NCBI GenBank assembly: GCA_902386385.1
Contig: CABMIU010000060.1
Coordinates: 1 to 45,315 of the forward strand
Direction of reading: 5' to 3'
DNA length: 45,315 nt
Origin: an uncultured archaeon
GTDB lineage: Archaea; Iainarchaeota; Iainarchaeia; Iainarchaeales; Iainarchaeaceae
Both the position numbers and the translations under genes were made by a program. Below are positions 1 through 45,315 of this stretch, piece by piece. The notes under the pieces were generated by a model. That model worked only from the letters and a program-made list of their open reading frames with translations, did no database searches and had not been told where the DNA came from. How positions within the stretch are numbered: the first letter of the stretch is position 1; every line of letters begins with the position of its first letter.

Positions 1-1
1 C

Positions 2-1564
2 ACAGACCTCAACACTACCGACACAAATTCATGGTACCACCCTAGCGAAGTCCCTGGGACAGTTTCAACATTCCCGCGCTTCGGCGCCTTTGCCTTAATC
101 AAGCTTTCCCCGACAACGACCTCTGATGCCAATTCCGGTGCATGGCAGGCGACAGACGCAAACGTGCAACTCGTTTGCACTGACAAAAACAGCGGATGCC
201 TGAGGACCGCATACAGGCTTGACACCGATGCGAACTCGGAGGTTTCATTCGGCGCATGGCAAACATTCACACCATCCATTGAAAATGCACACGGCATCGT
301 TGTTTCCAGCGACGGCAACTATGCCATTGACTTTAACTCGACCGACAACGCGGGAAAAGTGGAGCCGACCAACAGGGCATATGTGACACTGGACAAAAAC
401 GCCCCGGCCATCAGCATTACAAGCCCAGGCAACGGCTCAAGCCAGTCATCGGCAACGGTAACCATCGGATATGCCGGGACGGATGCGACTAGCGGGATAG
501 AGGGATACCATGTTTCAAGCGACGGCACCACATGGATAGACAACGGCACAAGCACCACTTACTCTTTCACAGGTCAAGCCAGCGGCTCACACACATACTA
601 CGCAAAAGCAACGGACAAAGCAGGCAACAACAGCCCCAGCGCATCAGTAACTGTAACCATCAGCGCCTCAACAGGCAGCAACGACACAGCTACAAGCAAC
701 AACACAGGAAACTCGGGAAGCGGCGGCTCCGGAGGCGGAGGAGGGGGCGGCGGCGGAACAGCGAGCCAAGGATACATCTCGCAGGAAATGCTGGATGACC
801 CGGCGAACCTGCTGAGCAAAACAGTATATGCCGGAAAAACCATGACGCTGGAAAACGGGCTGCAATCGAATAGAGACGCGATATACCGGCGCGTCAAATC
901 CAGCGGAGCAGCAATATCCTATTACACATTCACCATAACAATAACCAACACGACAGGCAACAGCATTACCAACATCATTATCGATGAGAACATACCAAAA
1001 GACACGGCACAAGCCGTGGATAAAATTTACTTCGATGACAAGCCGGCAAGGATAATTTCCGAGGACCCGGAAATACAATGGGACATAAACCAGCTTGACG
1101 CCAACACCTCAAAAACATTCACCTACACGACCATCGGCCTGGCAAACCAAAAAAAACAGCTGAACTTCCAAAATTATGCAGGCACGCTGTCAGCCCCGAA
1201 AATAACGGCACAACAAAAACAAACCGACAAAAAAACCCAAGACACATGCACCCAAAACTGCGATGACAACAACCCGTGCACAACAGACACATGCACAGGC
1301 GGCAAATGCAGCCACACAACAAAAACGGAATGTACAGCGAGCCAGAACATCACTGCGCAAAAAACAGCACAGGAAAACCAAAAAACTGACGACAACATGC
1401 CGGCAATAGCCGCGGCAGCCGCACTATTAATTGCAACACTGGGAATCACGGCACACATAAGAAAAAGCAAAACCACCGCCAAAACAGCCCCTGCAACACC
1501 CCCGGCAGAACAGCCAGCGGAGCCACCCGAAAACCCTGCAATGAACCATCCGCCAAACGCCTAA
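2..1564 (+). CDS. C-terminal part of a secreted, membrane-anchored surface protein (5' truncated by window edge)
   Basis: Frame is open from base 2. Ig/Big-like repeats, poly-Gly hinge, Cys-rich CDDNNPCTTDTCTGGKCSHT motif, C-terminal TM helix followed by a basic/Pro-rich tail. Confidence 0.75.
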   Translation, partial: TDLNTTDTNSWYHPSEVPGTVSTFPRFGAFALIKLSPTTTSDANSGAWQATDANVQLVCTDKNSGCLRTAYRLDTDANSEVSFGAWQTFTPSIENAHGIVVSSDGNYAIDFNSTDNAGKVEPTNRAYVTLDKNAPAISITSPGNGSSQSSATVTIGYAGTDATSGIEGYHVSSDGTTWIDNGTSTTYSFTGQASGSHTYYAKATDKAGNNSPSASVTVTISASTGSNDTATSNNTGNSGSGGSGGGGGGGGGTASQGYISQEMLDDPANLLSKTVYAGKTMTLENGLQSNRDAIYRRVKSSGAAISYYTFTITITNTTGNSITNIIIDENIPKDTAQAVDKIYFDDKPARIISEDPEIQWDINQLDANTSKTFTYTTIGLANQKKQLNFQNYAGTLSAPKITAQQKQTDKKTQDTCTQNCDDNNPCTTDTCTGGKCSHTTKTECTASQNITAQKTAQENQKTDDNMPAIAAAAALLIATLGITAHIRKSKTTAKTAPATPPAEQPAEPPENPAMNHPPNA

Positions 1565-1880
1565 ACGACCTGTGACCCGCCTCCACAACCACCTGGGCCA
1601 GCAACGGAAATCCCAAAACTTCAATTAATAAGCACCGGCACATCAAAGGCACCTGAAGGCGGCCAATGCCCTCCAAGCAACCCGGACAAAGCCACGGAAA
1701 GCATGATTGAAACCGAGAAACCGGAAAACGGAAAACCGGAAACCCCGACACTGTACAAAAGCAAAAAAATACTCGACGAATTCAGCAGCCAAAACAAGCC
1801 GGCATAGGGCAGAAATGTTCCGCCATGGCCAGTCAATGCCCACCCCAACCTTTTTATTCCCACCGCAGGGAAAATGTGTG

Positions 1881-2444
1881 ATGCAAAAGTCAAAGCTTGT
1901 TTTTGCGGGAATTGCCATTGCAATGCTTTTGGCGGGTTGCAGCCAGCAGCCAGGCCAGGGAAATACGCAGGCACCTGCAGGGGCTTCTGATGCAAACGGG
2001 GCGGGCAGCATGAGCACACTTTCTGTTTCAAACGGCGATTCGGTAAAGGTTGAATATACCGGAAAGTTCACCGACGGCAATATCTTTGACCAGAGCGAGG
2101 CAGGCAGCCCGCTTGAATTCACTGTCGGAGCGGGCCAGATGATAAAGGGGTTCGACAAGGCAGTTCTGGGGATGAAGCTCAACGAGGAAAAAACCATTAC
2201 CCTGCAGCCAGAGGACGCTTATGGCCCGGTCACTGACGAGGCGCTCATATGGGTGCCAAAAGAAAAAATGCCTTCGGATACCAATGTAACGATAGGCACA
2301 AAGCTCATGACTTCTTCAGGCATTCCTGTCACAGTAATTGACATGAACGCGGATTCAGTGAAGGTCGACTTCAACCACCCGCTTGCGGGAAAAACCCTCG
2401 TATTCCGGCTCAAGGTAGTGGATATCCAAAAAGCCACAAGCTGA
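1881..2444 (+). CDS. FKBP-type peptidyl-prolyl cis-trans isomerase, predicted lipoprotein
   Basis: Internal ATG gives MQKSKLVFAGIAIAMLLAGCSQQ (lipobox); VKVEYTGKFTDGNIFDQSE..PLEFTVGAGQMIKGFDKAVLGMKLNEEKTITLQPEDAYG is typical SlyD-like FKBP. Confidence 0.9.
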   Translation: MQKSKLVFAGIAIAMLLAGCSQQPGQGNTQAPAGASDANGAGSMSTLSVSNGDSVKVEYTGKFTDGNIFDQSEAGSPLEFTVGAGQMIKGFDKAVLGMKLNEEKTITLQPEDAYGPVTDEALIWVPKEKMPSDTNVTIGTKLMTSSGIPVTVIDMNADSVKVDFNHPLAGKTLVFRLKVVDIQKATS

Positions 2445-2508
2445 TTCTGATAGCAATAAAATAAGCACTGGGCTAAAATAATCCGGGGCATGGCTTCTGG
2501 CGGTTCAC

Positions 2509-2937
2509 ATGAATGGCAACACCATCAATGACAAGTGCATCTTCTGCAAAATCATTTCGGGGGAAGTCCCGTCCAAAATCCTCTACTCGGATGAAATTTC
2601 TGTTGCATTCCTTGACGCTTTCCCTGCCTCAAAAGGCCACTGCCTCATAGTGCCCAGGAAGCACTACCCAACGCTCCTCGACATCCCCGAAACAGAGCTG
2701 AAAGCGCTCATCGCAATTGTGCAGAAAATCGGCTCGGCAGCGATGAAGGCGGCAAAAGCTGACGGGTTCAACGTGCTGCAGAACAACTTCCCAGCAGCGG
2801 GCCAGGCAATACCGCACCTTCACTTCCACATTGTCCCGAGATTCAAGGATGACGGCAAGAAGCTCCACTTAGGTTCCCTGAAAGGCGAGGAAGAAGAGCT
2901 CAAAAAGTTGGAAAGCGAGATAAAAAGGCACCTCTGA
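2509..2937 (+). CDS. HIT family hydrolase
   Basis: CIFCKIISGEVPSKILYSDE... and HLHFHIVPR histidine triad. Confidence 0.95.
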   Translation: MNGNTINDKCIFCKIISGEVPSKILYSDEISVAFLDAFPASKGHCLIVPRKHYPTLLDIPETELKALIAIVQKIGSAAMKAAKADGFNVLQNNFPAAGQAIPHLHFHIVPRFKDDGKKLHLGSLKGEEEELKKLESEIKRHL

Positions 2938-3032
2938 AGCCCCAAATTCAACTACAAAAAACCCGCCTCAGAAAAGCATTGGTGGGCTTTTAAAAGGCTT
3001 TTTGCCTGGATTCTTTAGTTTGAATACTATTC

Positions 3033-3118
3033 GCGGGAGTCCGATAGCCCGGTCAATTCGACTGCGTTGAGGTCGCAGTGGCTTAGTGCCTTCGCAGGTT
3101 CAAATCCTGCCTCCCGCA
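3033..3118 (+). tRNA. tRNA-Leu(GAG)
   Basis: Acceptor GCGGGAG/CTCCCGC, anticodon arm CTGCG-TTGAGGT-CGCAG, class II variable arm GGC..GCC, T arm GCAGG-TTCAAAT-CCTGC. Confidence 0.93.
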
Positions 3119-3120
3119 AT

Positions 3121-3262
3121 TTTTTTCTTTTCGTTGATACGAAAAGACCTTACAAAGCCTTTTGGGCTTTGTGAGGCCTCGTCCCGAAGGGACAAGGAAA
3201 ACATCGATTAAAAAGAAAAGTGTAATTTTTCGTTGGCACGAAAATAAAGTGTAAAAATCGAG
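3121..3262. repeat. Composite polypyrimidine/polypurine hairpin element downstream of tRNA-Leu
   Basis: TTTTTTCTTTTCG..CGAAAAG; ACAAAGCC-ttttg-GGCTTTGT; GTCCC-gaa-GGGAC; TTTTCGtTGgcACGAAAA. Confidence 0.7.
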
Positions 3263-3278
3263 TTCAGGGGTACAAAAA

Positions 3279-3923
3279 ATGTCAGGCCACGGCGAAGAGC
3301 ACGGGAATGAAAGCCACGGGGAAAACGGCGGCCACGATGAAGCTGGCCATGAAGAGAGCCATGAGGAAGTACATGAAGGGCATGAAGAACACGGCCACCC
3401 GGAAAAGCATGAGCCAAAGGAAGAGAAAAAGGAAGCACCCGCTGGGAAAAAGACCGGGCCAAAAGGCAAGAGCATCACCGAGTCAGAGGTCCTGATTATC
3501 CTTCTGCTCGCAATCTGCGGCAGGGTCCTGCTGAAGGTAACCCCGCTTGTGAACATCCCTTCAGTAGAGCCTATAATACCACTCGCGGTTTTCGCGGGAA
3601 TGGCTTATGGCGCCGGGCCGGGCACGCTTGTAGGACTGCTTGCTTACCCGATTTCAAACATGCTTATCCCTGAAGTGCAGTTCGACATGTGGAGCTTCTG
3701 GCAGGCCGCGGGGGGCGCCGTCGCGGGGGGCATCGCGGGATTCGCAAAAAAGATCGACATGAACACCCTGCTATGGTACACTTTCATCGGCACCCTGCTT
3801 TTTGAGGTGTGCGTGAACTTCCCCGACCAGCTAATCCTGGTATGGCCTTTCTCGTTCTACCACATTTTCTCCAACCTGTTCTTTGCCCTAGTGATTGGGT
3901 CATTTGCAATCAAGGAAAAGTGA
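3279..3923 (+). CDS. Membrane protein resembling an ECF transporter S component, with His/Glu-rich N-terminal tail
   Basis: ~60-residue HGEEHGNESHGENGGHDEAGHEESHEE.. tail followed by several TM helices (PLAVFAGMAYGAGPGTLVGLLAYPISNML). Confidence 0.6.
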   Translation: MSGHGEEHGNESHGENGGHDEAGHEESHEEVHEGHEEHGHPEKHEPKEEKKEAPAGKKTGPKGKSITESEVLIILLLAICGRVLLKVTPLVNIPSVEPIIPLAVFAGMAYGAGPGTLVGLLAYPISNMLIPEVQFDMWSFWQAAGGAVAGGIAGFAKKIDMNTLLWYTFIGTLLFEVCVNFPDQLILVWPFSFYHIFSNLFFALVIGSFAIKEK

Positions 3924-4026
3924 ACAACCTTAAGAAATGGCGATTGCTGGACCGCAGCCGGCATTTGCTGAATTGCCCTTGCAAAAAGAAAGCAATTTAT
4001 ACCACAAGAGACTTCCTTTTACCATT

Positions 4027-4977
4027 ATGGACGAGAAGCTGAAAGGCAGCATTTTGCACCTTGCAATACTGCTAGGCCTGATTATTGCCCTGGTCGTGGT
4101 CCTGGTTTATACTGGCCTGCTGAGCTGCGGCGTTGTGCCAGGGGGCTGCGAACTCTATTACCAGTTCATTAAAGGCGGGCCGCCACAGGTGCTTATTGCC
4201 TACAACGACAGCGGCGGATTGGGCAATCCCGTGGCGCTCGCTGCGGTGCTCTCAAACAGGGAACTCCTCAGCGCGAGGGTGAAGGCAATGCCGATGGACA
4301 GGCTGACAAACGGAAACATCGGGGAATATGACATGGTCATAGTTGAAAGCGCGAGAAAAATATGCACGAGCCAGCTAAACACTTTCATGTACTATGTGAA
4401 CACTGGCGGGCGCCTGGTGTGGACAGGGGATGCAGGCACGGTGCCCTGCGAAGGGGACGAACTGCTCAAGGACAATGAAAGGAACGAGGAAGGCAAGGAC
4501 CAGACAATAGGGTCCTGGGCGCGCAAGGACGAGGGGGGCAAGCAGGTGAATTTTGACGAATTCCTCGGCGCAAGCTATATAGGCAACAGGTGCAGCATGA
4601 CAGAATGCAGGAAAGGCGAACTCGCCGGGTTTATCGAGGTCGTCACTCCTGAAAACAGGCTTGTTTACGGCCTGAGCCCCACAGTGCCTTTCCATGGTGA
4701 CTTTTCGGTAGTCCAGCTCAACGACCAGACATACACCCGCCTTGTCGCGGCATTGGATTATGGTTCAGACTTTATAGTGGAAAAGCAGGATGCAGCCTTG
4801 CCCGGCACTGGGCAGAGGCAGAGCCTCGGCAGGAAACTGCCATTCATTGTCTCTAGCCAGGTCGGGGACAGGGTGGCTTACTACGCGGCGCCTATTGAAT
4901 CCTTCGTGAGCGACGAGCAGCCGCAGAAGTACAAGGCACTCGTCGAGCAGATGTACTACGGGATGCTGTATAAGTGA
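4027..4977 (+). CDS. Membrane-anchored hypothetical protein with GATase/DUF4350-like ectodomain
   Basis: MDEKLKGSILHLAILLGLIIALVVVLVYTGLL TM anchor; PQVLIAYND...DMVIVESARK..NTGGRLVWTGDAG. Confidence 0.5.
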   Translation: MDEKLKGSILHLAILLGLIIALVVVLVYTGLLSCGVVPGGCELYYQFIKGGPPQVLIAYNDSGGLGNPVALAAVLSNRELLSARVKAMPMDRLTNGNIGEYDMVIVESARKICTSQLNTFMYYVNTGGRLVWTGDAGTVPCEGDELLKDNERNEEGKDQTIGSWARKDEGGKQVNFDEFLGASYIGNRCSMTECRKGELAGFIEVVTPENRLVYGLSPTVPFHGDFSVVQLNDQTYTRLVAALDYGSDFIVEKQDAALPGTGQRQSLGRKLPFIVSSQVGDRVAYYAAPIESFVSDEQPQKYKALVEQMYYGMLYK

Positions 4978-4983
4978 CACAGC

Positions 4984-5098
4984 CTTTTTCCTTTTCTTGA
5001 AAAGAAAAGTAAACCGGCTGGCGATTCGGCAACCATGGGTTGCTGAACCCAGCAAAACGAAGTTTTGCCGGGAAAAGTAAAAGAACGGCTACGCGAAC
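4984..5098. repeat. Composite hairpin element containing the 61-nt module shared with 21306-21366
   Basis: CTTTTCTTGAAAAGAAAAG hairpin plus GCAACCcatGGGTTGC and GCAAAAC-gaa-GTTTTGC; 5017-5077 is the exact reverse complement of 21306-21366. Confidence 0.85.
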
Positions 5099-5173
5099 AA
5101 GGAAAATATTTTATATGACAATAAATGGCAACCCGTCAAATTTAATAGCATTCCCCGGCTTTTATATGTGCAA

Positions 5174-5385
5174 GGGGCCGTAGCTCAGGCTGGATAGAGC
5201 ACCTGCCTTCTATAACCCTTTTCTTTTTCTCGATGAGAAAAAGAAAAGCGTTAGCGGAAAAGAAAAAGAGCATGCCATTGGCTTTTTCTCTTTCTTTTCC
5301 ATCAACGCTTTTCTTTCTCTTCTAAAGAGAAAGAAAAGGGTTGGATGAGAGCAGGGGGTCGTGAGTTCAAATCTCACCGGTCCCG
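5174..5385 (+). tRNA. tRNA-Arg(TCT) interrupted by a ~137-nt intron (5213-5349) at position 37/38
   Basis: Acceptor GGGGCCG/CGGTCCC, D arm GCTC..GAGC, anticodon stem CCTGC/GCAGG with loop CTTCTA|A, T arm GTGAG-TTCAAAT-CTCAC. Confidence 0.9.
5213..5349 (+). repeat. tRNA-Arg intron built from nested hairpins of the same polypyrimidine/polypurine family
   Basis: Ends AACCCTTTTCTTT...AAAGAAAAGGGTT (13 bp). Internal: CTTTTCTTTTTCTC-gat-GAGAAAAAGAAAAG; GGAAAAGAAAAAGAG..CTTTTTCTCTTTCTTTTCC; CTTTTCTTTCTCTT-cta-AAGAGAAAGAAAAG. Confidence 0.85.
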
Positions 5386-5389
5386 TTTC

Positions 5390-5447
5390 GCGTTTTTCTT
5401 TCTCTTTTCAAGAGAAAGAAAAACACGATGCAAAAAGAAAGAGAACC
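5390..5447. repeat. Hairpin element immediately downstream of tRNA-Arg
   Basis: GTTTTTCTTTCTCTTTTCAAGAGAAAGAAAAAC. Confidence 0.75.
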
Positions 5448-5486
5448 TACTTTAGAAAATATCACGAAAAAATCAAGGTGAGACCC

Positions 5487-6176
5487 ATGGAAAATGCCAC
5501 GCCCGTACAATTTCAAGAGCCGAAGTTCTATGCCACAATCACCGGCCTCTTTGTCGCGGTCCTGCTCATATCGAACATCGCCTCGTCAAAGATACTCAAC
5601 CTCGGGCTGTTCACCTTCGACGGAGGCACGATACTCTTCCCGCTCGCTTATATCTTCGGGGACATGCTCACCGAGGTTTACGGATTCAGGCGCGCGAGAA
5701 AAGTCATCTGGGTCGGCTTTGGCTCGGCCCTGCTGATGTCGGTTGTTTTGCTTATCGTCGGAGCATTGCCCCCCGCGGCTGGCTGGGAAAACCAAGCTGC
5801 TTATGACATAATCCTGGGCTTCGTGCCAAGGATTGTGGTTGCATCCCTAATCGCTTACTTTGCCGGGGAACTCACGAACAGCTTTGTGCTCGCTAAAATG
5901 AAGGTATGGTCAAAGGGAAAGCATTTATGGCAGAGGACAATCGGCTCGACAATCGCAGGGGAAGGGGTGGATACACTATTATTTGCGACGATTGCTTTTT
6001 TCGGGACCATGCCAGCTGAAACATTCATTGCCCTAGTTGTCTCGAACTACGTTTTCAAGGTCGGGGTAGAGGTGCTTTTCACGCCCGTTACCTATGCGGT
6101 AATCGGGTTCCTGAAGAGGGAGGAGCGCATTGATTATTATGATTACAGGACGGATTTCTCGCCGTTCAGGTTCTGA
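5487..6176 (+). CDS. Queuosine/archaeosine-precursor transporter-like protein (VUT/YhhQ family), paralog 1
   Basis: LLISNIASSKILNLGLFTFDGGTILFPLAYIFGDMLTEVYGFRRARKVIWVGF; ORF trimmed to internal ATG downstream of tRNA-Arg. Confidence 0.85.
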   Translation: MENATPVQFQEPKFYATITGLFVAVLLISNIASSKILNLGLFTFDGGTILFPLAYIFGDMLTEVYGFRRARKVIWVGFGSALLMSVVLLIVGALPPAAGWENQAAYDIILGFVPRIVVASLIAYFAGELTNSFVLAKMKVWSKGKHLWQRTIGSTIAGEGVDTLLFATIAFFGTMPAETFIALVVSNYVFKVGVEVLFTPVTYAVIGFLKREERIDYYDYRTDFSPFRF

Positions 6177-6273
6177 CACGGTTTTAAATGGTTTTACTCC
6201 AATATTTGAATTTGAACGGCCAAATCAAATTAAGAAAATCGACTGGCGATGAAAAGCAAAACGGTGGCAAAAA

Positions 6274-8007
6274 ATGGACTTCAAAAAAGACCTTGTAAAG
6301 GCGCTTGCAAAGGCAGGGGTTGAAGAAACTCTTGCAGAGCAGCTGCTCGAAGCCCCTTCCAAGCGCGAGATGGGTGACTTTGCACTGCCGTGCTTCAAGC
6401 TGGCGGCTGAAATGAAAAAAAACCCAGTGCTCATTGCCCAGGAAATCTCCGCAAAAATCGTCCTGCCAAAGGGATTCAGGAAAGCCGAGGCAAAAGGGCC
6501 TTACATAAACTTTTTCGTCGAGGAAGGAAAGCAGGCAAAGGAGACCATTGGCGAAATACTCGCAAAAAAGGAAAAGTATGGCATCGGCAAGCCTGCGAAG
6601 GGCGGCGACAGGATTATTGTCGAGTACTGCCAGGCAAACCCGATGAAGGCTTTCCACATCGGCCATGTGAGGAACATTGTACTCGGCGAAGCGATTGCAC
6701 GGCTTTTCGAGGCTTCAGGGAAAAAGGTTTTCAGGGCAAATTACGGGGGGGATGTCGGACCGCATGTTAGCAAGACTCTTTACGCTTACAGGGAACTCGC
6801 CCATGAGACTGAGCCGAAAGGCATAGCGGAAAAAGGTGCATGGTTAGGCAAGCTGTACAAGGCAGGGGCGGACGCGGTCAAGGAAGACGAGGCAAACAAT
6901 GGCGCCAACGGCTTGGAGCAGAAAATGCGCGACATGGTTGTTGAGCTGGAATCAGGAAAGAACAAGAGCCTCGTTGCAGACTGGAAAAAGCTAAGAAAAA
7001 TGAGCCTCGAATACTTCAGCAGCATATATGCCGAACTTGGCATAAAATTCGACCGAATAATCCTTGAAAGCGAAGTGGAAAAGGAAGGCATTGCAATCGC
7101 GCATAAGCTCCTTGAACAGGGCTTTGCAATACGGGACCAGGGCGCATTGCTGGTTAACCTCGAAGAGCATGGTCTAGGCAAGTTCCTTGTGCTAAAGAGC
7201 GATGGCGCAGCGCTTTACTCGAGCAAGGACCTCGCGCTCGCAAAGCTGAAGAAGAAGGAAATCAGGGCAAGGATTTCATACAACCTGGTGGGTTCTGAGC
7301 AGGCACATTATTTCAGGCAGCTGATGAAGACAATTGAGTTGCTGAACCAGGGAAACGGGGATTACTGCAAGACAGTGCACCTTTCTTATGAAATGGTGAG
7401 GCTCGAAGGCGGCAAGATGTCCTCGCGCGAAGGCAATGTCATAGCCTACTCCGAGCTTCTGGACGCGGTCTTTTCCAAAACTTTTACAGAAACAATGTCC
7501 CGCCATCCGGACTGGCCAAAAGAAAAGATAGAGGGAACGGCAAAGGCACTGGCCATGGGCGCGATAAAATTCGGCATGCTATGCCAGGACAGGAACAGCG
7601 TGATAACATTCAACTGGGAGAAGGCAACCTCGCTCGATGGCGAAACCGCGCCATTCATCCTATACAGCCATTGCCGCGCCAACAGCATACTCAAAAAGGC
7701 GGGAAAGCTGGCAAAGCAAAAGCCGAAGGAAATCATGCCTGAAACAGAAAAGGAAAAGTCACTAATATCCATGCTTGCCGCATTCCCTGAAAAGGCGATG
7801 GAGGCGGCGGAGCAGGAAAGCCCCCACAAGGTCTCATTCTACCTCATTGCATTGGCGCAGGAATTCAACTCTTTCTACCATGAAGTGCCAGTGCTGCAGG
7901 CAGGCCCGGAAAAGGCGGTGCAGAGGATTGCCATTGTAAGGGCGGTTGCACAGGTGCTTGAAAACGGCCTAAGGCTCCTGAACATAAATACGGTAGAGGA
8001 AATGTAG
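6274..8007 (+). CDS. argS: Arginyl-tRNA synthetase
   Basis: RIIVEYCQANPMKAFHIGHVRNIVLGEAIARL; RLEGGKMSSREGNVI; C-terminal anticodon-binding domain. Confidence 0.97.
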   Translation: MDFKKDLVKALAKAGVEETLAEQLLEAPSKREMGDFALPCFKLAAEMKKNPVLIAQEISAKIVLPKGFRKAEAKGPYINFFVEEGKQAKETIGEILAKKEKYGIGKPAKGGDRIIVEYCQANPMKAFHIGHVRNIVLGEAIARLFEASGKKVFRANYGGDVGPHVSKTLYAYRELAHETEPKGIAEKGAWLGKLYKAGADAVKEDEANNGANGLEQKMRDMVVELESGKNKSLVADWKKLRKMSLEYFSSIYAELGIKFDRIILESEVEKEGIAIAHKLLEQGFAIRDQGALLVNLEEHGLGKFLVLKSDGAALYSSKDLALAKLKKKEIRARISYNLVGSEQAHYFRQLMKTIELLNQGNGDYCKTVHLSYEMVRLEGGKMSSREGNVIAYSELLDAVFSKTFTETMSRHPDWPKEKIEGTAKALAMGAIKFGMLCQDRNSVITFNWEKATSLDGETAPFILYSHCRANSILKKAGKLAKQKPKEIMPETEKEKSLISMLAAFPEKAMEAAEQESPHKVSFYLIALAQEFNSFYHEVPVLQAGPEKAVQRIAIVRAVAQVLENGLRLLNINTVEEM

Positions 8008-8149
8008 TGGCTTCACAATGAAACCAGATTATAGCGATCCAATAAAATAATCGGTTATATTTCATGGATTGCTATCTATCAAACCGCGTTTGATGCCGGA
8101 AGACTTTCGCGGTTCGATATAAATTCGTTTCTGTCCAGTATACCATAAA

Positions 8150-9835
8150 ATGCACGCTGATTTCAAGGAAGGCCTGAAGGCTATTGAGAAGGCAATGCAA
8201 AAGCACGGCCACGCGGATGAATTCCCCCTTGTTGAAGAGGCATTCCACTTCTCGAAAAAGGCCCATGAAGGCCAGAAAAGGGCATCCGGTGAGCCTTATT
8301 TCGTCCATCCGCTTGCAACCGCCACAATGATTGCAGGCCACGGCCTTGACGGCACAATAATCAGCGCCGCACTCCTGCACGACACTTTGGAGGACACGAA
8401 AACGTCCAAGGAAGAGCTCGCTGAAATATTCGGCAGAGAGATAGCCTGCATTGTTGAAAGCCTGACAAAGCTCGACCTGCTTGCATTCAAGTCTAGGAAG
8501 GAACAGACAACCGCGAACATAATCAGGACAATAATGGCATCATCAAAGGACCTGAGGGTGCTGATAATAAAGCTCTTTGACAAACTCCATAACCTGAGGA
8601 CCTTGAAGCACCTTGACCGGCAAAGGCAGAAGAGGATTGCCGCCGATGCACTGCTTGTTTACGCGCCAATTAGCCACAGGCTCGGCATACATTCGATGAA
8701 ATATGAAATGGAGGACCTTTGCTTCAGCACCCTTGAGCCGGCCCACTACAGGAAACTAAGAGCAGAGGTCACAACGCTGAGGGAAAAAAAGCGCAAGGAA
8801 ATCAGGAAAGCAATTTCATGCCTCGAGGAAAAAAACCATGAAATCAAATGGCGCTTCACGGAGCAGATAAAATCAATTTATGCGATACACAGCAAAATCA
8901 TAAACCGCAACCTTGAGCCGGGAAATGTCAATGATGCGCTCATCCTCGGGATAATTGTCAGGAGCGAAAAGGAATGCTATGATGCGTTGTGGAAGCTGCA
9001 CTCCGTTTTCAGGCCACTGCCGGGAAAATTCAAGGATTACATTGCAATGCCGGAAAACTCCATATACCGGGCGCTACACACGCAGGTCCTCGGGCCTTCA
9101 AAAAAGCCGCTCAAGGTTTACATATACTCGGAAAGGATGAATGACATCGGGGACAATGGCGTGCTTGCATTAATGCGCTGCAAAGACAGCAGCCAGCAAC
9201 TCAAAAGGTTCGAGAAAATGTTCTCAAGAATGGGAAAGCCTGACGCAAAGGACAGCAAGGAGATCGCCGGTACACTTAACCTTGATTTCCACAACCGGAC
9301 AATGATTGCATTCACTGAAAAAGGCGAGGCCATCGAGCTTCCGCCGGACTCGACTGCAATCGACTTCGCATATTTCAAGGACGGCAAAAAGGCCGAAAAG
9401 GCATCCAAGGCGGAAATAAACGGCAGGCTCCTGCCATTGTGGACAAGGCTCAATTCCGGGGACAGGATAAAGCTCATTTACGCGAAATCGCCGCAGGTTC
9501 AGATAAGCTGGCTCTCGCTCGCGTCATCCGAAAAGGTCAGGAGGAACATAGAAAAGAGCCTGCACAGCTACCTCAAGCCGAAGGACGGTGCCGGGTTCGT
9601 GAAATTCAGGATTGACAGCGTTGACAAGCACGGCCAACTGATGGAGCAGTGCAGGATAATGTACAGGAACGGCTTCAACCTCGAAACATGCATAAGCAAG
9701 GTGAACAGCGACAGGACAACAGGCTACACGGAATTCCTAGTGAAAAACACGCGCAACTCGAACATAGACAACGCGGTAAAGCATCTGAGGAAGCTGAAGG
9801 AAACAATAGGGCTGCACGTGGACTACCTGAAATGA
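8150..9835 (+). CDS. RelA/SpoT homolog (HD hydrolase + degraded synthetase + TGS)
   Basis: HPLATATMIAGHGLDGTIISAALLHDTLEDT, LRVLIIKLFDKLHNLRTL, FKDYIAMPENSIYRALHTQVLG, TGS-like IELPPDSTAIDFAYFK. Confidence 0.9.
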   Translation: MHADFKEGLKAIEKAMQKHGHADEFPLVEEAFHFSKKAHEGQKRASGEPYFVHPLATATMIAGHGLDGTIISAALLHDTLEDTKTSKEELAEIFGREIACIVESLTKLDLLAFKSRKEQTTANIIRTIMASSKDLRVLIIKLFDKLHNLRTLKHLDRQRQKRIAADALLVYAPISHRLGIHSMKYEMEDLCFSTLEPAHYRKLRAEVTTLREKKRKEIRKAISCLEEKNHEIKWRFTEQIKSIYAIHSKIINRNLEPGNVNDALILGIIVRSEKECYDALWKLHSVFRPLPGKFKDYIAMPENSIYRALHTQVLGPSKKPLKVYIYSERMNDIGDNGVLALMRCKDSSQQLKRFEKMFSRMGKPDAKDSKEIAGTLNLDFHNRTMIAFTEKGEAIELPPDSTAIDFAYFKDGKKAEKASKAEINGRLLPLWTRLNSGDRIKLIYAKSPQVQISWLSLASSEKVRRNIEKSLHSYLKPKDGAGFVKFRIDSVDKHGQLMEQCRIMYRNGFNLETCISKVNSDRTTGYTEFLVKNTRNSNIDNAVKHLRKLKETIGLHVDYLK

Positions 9836-9925
9836 CAGGGTAAAACAAACAGGCAAATACCACCGTAAAAAATAATAATCAGCCTGACCCTGGAAACGGC
9901 AGTTTAACCAATGAATAAGTGTGGC

Positions 9926-12643
9926 TCACTCAACCAGTATCGCAGGCTTCAGCGGGAAAGCCCTCTGGGTTTTTTCAGGGTTCTGCTTTGCGGTTCCCGC
10001 GTCAAGCACAATGGCTTCGCAGCCTAGTTCCGCTGAAATCAGTTCCTGCGAAGCAAGGAGCAATTCAAGCTCATTGGCCTTTTCAATGCCCTTGAGTTCG
10101 TGGAATTTTGAAACAACGGCTTTCACAAACCCCTGGGCCTGGCCGGGATTCTTTTTTGCCTCGCTGTCCGCCATTGCAATCCTCATAGCCTGCCCAAAGT
10201 CCGGCCGCTCCATCCCAGAAACAATTTTCCCCAGCACATTCCACTTCCATTGCGGGGCAACAAAAATAGTGACCTTCTTAGGCACCTCAATCTTCGCGAG
10301 CACTTTTATCTGCTCCACATCCTGCCTTATGGCCTCAATCATTTTCTCAGCGGCAATGGCCTCAGCATCAGCAGCACCAACAGCCTTTTGCAGGGCATCC
10401 GACTCTTCTGCCGATGGCCACTTTTCAGATGTGAGCAGGCCCTTCTGGCCTAGCATTTCCCAAGCTTCCTCGGCAAAGTGCGGGGCGAATGGCGCAATCA
10501 TCTTCGCAATTGATTCGAGGGCAAGGCGCATTACGCTGCCATCAATTTTATCGTACTTTGCCAAAGCATTTGTCAAATCAGTTATCGCTGCAAGTGCATA
10601 GTTGAATTTGTAGGAATCAATCAGGGTGGTTACTTCCCTTATTGTAGCGCGTGTTTTCGCGAGGACAATCCGGTTTGCCATTGAAAGCTTCTTCGGCACC
10701 CTTGCCTTCTTCGCCCATTTGTTCGCCTCGAACAGCGAGTGCAGGCGCAGCAGGAACCTGTGGGTTGATTCAACACCGCGGTCATTCCAGTCCATCTCGC
10801 TCTCAGGCAGCGAAGCCCCGAGCATGAAAACCCTTATCGTGTCCGGGCCATACTTTGCCATCATGTCGCTCGGGTCCACGATGTTTCCCAGGGACTTGGA
10901 CATCTTCGCCCCGTCCTTGAGCACCATGCCCTGCGAAAGCAGGCGCCTGAACGGCTCATCATAATCCACGAGGCCCTCGTCTCGCATGAACCTGTAAAAA
11001 AATCTCGAGTACAGGAGGTGAAGAATCGCATGCTCTATACCCCCGATATACTGGTCCACAGGCGACCAATGCATTGCCTCCTTTTTTTCGAAAGGGGCTT
11101 TTGATTCCTGTGCAGAACAATACCTAAGGTAATACCACGAACTGTCTACAAATGTATCCATTGTGTCGGTTTCGCGCTTCGCAGCAGAGCCGCACTCCGG
11201 GCACCGGCATTCCACGAATTCCTTTACGGTCTGCAACGGGTTCCCGCCAAAATTGAAATCAGCAATCTTCGGGTCGGGAAGCTCGACCGGCAAATCCTTT
11301 TCGGGCACGGGAACAACCCCGCACTTCTGGCAATAAACTATCGGTATCGGGGTGCCCCAGAAGCGCTGGCGGGAGATGAGCCAGTCACGGAGCTTGTAAT
11401 TCGTAGTCTTTTTCCCAGTCTTGTTCTTCTCCAGCCAGTCAGCCATTTTTGGCAGTGCCTCACGATTACCCATGCCTGAAAACTCGCCAGAACCGAACAA
11501 TATCCCGTCATCAACAAAAGCTCCCGCAGCGGCACCGGCCTCAACAGGCTTTCCATCGGGACTTATGACAAACTTCAGAGGTATTTTGTATTTCCTCGCG
11601 AACCTGAAATCGCGCTTATCGTGGGCATCACACATCACAATGCCCGTGCCATACATCAAGGCAAAATTCGCGAGGTACACGGGAATTTCCTCGCCATTTG
11701 CTGGATTTATTGCATAATTCCCCGTGAAATAGCCTTCCTTTTCCTTCTCTTCATTCTCCCTGTCAATGATGCTTTCATCCACAACTTTCCTTATGAAGTC
11801 CTTGGCCCCTTGCTCATACTCTGTCCCCTTAACCAAATCAAGCACAATGGGGTTCTCCGGTGCAATTGCAATGAAAGTGACGCTAAAAATAGTGTCACAT
11901 CTCGTGGTATAAGCAGGCAAAACCTTGTCAGACCCCTTCAACTTGAAAAAGATATTTGTGCCCTGGCTCTTCCCAATCCAGTTCCTCTGCATCACTCGGA
12001 CGCGCTCCGGCCAGCTTTCCAGCCCCTCAAGGCCCGCAAGCAACTCATCAGCATAGGCCGTTATTTTGAGGAACCACTGTTCCAGGTCCTTCTGGACAAC
12101 ACCACAATCCTTGTGACGCCAGCACTTGCCGTCAACAACCTGCTCGTTAGCGAGCACAGTGTGGCATTTGCCGCACCAATTCACCTTCGCCGCCTTCTTG
12201 TAGGCGAGGCCCTTTGCCAGCATTTTTAGGAAGAACCACTGGTTCCACTTGTAATATTCAGGCAGGCAGGTGATTACTTCACGCCCCCAGTCGTAACTGA
12301 AGCCGAGCTCCCGCATCTGACCCTCCATGTCGGCAATCCTCTTTAGTGTCCATTCCCTAGGGTCTGCCTTGTGCTCTATTGCCGCGTTTTCCGCGGGCAG
12401 ACCGAAGGCATCAAAGCCAATGGGATAAAGGACATTGTAACCCTGCATCCGCCTGAAGCGCGCAATGCAGTCGCCTATCGAATAGTTGCGAACATGGCCC
12501 ATATGCAGCTTGCCGGAAGGATAAGGGAACATTTCGAGGACATAATATTTCTCGCCATTTTTCGATGGCTTTGCCTCGAAAACCTTTTCCTCGGCCCATC
12601 GCTTCTGCCATTTCTTCGCAATAGCATTTAAATCCGCAGGCAT
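9926..12643 (-). CDS. leuS: Leucyl-tRNA synthetase, bacterial-type
   Basis: [103 protein letters not shown]. Confidence 0.96.
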
Positions 12644-12715
12644 AAGAAAAACCTTATTTCGAACGATTTTAAAGGGTTGTTTTTTGGCAAAGATTTAAAA
12701 CAGGAACAAAAAAAT

Positions 12716-13363
12716 TCATTTCAACGGTTTTCTCAGCACAAGAAGGTTCGGCGCGCCGAAGCCAATATCGCGATTTATGCTCCTCCCATTTTCCAGAACC
12801 TCAAAGCCAATTTGACGCACCTTTTCCAACTCCTCTTGGTAATCATAGCACTCATAAACCAAGCCAATCCCGCCAGGCCTTAGAAGCTTGAACAAATCCG
12901 CAAAGGTGCGGACGCTCTGCTCATGCGTTGCCCCACCTTCAAAAGTTCCGAGGTGGGAAAAAAGAACGCGCGATGAAACAAATCCATCAAGCGAACAATC
13001 CGCAAAAGGCAATTGCTGCCTTGCATCGCCCTGCACAATTCGCTTTATGCGCAATCCCTTTAGTATTTGTATTGTGCGCGGATTGATTTCAAATGCTGTT
13101 GCCTTTGCGCCGTGCTTCTGAAGAAACTTTGTGTAAAGCCCGTCGCCGCCGATTTCAAGGACTTGCTTGCCTTGAGGGTCGCCCAAGTATCTTATAAATC
13201 TTTCATGAACAGGAAGATAATTTCTCAATCTTTTCATTTGCTCAACAATTTGTTTGTGGAAGCCCAATGATTCTGCATTATGCCTTGCCCTGGCTGAAAA
13301 CCTTGAATTGTCATAAAGAAGGTCATTTGCCATCCTATTACTTTTTCTATCTGAAAGCATCAT
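12716..13363 (-). CDS. Class I SAM-dependent methyltransferase
   Basis: KQVLEIGGDGLYTKFLQKHGAKATAFEINPR; DCSLDGFVSSRVLFSHL; LLRPGGIGLVYE. Confidence 0.8.
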   Translation of the reverse strand: MMLSDRKSNRMANDLLYDNSRFSARARHNAESLGFHKQIVEQMKRLRNYLPVHERFIRYLGDPQGKQVLEIGGDGLYTKFLQKHGAKATAFEINPRTIQILKGLRIKRIVQGDARQQLPFADCSLDGFVSSRVLFSHLGTFEGGATHEQSVRTFADLFKLLRPGGIGLVYECYDYQEELEKVRQIGFEVLENGRSINRDIGFGAPNLLVLRKPLK

Positions 13364-15180
13364 TCCACCACGGCCTTTATCCTCCTTATCCCCGCTGCAA
13401 CCGCTTCCTGCTTAAGTATCCTGAATCTTCCGAGTTCCTTCGTGTTTTTCACATGCGGGCCGCCGCAGATTTCCTTCGAAAAAACCTTTCCGCCGGAACT
13501 TATCGTGTAAACCTTCACCTTGTCCGAATACTTGCCCTCGAACACTCCCTGTGCCCCGGCTTTTTTTGCCCCATCAACGCCCATTACCTCGACAGAAACC
13601 TCGGCCCCTGAATTTATTGCGGCATTCACCCAATCCTCGACCTTTTTCAGTTGCTCATCAGTGAGCTTTTCATTTGAGTTGAAGTCAAACCTCAGCCTTT
13701 CGGGAGTGATGTTAGAGCCTTTCTGGCGAATGCCCTTGTCAACAACCTCGCGCAATGCCTCATTGAGGAGGTGCGTTGCGGTGTGCAGTTTTGTGGCCTG
13801 CTCGCTGTTATCCGCGAGGCCGCCCTTGAATTTTTTCTCCGCGCCTTTGCGCGAGAGCTCCTGGTGCTGCGCCAATAATGCCTCAAAACCCTTTGAGTCA
13901 GCGCTGAAACCCTTCTCCGCGCATATTTCAGTTATCATTTCAATCGGGAAGCCGTGGCTCTGGTAAATGTCAAAAGCCTGCTTTGCCCCAAGTTCCTTCC
14001 CTCCGGAGCCAGCCAGAAGGGAAAGCTCTTTTTCAAGCAGCTTCATGCCGTTCTCCAGGGCAGCGGAAAACTTTTCCTCTTCAGCCTCAAGACCGGCAAA
14101 AACCCTTTCCCTGTTCTTTTCAACTTCAGGGTATGCCTCGCCCATAACTCCAACAACAACTTCCGCAACACCCCTGCAGAATTTTCCGCTTATGCCAATG
14201 AGCCTCGCGTGCCTGATGCTGCGCCTGATGAACTTCCTCAGCACATAGCCCTGGTCAACATTGCTCGGAGAAATGCCCTTTTCATCGCCCATTACCATTG
14301 CCGCTGCGCGGAGGTGGTCGGTTATTATCCGTGCGCTCTTCAGCAATGCGGTTCTTTCCGGGACGCCCTTGGCCAAATTGAATTGCGGGGAAAGTGACTT
14401 GACCTTCTCCAAAATCGGTTTGAGCGTGTCACATTCATAGGCATTGTCAAATCCGTTCAGCACAGCGACAGTCCTTTCAACACCCATCCCCGTGTCAATG
14501 TTTTTCTGCGCCCCTTCAGCATAAATGCCTTCAGCGGTCTTGTTGTACTGCATCAGCACATCATTCCAGATTTCGCAAAAAACCCCTTCCTTGCAAAGCC
14601 TGACAAAGTCATCGGTGCCCTTCTCCTTAACGTCTTTGACATGGTAGAACATTTCAGTGTCAGGGCCGCACGGCCCGGTGTTGCCTGCTGGCCCCCACCA
14701 ATTGTCAGCCTTGCCCAAAAAGTGTATCCTTTCCTTTGGAACGCCCTGCTTTTCCCAAGCCATTGCTGCTTCGTTGTCCCGTGGACTGTCATTGTCGCCA
14801 GCAAAGCACGTTACGCTCAGGCGCTCCTTCGGGATTCCGAGACCTTTTGTTAGGAACTCGAAGCTGAACTCTATTGCCTCTTTCTTGAAATAATCCCCCA
14901 AGGACCAGTTGCCGAGCATCTCGAAAAAACTCAGGTGCCACGCGTCACCCACATCTTCAATGTCGCCGGTGCGGATGCATTTCTGGACATTGCAGAGACG
15001 CTTTCCCGCGGGATGCTGGCCACCAAGAAGGAAAGGGACAAGCGGGTGCATTCCAGCGGTCGTGAACAGCACAGTCGGGTCGTTTTCAGGGATGAGCGAA
15101 GCGCTCTGTATCCTCTTATGGCCCTTCGACTCGAAGAACACGAGGTACTTTTCCCTCAGCTGGGCGCTGGTGATTTTCAT
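13360..15180 (-). CDS. alaS: Alanyl-tRNA synthetase, short bacterial-type (606 aa)
   Basis: FFESKGHKRIQSASLIPENDPTVLFTTAGMHPLVPFLLGGQHPAGKRLCNVQKCIRTGDIEDVGDAWHLSFFEMLGNWSLGDYFKKEAI; HTATHLLNEAL; CGGPHVKNTKELGRFRI. Confidence 0.96.
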   Translation of the reverse strand: MKITSAQLREKYLVFFESKGHKRIQSASLIPENDPTVLFTTAGMHPLVPFLLGGQHPAGKRLCNVQKCIRTGDIEDVGDAWHLSFFEMLGNWSLGDYFKKEAIEFSFEFLTKGLGIPKERLSVTCFAGDNDSPRDNEAAMAWEKQGVPKERIHFLGKADNWWGPAGNTGPCGPDTEMFYHVKDVKEKGTDDFVRLCKEGVFCEIWNDVLMQYNKTAEGIYAEGAQKNIDTGMGVERTVAVLNGFDNAYECDTLKPILEKVKSLSPQFNLAKGVPERTALLKSARIITDHLRAAAMVMGDEKGISPSNVDQGYVLRKFIRRSIRHARLIGISGKFCRGVAEVVVGVMGEAYPEVEKNRERVFAGLEAEEEKFSAALENGMKLLEKELSLLAGSGGKELGAKQAFDIYQSHGFPIEMITEICAEKGFSADSKGFEALLAQHQELSRKGAEKKFKGGLADNSEQATKLHTATHLLNEALREVVDKGIRQKGSNITPERLRFDFNSNEKLTDEQLKKVEDWVNAAINSGAEVSVEVMGVDGAKKAGAQGVFEGKYSDKVKVYTISSGGKVFSKEICGGPHVKNTKELGRFRILKQEAVAAGIRRIKAVVE

Positions 15181-15264
15181 TGAAGTCTCCTTGGAATAAG
15201 TTGAATGGAAAAGGAATTTAAATGCTGGGAAGGATTAAATGCCGCGGAAATTCTGCATGAGCAG

Positions 15265-15391
15265 TTCTTTTCCTTTTTGGCCAAGCTTTTTCTGCGTTAG
15301 CGGTTCTCTTTCTTTTCCGCCAAGCTTTTCAAAGAACTCTTTTCTTTTTTGGCCAAGCTTTTTTCTTTTCTCTCTGAGAAAAGAAAAAAGG
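15265..15391. repeat. Composite hairpin element abutting the 3' end of RNase P RNA
   Basis: Three copies of GCCAAGCTTTT; terminal palindrome CTTTTTTCTTTTCTC-tct-GAGAAAAGAAAAAAG. Confidence 0.8.
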
Positions 15392-15393
15392 TT

Positions 15394-15652
15394 GAGGTGC
15401 AGGGCATAAGCCGCCTTCTGTTCTAATCCAGAAACCCACTAACAAAATGGGTTTTGCCCCGTTAAGAGCCGGATTGCATTGGCATTCGACTAAGCCCTCA
15501 TAAGAGGTTGCACTCTCCAGCCGCCGTTTCATCCCACCAAAGGGTCTCGTTTCTGTTCAGCTGGGCGTCCTCTCGGACCGTGTGTTTCACGAGTGGGCGG
15601 ACTTTCCTCAGCGTCCTCGAAGGGATACCGACAGCCAATCGCCCTGCTCCTC
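15394..15652 (-). ncRNA. rnpB: RNase P RNA
   Basis: Minus strand has GAGGAAAGTCCGCCC (CR-I), AGAACAGAAGGCGGCTTATGCCCTGC near the 3' end, and P1 pairing GAGGaGCAGGGC/GCCCTGCaCCTC. Confidence 0.93.
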
Positions 15653-15760
15653 GGTATAATTGCCTTTCGCGGTGTTTTTAAGTTTAGTGCAAAAAACAAA
15701 TGCTTTAATAATTCGGCAATCAACGAATATTATTATATTGCAGGCATGCAAAACAGCGAA

Positions 15761-16034
15761 TCAGCGGACCCTTATGACTCTTCCGGCCTTGACATCTTCA
15801 AGGCTCTTGGCGAGGTCAGACAAAAATTCTTGGTCCGTGCCGTGCTTTTTTTTAAGCTCCAAATCAGTGCCCCCTTCGGGGAGATCCGCCTCTTGACCTG
15901 AAATCCTTGCGAGAAGCCGGGGGATTTACGACAGCACTTCTGCGATGAAGGATTGCCAAAACATCTTTGGCAGTGGCATGAGGATAGACCTTTTTCAAGT
16001 CAGCAAGCTTGGCGTCTAACTGTTCCCTTGTCAC
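15761..16034 (-). pseudogene. Frameshifted antitoxin-like remnant
   Basis: Minus frame A VTREQLDAKLADLKKVYPHATAKDVLAILHRRS, then another frame ARISGQEADLPEGGTDLELKKKHGTDQEFLSDLAKSLEDVKAGRVIRVR*; the C-terminus resembles RelB-like antitoxins. Confidence 0.4.
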
Positions 16035-16122
16035 CCTAATGACGCAAGAAAAAAGGCAAAAGCAATAAAAAGCAATGCGACAATTATTTACTTCGGAAAA
16101 TGCGAAAGTCATGTGATTTGAT

Positions 16123-16337
16123 TTGACAACTGATTACTGCCAGATGTGCTGGAAACTCAGAGAGCTGCCCGATGGCCTCCATTGCGAGGAATGCCTCGAG
16201 GACATCAAGCGGGCGGGAACTTACAGCGGGTGAGGCAAGGCAATCAGCGGCCTGGAAGTGCTGGTGATGTTCGACGAGGACCATTATCTCAACATGTGGC
16301 CGTTCAAGCAGAAAGAGAAAATAGGATAAATATATCA
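16123..16337 (+). pseudogene. Small CxxC...CxxC zinc-ribbon-like ORF with one in-frame TGA
   Basis: Frame 1: LTTDYCQMCWKLRELPDGLHCEECLEDIKRAGTYSG*GKAISGLEVLVMFDEDHYLNMWPFKQKEKIG*. Confidence 0.45.
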
Positions 16338-16370
16338 GGGATTTTAAGGATTTCTCAAAGAGAAATATTA

Positions 16371-17564
16371 ATGAAGAAATTCCTCATTGCAATGCTTGCA
16401 ATTATAATAGCAACAAATTTAGTTTATGCAAATTCAATACAATTCACTTCATCATACATTTACGATGCAGATTTAGGAAAAAACGTTCAACCGGTAACCA
16501 TAGCCGAGTTGGCAGAAACTGATAATATTACGCCAGAAAGTGTTGACATAGAAGTCCGCATCTGGTTTCTGATAAAGGAAAAAGCCAAAGACCTCAATTT
16601 TGAGGTATCAACGCTAAATTTGCCAGGCATAGAAAATTATGGTGAAATTAAACCAGGAGATATTGTTATTTGTGAAACCTACAATGGAATACTAAATTTC
16701 AAAAATTGTAAAGAACAACAGAAAATAACCGGATTAGAAAATGCACTAATCCCCTTAAATGACGAAGAAAGCAAAAATTATATTTACAAATACAACATTA
16801 ACCTTAACAAAGTAAGAAAACAAGCCCAGCATTATATTTATATTAAATATTCTCTCAAAAACGCCATCGAACACAGTAACTCAAATTATTATTTTCTACT
16901 ACATTCATTATGTGACTATTATCACGGTTGCCAAAACGGCGACAAAGACAAATTCAATGTATCCAGAACGATAATTTTACCAAAAAGTACTTCGATGCTG
17001 GACCAAGTCATACCGACACCAGACAATATTGAATACTTTTATGGGGGGGACACGAGCCAAAAAAGAACAACACTAATTTACAACTCTATTCCACAGGTTT
17101 ACTTGAGCTATTTTGACTCACAAGAAAGAGATGTTGAATTGCCAGTATATTATGCTTTTATTGGTGCTTTATTGGGCGCAGCATTATCACTGTTCTTTGA
17201 ATTTGTATTAATTTCTGCGCTAAGACGACCAACAGTATTCGAAAAAATTTTTTCGTGGGTTATTGTAGTGATTGTTCTTGTAATTGCATTACAAGTTTTA
17301 AAAACATCAATGCAGGATTCGATACTATTAGCATTATTCATGTTAATTATTCTTATTTTGGTCTATTTAGAGAAAGAAAAAATATTTAATGAAGAAGAAA
17401 AATACAAAACTGAACAAAAAGAAACAAATAAAACAACGAGCAACGAAATAACAAATCTAAAAGACGTGACAATTAACATCCAGCAAACAGTTTTAAAAAA
17501 TGAAAAACTATTAAACAAAGTTTTTAAGAAAAAAAGAGCTAAAGTAAGAGTGAAAAAAAATTAA
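16371..17564 (+). CDS. Secreted membrane protein of unknown function, strongly AT-rich gene
   Basis: Signal peptide MKKFLIAMLAIIIATNLVYA, large ectodomain, three C-terminal TM segments, Lys-rich coiled cytoplasmic tail. Confidence 0.75.
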   Translation: MKKFLIAMLAIIIATNLVYANSIQFTSSYIYDADLGKNVQPVTIAELAETDNITPESVDIEVRIWFLIKEKAKDLNFEVSTLNLPGIENYGEIKPGDIVICETYNGILNFKNCKEQQKITGLENALIPLNDEESKNYIYKYNINLNKVRKQAQHYIYIKYSLKNAIEHSNSNYYFLLHSLCDYYHGCQNGDKDKFNVSRTIILPKSTSMLDQVIPTPDNIEYFYGGDTSQKRTTLIYNSIPQVYLSYFDSQERDVELPVYYAFIGALLGAALSLFFEFVLISALRRPTVFEKIFSWVIVVIVLVIALQVLKTSMQDSILLALFMLIILILVYLEKEKIFNEEEKYKTEQKETNKTTSNEITNLKDVTINIQQTVLKNEKLLNKVFKKKRAKVRVKKN

Positions 17565-17727
17565 CCCAGCGCTCACGCTGTGCATTTGCAAAAAAATATT
17601 TTATTTGCAGAATTCGGCTTTTGACTGGAATTTTATTTGATGTCGTGCATAAACCTGAAAAGGCCAGCTTTTCAGATCGACCTTAAGCAAGACCAAATGA
17701 ATTGCAGCAGCGCGAAGCTGACACTTT

Positions 17728-17776
17728 TCTTTTTGGTCGAGCTTTTTCTTTTCAGTCACGAAAAGAAAAAGGTCGC
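17728..17776. repeat. Hairpin element just downstream of 23S 3' end, inside the pre-23S processing stem
   Basis: CTTTTTCTTTTC-agtca-cGAAAAGAAAAAG. Confidence 0.75.
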
Positions 17777-17781
17777 ATGAA

Positions 17782-20780
17782 ACCCGGTTTGAGGTTCCCT
17801 CGGGTTTTTAGTGCTGGTTAGCTTAACATCTCGCCGAAGCTTGATGCTTACACTTCCAGCCTATCGATCCGGTCTTTTGCCGGTACCCTTGTCCCTAATT
17901 TTCAGCGTTTTACCGCTGAAGGTTTAGGATTGAGTGTCTCTTTTCAGGGGCTTCTTCGAGCTTAGATGCTTTCAGCTCTTATAAGCCATGGCGTGGCTAC
18001 CCAGCGTGTGCCCTGCCGGACAACTGGTTTACTAGAGGCCACGAGGCTCCGTTCCTCTCGTACTCAGAGCTCCTTCCCCTCAGACACTCAGCAACCCCAA
18101 TAGATAGTAACCAAACTGGCTCGCACCGTTCTTAACCCAACTAACGTTCGGTTTTAATCAGTTAACACCTGCACCCTTGGCAGCTTGTGCACTGCCAGGA
18201 TACCAAGAGCCGACGGCGAGGTCGCAAACCGCGGGGTCGATGTGAACTCTCACCCGCGACCACTCGGTTACCCCCAGGGTAAGTTCACTGTTAGACCAGA
18301 GCGCCATATAGGCGCTTCTGACGTTCGCTAAGCCCTGCTTTCGCATCCACGAACCTTGCTGTGTAGTTCATGGTCAAGCGCGCTTTTACCTTTGCATTCT
18401 ACGGCGAATTTCTGACTCGCCTGAGCGCACCTTTGGGCGCCCCTGATACCTTTTCAGGGGCGTGCCGCCCCAGCCTAACCACCCACCTATCGGTGTCCCC
18501 TTCCGGGTAAGCGGTACGGTTTCCAAAGGATGGTGTTTCATTGTTGCTCCAGAATTCCTGGCGAAATTCCTTCTGCGCTCCCATCTACGCTAGACATTGG
18601 AAACCATACCACAACAACAGGCTGTGGTAAACCTCCGTGGGGTCTTCTCTTCCCATTGGGATTCCGCGGCATATTCACCGCGCAGCAAGTTCATCAGGCA
18701 CCTGTTCGGGACAGTGGGGATCTCGTTACTCCGTTGGACAAGCCGGCAATCAACCGGCAAGGCATCATGCTACCATGAGAGCCTCAGAGTTAGGCCCGCT
18801 CTTCACCAGCGCTTAGACCCGTTGAACCGGGGTTTCACGTACTGGCAGTGAGCAGGAGTCAGCGGCTATGCAAACCATTGCTGGCTAGCAGCCTCCTGTG
18901 TTTTTGATAAACAGTCGGATCCCTCTGGTTATTGAAACCTGCAGTTTTCACTGCAGGCACCCCTTATACCTAAGGTACGGGGCCAATATTGCCGAATTCC
19001 CTGAACAGATTTATGCCCTGACACGTCTTGGCCTTTTCAGCCAGGGGCACCCTTCTCGGTTCTTGGTACGGTCACATGGAATTCTTGCAGTTTCCATTTT
19101 CACGGGCCCAAGGCCTCAATCCAAGATTTCTCCCGTTCAATGCTTTGCCCCGCTTCTCGCCATTACGGCTCTCCACGGGCCTATGCATTTTAGGCAGCAT
19201 GGCAATGCTGCTGGATCTAGCCCAAGGCGTCTGAAAACTACCTATCGTTGCCGAGATCGTATCCATGTGGCACGCGAATATGAACGCGTTTCCCTTTCGT
19301 TTCCACCGCATTACGGGGAAACTTAGGACCGGCTAACCCTTAGCTAACGATTAGCGCTAAGGAACCCTTGCCCTTTCGACGGAGAGGATTCTCACCTCTC
19401 TTTGTTATTACTAGCACGAGGATCCATATCTCCGGCAGATCCACAGGAAATTGCTCCCCTGCTTCTGCTCTACCGGAGCACCCCCCTACCAAATTGCGCT
19501 CAGCGCAAATTCCCGGGTATCGGCAGCGGATTTTAGCCCAGATTATTTTCAAGGCCCTTCCCCTAGATGTGTGAGCTGTTACGCTTTCTTTAAAGGATGG
19601 CTGCTTCTAAGCCTACCTCCACATTGTTTTAGGAAAAGGACGCTTTTCACCCTTTCACACTTAATCCGCATTTATGGGCCTTAACCCGAGTCTGGGTTGT
19701 TCCCCTTAAGGATATCAAGTTTACCCCGGATACCCCTACTCCCAGCTTCTATGGCGCTTGCAGATTGGGAGTTTGAGAAGAAAGCTGAAAGTTTCCAATC
19801 AGTACTTTCTAATCAGTAACTCTACCCCACAAGCCACCTCTGCTGAGGCTTGCCTAAGGGCAACTTCGGGGGGAACCTGCTATCACCAGGTTCGAATGGC
19901 ATTTTACTCCTATTCCCATGTCACCCGAGCAGTTAGACTAGCACCGGTTTCGGCCCTCCATCCCCCTGATGGGAGACTTCGGCCTGCACAGGAATAGATC
20001 ACCTGGTTTCAGGTTTGACCGCCGTGACTCGGGCGCTATTCACACCCTGCCCCTCGTCCCTTGCGGGATTGCAGGCATTCGCTTTCGCTGCGGCTTCTCT
20101 CCGTAAGAGATTAACCTCGCCACAACAGTCAACTCCCTCGCTCGTGTTTCGGGACGAACGGCAAGACACTGAGTCACATGCTTCATTCCGCGGATCGCTC
20201 CGCCTCATTTGGGCATGCTTTACCTCTTCCGTGCCTTGCCCGCCAATGGCCGCTTAGTTTCAGGCGCTTTTAACCCCCCGTCAGGGGTACTTTTCAACTT
20301 TCCCTCACGGTACTAGTGAGCTATCGGACTTGGGTAGTGTTTAGGATTGCGAGTATATGCCTCGCGTGTTTTGACGCGATATCCGACGCGCCATACTCTG
20401 GATACCCTGCAATCAACTTTTTTCAGTTTGCGTACGCGGCTTTCACGCTCTGCGGCAAAACGTTCCAGTTTACTTCTGCTCCTGAAAAAAGATGTAACTG
20501 GGTCCAAACCCCACATCTCCGATGCCTCGCGGCAAAGGATTCGGTTTGTCCTGTTCTGTCTTCGGTCGACCCTACTGGCAGAATCCCTATTGGTTTCTCT
20601 TCCTGCCGGTACTGAGATGCTTCAGTTCCCGGCGTTCCCGTTCCTTGAGGAACAGTTCGGGTATCCACGGTTCAAAGCCTGCATGCGGCTCGCCGTGGCT
20701 TATCGCAGCTTGCCACGCCCTTCAAAGGCACCCAAGCCTAGTCATCCACTAAGCGGTTTTAGGAACCCCTCAAACCGACT
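17782..20780 (-). rRNA. 23S rRNA (ends approximate)
   Basis: Terminal helix GGTTTGAGG..CCTCAAACC; conserved PTC/SRL region CTCAGTACGAGAGGAACGGAG and many conserved blocks on minus strand. Confidence 0.95.
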
Positions 20781-21029
20781 GATCTGCTATGCACGACATC
20801 ACGGCAGAAACGCCCCAGTCATTACATTGCAAAACAATAATGGCCTTGCAATGCCCCCTGCCTGATGGCCGAGGATAGGCGAATCTGCTCTATCTGCCAT
20901 TCCGATTCCACTCGCAATGGCCTTACAATCAAAATATTTTATTCCCGATGTAAGCGTAAACTCTTTTCTATTTTCCTGATTTACTTTTTCTTGGCTTCCT
21001 CAGTTCGTGTTCTTTTTCTTTTTGCCCCG

Positions 21030-21099
21030 TATCCGCAAAGCGGCTCTTTTCTTTTTTGGTAAAGCTTTTTTCTTTTCTCACCGAGAAAAGAAAAAAGGT
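21030..21099. repeat. Hairpin element downstream of tRNA-Ala in the 16S-23S spacer
   Basis: GCTTTTTTCTTTTCTC-acc-GAGAAAAGAAAAAAGG. Confidence 0.75.
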
Positions 21100-21100
21100 T

Positions 21101-21172
21101 TGGACCCTACGGGAATTGAACCCGTGGCCTCTCCGATGCAAACGGAGCGCTCTGCCGCTGAGCTAAGGGCCC
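21101..21172 (-). tRNA. tRNA-Ala(TGC) in rRNA spacer
   Basis: GGGCCCT/AGGGTCC acceptor with G3:U70; anticodon arm CTCCG-TTTGCAT-CGGAG; T arm CGGGTTCAATTCCCG-type. Confidence 0.95.
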
Positions 21173-21245
21173 CGACGGAAGCCTCCGCCGCGAGAGGCAC
21201 CCTACACTCGTTCCCCACGGGGACTCGGTGGGCCTGGCTCCGCAC
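21173..21245. repeat. GC-rich dispersed repeat, inverted copy at 29405-29473
   Basis: Reverse complement shares AGCCAGGCCCACCGAGTCCC and CGAGTGTAGGG blocks. Confidence 0.75.
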
Positions 21246-21301
21246 GGCGAACGCCAAAACCTCGCGTGCAACTTAGCTCTCCACAGCAGCTGGCATTGCA
21301 C

Positions 21302-21396
21302 TTTTCTTTTCCCGGCAAAACTTCGTTTTGCTGGGTTCAGCAACCCATGGTTGCCGAATCGCCAGCTCTTTTTCTTTTCGTGCAACGAAAAGAAAA
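21302..21396. repeat. Composite hairpin element, inverted perfect copy of the 5017-5077 module
   Basis: 21306-21366 CTTTTCCCGGCAAAACTTCGTTTTGCTGGGTTCAGCAACCCATGGTTGCCGAATCGCCAGC. Confidence 0.88.
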
Positions 21397-21441
21397 AGGC
21401 TGAGTTGCATATGAGAGTTTCCTAATTGTTGGCCGTCCTTT

Positions 21442-21513
21442 GGCGAAAAAGTTCTTTTTCTTTTTCGCTGGCCTTTTTATTTTTCTTTTCAAGAAAAAGA
21501 AAAAGGCCACCAT
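21442..21513. repeat. Hairpin element downstream of 16S
   Basis: GCGAAAAAGttcTTTTTCTTTTTCGC and TTTTTCTTTTCAAGAAAAAGAAAAA. Confidence 0.75.
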
Positions 21514-21572
21514 CAAAGTCCCAAGCGGGAATGTTTCGTTTGGATTACCCTTGCCATTTGGCAAGGATGTTT

Positions 21573-23060
<1,488 letters not shown>

Positions 23061-23483
23061 TATTTACCAGTGAACCGCATTGCAAAGAATTTGCAAAGCC
23101 CTGCATAAAGCAGGTATCTGGTTCTTGTGGAATCCACTTATGGAATTGGTTACGCACAAACTCCTTGCGGAATTTGGATGCGTCTAAAACGAATTGGCAT
23201 TCCCGCTTGGAATGCCTTTGGCAATGGCTTCAAAATCAAAAGATTGAATCAAAAGATTTTTCAGCCATCGAGACGACCAACATCATGCCTAAATTCACTC
23301 AGGCACTCACAAATGTCATTACATCATCCATGAAAGCGATGCCAGCGGCAAAAGCCACTGGGGAACCCCACTGAAAAAACGATTCATCGGCAACGGTGAA
23401 AATAAACCATGCCTAATTCGTATTTATTTCGGGTAATCCAAACGCTAATTGGTTGATGTTCCTACTTATATTCAGCGTATTTC

Positions 23484-23494
23484 CTTTATAAAGC
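23484..23494 (-). promoter_or_regulatory. Candidate TATA box for the rRNA operon
   Basis: Minus strand CAAGCTTTATAAAGGAAATACG about 420 nt upstream of 16S. Confidence 0.45.
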
Positions 23495-23603
23495 TTGCGG
23501 GAGGGGGGCCCTGCAAGGAATGGGAATTGCCCAAAAGGAAGTTTAAAGGCCAAAATCTGGACGGCCATGAATTCAATCCTGTTTTGCAGTGCTTTGGCGA
23601 CTT

Positions 23604-23960
23604 TTATTTTTTTGATTCATTCTTTTCCGCCCGTGCTTTGACCAACTTTTTTATGAGCGCTACGGGAAGTCTTTTGCCCAGTGGAAAGCGGACGGTTGAT
23701 TTTGCGGTTCCATACCCCTCAAGTTCCTTTTTGTGCTCCTCTATTACCGGCGGTGGCACATAGAGCCCGATGTGCCCATTGGCAAGGCGGAAGTAAGCGA
23801 GCCGCCCTTTGTATCCATAATAAGGCATTCCATAACTGATGCGCTCCACTGAAGCCGGCGCGGCTTTTCTGATTGCACGCCGGAGCTGCTTAAGTTTACC
23901 CTGCACTTCTTTTGGCGCACCTGCAATGTAGGCATCCACATCTTTTGACCTTTTGCCCAT
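23604..23960 (-). CDS. DUF1801 (YdhG-like) domain protein
   Basis: VDAYIAGAPKEVQGKLKQLRRAIRKAAPASVERISYGMPYYGYKGRLAYF. Confidence 0.85.
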   Translation of the reverse strand: MGKRSKDVDAYIAGAPKEVQGKLKQLRRAIRKAAPASVERISYGMPYYGYKGRLAYFRLANGHIGLYVPPPVIEEHKKELEGYGTAKSTVRFPLGKRLPVALIKKLVKARAEKNESKK

Positions 23961-24055
23961 GATTTATCCACAATAAGGGTTAACATTAATTTTATTAAAA
24001 AGTTTTGGTACACGGCAGCACAAATGCAATCATGCTTTTTTTCCGTGCCCCTGAA

Positions 24056-25192
24056 TCACCGTTTATACAGCTTTTCCGTCTCGTCCGCAACAGCTTCCAC
24101 CGAGTATTTGCGTGCGGTCGCAATTGCATTCTGCCCGAGTTTTTTCCGCAATGCCTCGGACTCCAAAAGGCGCTCAATTTTGCGGCCGCATTCAATGAAA
24201 TCAAACGGCCTGAACAAAAAGCCATTTTTGCCAGCGTGGATGGATTCCTTGATGCCCAGATAATCCGCGCCAACGCACGGGATTCCGCACGCCATTGCCT
24301 CAAGGACAGTGAGCCCCTGCGTTTCAATTGTGGAGGCCGTGACAAAAATATCGTGGTCTGCAACATGCCTTGCGAGTTCGTCCTGTTTCAGCGGCGCGTG
24401 GAAGTGCACGTGCTTTTCAAGCTTCTCGTCGCGGACGATTCCCTTAAGATATTTCTCGGCCGGCCCTGAGCCGGTTATTGTCAGCGAAACCTTCCTGTCC
24501 TTCCACAAAAGGTGTTTCAGGCAATGCAAAAGCACCTCGATGTTCTTCTCGAAGCCAATCCTCCCGAAGTAAATCAGCGAGTGCGAATTCATTTTGTAGC
24601 TTTTTTTCCTGAATGCGTTGAACCTGCCGAAATCAATTGCATTCGGCAGGACAACTACCTCTGATTTCACACCGTTCCTTTCAAGCTCATGCTTCATCGG
24701 AACAGTTGGCACAGTGACAAGCCTGCAGGAGTTATAGAAAGCGTTGGTGTATTTCCACGTGAGTATTTTTGCGAGGTTTGTTTCCTTGAGCAGCGGAATC
24801 GGAAGGTAATCCAGGAACTCAGGGATAAGTGTGTGGTAAGTGCCAACAACGGGGATGTGGAGTTTGCGTGCCATGCGTATGCCCATCCATCCGACGCCGA
24901 AAGGGGTCTGCACATGCACAACGTCCGCATTGAATTTTTTCATTTCTCGAAGTATTTTCGGCGAGGCGAAATGCGAAATCCGGTAATCGGGGTAGGTGGG
25001 AAGGGCAACTGAAGGCAGGAAGAATTCAGTGAGATTTCCAGCGCGCTTTTCCCTGAAAACGTGGTCGTGCGAAGGCGCCACAATGAGCACTTCGTGGCCG
25101 CGCCTGCAGAATTCACCTGAGAGGTTCCTAATCTGCGTCACCACGCCGTTTATCTGCGGGACATAGCTGTCAGTGAAAATCGCAACCCTCAT
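24056..25192 (-). CDS. Glycosyltransferase family 4
   Basis: MRVAIFTDSYVPQINGVVTQIRNLSGEFCRRGHEVLIVAPSH; FVTASTIETQGLTVLEAMACGIPCVG. Confidence 0.92.
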   Translation of the reverse strand: MRVAIFTDSYVPQINGVVTQIRNLSGEFCRRGHEVLIVAPSHDHVFREKRAGNLTEFFLPSVALPTYPDYRISHFASPKILREMKKFNADVVHVQTPFGVGWMGIRMARKLHIPVVGTYHTLIPEFLDYLPIPLLKETNLAKILTWKYTNAFYNSCRLVTVPTVPMKHELERNGVKSEVVVLPNAIDFGRFNAFRKKSYKMNSHSLIYFGRIGFEKNIEVLLHCLKHLLWKDRKVSLTITGSGPAEKYLKGIVRDEKLEKHVHFHAPLKQDELARHVADHDIFVTASTIETQGLTVLEAMACGIPCVGADYLGIKESIHAGKNGFLFRPFDFIECGRKIERLLESEALRKKLGQNAIATARKYSVEAVADETEKLYKR

Positions 25193-25281
25193 CCAACCAC
25201 CATTTCCAAATGCCCTCTGGCCACCCATCACATCGAATTAACATCAAAAACAAATTTCAATGCCCCTTGGCTCAAGCCCGG

Positions 25282-25992
25282 TCACCGTAGGTCCTCATAA
25301 TTTCCATTCGAAGTTCCCTTGCGCAGGTACCTGAAAAAATTCCTGACATGGAAAAGCGCATATCCAAGGTAGCCGGTTTTTTTCACGCGCCGGCCTGAGA
25401 CGCCGGCAGCGTTCCCCCACAGGAATTTTACCTTGCCGAGATTCTTTATCCTGCGGACAAGGTCAACGTCCTCGCAGGTTTTGAGCGAGGTATTGAATCC
25501 CCCGATTTTCCCGAATGCGCTCCTCCGCACAGCGAGGTTCTGGCCGGTGGGGTTGTCAAAACCTGAGAGGTAAGCAAGAAGCATGTAAAGGCTGAAAAGA
25601 AATCCGGTAACCTTGCTTTCAAGACGAGGAACATCATTGAAATATGCCGAAGAGTAAACCGCAACAAGGCCCTTGTCATTCAGAAATTCGTTGCCTATTT
25701 TCTCAGCCCAATCACCCGGAAGGACAGAATCCGCATCCGCAAAAGCGATGACCTCCCCTTTTGCCGCATTCGCCCCTGCCTGCCTCTGCCACGCAGCGGA
25801 ACGCCTCTTCTCCTTGACGACCCTGTCGGCGTACCGCTTCGCGATTTCAACGGTCCTGTCCTCGCTGCAGCCGTCGCCCACAATAAGCTCAATGCTGTGC
25901 CTTGTATTCTGGGAGCGCACGCTCTTCAGGACAGCCTCGATGCGCTTCTCCTCGTTCAAGGCGGGGACGACAACAGAAATAAGCATGAACAT
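25282..25992 (-). CDS. Glycosyltransferase family 2
   Basis: MFMLISVVVPALNEEKRIEAVLKSVRSQ..IELIVGDGCSEDRTVEIA; AFADADSVLPGDW. Confidence 0.9.
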   Translation of the reverse strand: MFMLISVVVPALNEEKRIEAVLKSVRSQNTRHSIELIVGDGCSEDRTVEIAKRYADRVVKEKRRSAAWQRQAGANAAKGEVIAFADADSVLPGDWAEKIGNEFLNDKGLVAVYSSAYFNDVPRLESKVTGFLFSLYMLLAYLSGFDNPTGQNLAVRRSAFGKIGGFNTSLKTCEDVDLVRRIKNLGKVKFLWGNAAGVSGRRVKKTGYLGYALFHVRNFFRYLRKGTSNGNYEDLR

Positions 25993-26157
25993 AATTTCAA
26001 TGACCTGAATAAAAAGTTGATATTGCAGCCAAAAAAAGTCAAGGGCTGCAACATTGCGTGAAAATGCAATTGACCAAAGGAATGCCCAAAGGGACGTGCA
26101 AACGGAAGCCAAAATTGGAACCAAGCGGAAAAAGCCGGTTCCGGCATCTGGCCCGAA

Positions 26158-26286
26158 TCACTTCGCCCTTTGCCTCATGTACTTTCTTTTGCGCTTTTTC
26201 CTGCGCATCTTCTTCTTGTGCCACTTCCAGCGCTGCCTTGAATGTGTTTTCTTGTAGCGAGAAGTGTCATTTGCCCTGTGGCTCAA
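26158..26286 (-). CDS. Ribosomal protein eL41-like (not in ORF track; start codon uncertain, TTG or further downstream)
   Basis: Reading frame HSRQRWKWHKKKMRRKKRKRKYMRQRAK* matches eukaryotic eL41 ([22 protein letters not shown]) at 16 of 22 positions. Confidence 0.75.
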   Translation of the reverse strand: MSHRANDTSRYKKTHSRQRWKWHKKKMRRKKRKRKYMRQRAK

Positions 26287-26439
26287 AAGTTATCACCATT
26301 CAACTCAAAAAAAATATTTCCAAAAATCAACTTTCCATCAGAAACTTGCCAAAACACATTTATAATCCTTTACTATAGCGTGGGCATTAAATTTTGGACC
26401 CCTGTTGCCGCTGCCAGATTGCAAATGGCCAATATTCGC

Positions 26440-27117
26440 TCAGATATTATTGCCATTCGCCATATCAGAACCGCGGAGCCACTTAACCCCCGCATACACG
26501 AAAGGCGTGTTTATCACCGACAGAACCAGCTTCAGGGCAAGGTAAGGGATTATCAGCTGGATTACAAAGCCCGCGCCGTGGCCGGTCGCGGGGTCGAAGA
26601 AAGCGAGGAACATGAAGACAAAAGTGTCGATGGTTTCACCGATGAAGTTGCTGACATTGCTCCTGAGCCAGAGGAGCTTTCCCTTGGTCATTTCCCTGAC
26701 ACGCTGGAACACATAGGCATCTGCCATATCCGCAAGGAAAAATGCCGCGATGCTAGCGAAAATCATCCTCAGGCTGGAGCCGAAAACAGGGCCGAACTGC
26801 TCCGGCGTCACCCAGCTCCTCGCCGCATACGGCAAATAAACTGAAATCATCGTTACAAGGAAAACGAAAGCGAGGATGAACATGCCAAGCCACACGGTTT
26901 CCCTCGCCTTCTGCTGGCCGTGCACCTCGTTGATTGAATCCAAAATGAAAAATGTCATGAAGAAAGGAATCAGGCCTACGGAAAAAATCACTGGAATCCC
27001 AAGCAGGCTGATTTCTGAAATCTTCCCGCCAAGAATGTTGGACATTATCACCGAAGCGAGGAAAATGCCGACAAGGAAATTGGTCCTGAATTCGATGGAA
27101 TTGAACTTCTCAAACAT
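26440..27117 (-). CDS. Queuosine/archaeosine-precursor transporter-like protein (VUT/YhhQ family), paralog 2
   Basis: GIFLASVIMSNILGGKISEIS..; DSINEVHGQQKARETVWLGM; SNFIGETIDTFVFMFLAF. Confidence 0.82.
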   Translation of the reverse strand: MFEKFNSIEFRTNFLVGIFLASVIMSNILGGKISEISLLGIPVIFSVGLIPFFMTFFILDSINEVHGQQKARETVWLGMFILAFVFLVTMISVYLPYAARSWVTPEQFGPVFGSSLRMIFASIAAFFLADMADAYVFQRVREMTKGKLLWLRSNVSNFIGETIDTFVFMFLAFFDPATGHGAGFVIQLIIPYLALKLVLSVINTPFVYAGVKWLRGSDMANGNNI

Positions 27118-27191
27118 TGATGGAAATGGAATGCAAAAACATTATAAATTCAATTAAAAAAATGAAGTCCCCAATTTACTAATTGATTTTC

Positions 27192-27608
27192 ATGGAATGG
27201 CTTTTCTACGCCCTGCTCAGCGCAATCTTCGCCGCATTTGTCGCGATTTTCGGCAAAATGGGGCTTCAGGGGATTGACAGCGTAACCGCCACGGCAGCCC
27301 GTGCAGTTGTAATGGCGATTTTCACCGTCGGATTCGCCTTTGCCCTGAACAAAACAAATTTGGCGGCAATTGACACCAAGAACTGGGGCTTTATAATCCT
27401 CGCCGGAATCTTCGGCGCGCTCTCATGGATCGCCTACTTCCATGCGCTGAAAATCGGGGACGCATCCAAAGTCGCGCCAATCGACAGGGCAAGCGCTCTC
27501 TTTGTCGTTTGCCTCGCATTCCTGCTTCTCGGGGAAAAAGTCTCAATAAAAACAGTGCTGGGCGCGGTTGCAATTGTGATAGGGACAATACTGATTGCGC
27601 TGGGGTAA
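27192..27608 (+). CDS. EamA/DMT-type small membrane transporter
   Basis: MEWLFYALLSAIFAAFVAIFGKMGLQGID...APIDRASALFVVCLAFLLLGEKVSIKTVLGAVAIVIGTILIALG. Confidence 0.85.
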   Translation: MEWLFYALLSAIFAAFVAIFGKMGLQGIDSVTATAARAVVMAIFTVGFAFALNKTNLAAIDTKNWGFIILAGIFGALSWIAYFHALKIGDASKVAPIDRASALFVVCLAFLLLGEKVSIKTVLGAVAIVIGTILIALG

Positions 27609-27632
27609 AATTTTGCATTTAAGGTTTTCTTC

Positions 27633-27899
27633 ATGGCAGACGTAATTCGGAAAAGCGATGTTAATCTCGCCGGTTGGATTAATCACCAGCATGCGCTACA
27701 CCTGAAAAGACACAGGTATAGCGAGCCTCTTTTTGAAGGTGCCACCATTAAGATAGCAAATGCGCGAAAAGCACTTTTACGCTCAGGGGTGCCGGAAGAC
27801 AAAAAAAAGGAATTGCTTGAAAAAGTTGGGCAGATGCTCCAATGGCACAAAAACGCCGCAAAATTTGCATTGGATGTAGATAAACGCGGACGATATTAA
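27633..27899 (+). CDS. Small hypothetical protein
   Basis: 88-aa ORF, compositionally protein-like; no recognised family. Confidence 0.4.
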   Translation: MADVIRKSDVNLAGWINHQHALHLKRHRYSEPLFEGATIKIANARKALLRSGVPEDKKKELLEKVGQMLQWHKNAAKFALDVDKRGRY

Positions 27900-28502
27900 T
27901 TACTCCGTTGCCAGATTCGCCAGCAGCTGCTTGTTTTCAGCAATGCTGTCGCTGATGGCCTGCTCCACGCTGTTCGGTTTCCTGCATGGAACCATATGCT
28001 CCTGCAGGAATTCTTTGATTTGTTTCTTGATTTTCTGCTGATTGGCATTCTGCCAGAAGAACTTTTCGTCTTCAGTTGTCTTGCTTTTCTTCGCATCAAC
28101 ATTCAGTCTGAAATTGTTAAGCCGGAGAAATGAGTCCACACAAACAAAAGCAGTTCTCTTGTTGCCATCCTCAAAAGGATGAACCCTTGGGAAAGTATAT
28201 AAAAAGTTAGACAGGCTATCCAGGAGATTCAAATCAAAGACTGTCGAAACCCAAGATAGCTCATTCATCAATTTGGCGTTTTTTGTTTCAACCATGCCAT
28301 GAATCCGGATTATTTTTTCCCGCGTGAAAATCAAGTCCTTGAGCACAAGAAATTGATTAGGGTTAAAATCCTCCTTTTCTTTTACTATTGATAGATAGTC
28401 CGCAATCTTCTGCCTGGCAAGCTCTGAATAATTAATTTCAGGAAACTCCCGCATAGCACTATACATTTCATCCGGCACTGACAAAGTGATTGTTTTGCTC
28501 AT
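27900..28502 (-). CDS. Fic/Doc-family protein with N-terminal RHH-like segment
   Basis: HPFEDGNKRTAFVCVDSFLRLN motif; N-terminal SKTITLSVPDEMYSAMREFPEINYSELARQKIADYL. Confidence 0.85.
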   Translation of the reverse strand: MSKTITLSVPDEMYSAMREFPEINYSELARQKIADYLSIVKEKEDFNPNQFLVLKDLIFTREKIIRIHGMVETKNAKLMNELSWVSTVFDLNLLDSLSNFLYTFPRVHPFEDGNKRTAFVCVDSFLRLNNFRLNVDAKKSKTTEDEKFFWQNANQQKIKKQIKEFLQEHMVPCRKPNSVEQAISDSIAENKQLLANLATE

Positions 28503-28593
28503 GAAAACACCAAAAATATCAGATTATTTAATGCACATAATTAAATATAATACTTACTACTTGAAGATTCTGGCCAAATACCCAAAACAAGGC

Positions 28594-28947
28594 CTATTTC
28601 TCAATTCTTAAAATAACCCAATCAGAAGCATCCAAACCCATCCCAGAAACAAATGCTTCCAATTCAGAATCAGGAATTGCCTGCAACTGGCCAGGAAACT
28701 GGTGGCCAACGCACCACAGGTGCTTTGACTTTCCCAAAATGGCCTTATGGTCTTTTTCGGATAGAATCTCTTCATCCTCAAGAGTGCGGAATCTCCTGTC
28801 AGTTTTGCATATAGCTTTTGCCAGTGTGCTCTTTCCTGAATATGGAAGGCCAAAAATAAGCAAGTTGGAATTTAGGCAAACCAATCCAAGCGCAATTCCT
28901 TCAAGTTTTGCAGCGTCAAAAATGTCTGAAGAGTTTATGGTTTTCAC
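28594..28947 (-). CDS. Small P-loop NTPase (HPr kinase-like fold possible)
   Basis: LLIFGLPYSGKSTLAKAICKTDRRFRTLEDEEIL Walker A. Confidence 0.6.
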   Translation of the reverse strand: MKTINSSDIFDAAKLEGIALGLVCLNSNLLIFGLPYSGKSTLAKAICKTDRRFRTLEDEEILSEKDHKAILGKSKHLWCVGHQFPGQLQAIPDSELEAFVSGMGLDASDWVILRIEK

Positions 28948-29044
28948 GAGCCTTGCACCTCGGGTTTATGCGGGTTTATTTGGCATCAAGATATTGTTGC
29001 CTTGGCTCATTTAAAAACAATTTGAGACCTCATTGCCGGTCCGT

Positions 29045-29135
29045 AAGCCTTTTCTTTTTCTTGAGAAGACCTTGTCCCCTCTGGGGACGAGGCCTCGTGC
29101 CCCTTAGGGCACAAGGAAAAGAAAAAGAACGGCTT
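29045..29135. repeat. Composite hairpin element downstream of tRNA-Glu
   Basis: CTTTTCTTTTTCTTGAGAAGACC; GTCCCctctgGGGAC; GTGCCCcttaGGGCAC; AAGGAAAAGAAAAAG. Confidence 0.75.
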
Positions 29136-29158
29136 CGCTGAATCTTGTAAAATAGAAT

Positions 29159-29233
29159 TGCCCTAGACGAGATTTGAACTCGTGTCGTCGGCTTGAAAGG
29201 CCGATGTCCTTGACCGGGCTAGACGACTAGGGC
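29159..29233 (-). tRNA. tRNA-Glu(TTC)
   Basis: GCCCTAG/CTAGGGC acceptor; anticodon arm TCGGC-CTTTCAA-GCCGA; T arm CGAG..TTCAAAT..CTCG. Confidence 0.94.
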
Positions 29234-29288
29234 AACCGCATGCTCCGGTTGGGGGAGCATACGTCTGGCCCATTTTCAATGGGCCGAA

Positions 29289-29340
29289 CCTTTTTCTTTT
29301 CGGTCACGAAAAGAAAAATGCTTGGGAAAAAGAAAAGTGT
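29289..29340. repeat. Hairpin element upstream of tRNA-Glu
   Basis: CCTTTTTCTTTTCGgtcaCGAAAAGAAAAA. Confidence 0.7.
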
Positions 29341-29404
29341 TATATTAGAAAGGAAACCAAAACGTTTATCAATTCAAGCCAAAATATAAAGGACTCCGCG
29401 GGGG

Positions 29405-29473
29405 CAAAGCCAGGCCCACCGAGTCCCGTGGGAGGCGAGTGTAGGGCAGGTCTGGCGGCGGACCTTTCCGCCG
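29405..29473. repeat. GC-rich dispersed repeat, inverted copy of 21173-21245
   Basis: AGCCAGGCCCACCGAGTCCC..GTGGG..CGAGTGTAGGG..GGCGGCGGA. Confidence 0.75.
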
Positions 29474-29550
29474 TTATCAATCTGGTTTAAAATAGTTTCA
29501 CCTTGTGGATTGTTTAGCAAATCTGGGTTTGTTCCAGAAAAGGTGTGCTT

Positions 29551-29721
29551 ATGGCTCTCTTGCCGGTTGCTTCGAAAAGGATTTTCACCGACGTGTGGAT
29601 TTGCATGAGGTGCAACTGCAGGAACAAGGGGCAGAAGGGCAAGCCACCGGCGAAGTGCAGGAAATGCCACTCCAAGAAGCTCAGGCAGCGCAAGAAAGGC
29701 AGGAAGAAGGCGGCGGCGTAA
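29551..29721 (+). CDS. rpl40e: 50S ribosomal protein eL40 (57 aa; not in ORF track)
   Basis: MALLPVASKRIFTDVWICMRCNCRNKGQKGKPPAKCRKCHSKKLRQRKKGRKKAAA; four-Cys zinc ribbon. Confidence 0.9.
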   Translation: MALLPVASKRIFTDVWICMRCNCRNKGQKGKPPAKCRKCHSKKLRQRKKGRKKAAA

Positions 29722-29722
29722 A

Positions 29723-30385
29723 CTAATCCCCATACATTGCCCTGAACCAACCTTTTTCTTTTATTTTTCTGCCTTGTTCTTCTTTTGCTTTGTCGGAATC
29801 AAACCAGATTTTACTTTTTTCAGCAAAAACCAATTTGTGGCCTAAGCGCAAAGCTTCTGCAGCTTCATCATTCCCTTCCTTTTGAAACTTTTCAATGAGG
29901 CTGTCAATAAGCTTTTTGCCGGGCTTGACCTTTATGCGCTCATAAGACAAAATTGCCGAAACAGCATTCCTGTTGGCCTTGAGCCGTGGGTCTGCCTCAA
30001 ACTCTTTCAAGTGCGAAGCCAGAATTGTTTTTGCCCTTCTTTTCCGGTTCTCTTTTTTCATTAATTCCCATTTTTTCCCCTTGTAAGGTATTTTTCGGCG
30101 GGCATCAAAAGCTTCAAGCGGATGCCTGAATTCAACGCCTCTAATATCATGAAAAAGGGGGCCGGTTGCAACTAATCCACGGGGGGTACCCCCATTGCCC
30201 TGTGTGATAACACGAATGGGCCTTTTTTGGCAAGGCATGGTTGTTTTCGGCGAACTCCTGAAAACCCTTGGCCTGACTTCTGAAGGAAGGGAACCCGCGG
30301 ATGATTCCAGCCTTGAAGTCCCCCTGCTCGCGCTGCGCATGAGGGAAATTTTCCTTCGTTCAAATTTATTCGCCGGATGCACCAT
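29723..30385 (-). CDS. Hypothetical basic protein (start uncertain)
   Basis: Long ORF; C-terminal half AKTILASHLKEFEADPRLKANRNAVSAILSYERIKVKPGKKLIDSLIEKFQKEGNDEAAEALRLGHKL looks protein-like. Confidence 0.5.
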   Translation of the reverse strand: MVHPANKFERRKISLMRSASRGTSRLESSAGSLPSEVRPRVFRSSPKTTMPCQKRPIRVITQGNGGTPRGLVATGPLFHDIRGVEFRHPLEAFDARRKIPYKGKKWELMKKENRKRRAKTILASHLKEFEADPRLKANRNAVSAILSYERIKVKPGKKLIDSLIEKFQKEGNDEAAEALRLGHKLVFAEKSKIWFDSDKAKEEQGRKIKEKGWFRAMYGD

Positions 30386-30477
30386 GCAAAAAAAACGAGC
30401 CAGACCTATTTAATACTTTCTGGACAAGCTCTCCAAAAATCGCGAAAACCGGCCAACAGGCAACCTAATTAAAAACT

Positions 30478-31500
30478 TTGGCGCAGGGTTTAGGCATGAA
30501 GTGGCAGCACAAACCAGAAAAGAACCTGGGAAGCATTGGCGCCGGGCATTCGGGTTTTTTCGGCAGCGGCAATAGGCTCCCTGGATTTTCCGCTGGCCCG
30601 GGCAGGCCACGGCCACACGGAATTGGACTTGCAAAAACTTTTGACAACGTTGTCGGCTGGAATCTCACTGAAGGCGCAGTGCGGCACATTTCAATTGTCG
30701 AATTGCTCAGGCCCTTAAACTGCCTGATGGCTTCAGTGGGCGTTTTTGTCGGGTTTTCGGTAGCTAACGGGGCCATGGCATTCACCCTGCCGCTCATGCT
30801 GGGAATGATTTCAGCGTTCCTCATCACTGGCGCGGGTAACCTCATCAACGATTTTTTCGACATTGAAATCGACAGGAAGCAGTGGTCAAAAACCCCGCTA
30901 ACGCGCGGCGACATCAGCCCGATAATTGCGTTCGCAGCGTCAATGATGCTATTTGTTGCCGGCATCCTTGTCGCATTCTTCACGACTCAGGCAGCTTTCC
31001 TCACAGCAATACTGGCCAGCCTAATGCTGATACTTTATTCAGCCGCGATGCAGGGACACAAGTATATCGGCAATGTCGTTGTTGCGGCGGGAACGGCTCT
31101 CACCCTTATTTTCGGCGCCGGCCTCGTGGGCAATTACCTGTGGGCTTCGGTTTTCGCTTTCTCCGCTTTCCTAGCGAACATCGGAAGGGAAATAACGAAG
31201 GACATCGAAGACCTGGAAAAGGACAGGGGCTCGAAGAGGACACTGCCAATGCTCATAAGCTTTGCATGGGTATCGCGTATTGTTTTCAGCGTTTATGCTG
31301 TCGCGATAATAGTCGCTGGCACCGCTTGGTCGAGCGGGATTGTGGGCGGATGGCTTTTCATCGTGCTGCTCATGGCCTCGACAATAACCTTCTTCGTGTC
31401 ATGGGAAAATTTCACGGGGAAAAATTTCAGGGACTCCCAGAAGCTCAGCAAGTACGCGATGGCGATTTCCCTTGCAGCGTTCCTTTCAGTGGTAATATGA
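30478..31500 (+). CDS. UbiA-family prenyltransferase (probable digeranylgeranylglyceryl phosphate synthase)
   Basis: GNLINDFFDIEIDRKQWSKTPLTRGDIS; REITKDIEDLEKDRGSKRTLP. Confidence 0.9.
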   Translation: MAQGLGMKWQHKPEKNLGSIGAGHSGFFGSGNRLPGFSAGPGRPRPHGIGLAKTFDNVVGWNLTEGAVRHISIVELLRPLNCLMASVGVFVGFSVANGAMAFTLPLMLGMISAFLITGAGNLINDFFDIEIDRKQWSKTPLTRGDISPIIAFAASMMLFVAGILVAFFTTQAAFLTAILASLMLILYSAAMQGHKYIGNVVVAAGTALTLIFGAGLVGNYLWASVFAFSAFLANIGREITKDIEDLEKDRGSKRTLPMLISFAWVSRIVFSVYAVAIIVAGTAWSSGIVGGWLFIVLLMASTITFFVSWENFTGKNFRDSQKLSKYAMAISLAAFLSVVI

Positions 31501-32414
31501 ACAGGGAAGGCATTATTGCAGGGGCAATTTCAGAACTTGAATCGGCGGGCTACTCCGTTGAAACATTCCTCGGCTCGAACAACTGCTTTGACATAATAGC
31601 GAGGAACGGCAAAAAGGCGCTCATAATCAAGGCGTATGAAAACATTGACTCTATAAGGAAGGAACAGGGCGCAGAGCTCAGGAAACTGGCTTCAGTCCTA
31701 GGCGCGGGGTGCATAATAATCGGCGATAGGACAAAGGTTTTCAGCCTCGAGGACGGAACAGTGTATTTCAGGTATGACCTGCCGAGCGTGACCCTTCCTA
31801 CCTTCGTGAAAATCCTTGGAGGGGAGTGCCCCCATGCAATGTATTTCAAGGGAAAGCGCACAGTGGAGATTGACCCCGCGGCCCTCGGGAATGGAAGGGA
31901 ATTCGCTGGCATTTCGGTGGAGGAACTCGCGAGGAAAGTCGGGGTCGCGCCTGAAACGATTTACCGCTTTGAAAAGGGCGCGGCAACCTCGCCCGAAACA
32001 TGCAGGAAACTCGAGAAGGAGCTTCATGGCGCGGTTAAAATGCAGGTAAGCATATTCGGCGAAAGCAGGAAAAGCTTTGAGGATGAGCAGCCTGACGAAG
32101 AACTGCTGGGAAAAGTCCACGACATAGGAATGAGGCTTTCCCTTTTCTGGCACTCCCCGTTCAGGGCGTATGGCGAGCCAGAGAAGGGCATTTTCATCGG
32201 CACGGGAAAGGGCAAAGCGGACATCCCGAAAAAAGCGTTCGAGCTCAGGAAAACAAGCGCCGCGATAGGAAAGGACTCCGTGATAATAACCAAGGAGTAC
32301 AATCACGCATCAATCGAAGGGATACCTGTGATAAAGGAAGAAGAGCTTGAAACAATGAGCAAGCCAGGGGATTTGAGGGAACTGATTTCTGAAAAAAAGA
32401 AGCAGAAAAAATAA
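31497..32414 (+). CDS. Archaeal HTH-type transcriptional regulator
   Basis: ATGA overlap with UbiA; FAGISVEELARKVGVAPETIYRFEKGAATSPETCRKLE HTH. Confidence 0.85.
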   Translation: MNREGIIAGAISELESAGYSVETFLGSNNCFDIIARNGKKALIIKAYENIDSIRKEQGAELRKLASVLGAGCIIIGDRTKVFSLEDGTVYFRYDLPSVTLPTFVKILGGECPHAMYFKGKRTVEIDPAALGNGREFAGISVEELARKVGVAPETIYRFEKGAATSPETCRKLEKELHGAVKMQVSIFGESRKSFEDEQPDEELLGKVHDIGMRLSLFWHSPFRAYGEPEKGIFIGTGKGKADIPKKAFELRKTSAAIGKDSVIITKEYNHASIEGIPVIKEEELETMSKPGDLRELISEKKKQKK

Positions 32415-32491
32415 TTGCAGTTTGGCCACCACGGGAATAATGAAAATGGCAGAATAAGAAAAGCATATGTTCCTGCAATGCAACAAAAGAA

Positions 32492-33190
32492 TCAGTCTGA
32501 AATGAAATCCTTCACGAACTGGCTTTTCGGCCTCGAGATTATCTGTTTAGGCGTGCCTTCCTGCTCCACTTTGCCATTGCGGAGTACAATGACTTTGTCC
32601 GCGAGCCCGAAAGCATCGCGCAGGTCATGCGTCACCATCAAAACGGTGAGCCCGGTTTTTTTCTGCAGGCTTTTCAGCAAAGCTTTCATTTTCCCCCTCA
32701 GATTGCCGTCGAGGCCATTGAATGGCTCGTCCAGCAAAAGCATTTTAGGGGCAACGGCGATTGCACGCGAAATAGCGACCCTTTTTTTCTCACCGCCGCT
32801 CAAATCAGTGACTCTTCTCTTTTCCATTCCCGCGAGGTGGACCAACTCAAGCGCCTTGGCAACCTTGACATCAATCCCGCTTTCCCTCTTCATGCGGGGG
32901 CCGAAAGCCACATTGCCAAAAATATCTAGGTGCGAGAAAAGGGAATCTCCCTGGAAAACAAACCCCACGTCCCTGTCTTCAGGGAAGACATTCGTGACGT
33001 CCCTGCTGCCAAAAAAAACCTTTCCGTGAGCTGGCTCTTCGAGGCCCGCGATGATGCGCAGCAAAGTGGTTTTTCCGCAGCCGCTCGGCCCGACTATCGA
33101 GAGAAAAGAGCCTGAAGGCACATCGAGCGATAAATTTTCCATCGCCCAGTTGCCAAAGCGGATTGAAATATTTTCCATTTTCAGTTCCAT
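32492..33190 (-). CDS. ABC transporter ATPase (thiamine/iron type)
   Basis: GPSGCGKTTLLRIIAGLEEP; LSGGEKKRVAISRAIAVAPKMLLLDEPFNGLD. Confidence 0.92.
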   Translation of the reverse strand: MELKMENISIRFGNWAMENLSLDVPSGSFLSIVGPSGCGKTTLLRIIAGLEEPAHGKVFFGSRDVTNVFPEDRDVGFVFQGDSLFSHLDIFGNVAFGPRMKRESGIDVKVAKALELVHLAGMEKRRVTDLSGGEKKRVAISRAIAVAPKMLLLDEPFNGLDGNLRGKMKALLKSLQKKTGLTVLMVTHDLRDAFGLADKVIVLRNGKVEQEGTPKQIISRPKSQFVKDFISD

Positions 33191-34836
33191 TGGAACAGCC
33201 CCGTGCCGGCCCCGTCGGTGCGGCCGGAAAAATGCTCTATTGCATAAAAGCAGATGAAGCTTATCGATATTAAAACAAGGCCCATTGCGGTAGCGGAGAA
33301 CAGGTCAAAAGCCGAAATCAGGCGGTAAATGTAAACCGGCATTGTCGGATAAATGCCGTCATACAGGACAATGACAAAGCCAAGCTCCCCGAGGGAAACA
33401 GCGAATGAAAATGCGAGCGAGGCGAACAATGCATTTTTTATGCGAGGGAGCTGGATTTCCATAAAAACACCGGGCCATGTAGCGCCAAGGGTTCTCGCGG
33501 CATCAACGGCCTCTTTGTCTATTTTTTCGAGTGCTCCGCTTATCAGGCGAAACGCGAACGGGAAAGCGAGCACAGAGTGGCCAATGGCAATGACAAACAG
33601 GTTGCCTGAGCCAAAACCCAGAAAATAGCCAAACCCGAGAGTGATTACGGAAAGCGCTGCCGAGGATGACAACAGCAAGGCAACAAAATTTTCCCCTGAT
33701 TGTCTTAGCGAGGCTAGGAGGCCAAAAAGAGTCGCAGCGAGCGAGGAAATGGATGCAATCACGAGGCTGAACGCCATCGAGTGCAGCGGGGTTGTGCCGA
33801 GCAGACTACGGTTCTGGGAAAATATTTTTTCAAATGCGCGCAAAGTGAAATGCCCGGTGCCCGGCTCGGCAAATGCAGAGATGATTATTGAAAGCATGGG
33901 CAGGGCAATGAAAGCAAAAACCGCGGCAAGGAAAAGCGCTTCCAAAAGCCCTGAAAAACTCGGCAGACGCATTTTTTTTGCCTTGGGCGGGAAGGCCGCG
34001 TGCCTTATTGCAAACATTCTGGAAAACAGGAAGTAAACGGATGCAAATGATGCCAAAAGCACGAACTGGAAAATTGCGAGCACCGCACCGAGCCCGAAGT
34101 CAAGGTTGCGGGAAATCTGGTAATAAATCTCCGTTTCAAAAGTGGGAAAGCCCACGCCGCCAAATGAAAGGACTATCGCAAAGCTCGTGAAGCAGTAAAT
34201 GAAAACAAGGGAAGCGCTCGCGAGGATTGAAGGCAGGAGCTGCGGAAAAGCAACATTCATGAAAACACTGAGCCTGCCTGCGCCGAGGGTCCTTGCAGCC
34301 TCCTCCATCTGCAAATCAGTGTTTTCCCATGCCTCTGAAACAAAACGCATAACCAGCGGGAAGTTGTAGAAAACGTGGCACAAAATTATGCCCCAGAAGC
34401 CGTAAAGGAAATTCACTGGTTCGCTGAAGCCGAAAAAAACCCTCAGGAAATTATTGAGCCAGCCGTTGTTGCCGAAAACAATCACGAAGGAAAGAACCAC
34501 GAGCACTGAAGGGAAAACAAACGGCACCAGGGACAAAGCGCGGAGGGCTTTTTTTAGGGGAAAATCCCTCTTCGCAAGAATGAATGCAGCAGGAATTCCC
34601 AATGCAAGCGAAAAAATAGTAGACACCGCTGCCTGCGAGAAGGAATTCCAAAGAAGGCCCCTGCTTTTCAAAATCACCCCAAGGAGCCTGCCGGCATCAA
34701 ACATCGCCCCGCCTGAAAAAGCAGCAGCATATATTATCGAGAACAGTGGATATGCGAAGAAAACGAGGAAGAAAAAAATGAGGAGCAATTTAGAGTTCAG
34801 CCAGATGACATTATCTTTTCCCATTCGGAAATCCAC
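33181..34836 (-). CDS. ABC transporter permease, tandem two-domain (ThiP/FbpB type)
   Basis: Two BPD_transp modules each with EAARTLGAG / DAARTLGATW EAA loops. Confidence 0.92.
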   Translation of the reverse strand: MDFRMGKDNVIWLNSKLLLIFFFLVFFAYPLFSIIYAAAFSGGAMFDAGRLLGVILKSRGLLWNSFSQAAVSTIFSLALGIPAAFILAKRDFPLKKALRALSLVPFVFPSVLVVLSFVIVFGNNGWLNNFLRVFFGFSEPVNFLYGFWGIILCHVFYNFPLVMRFVSEAWENTDLQMEEAARTLGAGRLSVFMNVAFPQLLPSILASASLVFIYCFTSFAIVLSFGGVGFPTFETEIYYQISRNLDFGLGAVLAIFQFVLLASFASVYFLFSRMFAIRHAAFPPKAKKMRLPSFSGLLEALFLAAVFAFIALPMLSIIISAFAEPGTGHFTLRAFEKIFSQNRSLLGTTPLHSMAFSLVIASISSLAATLFGLLASLRQSGENFVALLLSSSAALSVITLGFGYFLGFGSGNLFVIAIGHSVLAFPFAFRLISGALEKIDKEAVDAARTLGATWPGVFMEIQLPRIKNALFASLAFSFAVSLGELGFVIVLYDGIYPTMPVYIYRLISAFDLFSATAMGLVLISISFICFYAIEHFSGRTDGAGTGLFQWN

Positions 34837-35864
34837 TCCTCCTGCTTCTCCCCGACAAGCTCCGGGTCAAGGGAAAGCTTCTTCACGGGCATCAGGGCAT
34901 ATTCAAATGATTTCGGCAGCTTGACGCTTTGATTTACCGGGAACATGAACTGTGTCAGGGGAATTTCTTCCTGGAACTCATCCGTTAGGGAAAACTCGAT
35001 GAACTCCTCCGCGAGCTTCCGGTTCTTTGCCCCTTTCACAATGCCCATCCCCTCGACCTGCATATAATGCCCCTCGCTGAAGCCAGCGGCGAGGAAATGG
35101 TTATTGTCCTCGAACTGGACGTAATACGGGGGGGAAGTCGCGTAGCTCAGGTAAACAGGGGCCTCGCCCTTGCTGAAGAGGCCCGCAGATTCATCCCAGC
35201 TGGCGGTCACTGTAAGCACACTCGGCTTGAACTTTTTCCAGAATTCCCTGTAACCCGGGTCGCCGTAAACCGCGACAGTCCAGAGCAGGAGTGCGAGCCC
35301 GGGAGAAGATGTCCGGGGGTTCTGTATCAGCACTTTCTTTTCAAGGCGCTTGTCCAATAGGGAATCAAAACCGCTGAGGTTTACATCAACTTTTTTTGAA
35401 TCGTAAACAAACGCGACAAATCCATAATCATAAGGGGTAAGGTAACCTTCATTGTCAAAGCGCAGCTCTTCAGGCACAATAGAAATGTTTTTTGGGGCGA
35501 ATTTTTCAAGAACTCCTGATTCAATGGCCTTTGAGGAAAGGCTGTTGTCAATCCCAATAACCAAATCAGCTCTCGGGTTTTGCTTCTCAAGCTTCAAAAT
35601 GCTGAGCACCTGCCCCGCATCGCCTTTAGCGACCGTTTTCACCTTGCAGTTGCACTTTGCCTCGAACGCCGGAATAACTTTCGGCCCGAGGCCGTATTCG
35701 GAAACCATCGAATCATAAGTGTAAACAACGAGCTCAGGCAGCCTGGTATTCGCCTGCTGCCCAGATGTTTGCTGGCCACTGCCCTGCTGGCTGCATCCCG
35801 CGAGAAATATCGCCAAACCAATGGCAGCCAAAACGATTATCCGTGAAATGCGCATGCAAACCAA
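34797..35864 (-). CDS. ABC substrate-binding lipoprotein, thiamine (ThiB/TbpA)-like
   Basis: FLAGCSQQGSG lipobox; LVVYTYDSMVSEYGLGPKVIPAFEAKCNCKVKTVAKGDAGQVLSIL. Confidence 0.9.
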   Translation of the reverse strand: MVCMRISRIIVLAAIGLAIFLAGCSQQGSGQQTSGQQANTRLPELVVYTYDSMVSEYGLGPKVIPAFEAKCNCKVKTVAKGDAGQVLSILKLEKQNPRADLVIGIDNSLSSKAIESGVLEKFAPKNISIVPEELRFDNEGYLTPYDYGFVAFVYDSKKVDVNLSGFDSLLDKRLEKKVLIQNPRTSSPGLALLLWTVAVYGDPGYREFWKKFKPSVLTVTASWDESAGLFSKGEAPVYLSYATSPPYYVQFEDNNHFLAAGFSEGHYMQVEGMGIVKGAKNRKLAEEFIEFSLTDEFQEEIPLTQFMFPVNQSVKLPKSFEYALMPVKKLSLDPELVGEKQEEWISEWEKIMSSG

Positions 35865-35892
35865 AATGATTCCTGTTGCGCGGGCTTAAAAA

Positions 35893-36531
35893 TCAGAACC
35901 ATTTGTGAAAGTGCACGCAGAGCAGCATTCCGTCTTTGAACGAAATCCTGGCTTTTTTGCATTTAAACTCGTTGCTCAGGCCCTTTCCAATCCCGAAACG
36001 CAAATCATGGTTTTTGAGCCCATATCTGAAACCCTCCAGCGACAGGCCTTTCACTTCCCCTTGTATCGGAAAGAGGGAAATCCTCTCTCCGGGAACCCCT
36101 CCAATTGAAAATTTTTTGGATGGCACAAGGTAAATTTCCTGGTTCTCGTGCATTATTCTTGCGCTGATTCCCTTAGGAATCTGAGAAAGGAGAAAAACAT
36201 TTGTCAGGCTCATGTCCGCCCTGCTGCCCAGCGCGCCGAGGATAATGATTTTGCTGAACTTCTTTTCAATGCAGTAACCCAGGGCCAGTTCCAGGTCAAG
36301 GAAATCTTTTTCATGCGGATACCTGATTAGCTTGCACTTCCTGAATTTTTTCAGCGCAGTATTGTTGATTGAATCCATGTCCCCGATTATTACATCCGGG
36401 GCAAACTTGGTTTTCACGAGCTTGTTCGCCCCTCCGTCAACCGCTACAATGAAATCGCCAGGGGATATGCAGGAGTAAAGCCACTTCGTGTCAAGGTTGC
36501 CGTTGCATACAAGCACGGCCTGCTTTTTCAT
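35893..36531 (-). CDS. Thiamine pyrophosphokinase
   Basis: FIVAVDGGANKLVKTKFAPDVIIGDMDSI; YPHEKDFLDLELALGY; GALGSRADMSLTNVFLL. Confidence 0.88.
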   Translation of the reverse strand: MKKQAVLVCNGNLDTKWLYSCISPGDFIVAVDGGANKLVKTKFAPDVIIGDMDSINNTALKKFRKCKLIRYPHEKDFLDLELALGYCIEKKFSKIIILGALGSRADMSLTNVFLLSQIPKGISARIMHENQEIYLVPSKKFSIGGVPGERISLFPIQGEVKGLSLEGFRYGLKNHDLRFGIGKGLSNEFKCKKARISFKDGMLLCVHFHKWF

Positions 36532-36583
36532 GATTAGAACAGCCCTCAAAGAATTAATTAAGGTTTTGTGGACCAAGGGATTC

Positions 36584-37840
36584 ATGGAAGCGATGGATTA
36601 CAGGCAAAGCAAGGAATGGCTCGAATCCCTAGGCACGAAAATGGAGGGCTTTGACCTCGAAACGGCAAAAAAATTATGCAAACTCTCAAACCTTGACCTT
36701 TCACGCCTGAAAGCAATCCATGTCGCGGGAAGCAACGGCAAAGGGAGCACGTGCGCCTTTGCGGAAAGGATTCTGCGCGAGCAGGGCTACAAGACAGGGC
36801 TTTACACTTCGCCACACCTCGTGGAACCGGCAGAGCGAATCCAAATCAACGGGAAAAAAATACCCGAAAAAAAATTCGCCATACTGGCATCCCGTTTCCG
36901 CCAGATAGCCGAAGAAAACAATATACCGGCTACATACTTCGAGGCCAACACTGCAATGGCGTTCAAATATTTCCTGGATGAAGGGATTGACATTGCGGTT
37001 GTTGAAGTCGGCCTCGGCGGAAGGCTCGACGCCACGAACATCATAGGCCCATTGGTTTCAGTCATAACTTCAATTTCACTGGAGCACACGCAGTTCCTCG
37101 GAGATACTATTGAAAAAATCGCCTGGGAAAAAGCAGGAATAATAAAGGAAAACTCGATAGTGGTTGCTGGGGAAGGCAATGCCGGGATTAAGGTTTTGGA
37201 GGAAGTTGCAAGGCAGAGGAATTCAAGAATTATTTATGCTAGATACAAAACAACATCCTGCACGAAAAATGGCAATAAATTTGACCTCGCCTCGCCATTC
37301 GAAATGAAAGGCCTGAAAATGAAAATGCTCGGGCCGCACCAGGTTGAAAACGCCTCGCTCGCGGCAGCGGCTGTCCTTGCACTGGCTGAAAAGGGAGTTG
37401 AAATTTCGGAAAAAGCCATCCGCTCAGGCCTTGCGAAAGCATTCTGGCCGGGGCGCCTTGAAATAGTGCGGAAAAAACCAATTGTCCTCCTTGACGGAGC
37501 ACACAATCCAGATGGCTGGAACAGGCTCGGTGAGGCGCTGGGCATTTTCAGGCGAAAAAAATTGATTGTTGTTTTCGCGGCGATGAAGGACAAGGACATC
37601 TCGAAGGCGAAAAGGCTCCTCGCAGCGGCGGATGGATTGATTTTGACAAAGCCGGAAATGGAAAGGGCTGAGGAGCCTGAAAGGATAAAAGAAATAATTG
37701 GCTTCGGAAAAGCCGTGGTGCCTGCGGAGAAAGCGATTGCGGAAGCGGTTTCAAAGGCGGGAAAAAAAGATTTGGTGCTGATTACTGGCTCGCTGTACCT
37801 GGCGGGGACTGCTTACAGACGATTCAAAATCAAAATATAA
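36584..37840 (+). CDS. folC: Folylpolyglutamate/dihydrofolate synthase (FolC-type Mur ligase)
   Basis: IHVAGSNGKGSTCAFAERILREQGYKTGLYTSPHLVEPAERIQINGKKI; VEVGLGGRLDATNII. Confidence 0.93.
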   Translation: MEAMDYRQSKEWLESLGTKMEGFDLETAKKLCKLSNLDLSRLKAIHVAGSNGKGSTCAFAERILREQGYKTGLYTSPHLVEPAERIQINGKKIPEKKFAILASRFRQIAEENNIPATYFEANTAMAFKYFLDEGIDIAVVEVGLGGRLDATNIIGPLVSVITSISLEHTQFLGDTIEKIAWEKAGIIKENSIVVAGEGNAGIKVLEEVARQRNSRIIYARYKTTSCTKNGNKFDLASPFEMKGLKMKMLGPHQVENASLAAAAVLALAEKGVEISEKAIRSGLAKAFWPGRLEIVRKKPIVLLDGAHNPDGWNRLGEALGIFRRKKLIVVFAAMKDKDISKAKRLLAAADGLILTKPEMERAEEPERIKEIIGFGKAVVPAEKAIAEAVSKAGKKDLVLITGSLYLAGTAYRRFKIKI

Positions 37841-37890
37841 TAAAAACCAATAATATCGTTAAAGCCAAGCTAAAATATAATAAAAACCAA
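37832..37890. repeat. 19-bp direct repeat AAAATATAATAAAAACCAA, 40-bp period
   Basis: Copies at 37832-37850 and 37872-37890; the first contains the folC stop codon. Confidence 0.85.
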
Positions 37891-37986
37891 AAGGCGACAA
37901 AGACAAAAAAAAACGCCGAGGCCGGTGGCTTCAGCAATTCAGCAAAAAAAACCCAAAAAATGGTTGCTCGGGTTTCAGCATGGTGC

Positions 37987-39099
37987 TCAGTAAATCTCAT
38001 TCAGCATCCTTTCAATGTCCCCGCGGGAGTGGCCGCGAGGGTTCTGCGGCCTCTGGCCCATGCACATTTCTATTATTTTCGGGAAATCGCTGCGCGGGCA
38101 TCCGATTTCATCCAGGCGCGTCGGGGCGCCTACCGAAGCCAGGAACCCGATGATTTTTTCCTTCCCTTCAGGGATTGTCTTCGCTCCGAGGATATTGCAT
38201 ATTTCAAGGCACTTTTTGCCCCGCTTTTCGGCATAAAAACCGAGGAACCATGGCAAAGTGATTCCAACTGCAAAGCCGTGGGGCAGGCCATAATATTTAG
38301 TGAAGGCATATGAGCAGCCGTGGGGCGCTGTGGTGCCTGTCTGGCCGAAAGCCTGGCCGGAGCGCAACGAGGCAAGGCTCATGTTCTGGCGCACCTGCTT
38401 GTCCGGGTCGTTCACGGCCTTGAACAGGTTGTGGTAGGCCAGCTGGATTGCCTCTGCAGCGTACCTGCCGGTTTCAGTGGTAGCGGTTCCGGCCCAGTAA
38501 GCTTCAATTGCCTGGCAGAATGCATCAACGCCACAGGAAGCAGTTACCTCGGGGGACATTGTGTAAGTGAGTTCAGGGTCTACAAGGGCAACGCGCGCAT
38601 AAAATTTATTGTCGCTGATTGATTTCTTTTCCCCTGAAAGGAGGGTGAGCACGGAATACTTTGTCACTTCGCTGCCGGAGCCGGATGTTGTAGGGAGCGC
38701 GAAGAAAGGGACGCGATTTTTTCCGGTGATTTTTATTTGCCTATAAAATGACTCGCAGCTTTTCCCGCAGCCCTTCATGCATGCAACGACTTTTGCGACA
38801 TCCATTGCGCTTCCTCCCCCGATTCCAATTACCGCGTCGCAGCCCCCTTCATTCAGCACTTTTGCCGCGGCATCGGCAGTTGCAGTGCTTGGATTCTCTT
38901 CTACCCCGGAAAACAGTTCAAAAACCGGGATTTTTTCCTCGATATCCCTGAATTTGAAAGAATTAATGAAATGGTTCCCGCAAATAATCAGCGGCTTTTT
39001 AACCTGCGCCACCGAGAGTTCTGAAAACAACTGCTGGAAAGACTTTTCGCCAAAAATAACTTTTGTGGGAAGGGAATATTTTCTCGCCATCAGGACCAT
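37987..39099 (-). CDS. Iron-containing alcohol dehydrogenase
   Basis: GIGGGSAMDVAKVVA; PTTSGSGSEVTKYSVLT; HGCSYAFTKYYGLPHGFAVGI. Confidence 0.9.
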   Translation of the reverse strand: MVLMARKYSLPTKVIFGEKSFQQLFSELSVAQVKKPLIICGNHFINSFKFRDIEEKIPVFELFSGVEENPSTATADAAAKVLNEGGCDAVIGIGGGSAMDVAKVVACMKGCGKSCESFYRQIKITGKNRVPFFALPTTSGSGSEVTKYSVLTLLSGEKKSISDNKFYARVALVDPELTYTMSPEVTASCGVDAFCQAIEAYWAGTATTETGRYAAEAIQLAYHNLFKAVNDPDKQVRQNMSLASLRSGQAFGQTGTTAPHGCSYAFTKYYGLPHGFAVGITLPWFLGFYAEKRGKKCLEICNILGAKTIPEGKEKIIGFLASVGAPTRLDEIGCPRSDFPKIIEMCMGQRPQNPRGHSRGDIERMLNEIY

Positions 39100-40115
39100 G
39101 CCCCCAGGGTGGATTGCTTTGTGCGCTCTGACATTTTCTCCGAAAGCCTGTTTAAGGATGACTGCACACGCTCCGCCGAAAAATCATGCCTGTCGCACAG
39201 GAATTCAATTATTTTTTCCTTCTGCGGGACTGAAAATGAAATCCTGTAATCATCAGTGAATTCAGGAGCCGTGAAAATGGCCTCGACTTCCTTCCATCCG
39301 AATTCAGGCTCGAATTCCGCTGCAGAAATTATTCCCTCGAAGGAATCGTTTTCCTTCACCAGTTTCAAGGCGGTTTTTATGCCGATTTTCGGGAACTTTT
39401 CATTGAAATCCGTCCCAATCAGGATGCCAATCCATATCAGTTTCTGGCGCGTGATTTGGTTCGAGGAAAGGACTTTTTCCAGGACAATTTTTTCAGGGGA
39501 GACATCAGCCCAGATGCTCTTTCCCGGAAGCTTGCGCTTCCCTGTCACGCCGACATTTCGGTAAAGCACAGGTGTGCCGAACAGAAGCGTATCATAGTCC
39601 TGGCTGACAACGCCGTCTATTTTTTTCGCCGCAGCCATCTGCGAGAGCTGGGCCTCGCCATCGCCAGGCGCGTTTATTGCCGGGAAGCCCATCAGGGAAA
39701 CAAGCTGCTTCGCGTCATCAATCATTCGCTGGTCGAGCCTGAGGGCGCGCGAGCCCCACTTTTTTGCTTCCGCCATATCGCCATCCTTCAGGGCTTTCTC
39801 GTGCTTCTCAATCGCATCCGTCCTTATTTCATGCCTTTTCTTCAGGGTCTCGCCTTTCAGCGCAGGGGGTTTTCCGTCAAAGACAAAAACCGGCTTGACC
39901 CCTTTCTCCACGAGATTTATCGTCCTGTAAAAAAGACCGGTAAGGTGCGATGTGACAATGCCGTGCGAATCCATGAGAGGCGTCCCGTCCTGCCCCCGGA
40001 TGCTCGACAGGAACTGGTAAATGATGTTGTAGGAGTCAAAGCCAAGGGTCTTGCCATTCAGGCTTTCAAGGCTTATTTCCTCACGCGGGACAATGTCGCC
40101 GATTGCAGTGCCCAA
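39090..40115 (-). CDS. fen: Flap endonuclease FEN1 (probable TTG start, MGTAIGDIVPREEI...)
   Basis: GFDSYNIIYQFLSSIRGQDGTPLMDSHGIVTSHLTGLFYRTINLVEKGVKPVFVFDGKPP; DGEAQLSQMA; SQDYDTLLFGTP; C-terminal QSTLGAWS. Confidence 0.93.
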   Translation of the reverse strand: MGTAIGDIVPREEISLESLNGKTLGFDSYNIIYQFLSSIRGQDGTPLMDSHGIVTSHLTGLFYRTINLVEKGVKPVFVFDGKPPALKGETLKKRHEIRTDAIEKHEKALKDGDMAEAKKWGSRALRLDQRMIDDAKQLVSLMGFPAINAPGDGEAQLSQMAAAKKIDGVVSQDYDTLLFGTPVLYRNVGVTGKRKLPGKSIWADVSPEKIVLEKVLSSNQITRQKLIWIGILIGTDFNEKFPKIGIKTALKLVKENDSFEGIISAAEFEPEFGWKEVEAIFTAPEFTDDYRISFSVPQKEKIIEFLCDRHDFSAERVQSSLNRLSEKMSERTKQSTLGAWS

Positions 40116-40332
40116 AAAAACCACCAAATGCAATGGATTATTCAGGTTTAAAACCATAATGCCAGGCAAAAAAATCGACTGCCTTTTGGAATTGTGGATT
40201 GGCGGAAAACTGCAATTGGCCATTCCATTCAGGCCAGCCATGCAAGGCGATTTTTAAGGCCGGGTATGCCAAAGCCATACTGTCTTTTCCTTATCTTTAT
40301 AACCCCTTTCCAGCTGGGATTATTCGGTAAAC

Positions 40333-41211
40333 ATGGCTGAAATTTCGAGGCGGGACAACCGCACAATAGTGGTTTTCAGCGAAAGGGAATCCTCCGAATC
40401 AGGCCTCAGGCCCGCAACCGAATATTCCCTTTCAATCGTGCGCGACGGAATATGGATTCTAACCGAAGGCAGACAGGCACAGAACGGTGCGGCAAAAGAC
40501 ACTGGCGCAAAGCCCGCGGCTGCGGGGCCGCAGGAAACAGGGCAAAAAACAAGCCATGAAACCGGGCCTGGCAACGGGCAGGTGAACTCACAGGGCCAGG
40601 CGCAGGGGCAGAAAGGGGCAATTGATGAGGCCGAGCAGAAAATAATCGGCATGCTCAGGAAGCTCCCTCCCCGCGACCGCATGGAAGGCTGGTTCGAGAA
40701 AAAGCTAGGGGAACAGGAAAACAGGAAGTTCGCGGAAATGCTCTCACAGGGCAAGGTAATAAGGTTCAAGTCTAGCGAGGTGTTCCGCAAGGCGCTTTAC
40801 ACTTTGCCGAGGGTGCCTCAGGGCCAGGCCCAAAAATCACCCGAAAAAAATTTCGCGAATGCCGAGAGGCCGTTCCACGAATACACCATCGATAAGGACG
40901 GCTTTGTCGTAGTCAAGAACGAGGAAAGGGCACGGCACTTGAGCGACGAACTCAGGGAAAAAATCAAGGGCGGAGAGATAAAAGGCACGAGGGCGTTCAC
41001 GGGGGAGTTCTTCATAATCCGCACAGACCTCCTTGAAACCTCTGAAGGAAAGGCTCTCGAGGAACTGAAAAAAGCAAAAGAAGGGACACTGCAGGAAATC
41101 TCAAAGAGCACGGGCCTGACCCCGACGCTGTGCAGGATTGCGCTGGAATTCCTGAAGGAGGACGGCCAGCTCATTGAAAAGAGGAAAGAAAACTACCAAT
41201 ATATCGAATGA
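40333..41211 (+). CDS. Hypothetical protein with C-terminal winged-helix-like region and low-complexity linker
   Basis: GQGNGQ..QAQGQKG linker; C-terminal EGTLQEISKSTGLTPTLCRIALEFLKEDGQLIEKRKENYQYIE. Confidence 0.6.
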   Translation: MAEISRRDNRTIVVFSERESSESGLRPATEYSLSIVRDGIWILTEGRQAQNGAAKDTGAKPAAAGPQETGQKTSHETGPGNGQVNSQGQAQGQKGAIDEAEQKIIGMLRKLPPRDRMEGWFEKKLGEQENRKFAEMLSQGKVIRFKSSEVFRKALYTLPRVPQGQAQKSPEKNFANAERPFHEYTIDKDGFVVVKNEERARHLSDELREKIKGGEIKGTRAFTGEFFIIRTDLLETSEGKALEELKKAKEGTLQEISKSTGLTPTLCRIALEFLKEDGQLIEKRKENYQYIE

Positions 41212-41234
41212 GTTAAAGCAAAAATGGAAAGGCA

Positions 41235-41609
41235 ATGCAGATGAAAATTCTTGTACCAATCCTTTCGGAAAAGGAGGACGACCCCGAGTTCCTCGAAAAG
41301 GTGTCAAAAGGGGCGACGGAAATAATACTGTTGCTTGTCGTGGATCCCAGCCCGAAGGAAAGGTTCGGCTTTGCCGCGGGCTTCATGCAGAAAGGCCGCG
41401 CGGTAATGGAAAGCGCGAGAAAAAGGCTCGGCGAGAAAAGGAAAAGCGCCGAGGACGTGATAGAATGGGGCGACACCCAGAGCAAGATAATGAACATGGC
41501 ATTGCTGCGCAAGGCGGACAAGGTAATTTTCTACAGGCAGCAGAACCAGTACTTCAACGAGCTAGTGAACAGGCTAATAAAGGAAAAGATTGAAACCGAG
41601 GTGATATGA
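41235..41609 (+). CDS. Small conserved archaeal-type protein (USP-like)
   Basis: MKILVPILSEKEDDPEFLEKVSKGATEIILLLVVD.. pattern resembles UspA-fold. Confidence 0.5.
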   Translation: MQMKILVPILSEKEDDPEFLEKVSKGATEIILLLVVDPSPKERFGFAAGFMQKGRAVMESARKRLGEKRKSAEDVIEWGDTQSKIMNMALLRKADKVIFYRQQNQYFNELVNRLIKEKIETEVI

Positions 41610-41630
41610 ACGGAAAACACAAGCCCGAAA

Positions 41631-42017
41631 GTGACGCCAATCACAAAAAGCCAAAGTGATGCAAATGCGGGAAACGGTACAGCCCCACAAAAGGCCAAAG
41701 TAAAATTAGAGGACTTCCTTAAACTTGAGATACGTGTCGGAAAAATAATTGTTGCAGAAAGGGTTCAGGGCTCGGACAAACTGCTGCGCCTCGAATTCGA
41801 TTTTGGGAATGAGAAGCGGCAAATCCTCGCGGGCATTGCGCAGAACTATACGCCTGAAAGCCTTGTCGGGAAGCAGATGCCCGTGATTGTCAACCTGGAG
41901 CCGCGCAAAATGCGGGGCCTAGAGAGCCAAGGGATGATACTCGCGATTGATGCTGCGAATGACTGCGCCTTGCTGCATCCGAACAAGGAAGTGCCGAACG
42001 GAAGCAGGGTGACTTAA
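41631..42017 (+). CDS. tRNA-binding domain protein (MetRS beta / Trbp111-like)
   Basis: LKLEIRVGKIIVAERVQGSDKLLRLEFDFGNEKRQILAGIAQNYTPESLVGKQMPVIVNLEPRKMRGLESQGMILAI. Confidence 0.93.
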   Translation: MTPITKSQSDANAGNGTAPQKAKVKLEDFLKLEIRVGKIIVAERVQGSDKLLRLEFDFGNEKRQILAGIAQNYTPESLVGKQMPVIVNLEPRKMRGLESQGMILAIDAANDCALLHPNKEVPNGSRVT

Positions 42018-42041
42018 AATTCAGAGCAATGCCTTGCCAAA

Positions 42042-43127
42042 TTAACCGTGAACAATCTTCTCAGCGAGCTTCATGTTCCCCTTCACGCTTTGCTGGTGCT
42101 CCTTCAGCATCGGCACGAAGAAATCAACCGCGAATTGCTTCAGCTCGGAAGCGAGCATCTTTCCCTCAGCGAATTCCTGCCCAACCCTTTCGAGCCCGCG
42201 CGTGTCCGGGTAATGGAACTTGAGCATCTCGAAAACCAGGTCGATTTCGAGGTTGCCGCCCTTTGCCCTGTGCTCCTCTATTGTCGGCTGGCCGCCGGAG
42301 AAAGCCCTCTTTATTTTTTTCTCCACGGCTTTCGGGTCGTCACTCAGGAAAATTGCACTTTCAGGAACCGAAGCCGACATTTTCTGGCCGGGCTGGAGTC
42401 CCGACTGGTGCCTGAAATAAATGAACGAAGGCACCTCCATCTTGTAAGGGAGGCGCTTTGCGATGTCCCTTGTTAGGCGGGCATGCGGGTCCTGGTCCAG
42501 GCCAATTCCAGTGACTGAAGGCAACGGCCCCCCGAATTCAGGGAGCTGCGGATGCAAAATATCAGCGTACTGCAGGAGGTTCGCGGAAACCTTCCCCAAA
42601 TCAACGTGGCCGTACACGGCTTCAAAAGTGTTCTTCGTAATCTTCTTGCTCAGCTCGAATGCGAATTCGTAATACCTCTGTCCCTTGCGGGACTGGACAT
42701 AAATGTCCTCCTTCTCGAGGCCAAGGGCAAGGGCATCCGCAACGTTCAGCACAGCCCATTTCTTAGCAGTGCGCAGGTCAGGAATTTTCTCGTCCGGCCT
42801 GCTCACATAAGCGTCAATGTCGCACACCGCGAAGTAATTCCTCGCACCCTGCGACTTGAAGAACTTGAACAGGTCAATGTCCACCTTGTGACCGAGGTGG
42901 AAAGGGCCAGAAGCCGCGATTCCCGTGATGTTCACAAAAGGCTTTTTGGATTTTATCCTCGCGAGCACCTTGTCAAAATCGCGGTGGGCGATTATTACGC
43001 CGCGCTGGAAAATAAAATTGTCGAGATCTACTGCAAAATGCCTCGGGAACTGCGCTAGCCCGAATTCGCTGAAAATGTGCTCATAATCCTTTACCGCGAA
43101 CTGGCCCCAGGGGTCGATTTTTTCCAT
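42042..43127 (-). CDS. trpS: Tryptophanyl-tRNA synthetase, archaeal/eukaryotic type
   Basis: PFVNITGIAASGPFHLGHKVDIDLFKFF; SVTGIGLDQDPHARLTRDIA; QPGQKMSASVPESAIFLSD. Confidence 0.95.
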   Translation of the reverse strand: MEKIDPWGQFAVKDYEHIFSEFGLAQFPRHFAVDLDNFIFQRGVIIAHRDFDKVLARIKSKKPFVNITGIAASGPFHLGHKVDIDLFKFFKSQGARNYFAVCDIDAYVSRPDEKIPDLRTAKKWAVLNVADALALGLEKEDIYVQSRKGQRYYEFAFELSKKITKNTFEAVYGHVDLGKVSANLLQYADILHPQLPEFGGPLPSVTGIGLDQDPHARLTRDIAKRLPYKMEVPSFIYFRHQSGLQPGQKMSASVPESAIFLSDDPKAVEKKIKRAFSGGQPTIEEHRAKGGNLEIDLVFEMLKFHYPDTRGLERVGQEFAEGKMLASELKQFAVDFFVPMLKEHQQSVKGNMKLAEKIVHG

Positions 43128-43212
43128 GAAAGCACCGATAAACAACGGATTAGGACAATTTAATAATAACTTTCCCCAAAAAGGGCAAAAACAGAAGTAA
43201 ATTCCATGGCCA

Positions 43213-43902
43213 TCAAGCAGGCAGCCTTGGCGCGGGTTTGCTGAAAGTCAATTTGAAGGAATTCCAAGTATAGTCCCTTATGCCATTCTGCAGGAGAATC
43301 GTCTTTATTCCGTTGGAGTAAGCGCCGCCATCCGGAGTGCAGCCCATGTCAAGAACTGCAAGGCCGCCTGGCTTTAGCCAATGCATGATTTTTTCAACGG
43401 CGGTTTGCTTCAGCAAGGTATGGTGCAAGGCACTCGATTCCCCTGAGAAAATCAGGTCAAAGTTCTCCCGTGGGGCGAGGCGCCTTATTTCACCTTCGAT
43501 TAGCCGGTCAACGCCGGCATAAGGCATCCCCTTTGTCCGCTCCAGGACCTGGCCAACATAGCGCATGTTTTCACCAAACCTAGACTTTAAATGCCCGGCC
43601 ATTTCAGCGGTTCCGCATCCAAGCTCCAAAACGCCGAATTTGTGCTTTTCACTGAAGCCGTTTGAACCAATCTGGCGCAAAATGTAATCAGTCAGGGGAA
43701 AGCCAAGCTTTTCTTCAACCGCGTGGCTGGGCGTGCCAAAAACAAACCACCTGCCTTCCCGGTCATAAACCCTTCCAATCCGTACTTTTGTGGCTTCCCG
43801 CTCAGCACGGTTTGGCAAGCGTTCCCCCTCCGGACGGAAAACCCTTTCCCAAAATGGGGAAAACACGCCTCTATGTCCCTGTGCCTTGTTTCTTTGAAGC
43901 AT
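43213..43902 (-). CDS. Class I SAM-dependent methyltransferase
   Basis: KFGVLELGCGTAEMAGHLKSRFG; FDLIFSGESSALHH; WLKPGGLAVLDMGCTPDG. Confidence 0.75.
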   Translation of the reverse strand: MLQRNKAQGHRGVFSPFWERVFRPEGERLPNRAEREATKVRIGRVYDREGRWFVFGTPSHAVEEKLGFPLTDYILRQIGSNGFSEKHKFGVLELGCGTAEMAGHLKSRFGENMRYVGQVLERTKGMPYAGVDRLIEGEIRRLAPRENFDLIFSGESSALHHTLLKQTAVEKIMHWLKPGGLAVLDMGCTPDGGAYSNGIKTILLQNGIRDYTWNSFKLTFSKPAPRLPA

Positions 43903-43950
43903 AAACCGACCGTATAATGATTAATAACCCTTTCAGCAATATAAATCAGC

Positions 43951-44463
43951 ATGGCCCTTTTGGTTGACGACAAGGTTTTGTGCAGGGACAAGAGGCTCGG
44001 CGACGCGTTGAGGCAGCGCGGCTTCGGCGAGCAGAGGGAACGCGAGCTAGTTTTCGACCTGTTCGAGGCATTATACCTCTCGGAAAAGGAAAAATTCGGC
44101 ATTGTGAACAGCAAAACAAGCGAGGCAGTGGACGAGGACGCGCTTGTGAAGCACGCCGACAGGAAAATAAAGAATTTTTATTTGAAATACCAGGTTTTCA
44201 GGGACCTCCGCGAAAGGGGATTTGTTGTCAAAACAGGGTTCAAGTTCGGCTTTGACTTCCGCGTGTACCCGCGCGGAAAAAAGCCGGGCGAGGCGCACTC
44301 GCAGTGGTGCATCAATGTCACGGCACAGGACGACAAGTACAATTTCATAGAGCTATCCCGCATGGTTAGGCTCGCGGGCAACCTTAAAACAAAGCTCCTG
44401 AACGCGGTAGTGGATTCGGAGAACGAAATAAATTATTATGAAGTGACAAGGGTCACGCCTTGA
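43951..44463 (+). CDS. endA: tRNA-splicing endonuclease EndA
   Basis: YLKYQVFRDLRERGFVVKTGFKFGFDFRVYPRGKKPGEAHSQWCINV..SRMVRLAGNLKTKLLNAVVD: Tyr/His/Lys catalytic triad positions present. Confidence 0.95.
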   Translation: MALLVDDKVLCRDKRLGDALRQRGFGEQRERELVFDLFEALYLSEKEKFGIVNSKTSEAVDEDALVKHADRKIKNFYLKYQVFRDLRERGFVVKTGFKFGFDFRVYPRGKKPGEAHSQWCINVTAQDDKYNFIELSRMVRLAGNLKTKLLNAVVDSENEINYYEVTRVTP

Positions 44464-44474
44464 ATTGATCCAAA

Positions 44475-45163
44475 TGCACAGAGTAAAAATCCGTTCAATC
44501 ACTGCTGCTTGCAAAATCAACGACAGGATTTTCTCCGCCCTGCTCATGGGGCTGCGGCAGGGAAAATTCGAAACGGAAAGAGACATCAGCGGTTTCATTG
44601 ATTCGCAAATAAGAAAAGCAGGGGCGCGCAAGGCCTTCCCGACAATCGTTGCTATCGGAAAGAACGCCGTGGATTGGCACCACAGGCCTGCAAATTCAAA
44701 GCTAGCGGAAGGCGGATTCTGCGTCATTGATTTCGGGGCGAGGGTGAACCGCTACTGCTCGGACATGACAAGGACAATTCGCTTCGGGAAGGCGACCGCG
44801 AAAGAAAAGGGAATTTATGCAAAGGTCCTGAAAGCCAACATGCTTTGCATCAAGAAGACAAGGGCCGGGGTTGGAGGCCATGAGATTTACCTGTATTCAA
44901 GGAAAATATTGGGCAGCCATGCCCGCTTTTTCGGCCACGGCCTGGGCCACGGCCTGAAGAAAATAATACACGCGCACCCGCGCCTCAGCAGGAAACACAG
45001 GCATTCCTTGCGCGAAGGGGACATCATAACGATTGAGCCGGGAATTTACATCCCTCACAGGATGGGAATAAGGATTGAGGATTCGGTACTCGTTAAGGCG
45101 AATGGTTTTGAAGTGCTGACAAAAAGCCCCAAGAAGCTGATTGAGGTTAGTTTGCAAAAATGA
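44475..45163 (+). CDS. M24 family metallopeptidase (Xaa-Pro aminopeptidase type)
   Basis: FCVIDFGARVNRYCSDMTRTI; FGHGLGHGLKKIIHAHPRLS; LREGDIITIEPGIYIPHRMGIRIEDSVLV. Confidence 0.93.
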
Positions 45164-45235
45164 AGGAACCTTTTCGGGAAATGAAAAACAACCTTTTTCG
45201 TAAGTGTTTAGCTTTTTGTTCGGTTTTCTAATGCG

Positions 45236-45265
45236 AAAACCCCAAATAGGGGTTTTCCCTATTTG
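45236..45265 (+). promoter_or_regulatory. Two overlapping, mutually exclusive hairpins just upstream of a start codon
   Basis: AAAACCCC-aaata-GGGGTTTT (45236-45256) and CAAATAGGG-gtttt-CCCTATTTG (45243-45265). Confidence 0.5.
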
Positions 45266-45269
45266 AAGC

Positions 45270-45315
45270 ATGCTTGTTTCGGATGAAGATTTTGCTGCGC
45301 TTAAAGCGGAAAATG
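45270..45315 (+). CDS. 5' end of a further CDS (MLVSDEDFAALKAEN...), truncated by window
   Basis: ATG followed by open frame to window end. Confidence 0.35.
   Translation, partial: MLVSDEDFAALKAEN

Follow-up and report, generated by a model that had tools for sequence, protein, structure and literature searches.

Archaeal BHB tRNA introns share their position (37/38), a BHB-type junction and an association with EndA and RtcB with the intron of a tRNA-Arg(TCT) gene found in the stretch of DNA analysed here (45,315 nt from an uncultured archaeon, further referred to as the window). They differ from it in that the body of the window intron is a pair of copies of a dispersed repeat, which occurs in 11 tRNAs and outside tRNA genes. 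Large-scale transposition of tRNA introns, for which no mechanism is known, has been inferred in the Thermoproteales (Fujishima et al. 2010, as cited in PMC4090602 and PMC10714607). As in these accounts, near-identical introns occur here across different tRNAs of one lineage; however, the Thermoproteales introns are described therein as moving among tRNA genes, whereas the present unit is not confined to tRNA genes and also abuts the ends of tRNA, RNase P RNA and coding genes. In addition, the Thermoproteales are Crenarchaeota, whereas the host of the window belongs to the Diapherotrites. For Caldiarchaeum, a connection between the gain of a tRNA intron and a mobile element has been made (PMC3293823).

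Bacteria are known to harbour intrastrand triplex repeats, of which the PIT/BoxC repeats (PMC4666352) share with the present unit (H-T, a hairpin H with a tail T) a Y-R-R hairpin with a mirror third strand, a high copy number, the occurrence of inverted pairs and loci that are unstable between strains. The H-T units differ in being archaeal and A/T-rich, with stems of 11-15 nt and a second loop of about 7-8 nt, which lies outside the loop range of 1-6 nt in PMC4666352 (a published search setting and not a physical limit), as well as in serving as tRNA introns and lying flush with RNA ends; the main text of PMC4666352 does not mention tRNA. REP/REPIN sequences with RAYT (PMC3116915, PMC3733652) are likewise extragenic palindrome units, often in inverted pairs. 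However, neither a GTAG/CGTC tag tetranucleotide in the H-T units nor a RAYT gene beside their copies was seen, and a mirror tail is no feature of REP. A literature search found no report of tRNA introns built from such triplex repeats, nor of their location directly against the ends of tRNAs and RNase P RNA. Eukaryotic introners are repeated elements that generate introns at novel positions and show presence/absence differences. Such differences at orthologous sites were also found here, but the introns concern tRNA instead of mRNA and EndA instead of the spliceosome, and no target duplication, mobilising enzyme or other transposition machinery was found for the H-T units.

The tRNA-Arg(TCT) gene and its splicing signals

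The tRNA-Arg(TCT) gene (window 5174-5385) is interrupted at 37/38 by an intron of 137 nt (5213-5349; Table 1). It escaped detection by plain ARAGORN and by the Rfam tRNA model and required the intron mode of ARAGORN, which was concordant with an independent custom scan on both gene and intron. An earlier note on this DNA had claimed that the cloverleaf is complete without 5213-5349, and this was borne out by both scans and by an intronless orthologue. The same note regarded a second intact tRNA-Arg(TCT), with the present locus untranscribed, as evidence against its interpretation; no second gene was found, the present gene being the sole TCT gene detected in the host genome (G000; 1.09 Mb, 84% complete). 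The codon AGA, which this tRNA must read, is in use (37 of the 7076 codons counted).

Folding of the intron region was far stronger than that of shuffled sequences (z = -9.4). The 13-bp terminal stem that had been noticed earlier (AACCCTTTTCTTT/AAAGAAAAGGGTT; 5214-5226/5330-5342) is real. However, it had been described together with three internal stem-loops, the outer ones of which compete for its arms; as the same arms are used, the terminal stem and the outer hairpins are alternatives and not simultaneous. The junction was as the earlier note described it, with bulges UAU and AGA and a central CUUC/GAUG helix with one U-U mismatch, apart from an unpaired extra G5343 that had been overlooked. 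Three of the four central pairs can form, and forcing the BHB costs ~5 kcal/mol relative to the best cloverleaf fold; the window junction may be called a slightly relaxed BHB. M. jannaschii-type EndA is generally regarded as needing strict BHBs. To describe the register across the family, the four nucleotides that precede the 3' splice site at a distance of two bases were compared with nt 32-35 in 30 introns, giving a mean of 3.57 out of 4 bp (19 of the 30 being perfect), against 1.5-2.4 pairs in other registers; none of 5000 shuffles among introns attained the observed value.

Both enzymes of archaeal BHB intron splicing are encoded by this genome, EndA in the window (Table 1) and RtcB outside it (L303; G000 C49:15067-17892). 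The RtcB match is split by ~1.5 kb within one frame of 1012 aa, which is intein-like. In the EndA proteins of this order (window 43951-44463 and L081-L089), Thr occupies the position of the catalytic lysine of M. jannaschii EndA, which we take to be Lys156; the motif NLKT/NINT/TLNT is conserved, and Tyr and His are retained in the alignments.

Table 1. Features of the tRNA-Arg(TCT) locus, H-T units and EndA gene in the window.
Feature	Position	Strand	Evidence
tRNA-Arg(TCT) 5' exon, nt 1-37	5174-5212	+	ARAGORN intron mode, custom scan, syntenic intronless orthologue
Intron, 137 nt, at 37/38	5213-5349	+	ARAGORN, custom scan; exact boundaries from G001 C52:11885/11886
tRNA-Arg(TCT) 3' exon, nt 38-73	5350-5385	+	ARAGORN, custom scan, G001 orthologue
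Intron unit 1: H (5213-5253) facing exon 1, with mirror tail T	5213-5270	+	model R1, 77.2 bits
Intron unit 2, inverted: H (5303-5343) facing exon 2	5286-5343	-	model R1, 75.9 bits
BHB 5' side: CUUC (nt 32-35), bulge UA^U	5207-5213	+	sequence, register test
BHB 3' side: GAUG, bulge AG^A; extra G5343 immediately before	5344-5350	+	sequence, register test
EndA tRNA splicing endonuclease, 170 aa, single copy	43951-44463	+	end-to-end alignment with M. jannaschii EndA (1A79)
H-T unit 2 nt past tRNA-Arg 3' end	5388-5445	+	model R1, 69.6 bits; absent in G001
H-X-T unit 2 nt past stop of ORF 3937-4977 (X = 5018-5077)	4980-5092	+	absent in G001
H-T unit flush with RNase P RNA 3' end (15395)	15337-15394	-	model R1
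H-T unit 12 nt past 23S rRNA 3' end	17725-17775	-	model R1
H-T unit flush with tRNA-Ala 3' end	21044-21101	-	model R1
H-X-T unit in 16S/tRNA-Ala spacer	21306-21402	-	model R1
H-T unit 65 nt past 16S rRNA 3' end	21452-21509	-	model R1
H-T unit ~52 nt from 5' end of tRNA-Glu (29159-29233, minus strand)	29286-29339	+	model R1

Architecture and distribution of the H-T unit

The intron consists of two copies of a ~58-nt unit in inverted orientation, arranged as H-T...T'-H'. In this unit, H is a hairpin with a pyrimidine 5' arm and a purine 3' arm, followed by a spacer of ~7-8 nt and a purine tail T, which mirrors the purine arm of its own hairpin. Indeed, the R arm of intron unit 1 (GAGAAAAAGAAAAG) is exactly mirrored by its tail (GAAAAGAAAAAGAG), as is that of intron unit 2 (AAGAGAAAGAAAAG) by GAAAAGAAAGAGAA. 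Exact mirror tails were present in 62 of the 82 distinct units from this and related genomes, against a mean of 10 and a maximum of 20 when tails were shuffled among units (2000 shuffles); a direct repeat of the arm fitted only 16 of the 82 tails. The arm patterns vary by unit (for example, A5GA3GAG, A4GA5G, A6GA4GAG and A5GA3GG), and hairpin and tail covary. The excess of exact mirrors over the shuffled maximum marks the unit as an A/T-rich intrastrand-triplex (PIT/BoxC-like) repeat, in which the third strand mirrors the purine arm. As ordinary DNA copying makes no mirror repeats, this suggests selection for a three-stranded structure; the H-T unit may form a triplex in DNA. Pairing between T and T' was rejected as an explanation of the tails, which in the window intron differ from each other and are imperfectly complementary, each mirroring its own hairpin. 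An RNA triplex as sole function was rejected as well, because the units occur in both orientations relative to transcription; a DNA-level geometry therefore fits better than an RNA triplex alone.

Scoring of 150 of the 1961 first-look candidates in G000 with covariance model R1 yielded at least 61 oriented units, this census being a lower bound. Among the 61 units listed, 13 are located inside tRNA introns at 37/38, 15 abut tRNA ends (six at 5' ends and nine at 3' ends), one directly adjoins the 3' end of RNase P RNA, one lies 12 nt from the 23S and one 65 nt from the 16S 3' end, and 11 follow stop codons, about nine of them at a distance of 0-2 nt, the remainder being intergenic. The 11 tRNAs with family introns in this genome are Arg(TCT), Arg(CCG), Pro(TGG), Ser(GGA), Ser(CGA), Ser(GCT), Leu(CAA), Gln(TTG), Cys(GCA), Tyr(GTA) and Gly(TCC). 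The gene-facing side is always H and never T: at a distance of 6 nt or less from an RNA segment, the H side was found 28 times and the T side not once among the 61 units listed. Similarly, among 54 units listed for four relatives (G001, G003, G004 and G006), 16 lie in introns and 17 abut tRNA ends with H, and none does so with T. Both this orientation and the covarying mirror tail had gone unseen in the earlier note, which did place the intron modules outside stable RNA genes too. The latter holds elsewhere in the genome, where units away from RNA genes are present, but not in the window, where every unit except that at 4980-5092 is placed within or next to a gene for tRNA, rRNA or RNase P RNA.

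A repeat of ~60 nt, X, occurs in four 100% identical copies in G000 (window 5018-5077; window 21306-21366, minus strand; G000 C28:5225-5286; G000 C62:16168-16227) and was not found in four relatives. Each copy occupies the spacer between H and T of a unit, one of these within the tRNA-Arg(CCG) intron, and X looks like a recent nested mobile element. A further nested insert (CCTTGCAG..CTGCGAGGCCTCGTCCC..GGGACAAGGT) resides within hairpin arms or spacers of several introns, namely those of Ser(GGA), Ser(GCT) and Pro(CGG) in G001 and of Arg(TCT) in G003 and G005. The MAGs L133, L145 and L150 (submitter labels Thermoplasmatales / Euryarchaeota) hold ~21 and 29 units, with tRNA introns of the same kind. 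The architecture of hairpin plus mirror tail also forms the inverted ends of MITE-like elements of ~500-600 bp in rabbit-gut Oscillospiraceae MAGs (L091, L125, L127 and L148); model R1 gave no match to these ends, which may be convergent or related.

Presence and absence of the intron among related genomes

In the congeneric genome G001, the syntenic tRNA-Arg(TCT) gene is continuous, without an intron, the gene order tRNA-Leu(GAG), ORF, tRNA-Arg(TCT), VUT transporter and arginyl-tRNA synthetase being common to both genomes. The position of tRNA-Arg(TCT) two genes ahead of arginyl-tRNA synthetase (window 5174-8007) is thus the same in both. Window 5167-5212 aligns with G001 C52:11841-11885 and window 5350-5383 with 11886-11920, 11885 and 11886 being adjacent; this fixes the intron boundaries (5213-5349) to the base, as the sequence permits no shift. 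The search for an intronless allele in a sister genome, as proposed in the earlier note, was thereby successful. No target duplication was visible at this locus between G000 and G001. The latter genome also lacks the unit in the tRNA 3' flank (5388-5445) and that after the stop of the upstream ORF (4980-5092).

With orthology by synteny applying to the Arg(TCT) locus of G000 and G001 only, and all other comparisons being made by isoacceptor in incomplete genomes, the Arg(TCT) intron was present in G000, G003, G005, G006 and G013 and absent from G001, G004, G007 and G026. On the same basis, the Gln(TTG) intron was present in G000 and absent from G001, the Leu(TAA) intron was absent from G000 and present in G006, and the Ser(CGA) intron was present in G000 and absent from G006. 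The introns being too short and too low in complexity for trees, their relations were judged by nearest neighbours. The nearest neighbour of the window intron is the tRNA-Pro(TGG) intron of the same genome (81%), the Arg introns of other genera being less close; spread within the genome is therefore favoured.

Origin of the intron

The intron probably represents a dispersed intrastrand-triplex repeat, present in two copies of opposite orientation at 37/38 of tRNA-Arg(TCT) and spliced by EndA and RtcB. The relaxed BHB of the window and the Thr in EndA speak against this reading, as does the failure to find a linked mover or a target duplication. After transcription, its outer arms would pair together, and its 3' end would pair with nt 32-35 of the anticodon loop to form the BHB, upon which EndA would cleave between 5212 and 5213 and between 5349 and 5350 and RtcB would ligate the exons; this splicing of the precursor is predicted from the sequence. 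The best reading of the locus is that the repeat was inserted as a spliceable intron, which would have arrived by repeat insertion rather than having been lost in the sister. As to the insertion step, it may be guessed that it is a DNA-level move, tolerated only at functional boundaries, namely stop codons, the termini of mature RNAs and the 37/38 bond, which is compatible with a BHB.

Two rival explanations deserve mention. The H-T unit could be a host boundary element, for instance a terminator or insulator, in which case introns would stem not from insertion but from the joining of boundary-flanked split tRNA genes (exon1-H-T + T'-H'-exon2). The constant position of H toward the gene end and T away from it, seen at the ends of tRNAs and of RNase P RNA as well as at stop codons, would suit such a role, as would the mirror covariation, which implies a structure under selection. 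However, the congener is without the units at the same locus in an otherwise unchanged gene order, no split tRNA halves were seen, units also occur at tRNA 5' ends, where a terminator would be senseless, and single-unit introns exist (G006 Arg, 70 nt), all of which makes a boundary origin unlikely. Spread of introns between tRNA genes by exon recombination, as proposed for the Thermoproteales, with the extragenic copies as offshoots, deserves somewhat more credit, albeit still doubtful. It agrees with the 87% identity between the Ser(GGA) and Ser(GCT) introns of G001 and with the Ser(GGA) gene, intron and 5' unit, which are 96% identical across genera between flanks that are ~80% identical or unalignable. 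Yet, recombination in the anticodon arm cannot make units at tRNA 5' and 3' ends, after stop codons or at RNase P RNA. The Ser(GGA) cassette, with its 133-nt intron (G000 C25:53247-53520 and G006 C10:34818-35095), was possibly exchanged whole between the two genera.

It is extremely improbable that the intron is an ordinary, vertically inherited low-complexity tRNA intron, the hairpin likeness of which reflects base composition. All arms are indeed A/G versus T/C tracts with similar patterns, but E-values of the family model reach 1e-11, shuffled windows give only 0-1 hairpins of this type, the mirror covariation is pattern-specific and the site is empty in the congener; these tests already contradict an explanation by composition.

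Regarding insertion of the repeat, the earlier note had suggested that tRNA introns arise from a mobile hairpin. This idea gains from the dispersed family, the syntenic presence/absence, the position-specific BHB pairing and the EndA and RtcB genes, but not as far as transposition is concerned, as neither a linked transposase nor a target duplication was found. Mobilisation by RAYT was rejected, since Y1_Tnp genes occur in 4 of the 8 family genomes with no family hairpins beside them. Similarly, an RVT_1 search of genomes that are 63-92% complete found no reverse transcriptase for retro-insertion. Tentatively, the triplex-hairpin unit may nevertheless be an archaeal introner-like mobile element that inserts at functional boundaries of RNA (the BHB-compatible bond 37/38 as well as the 5' and 3' ends of mature RNAs) and could be a main current source of new tRNA introns in the Diapherotrites.

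The origin of tRNA introns is an old question. As the intron body, its extragenic copies and the empty site of the congener are all visible here, gain, splicing and targeting become directly testable. We know of no role described so far for intrastrand-triplex repeats, to which tRNA introns would give a clear consequence.
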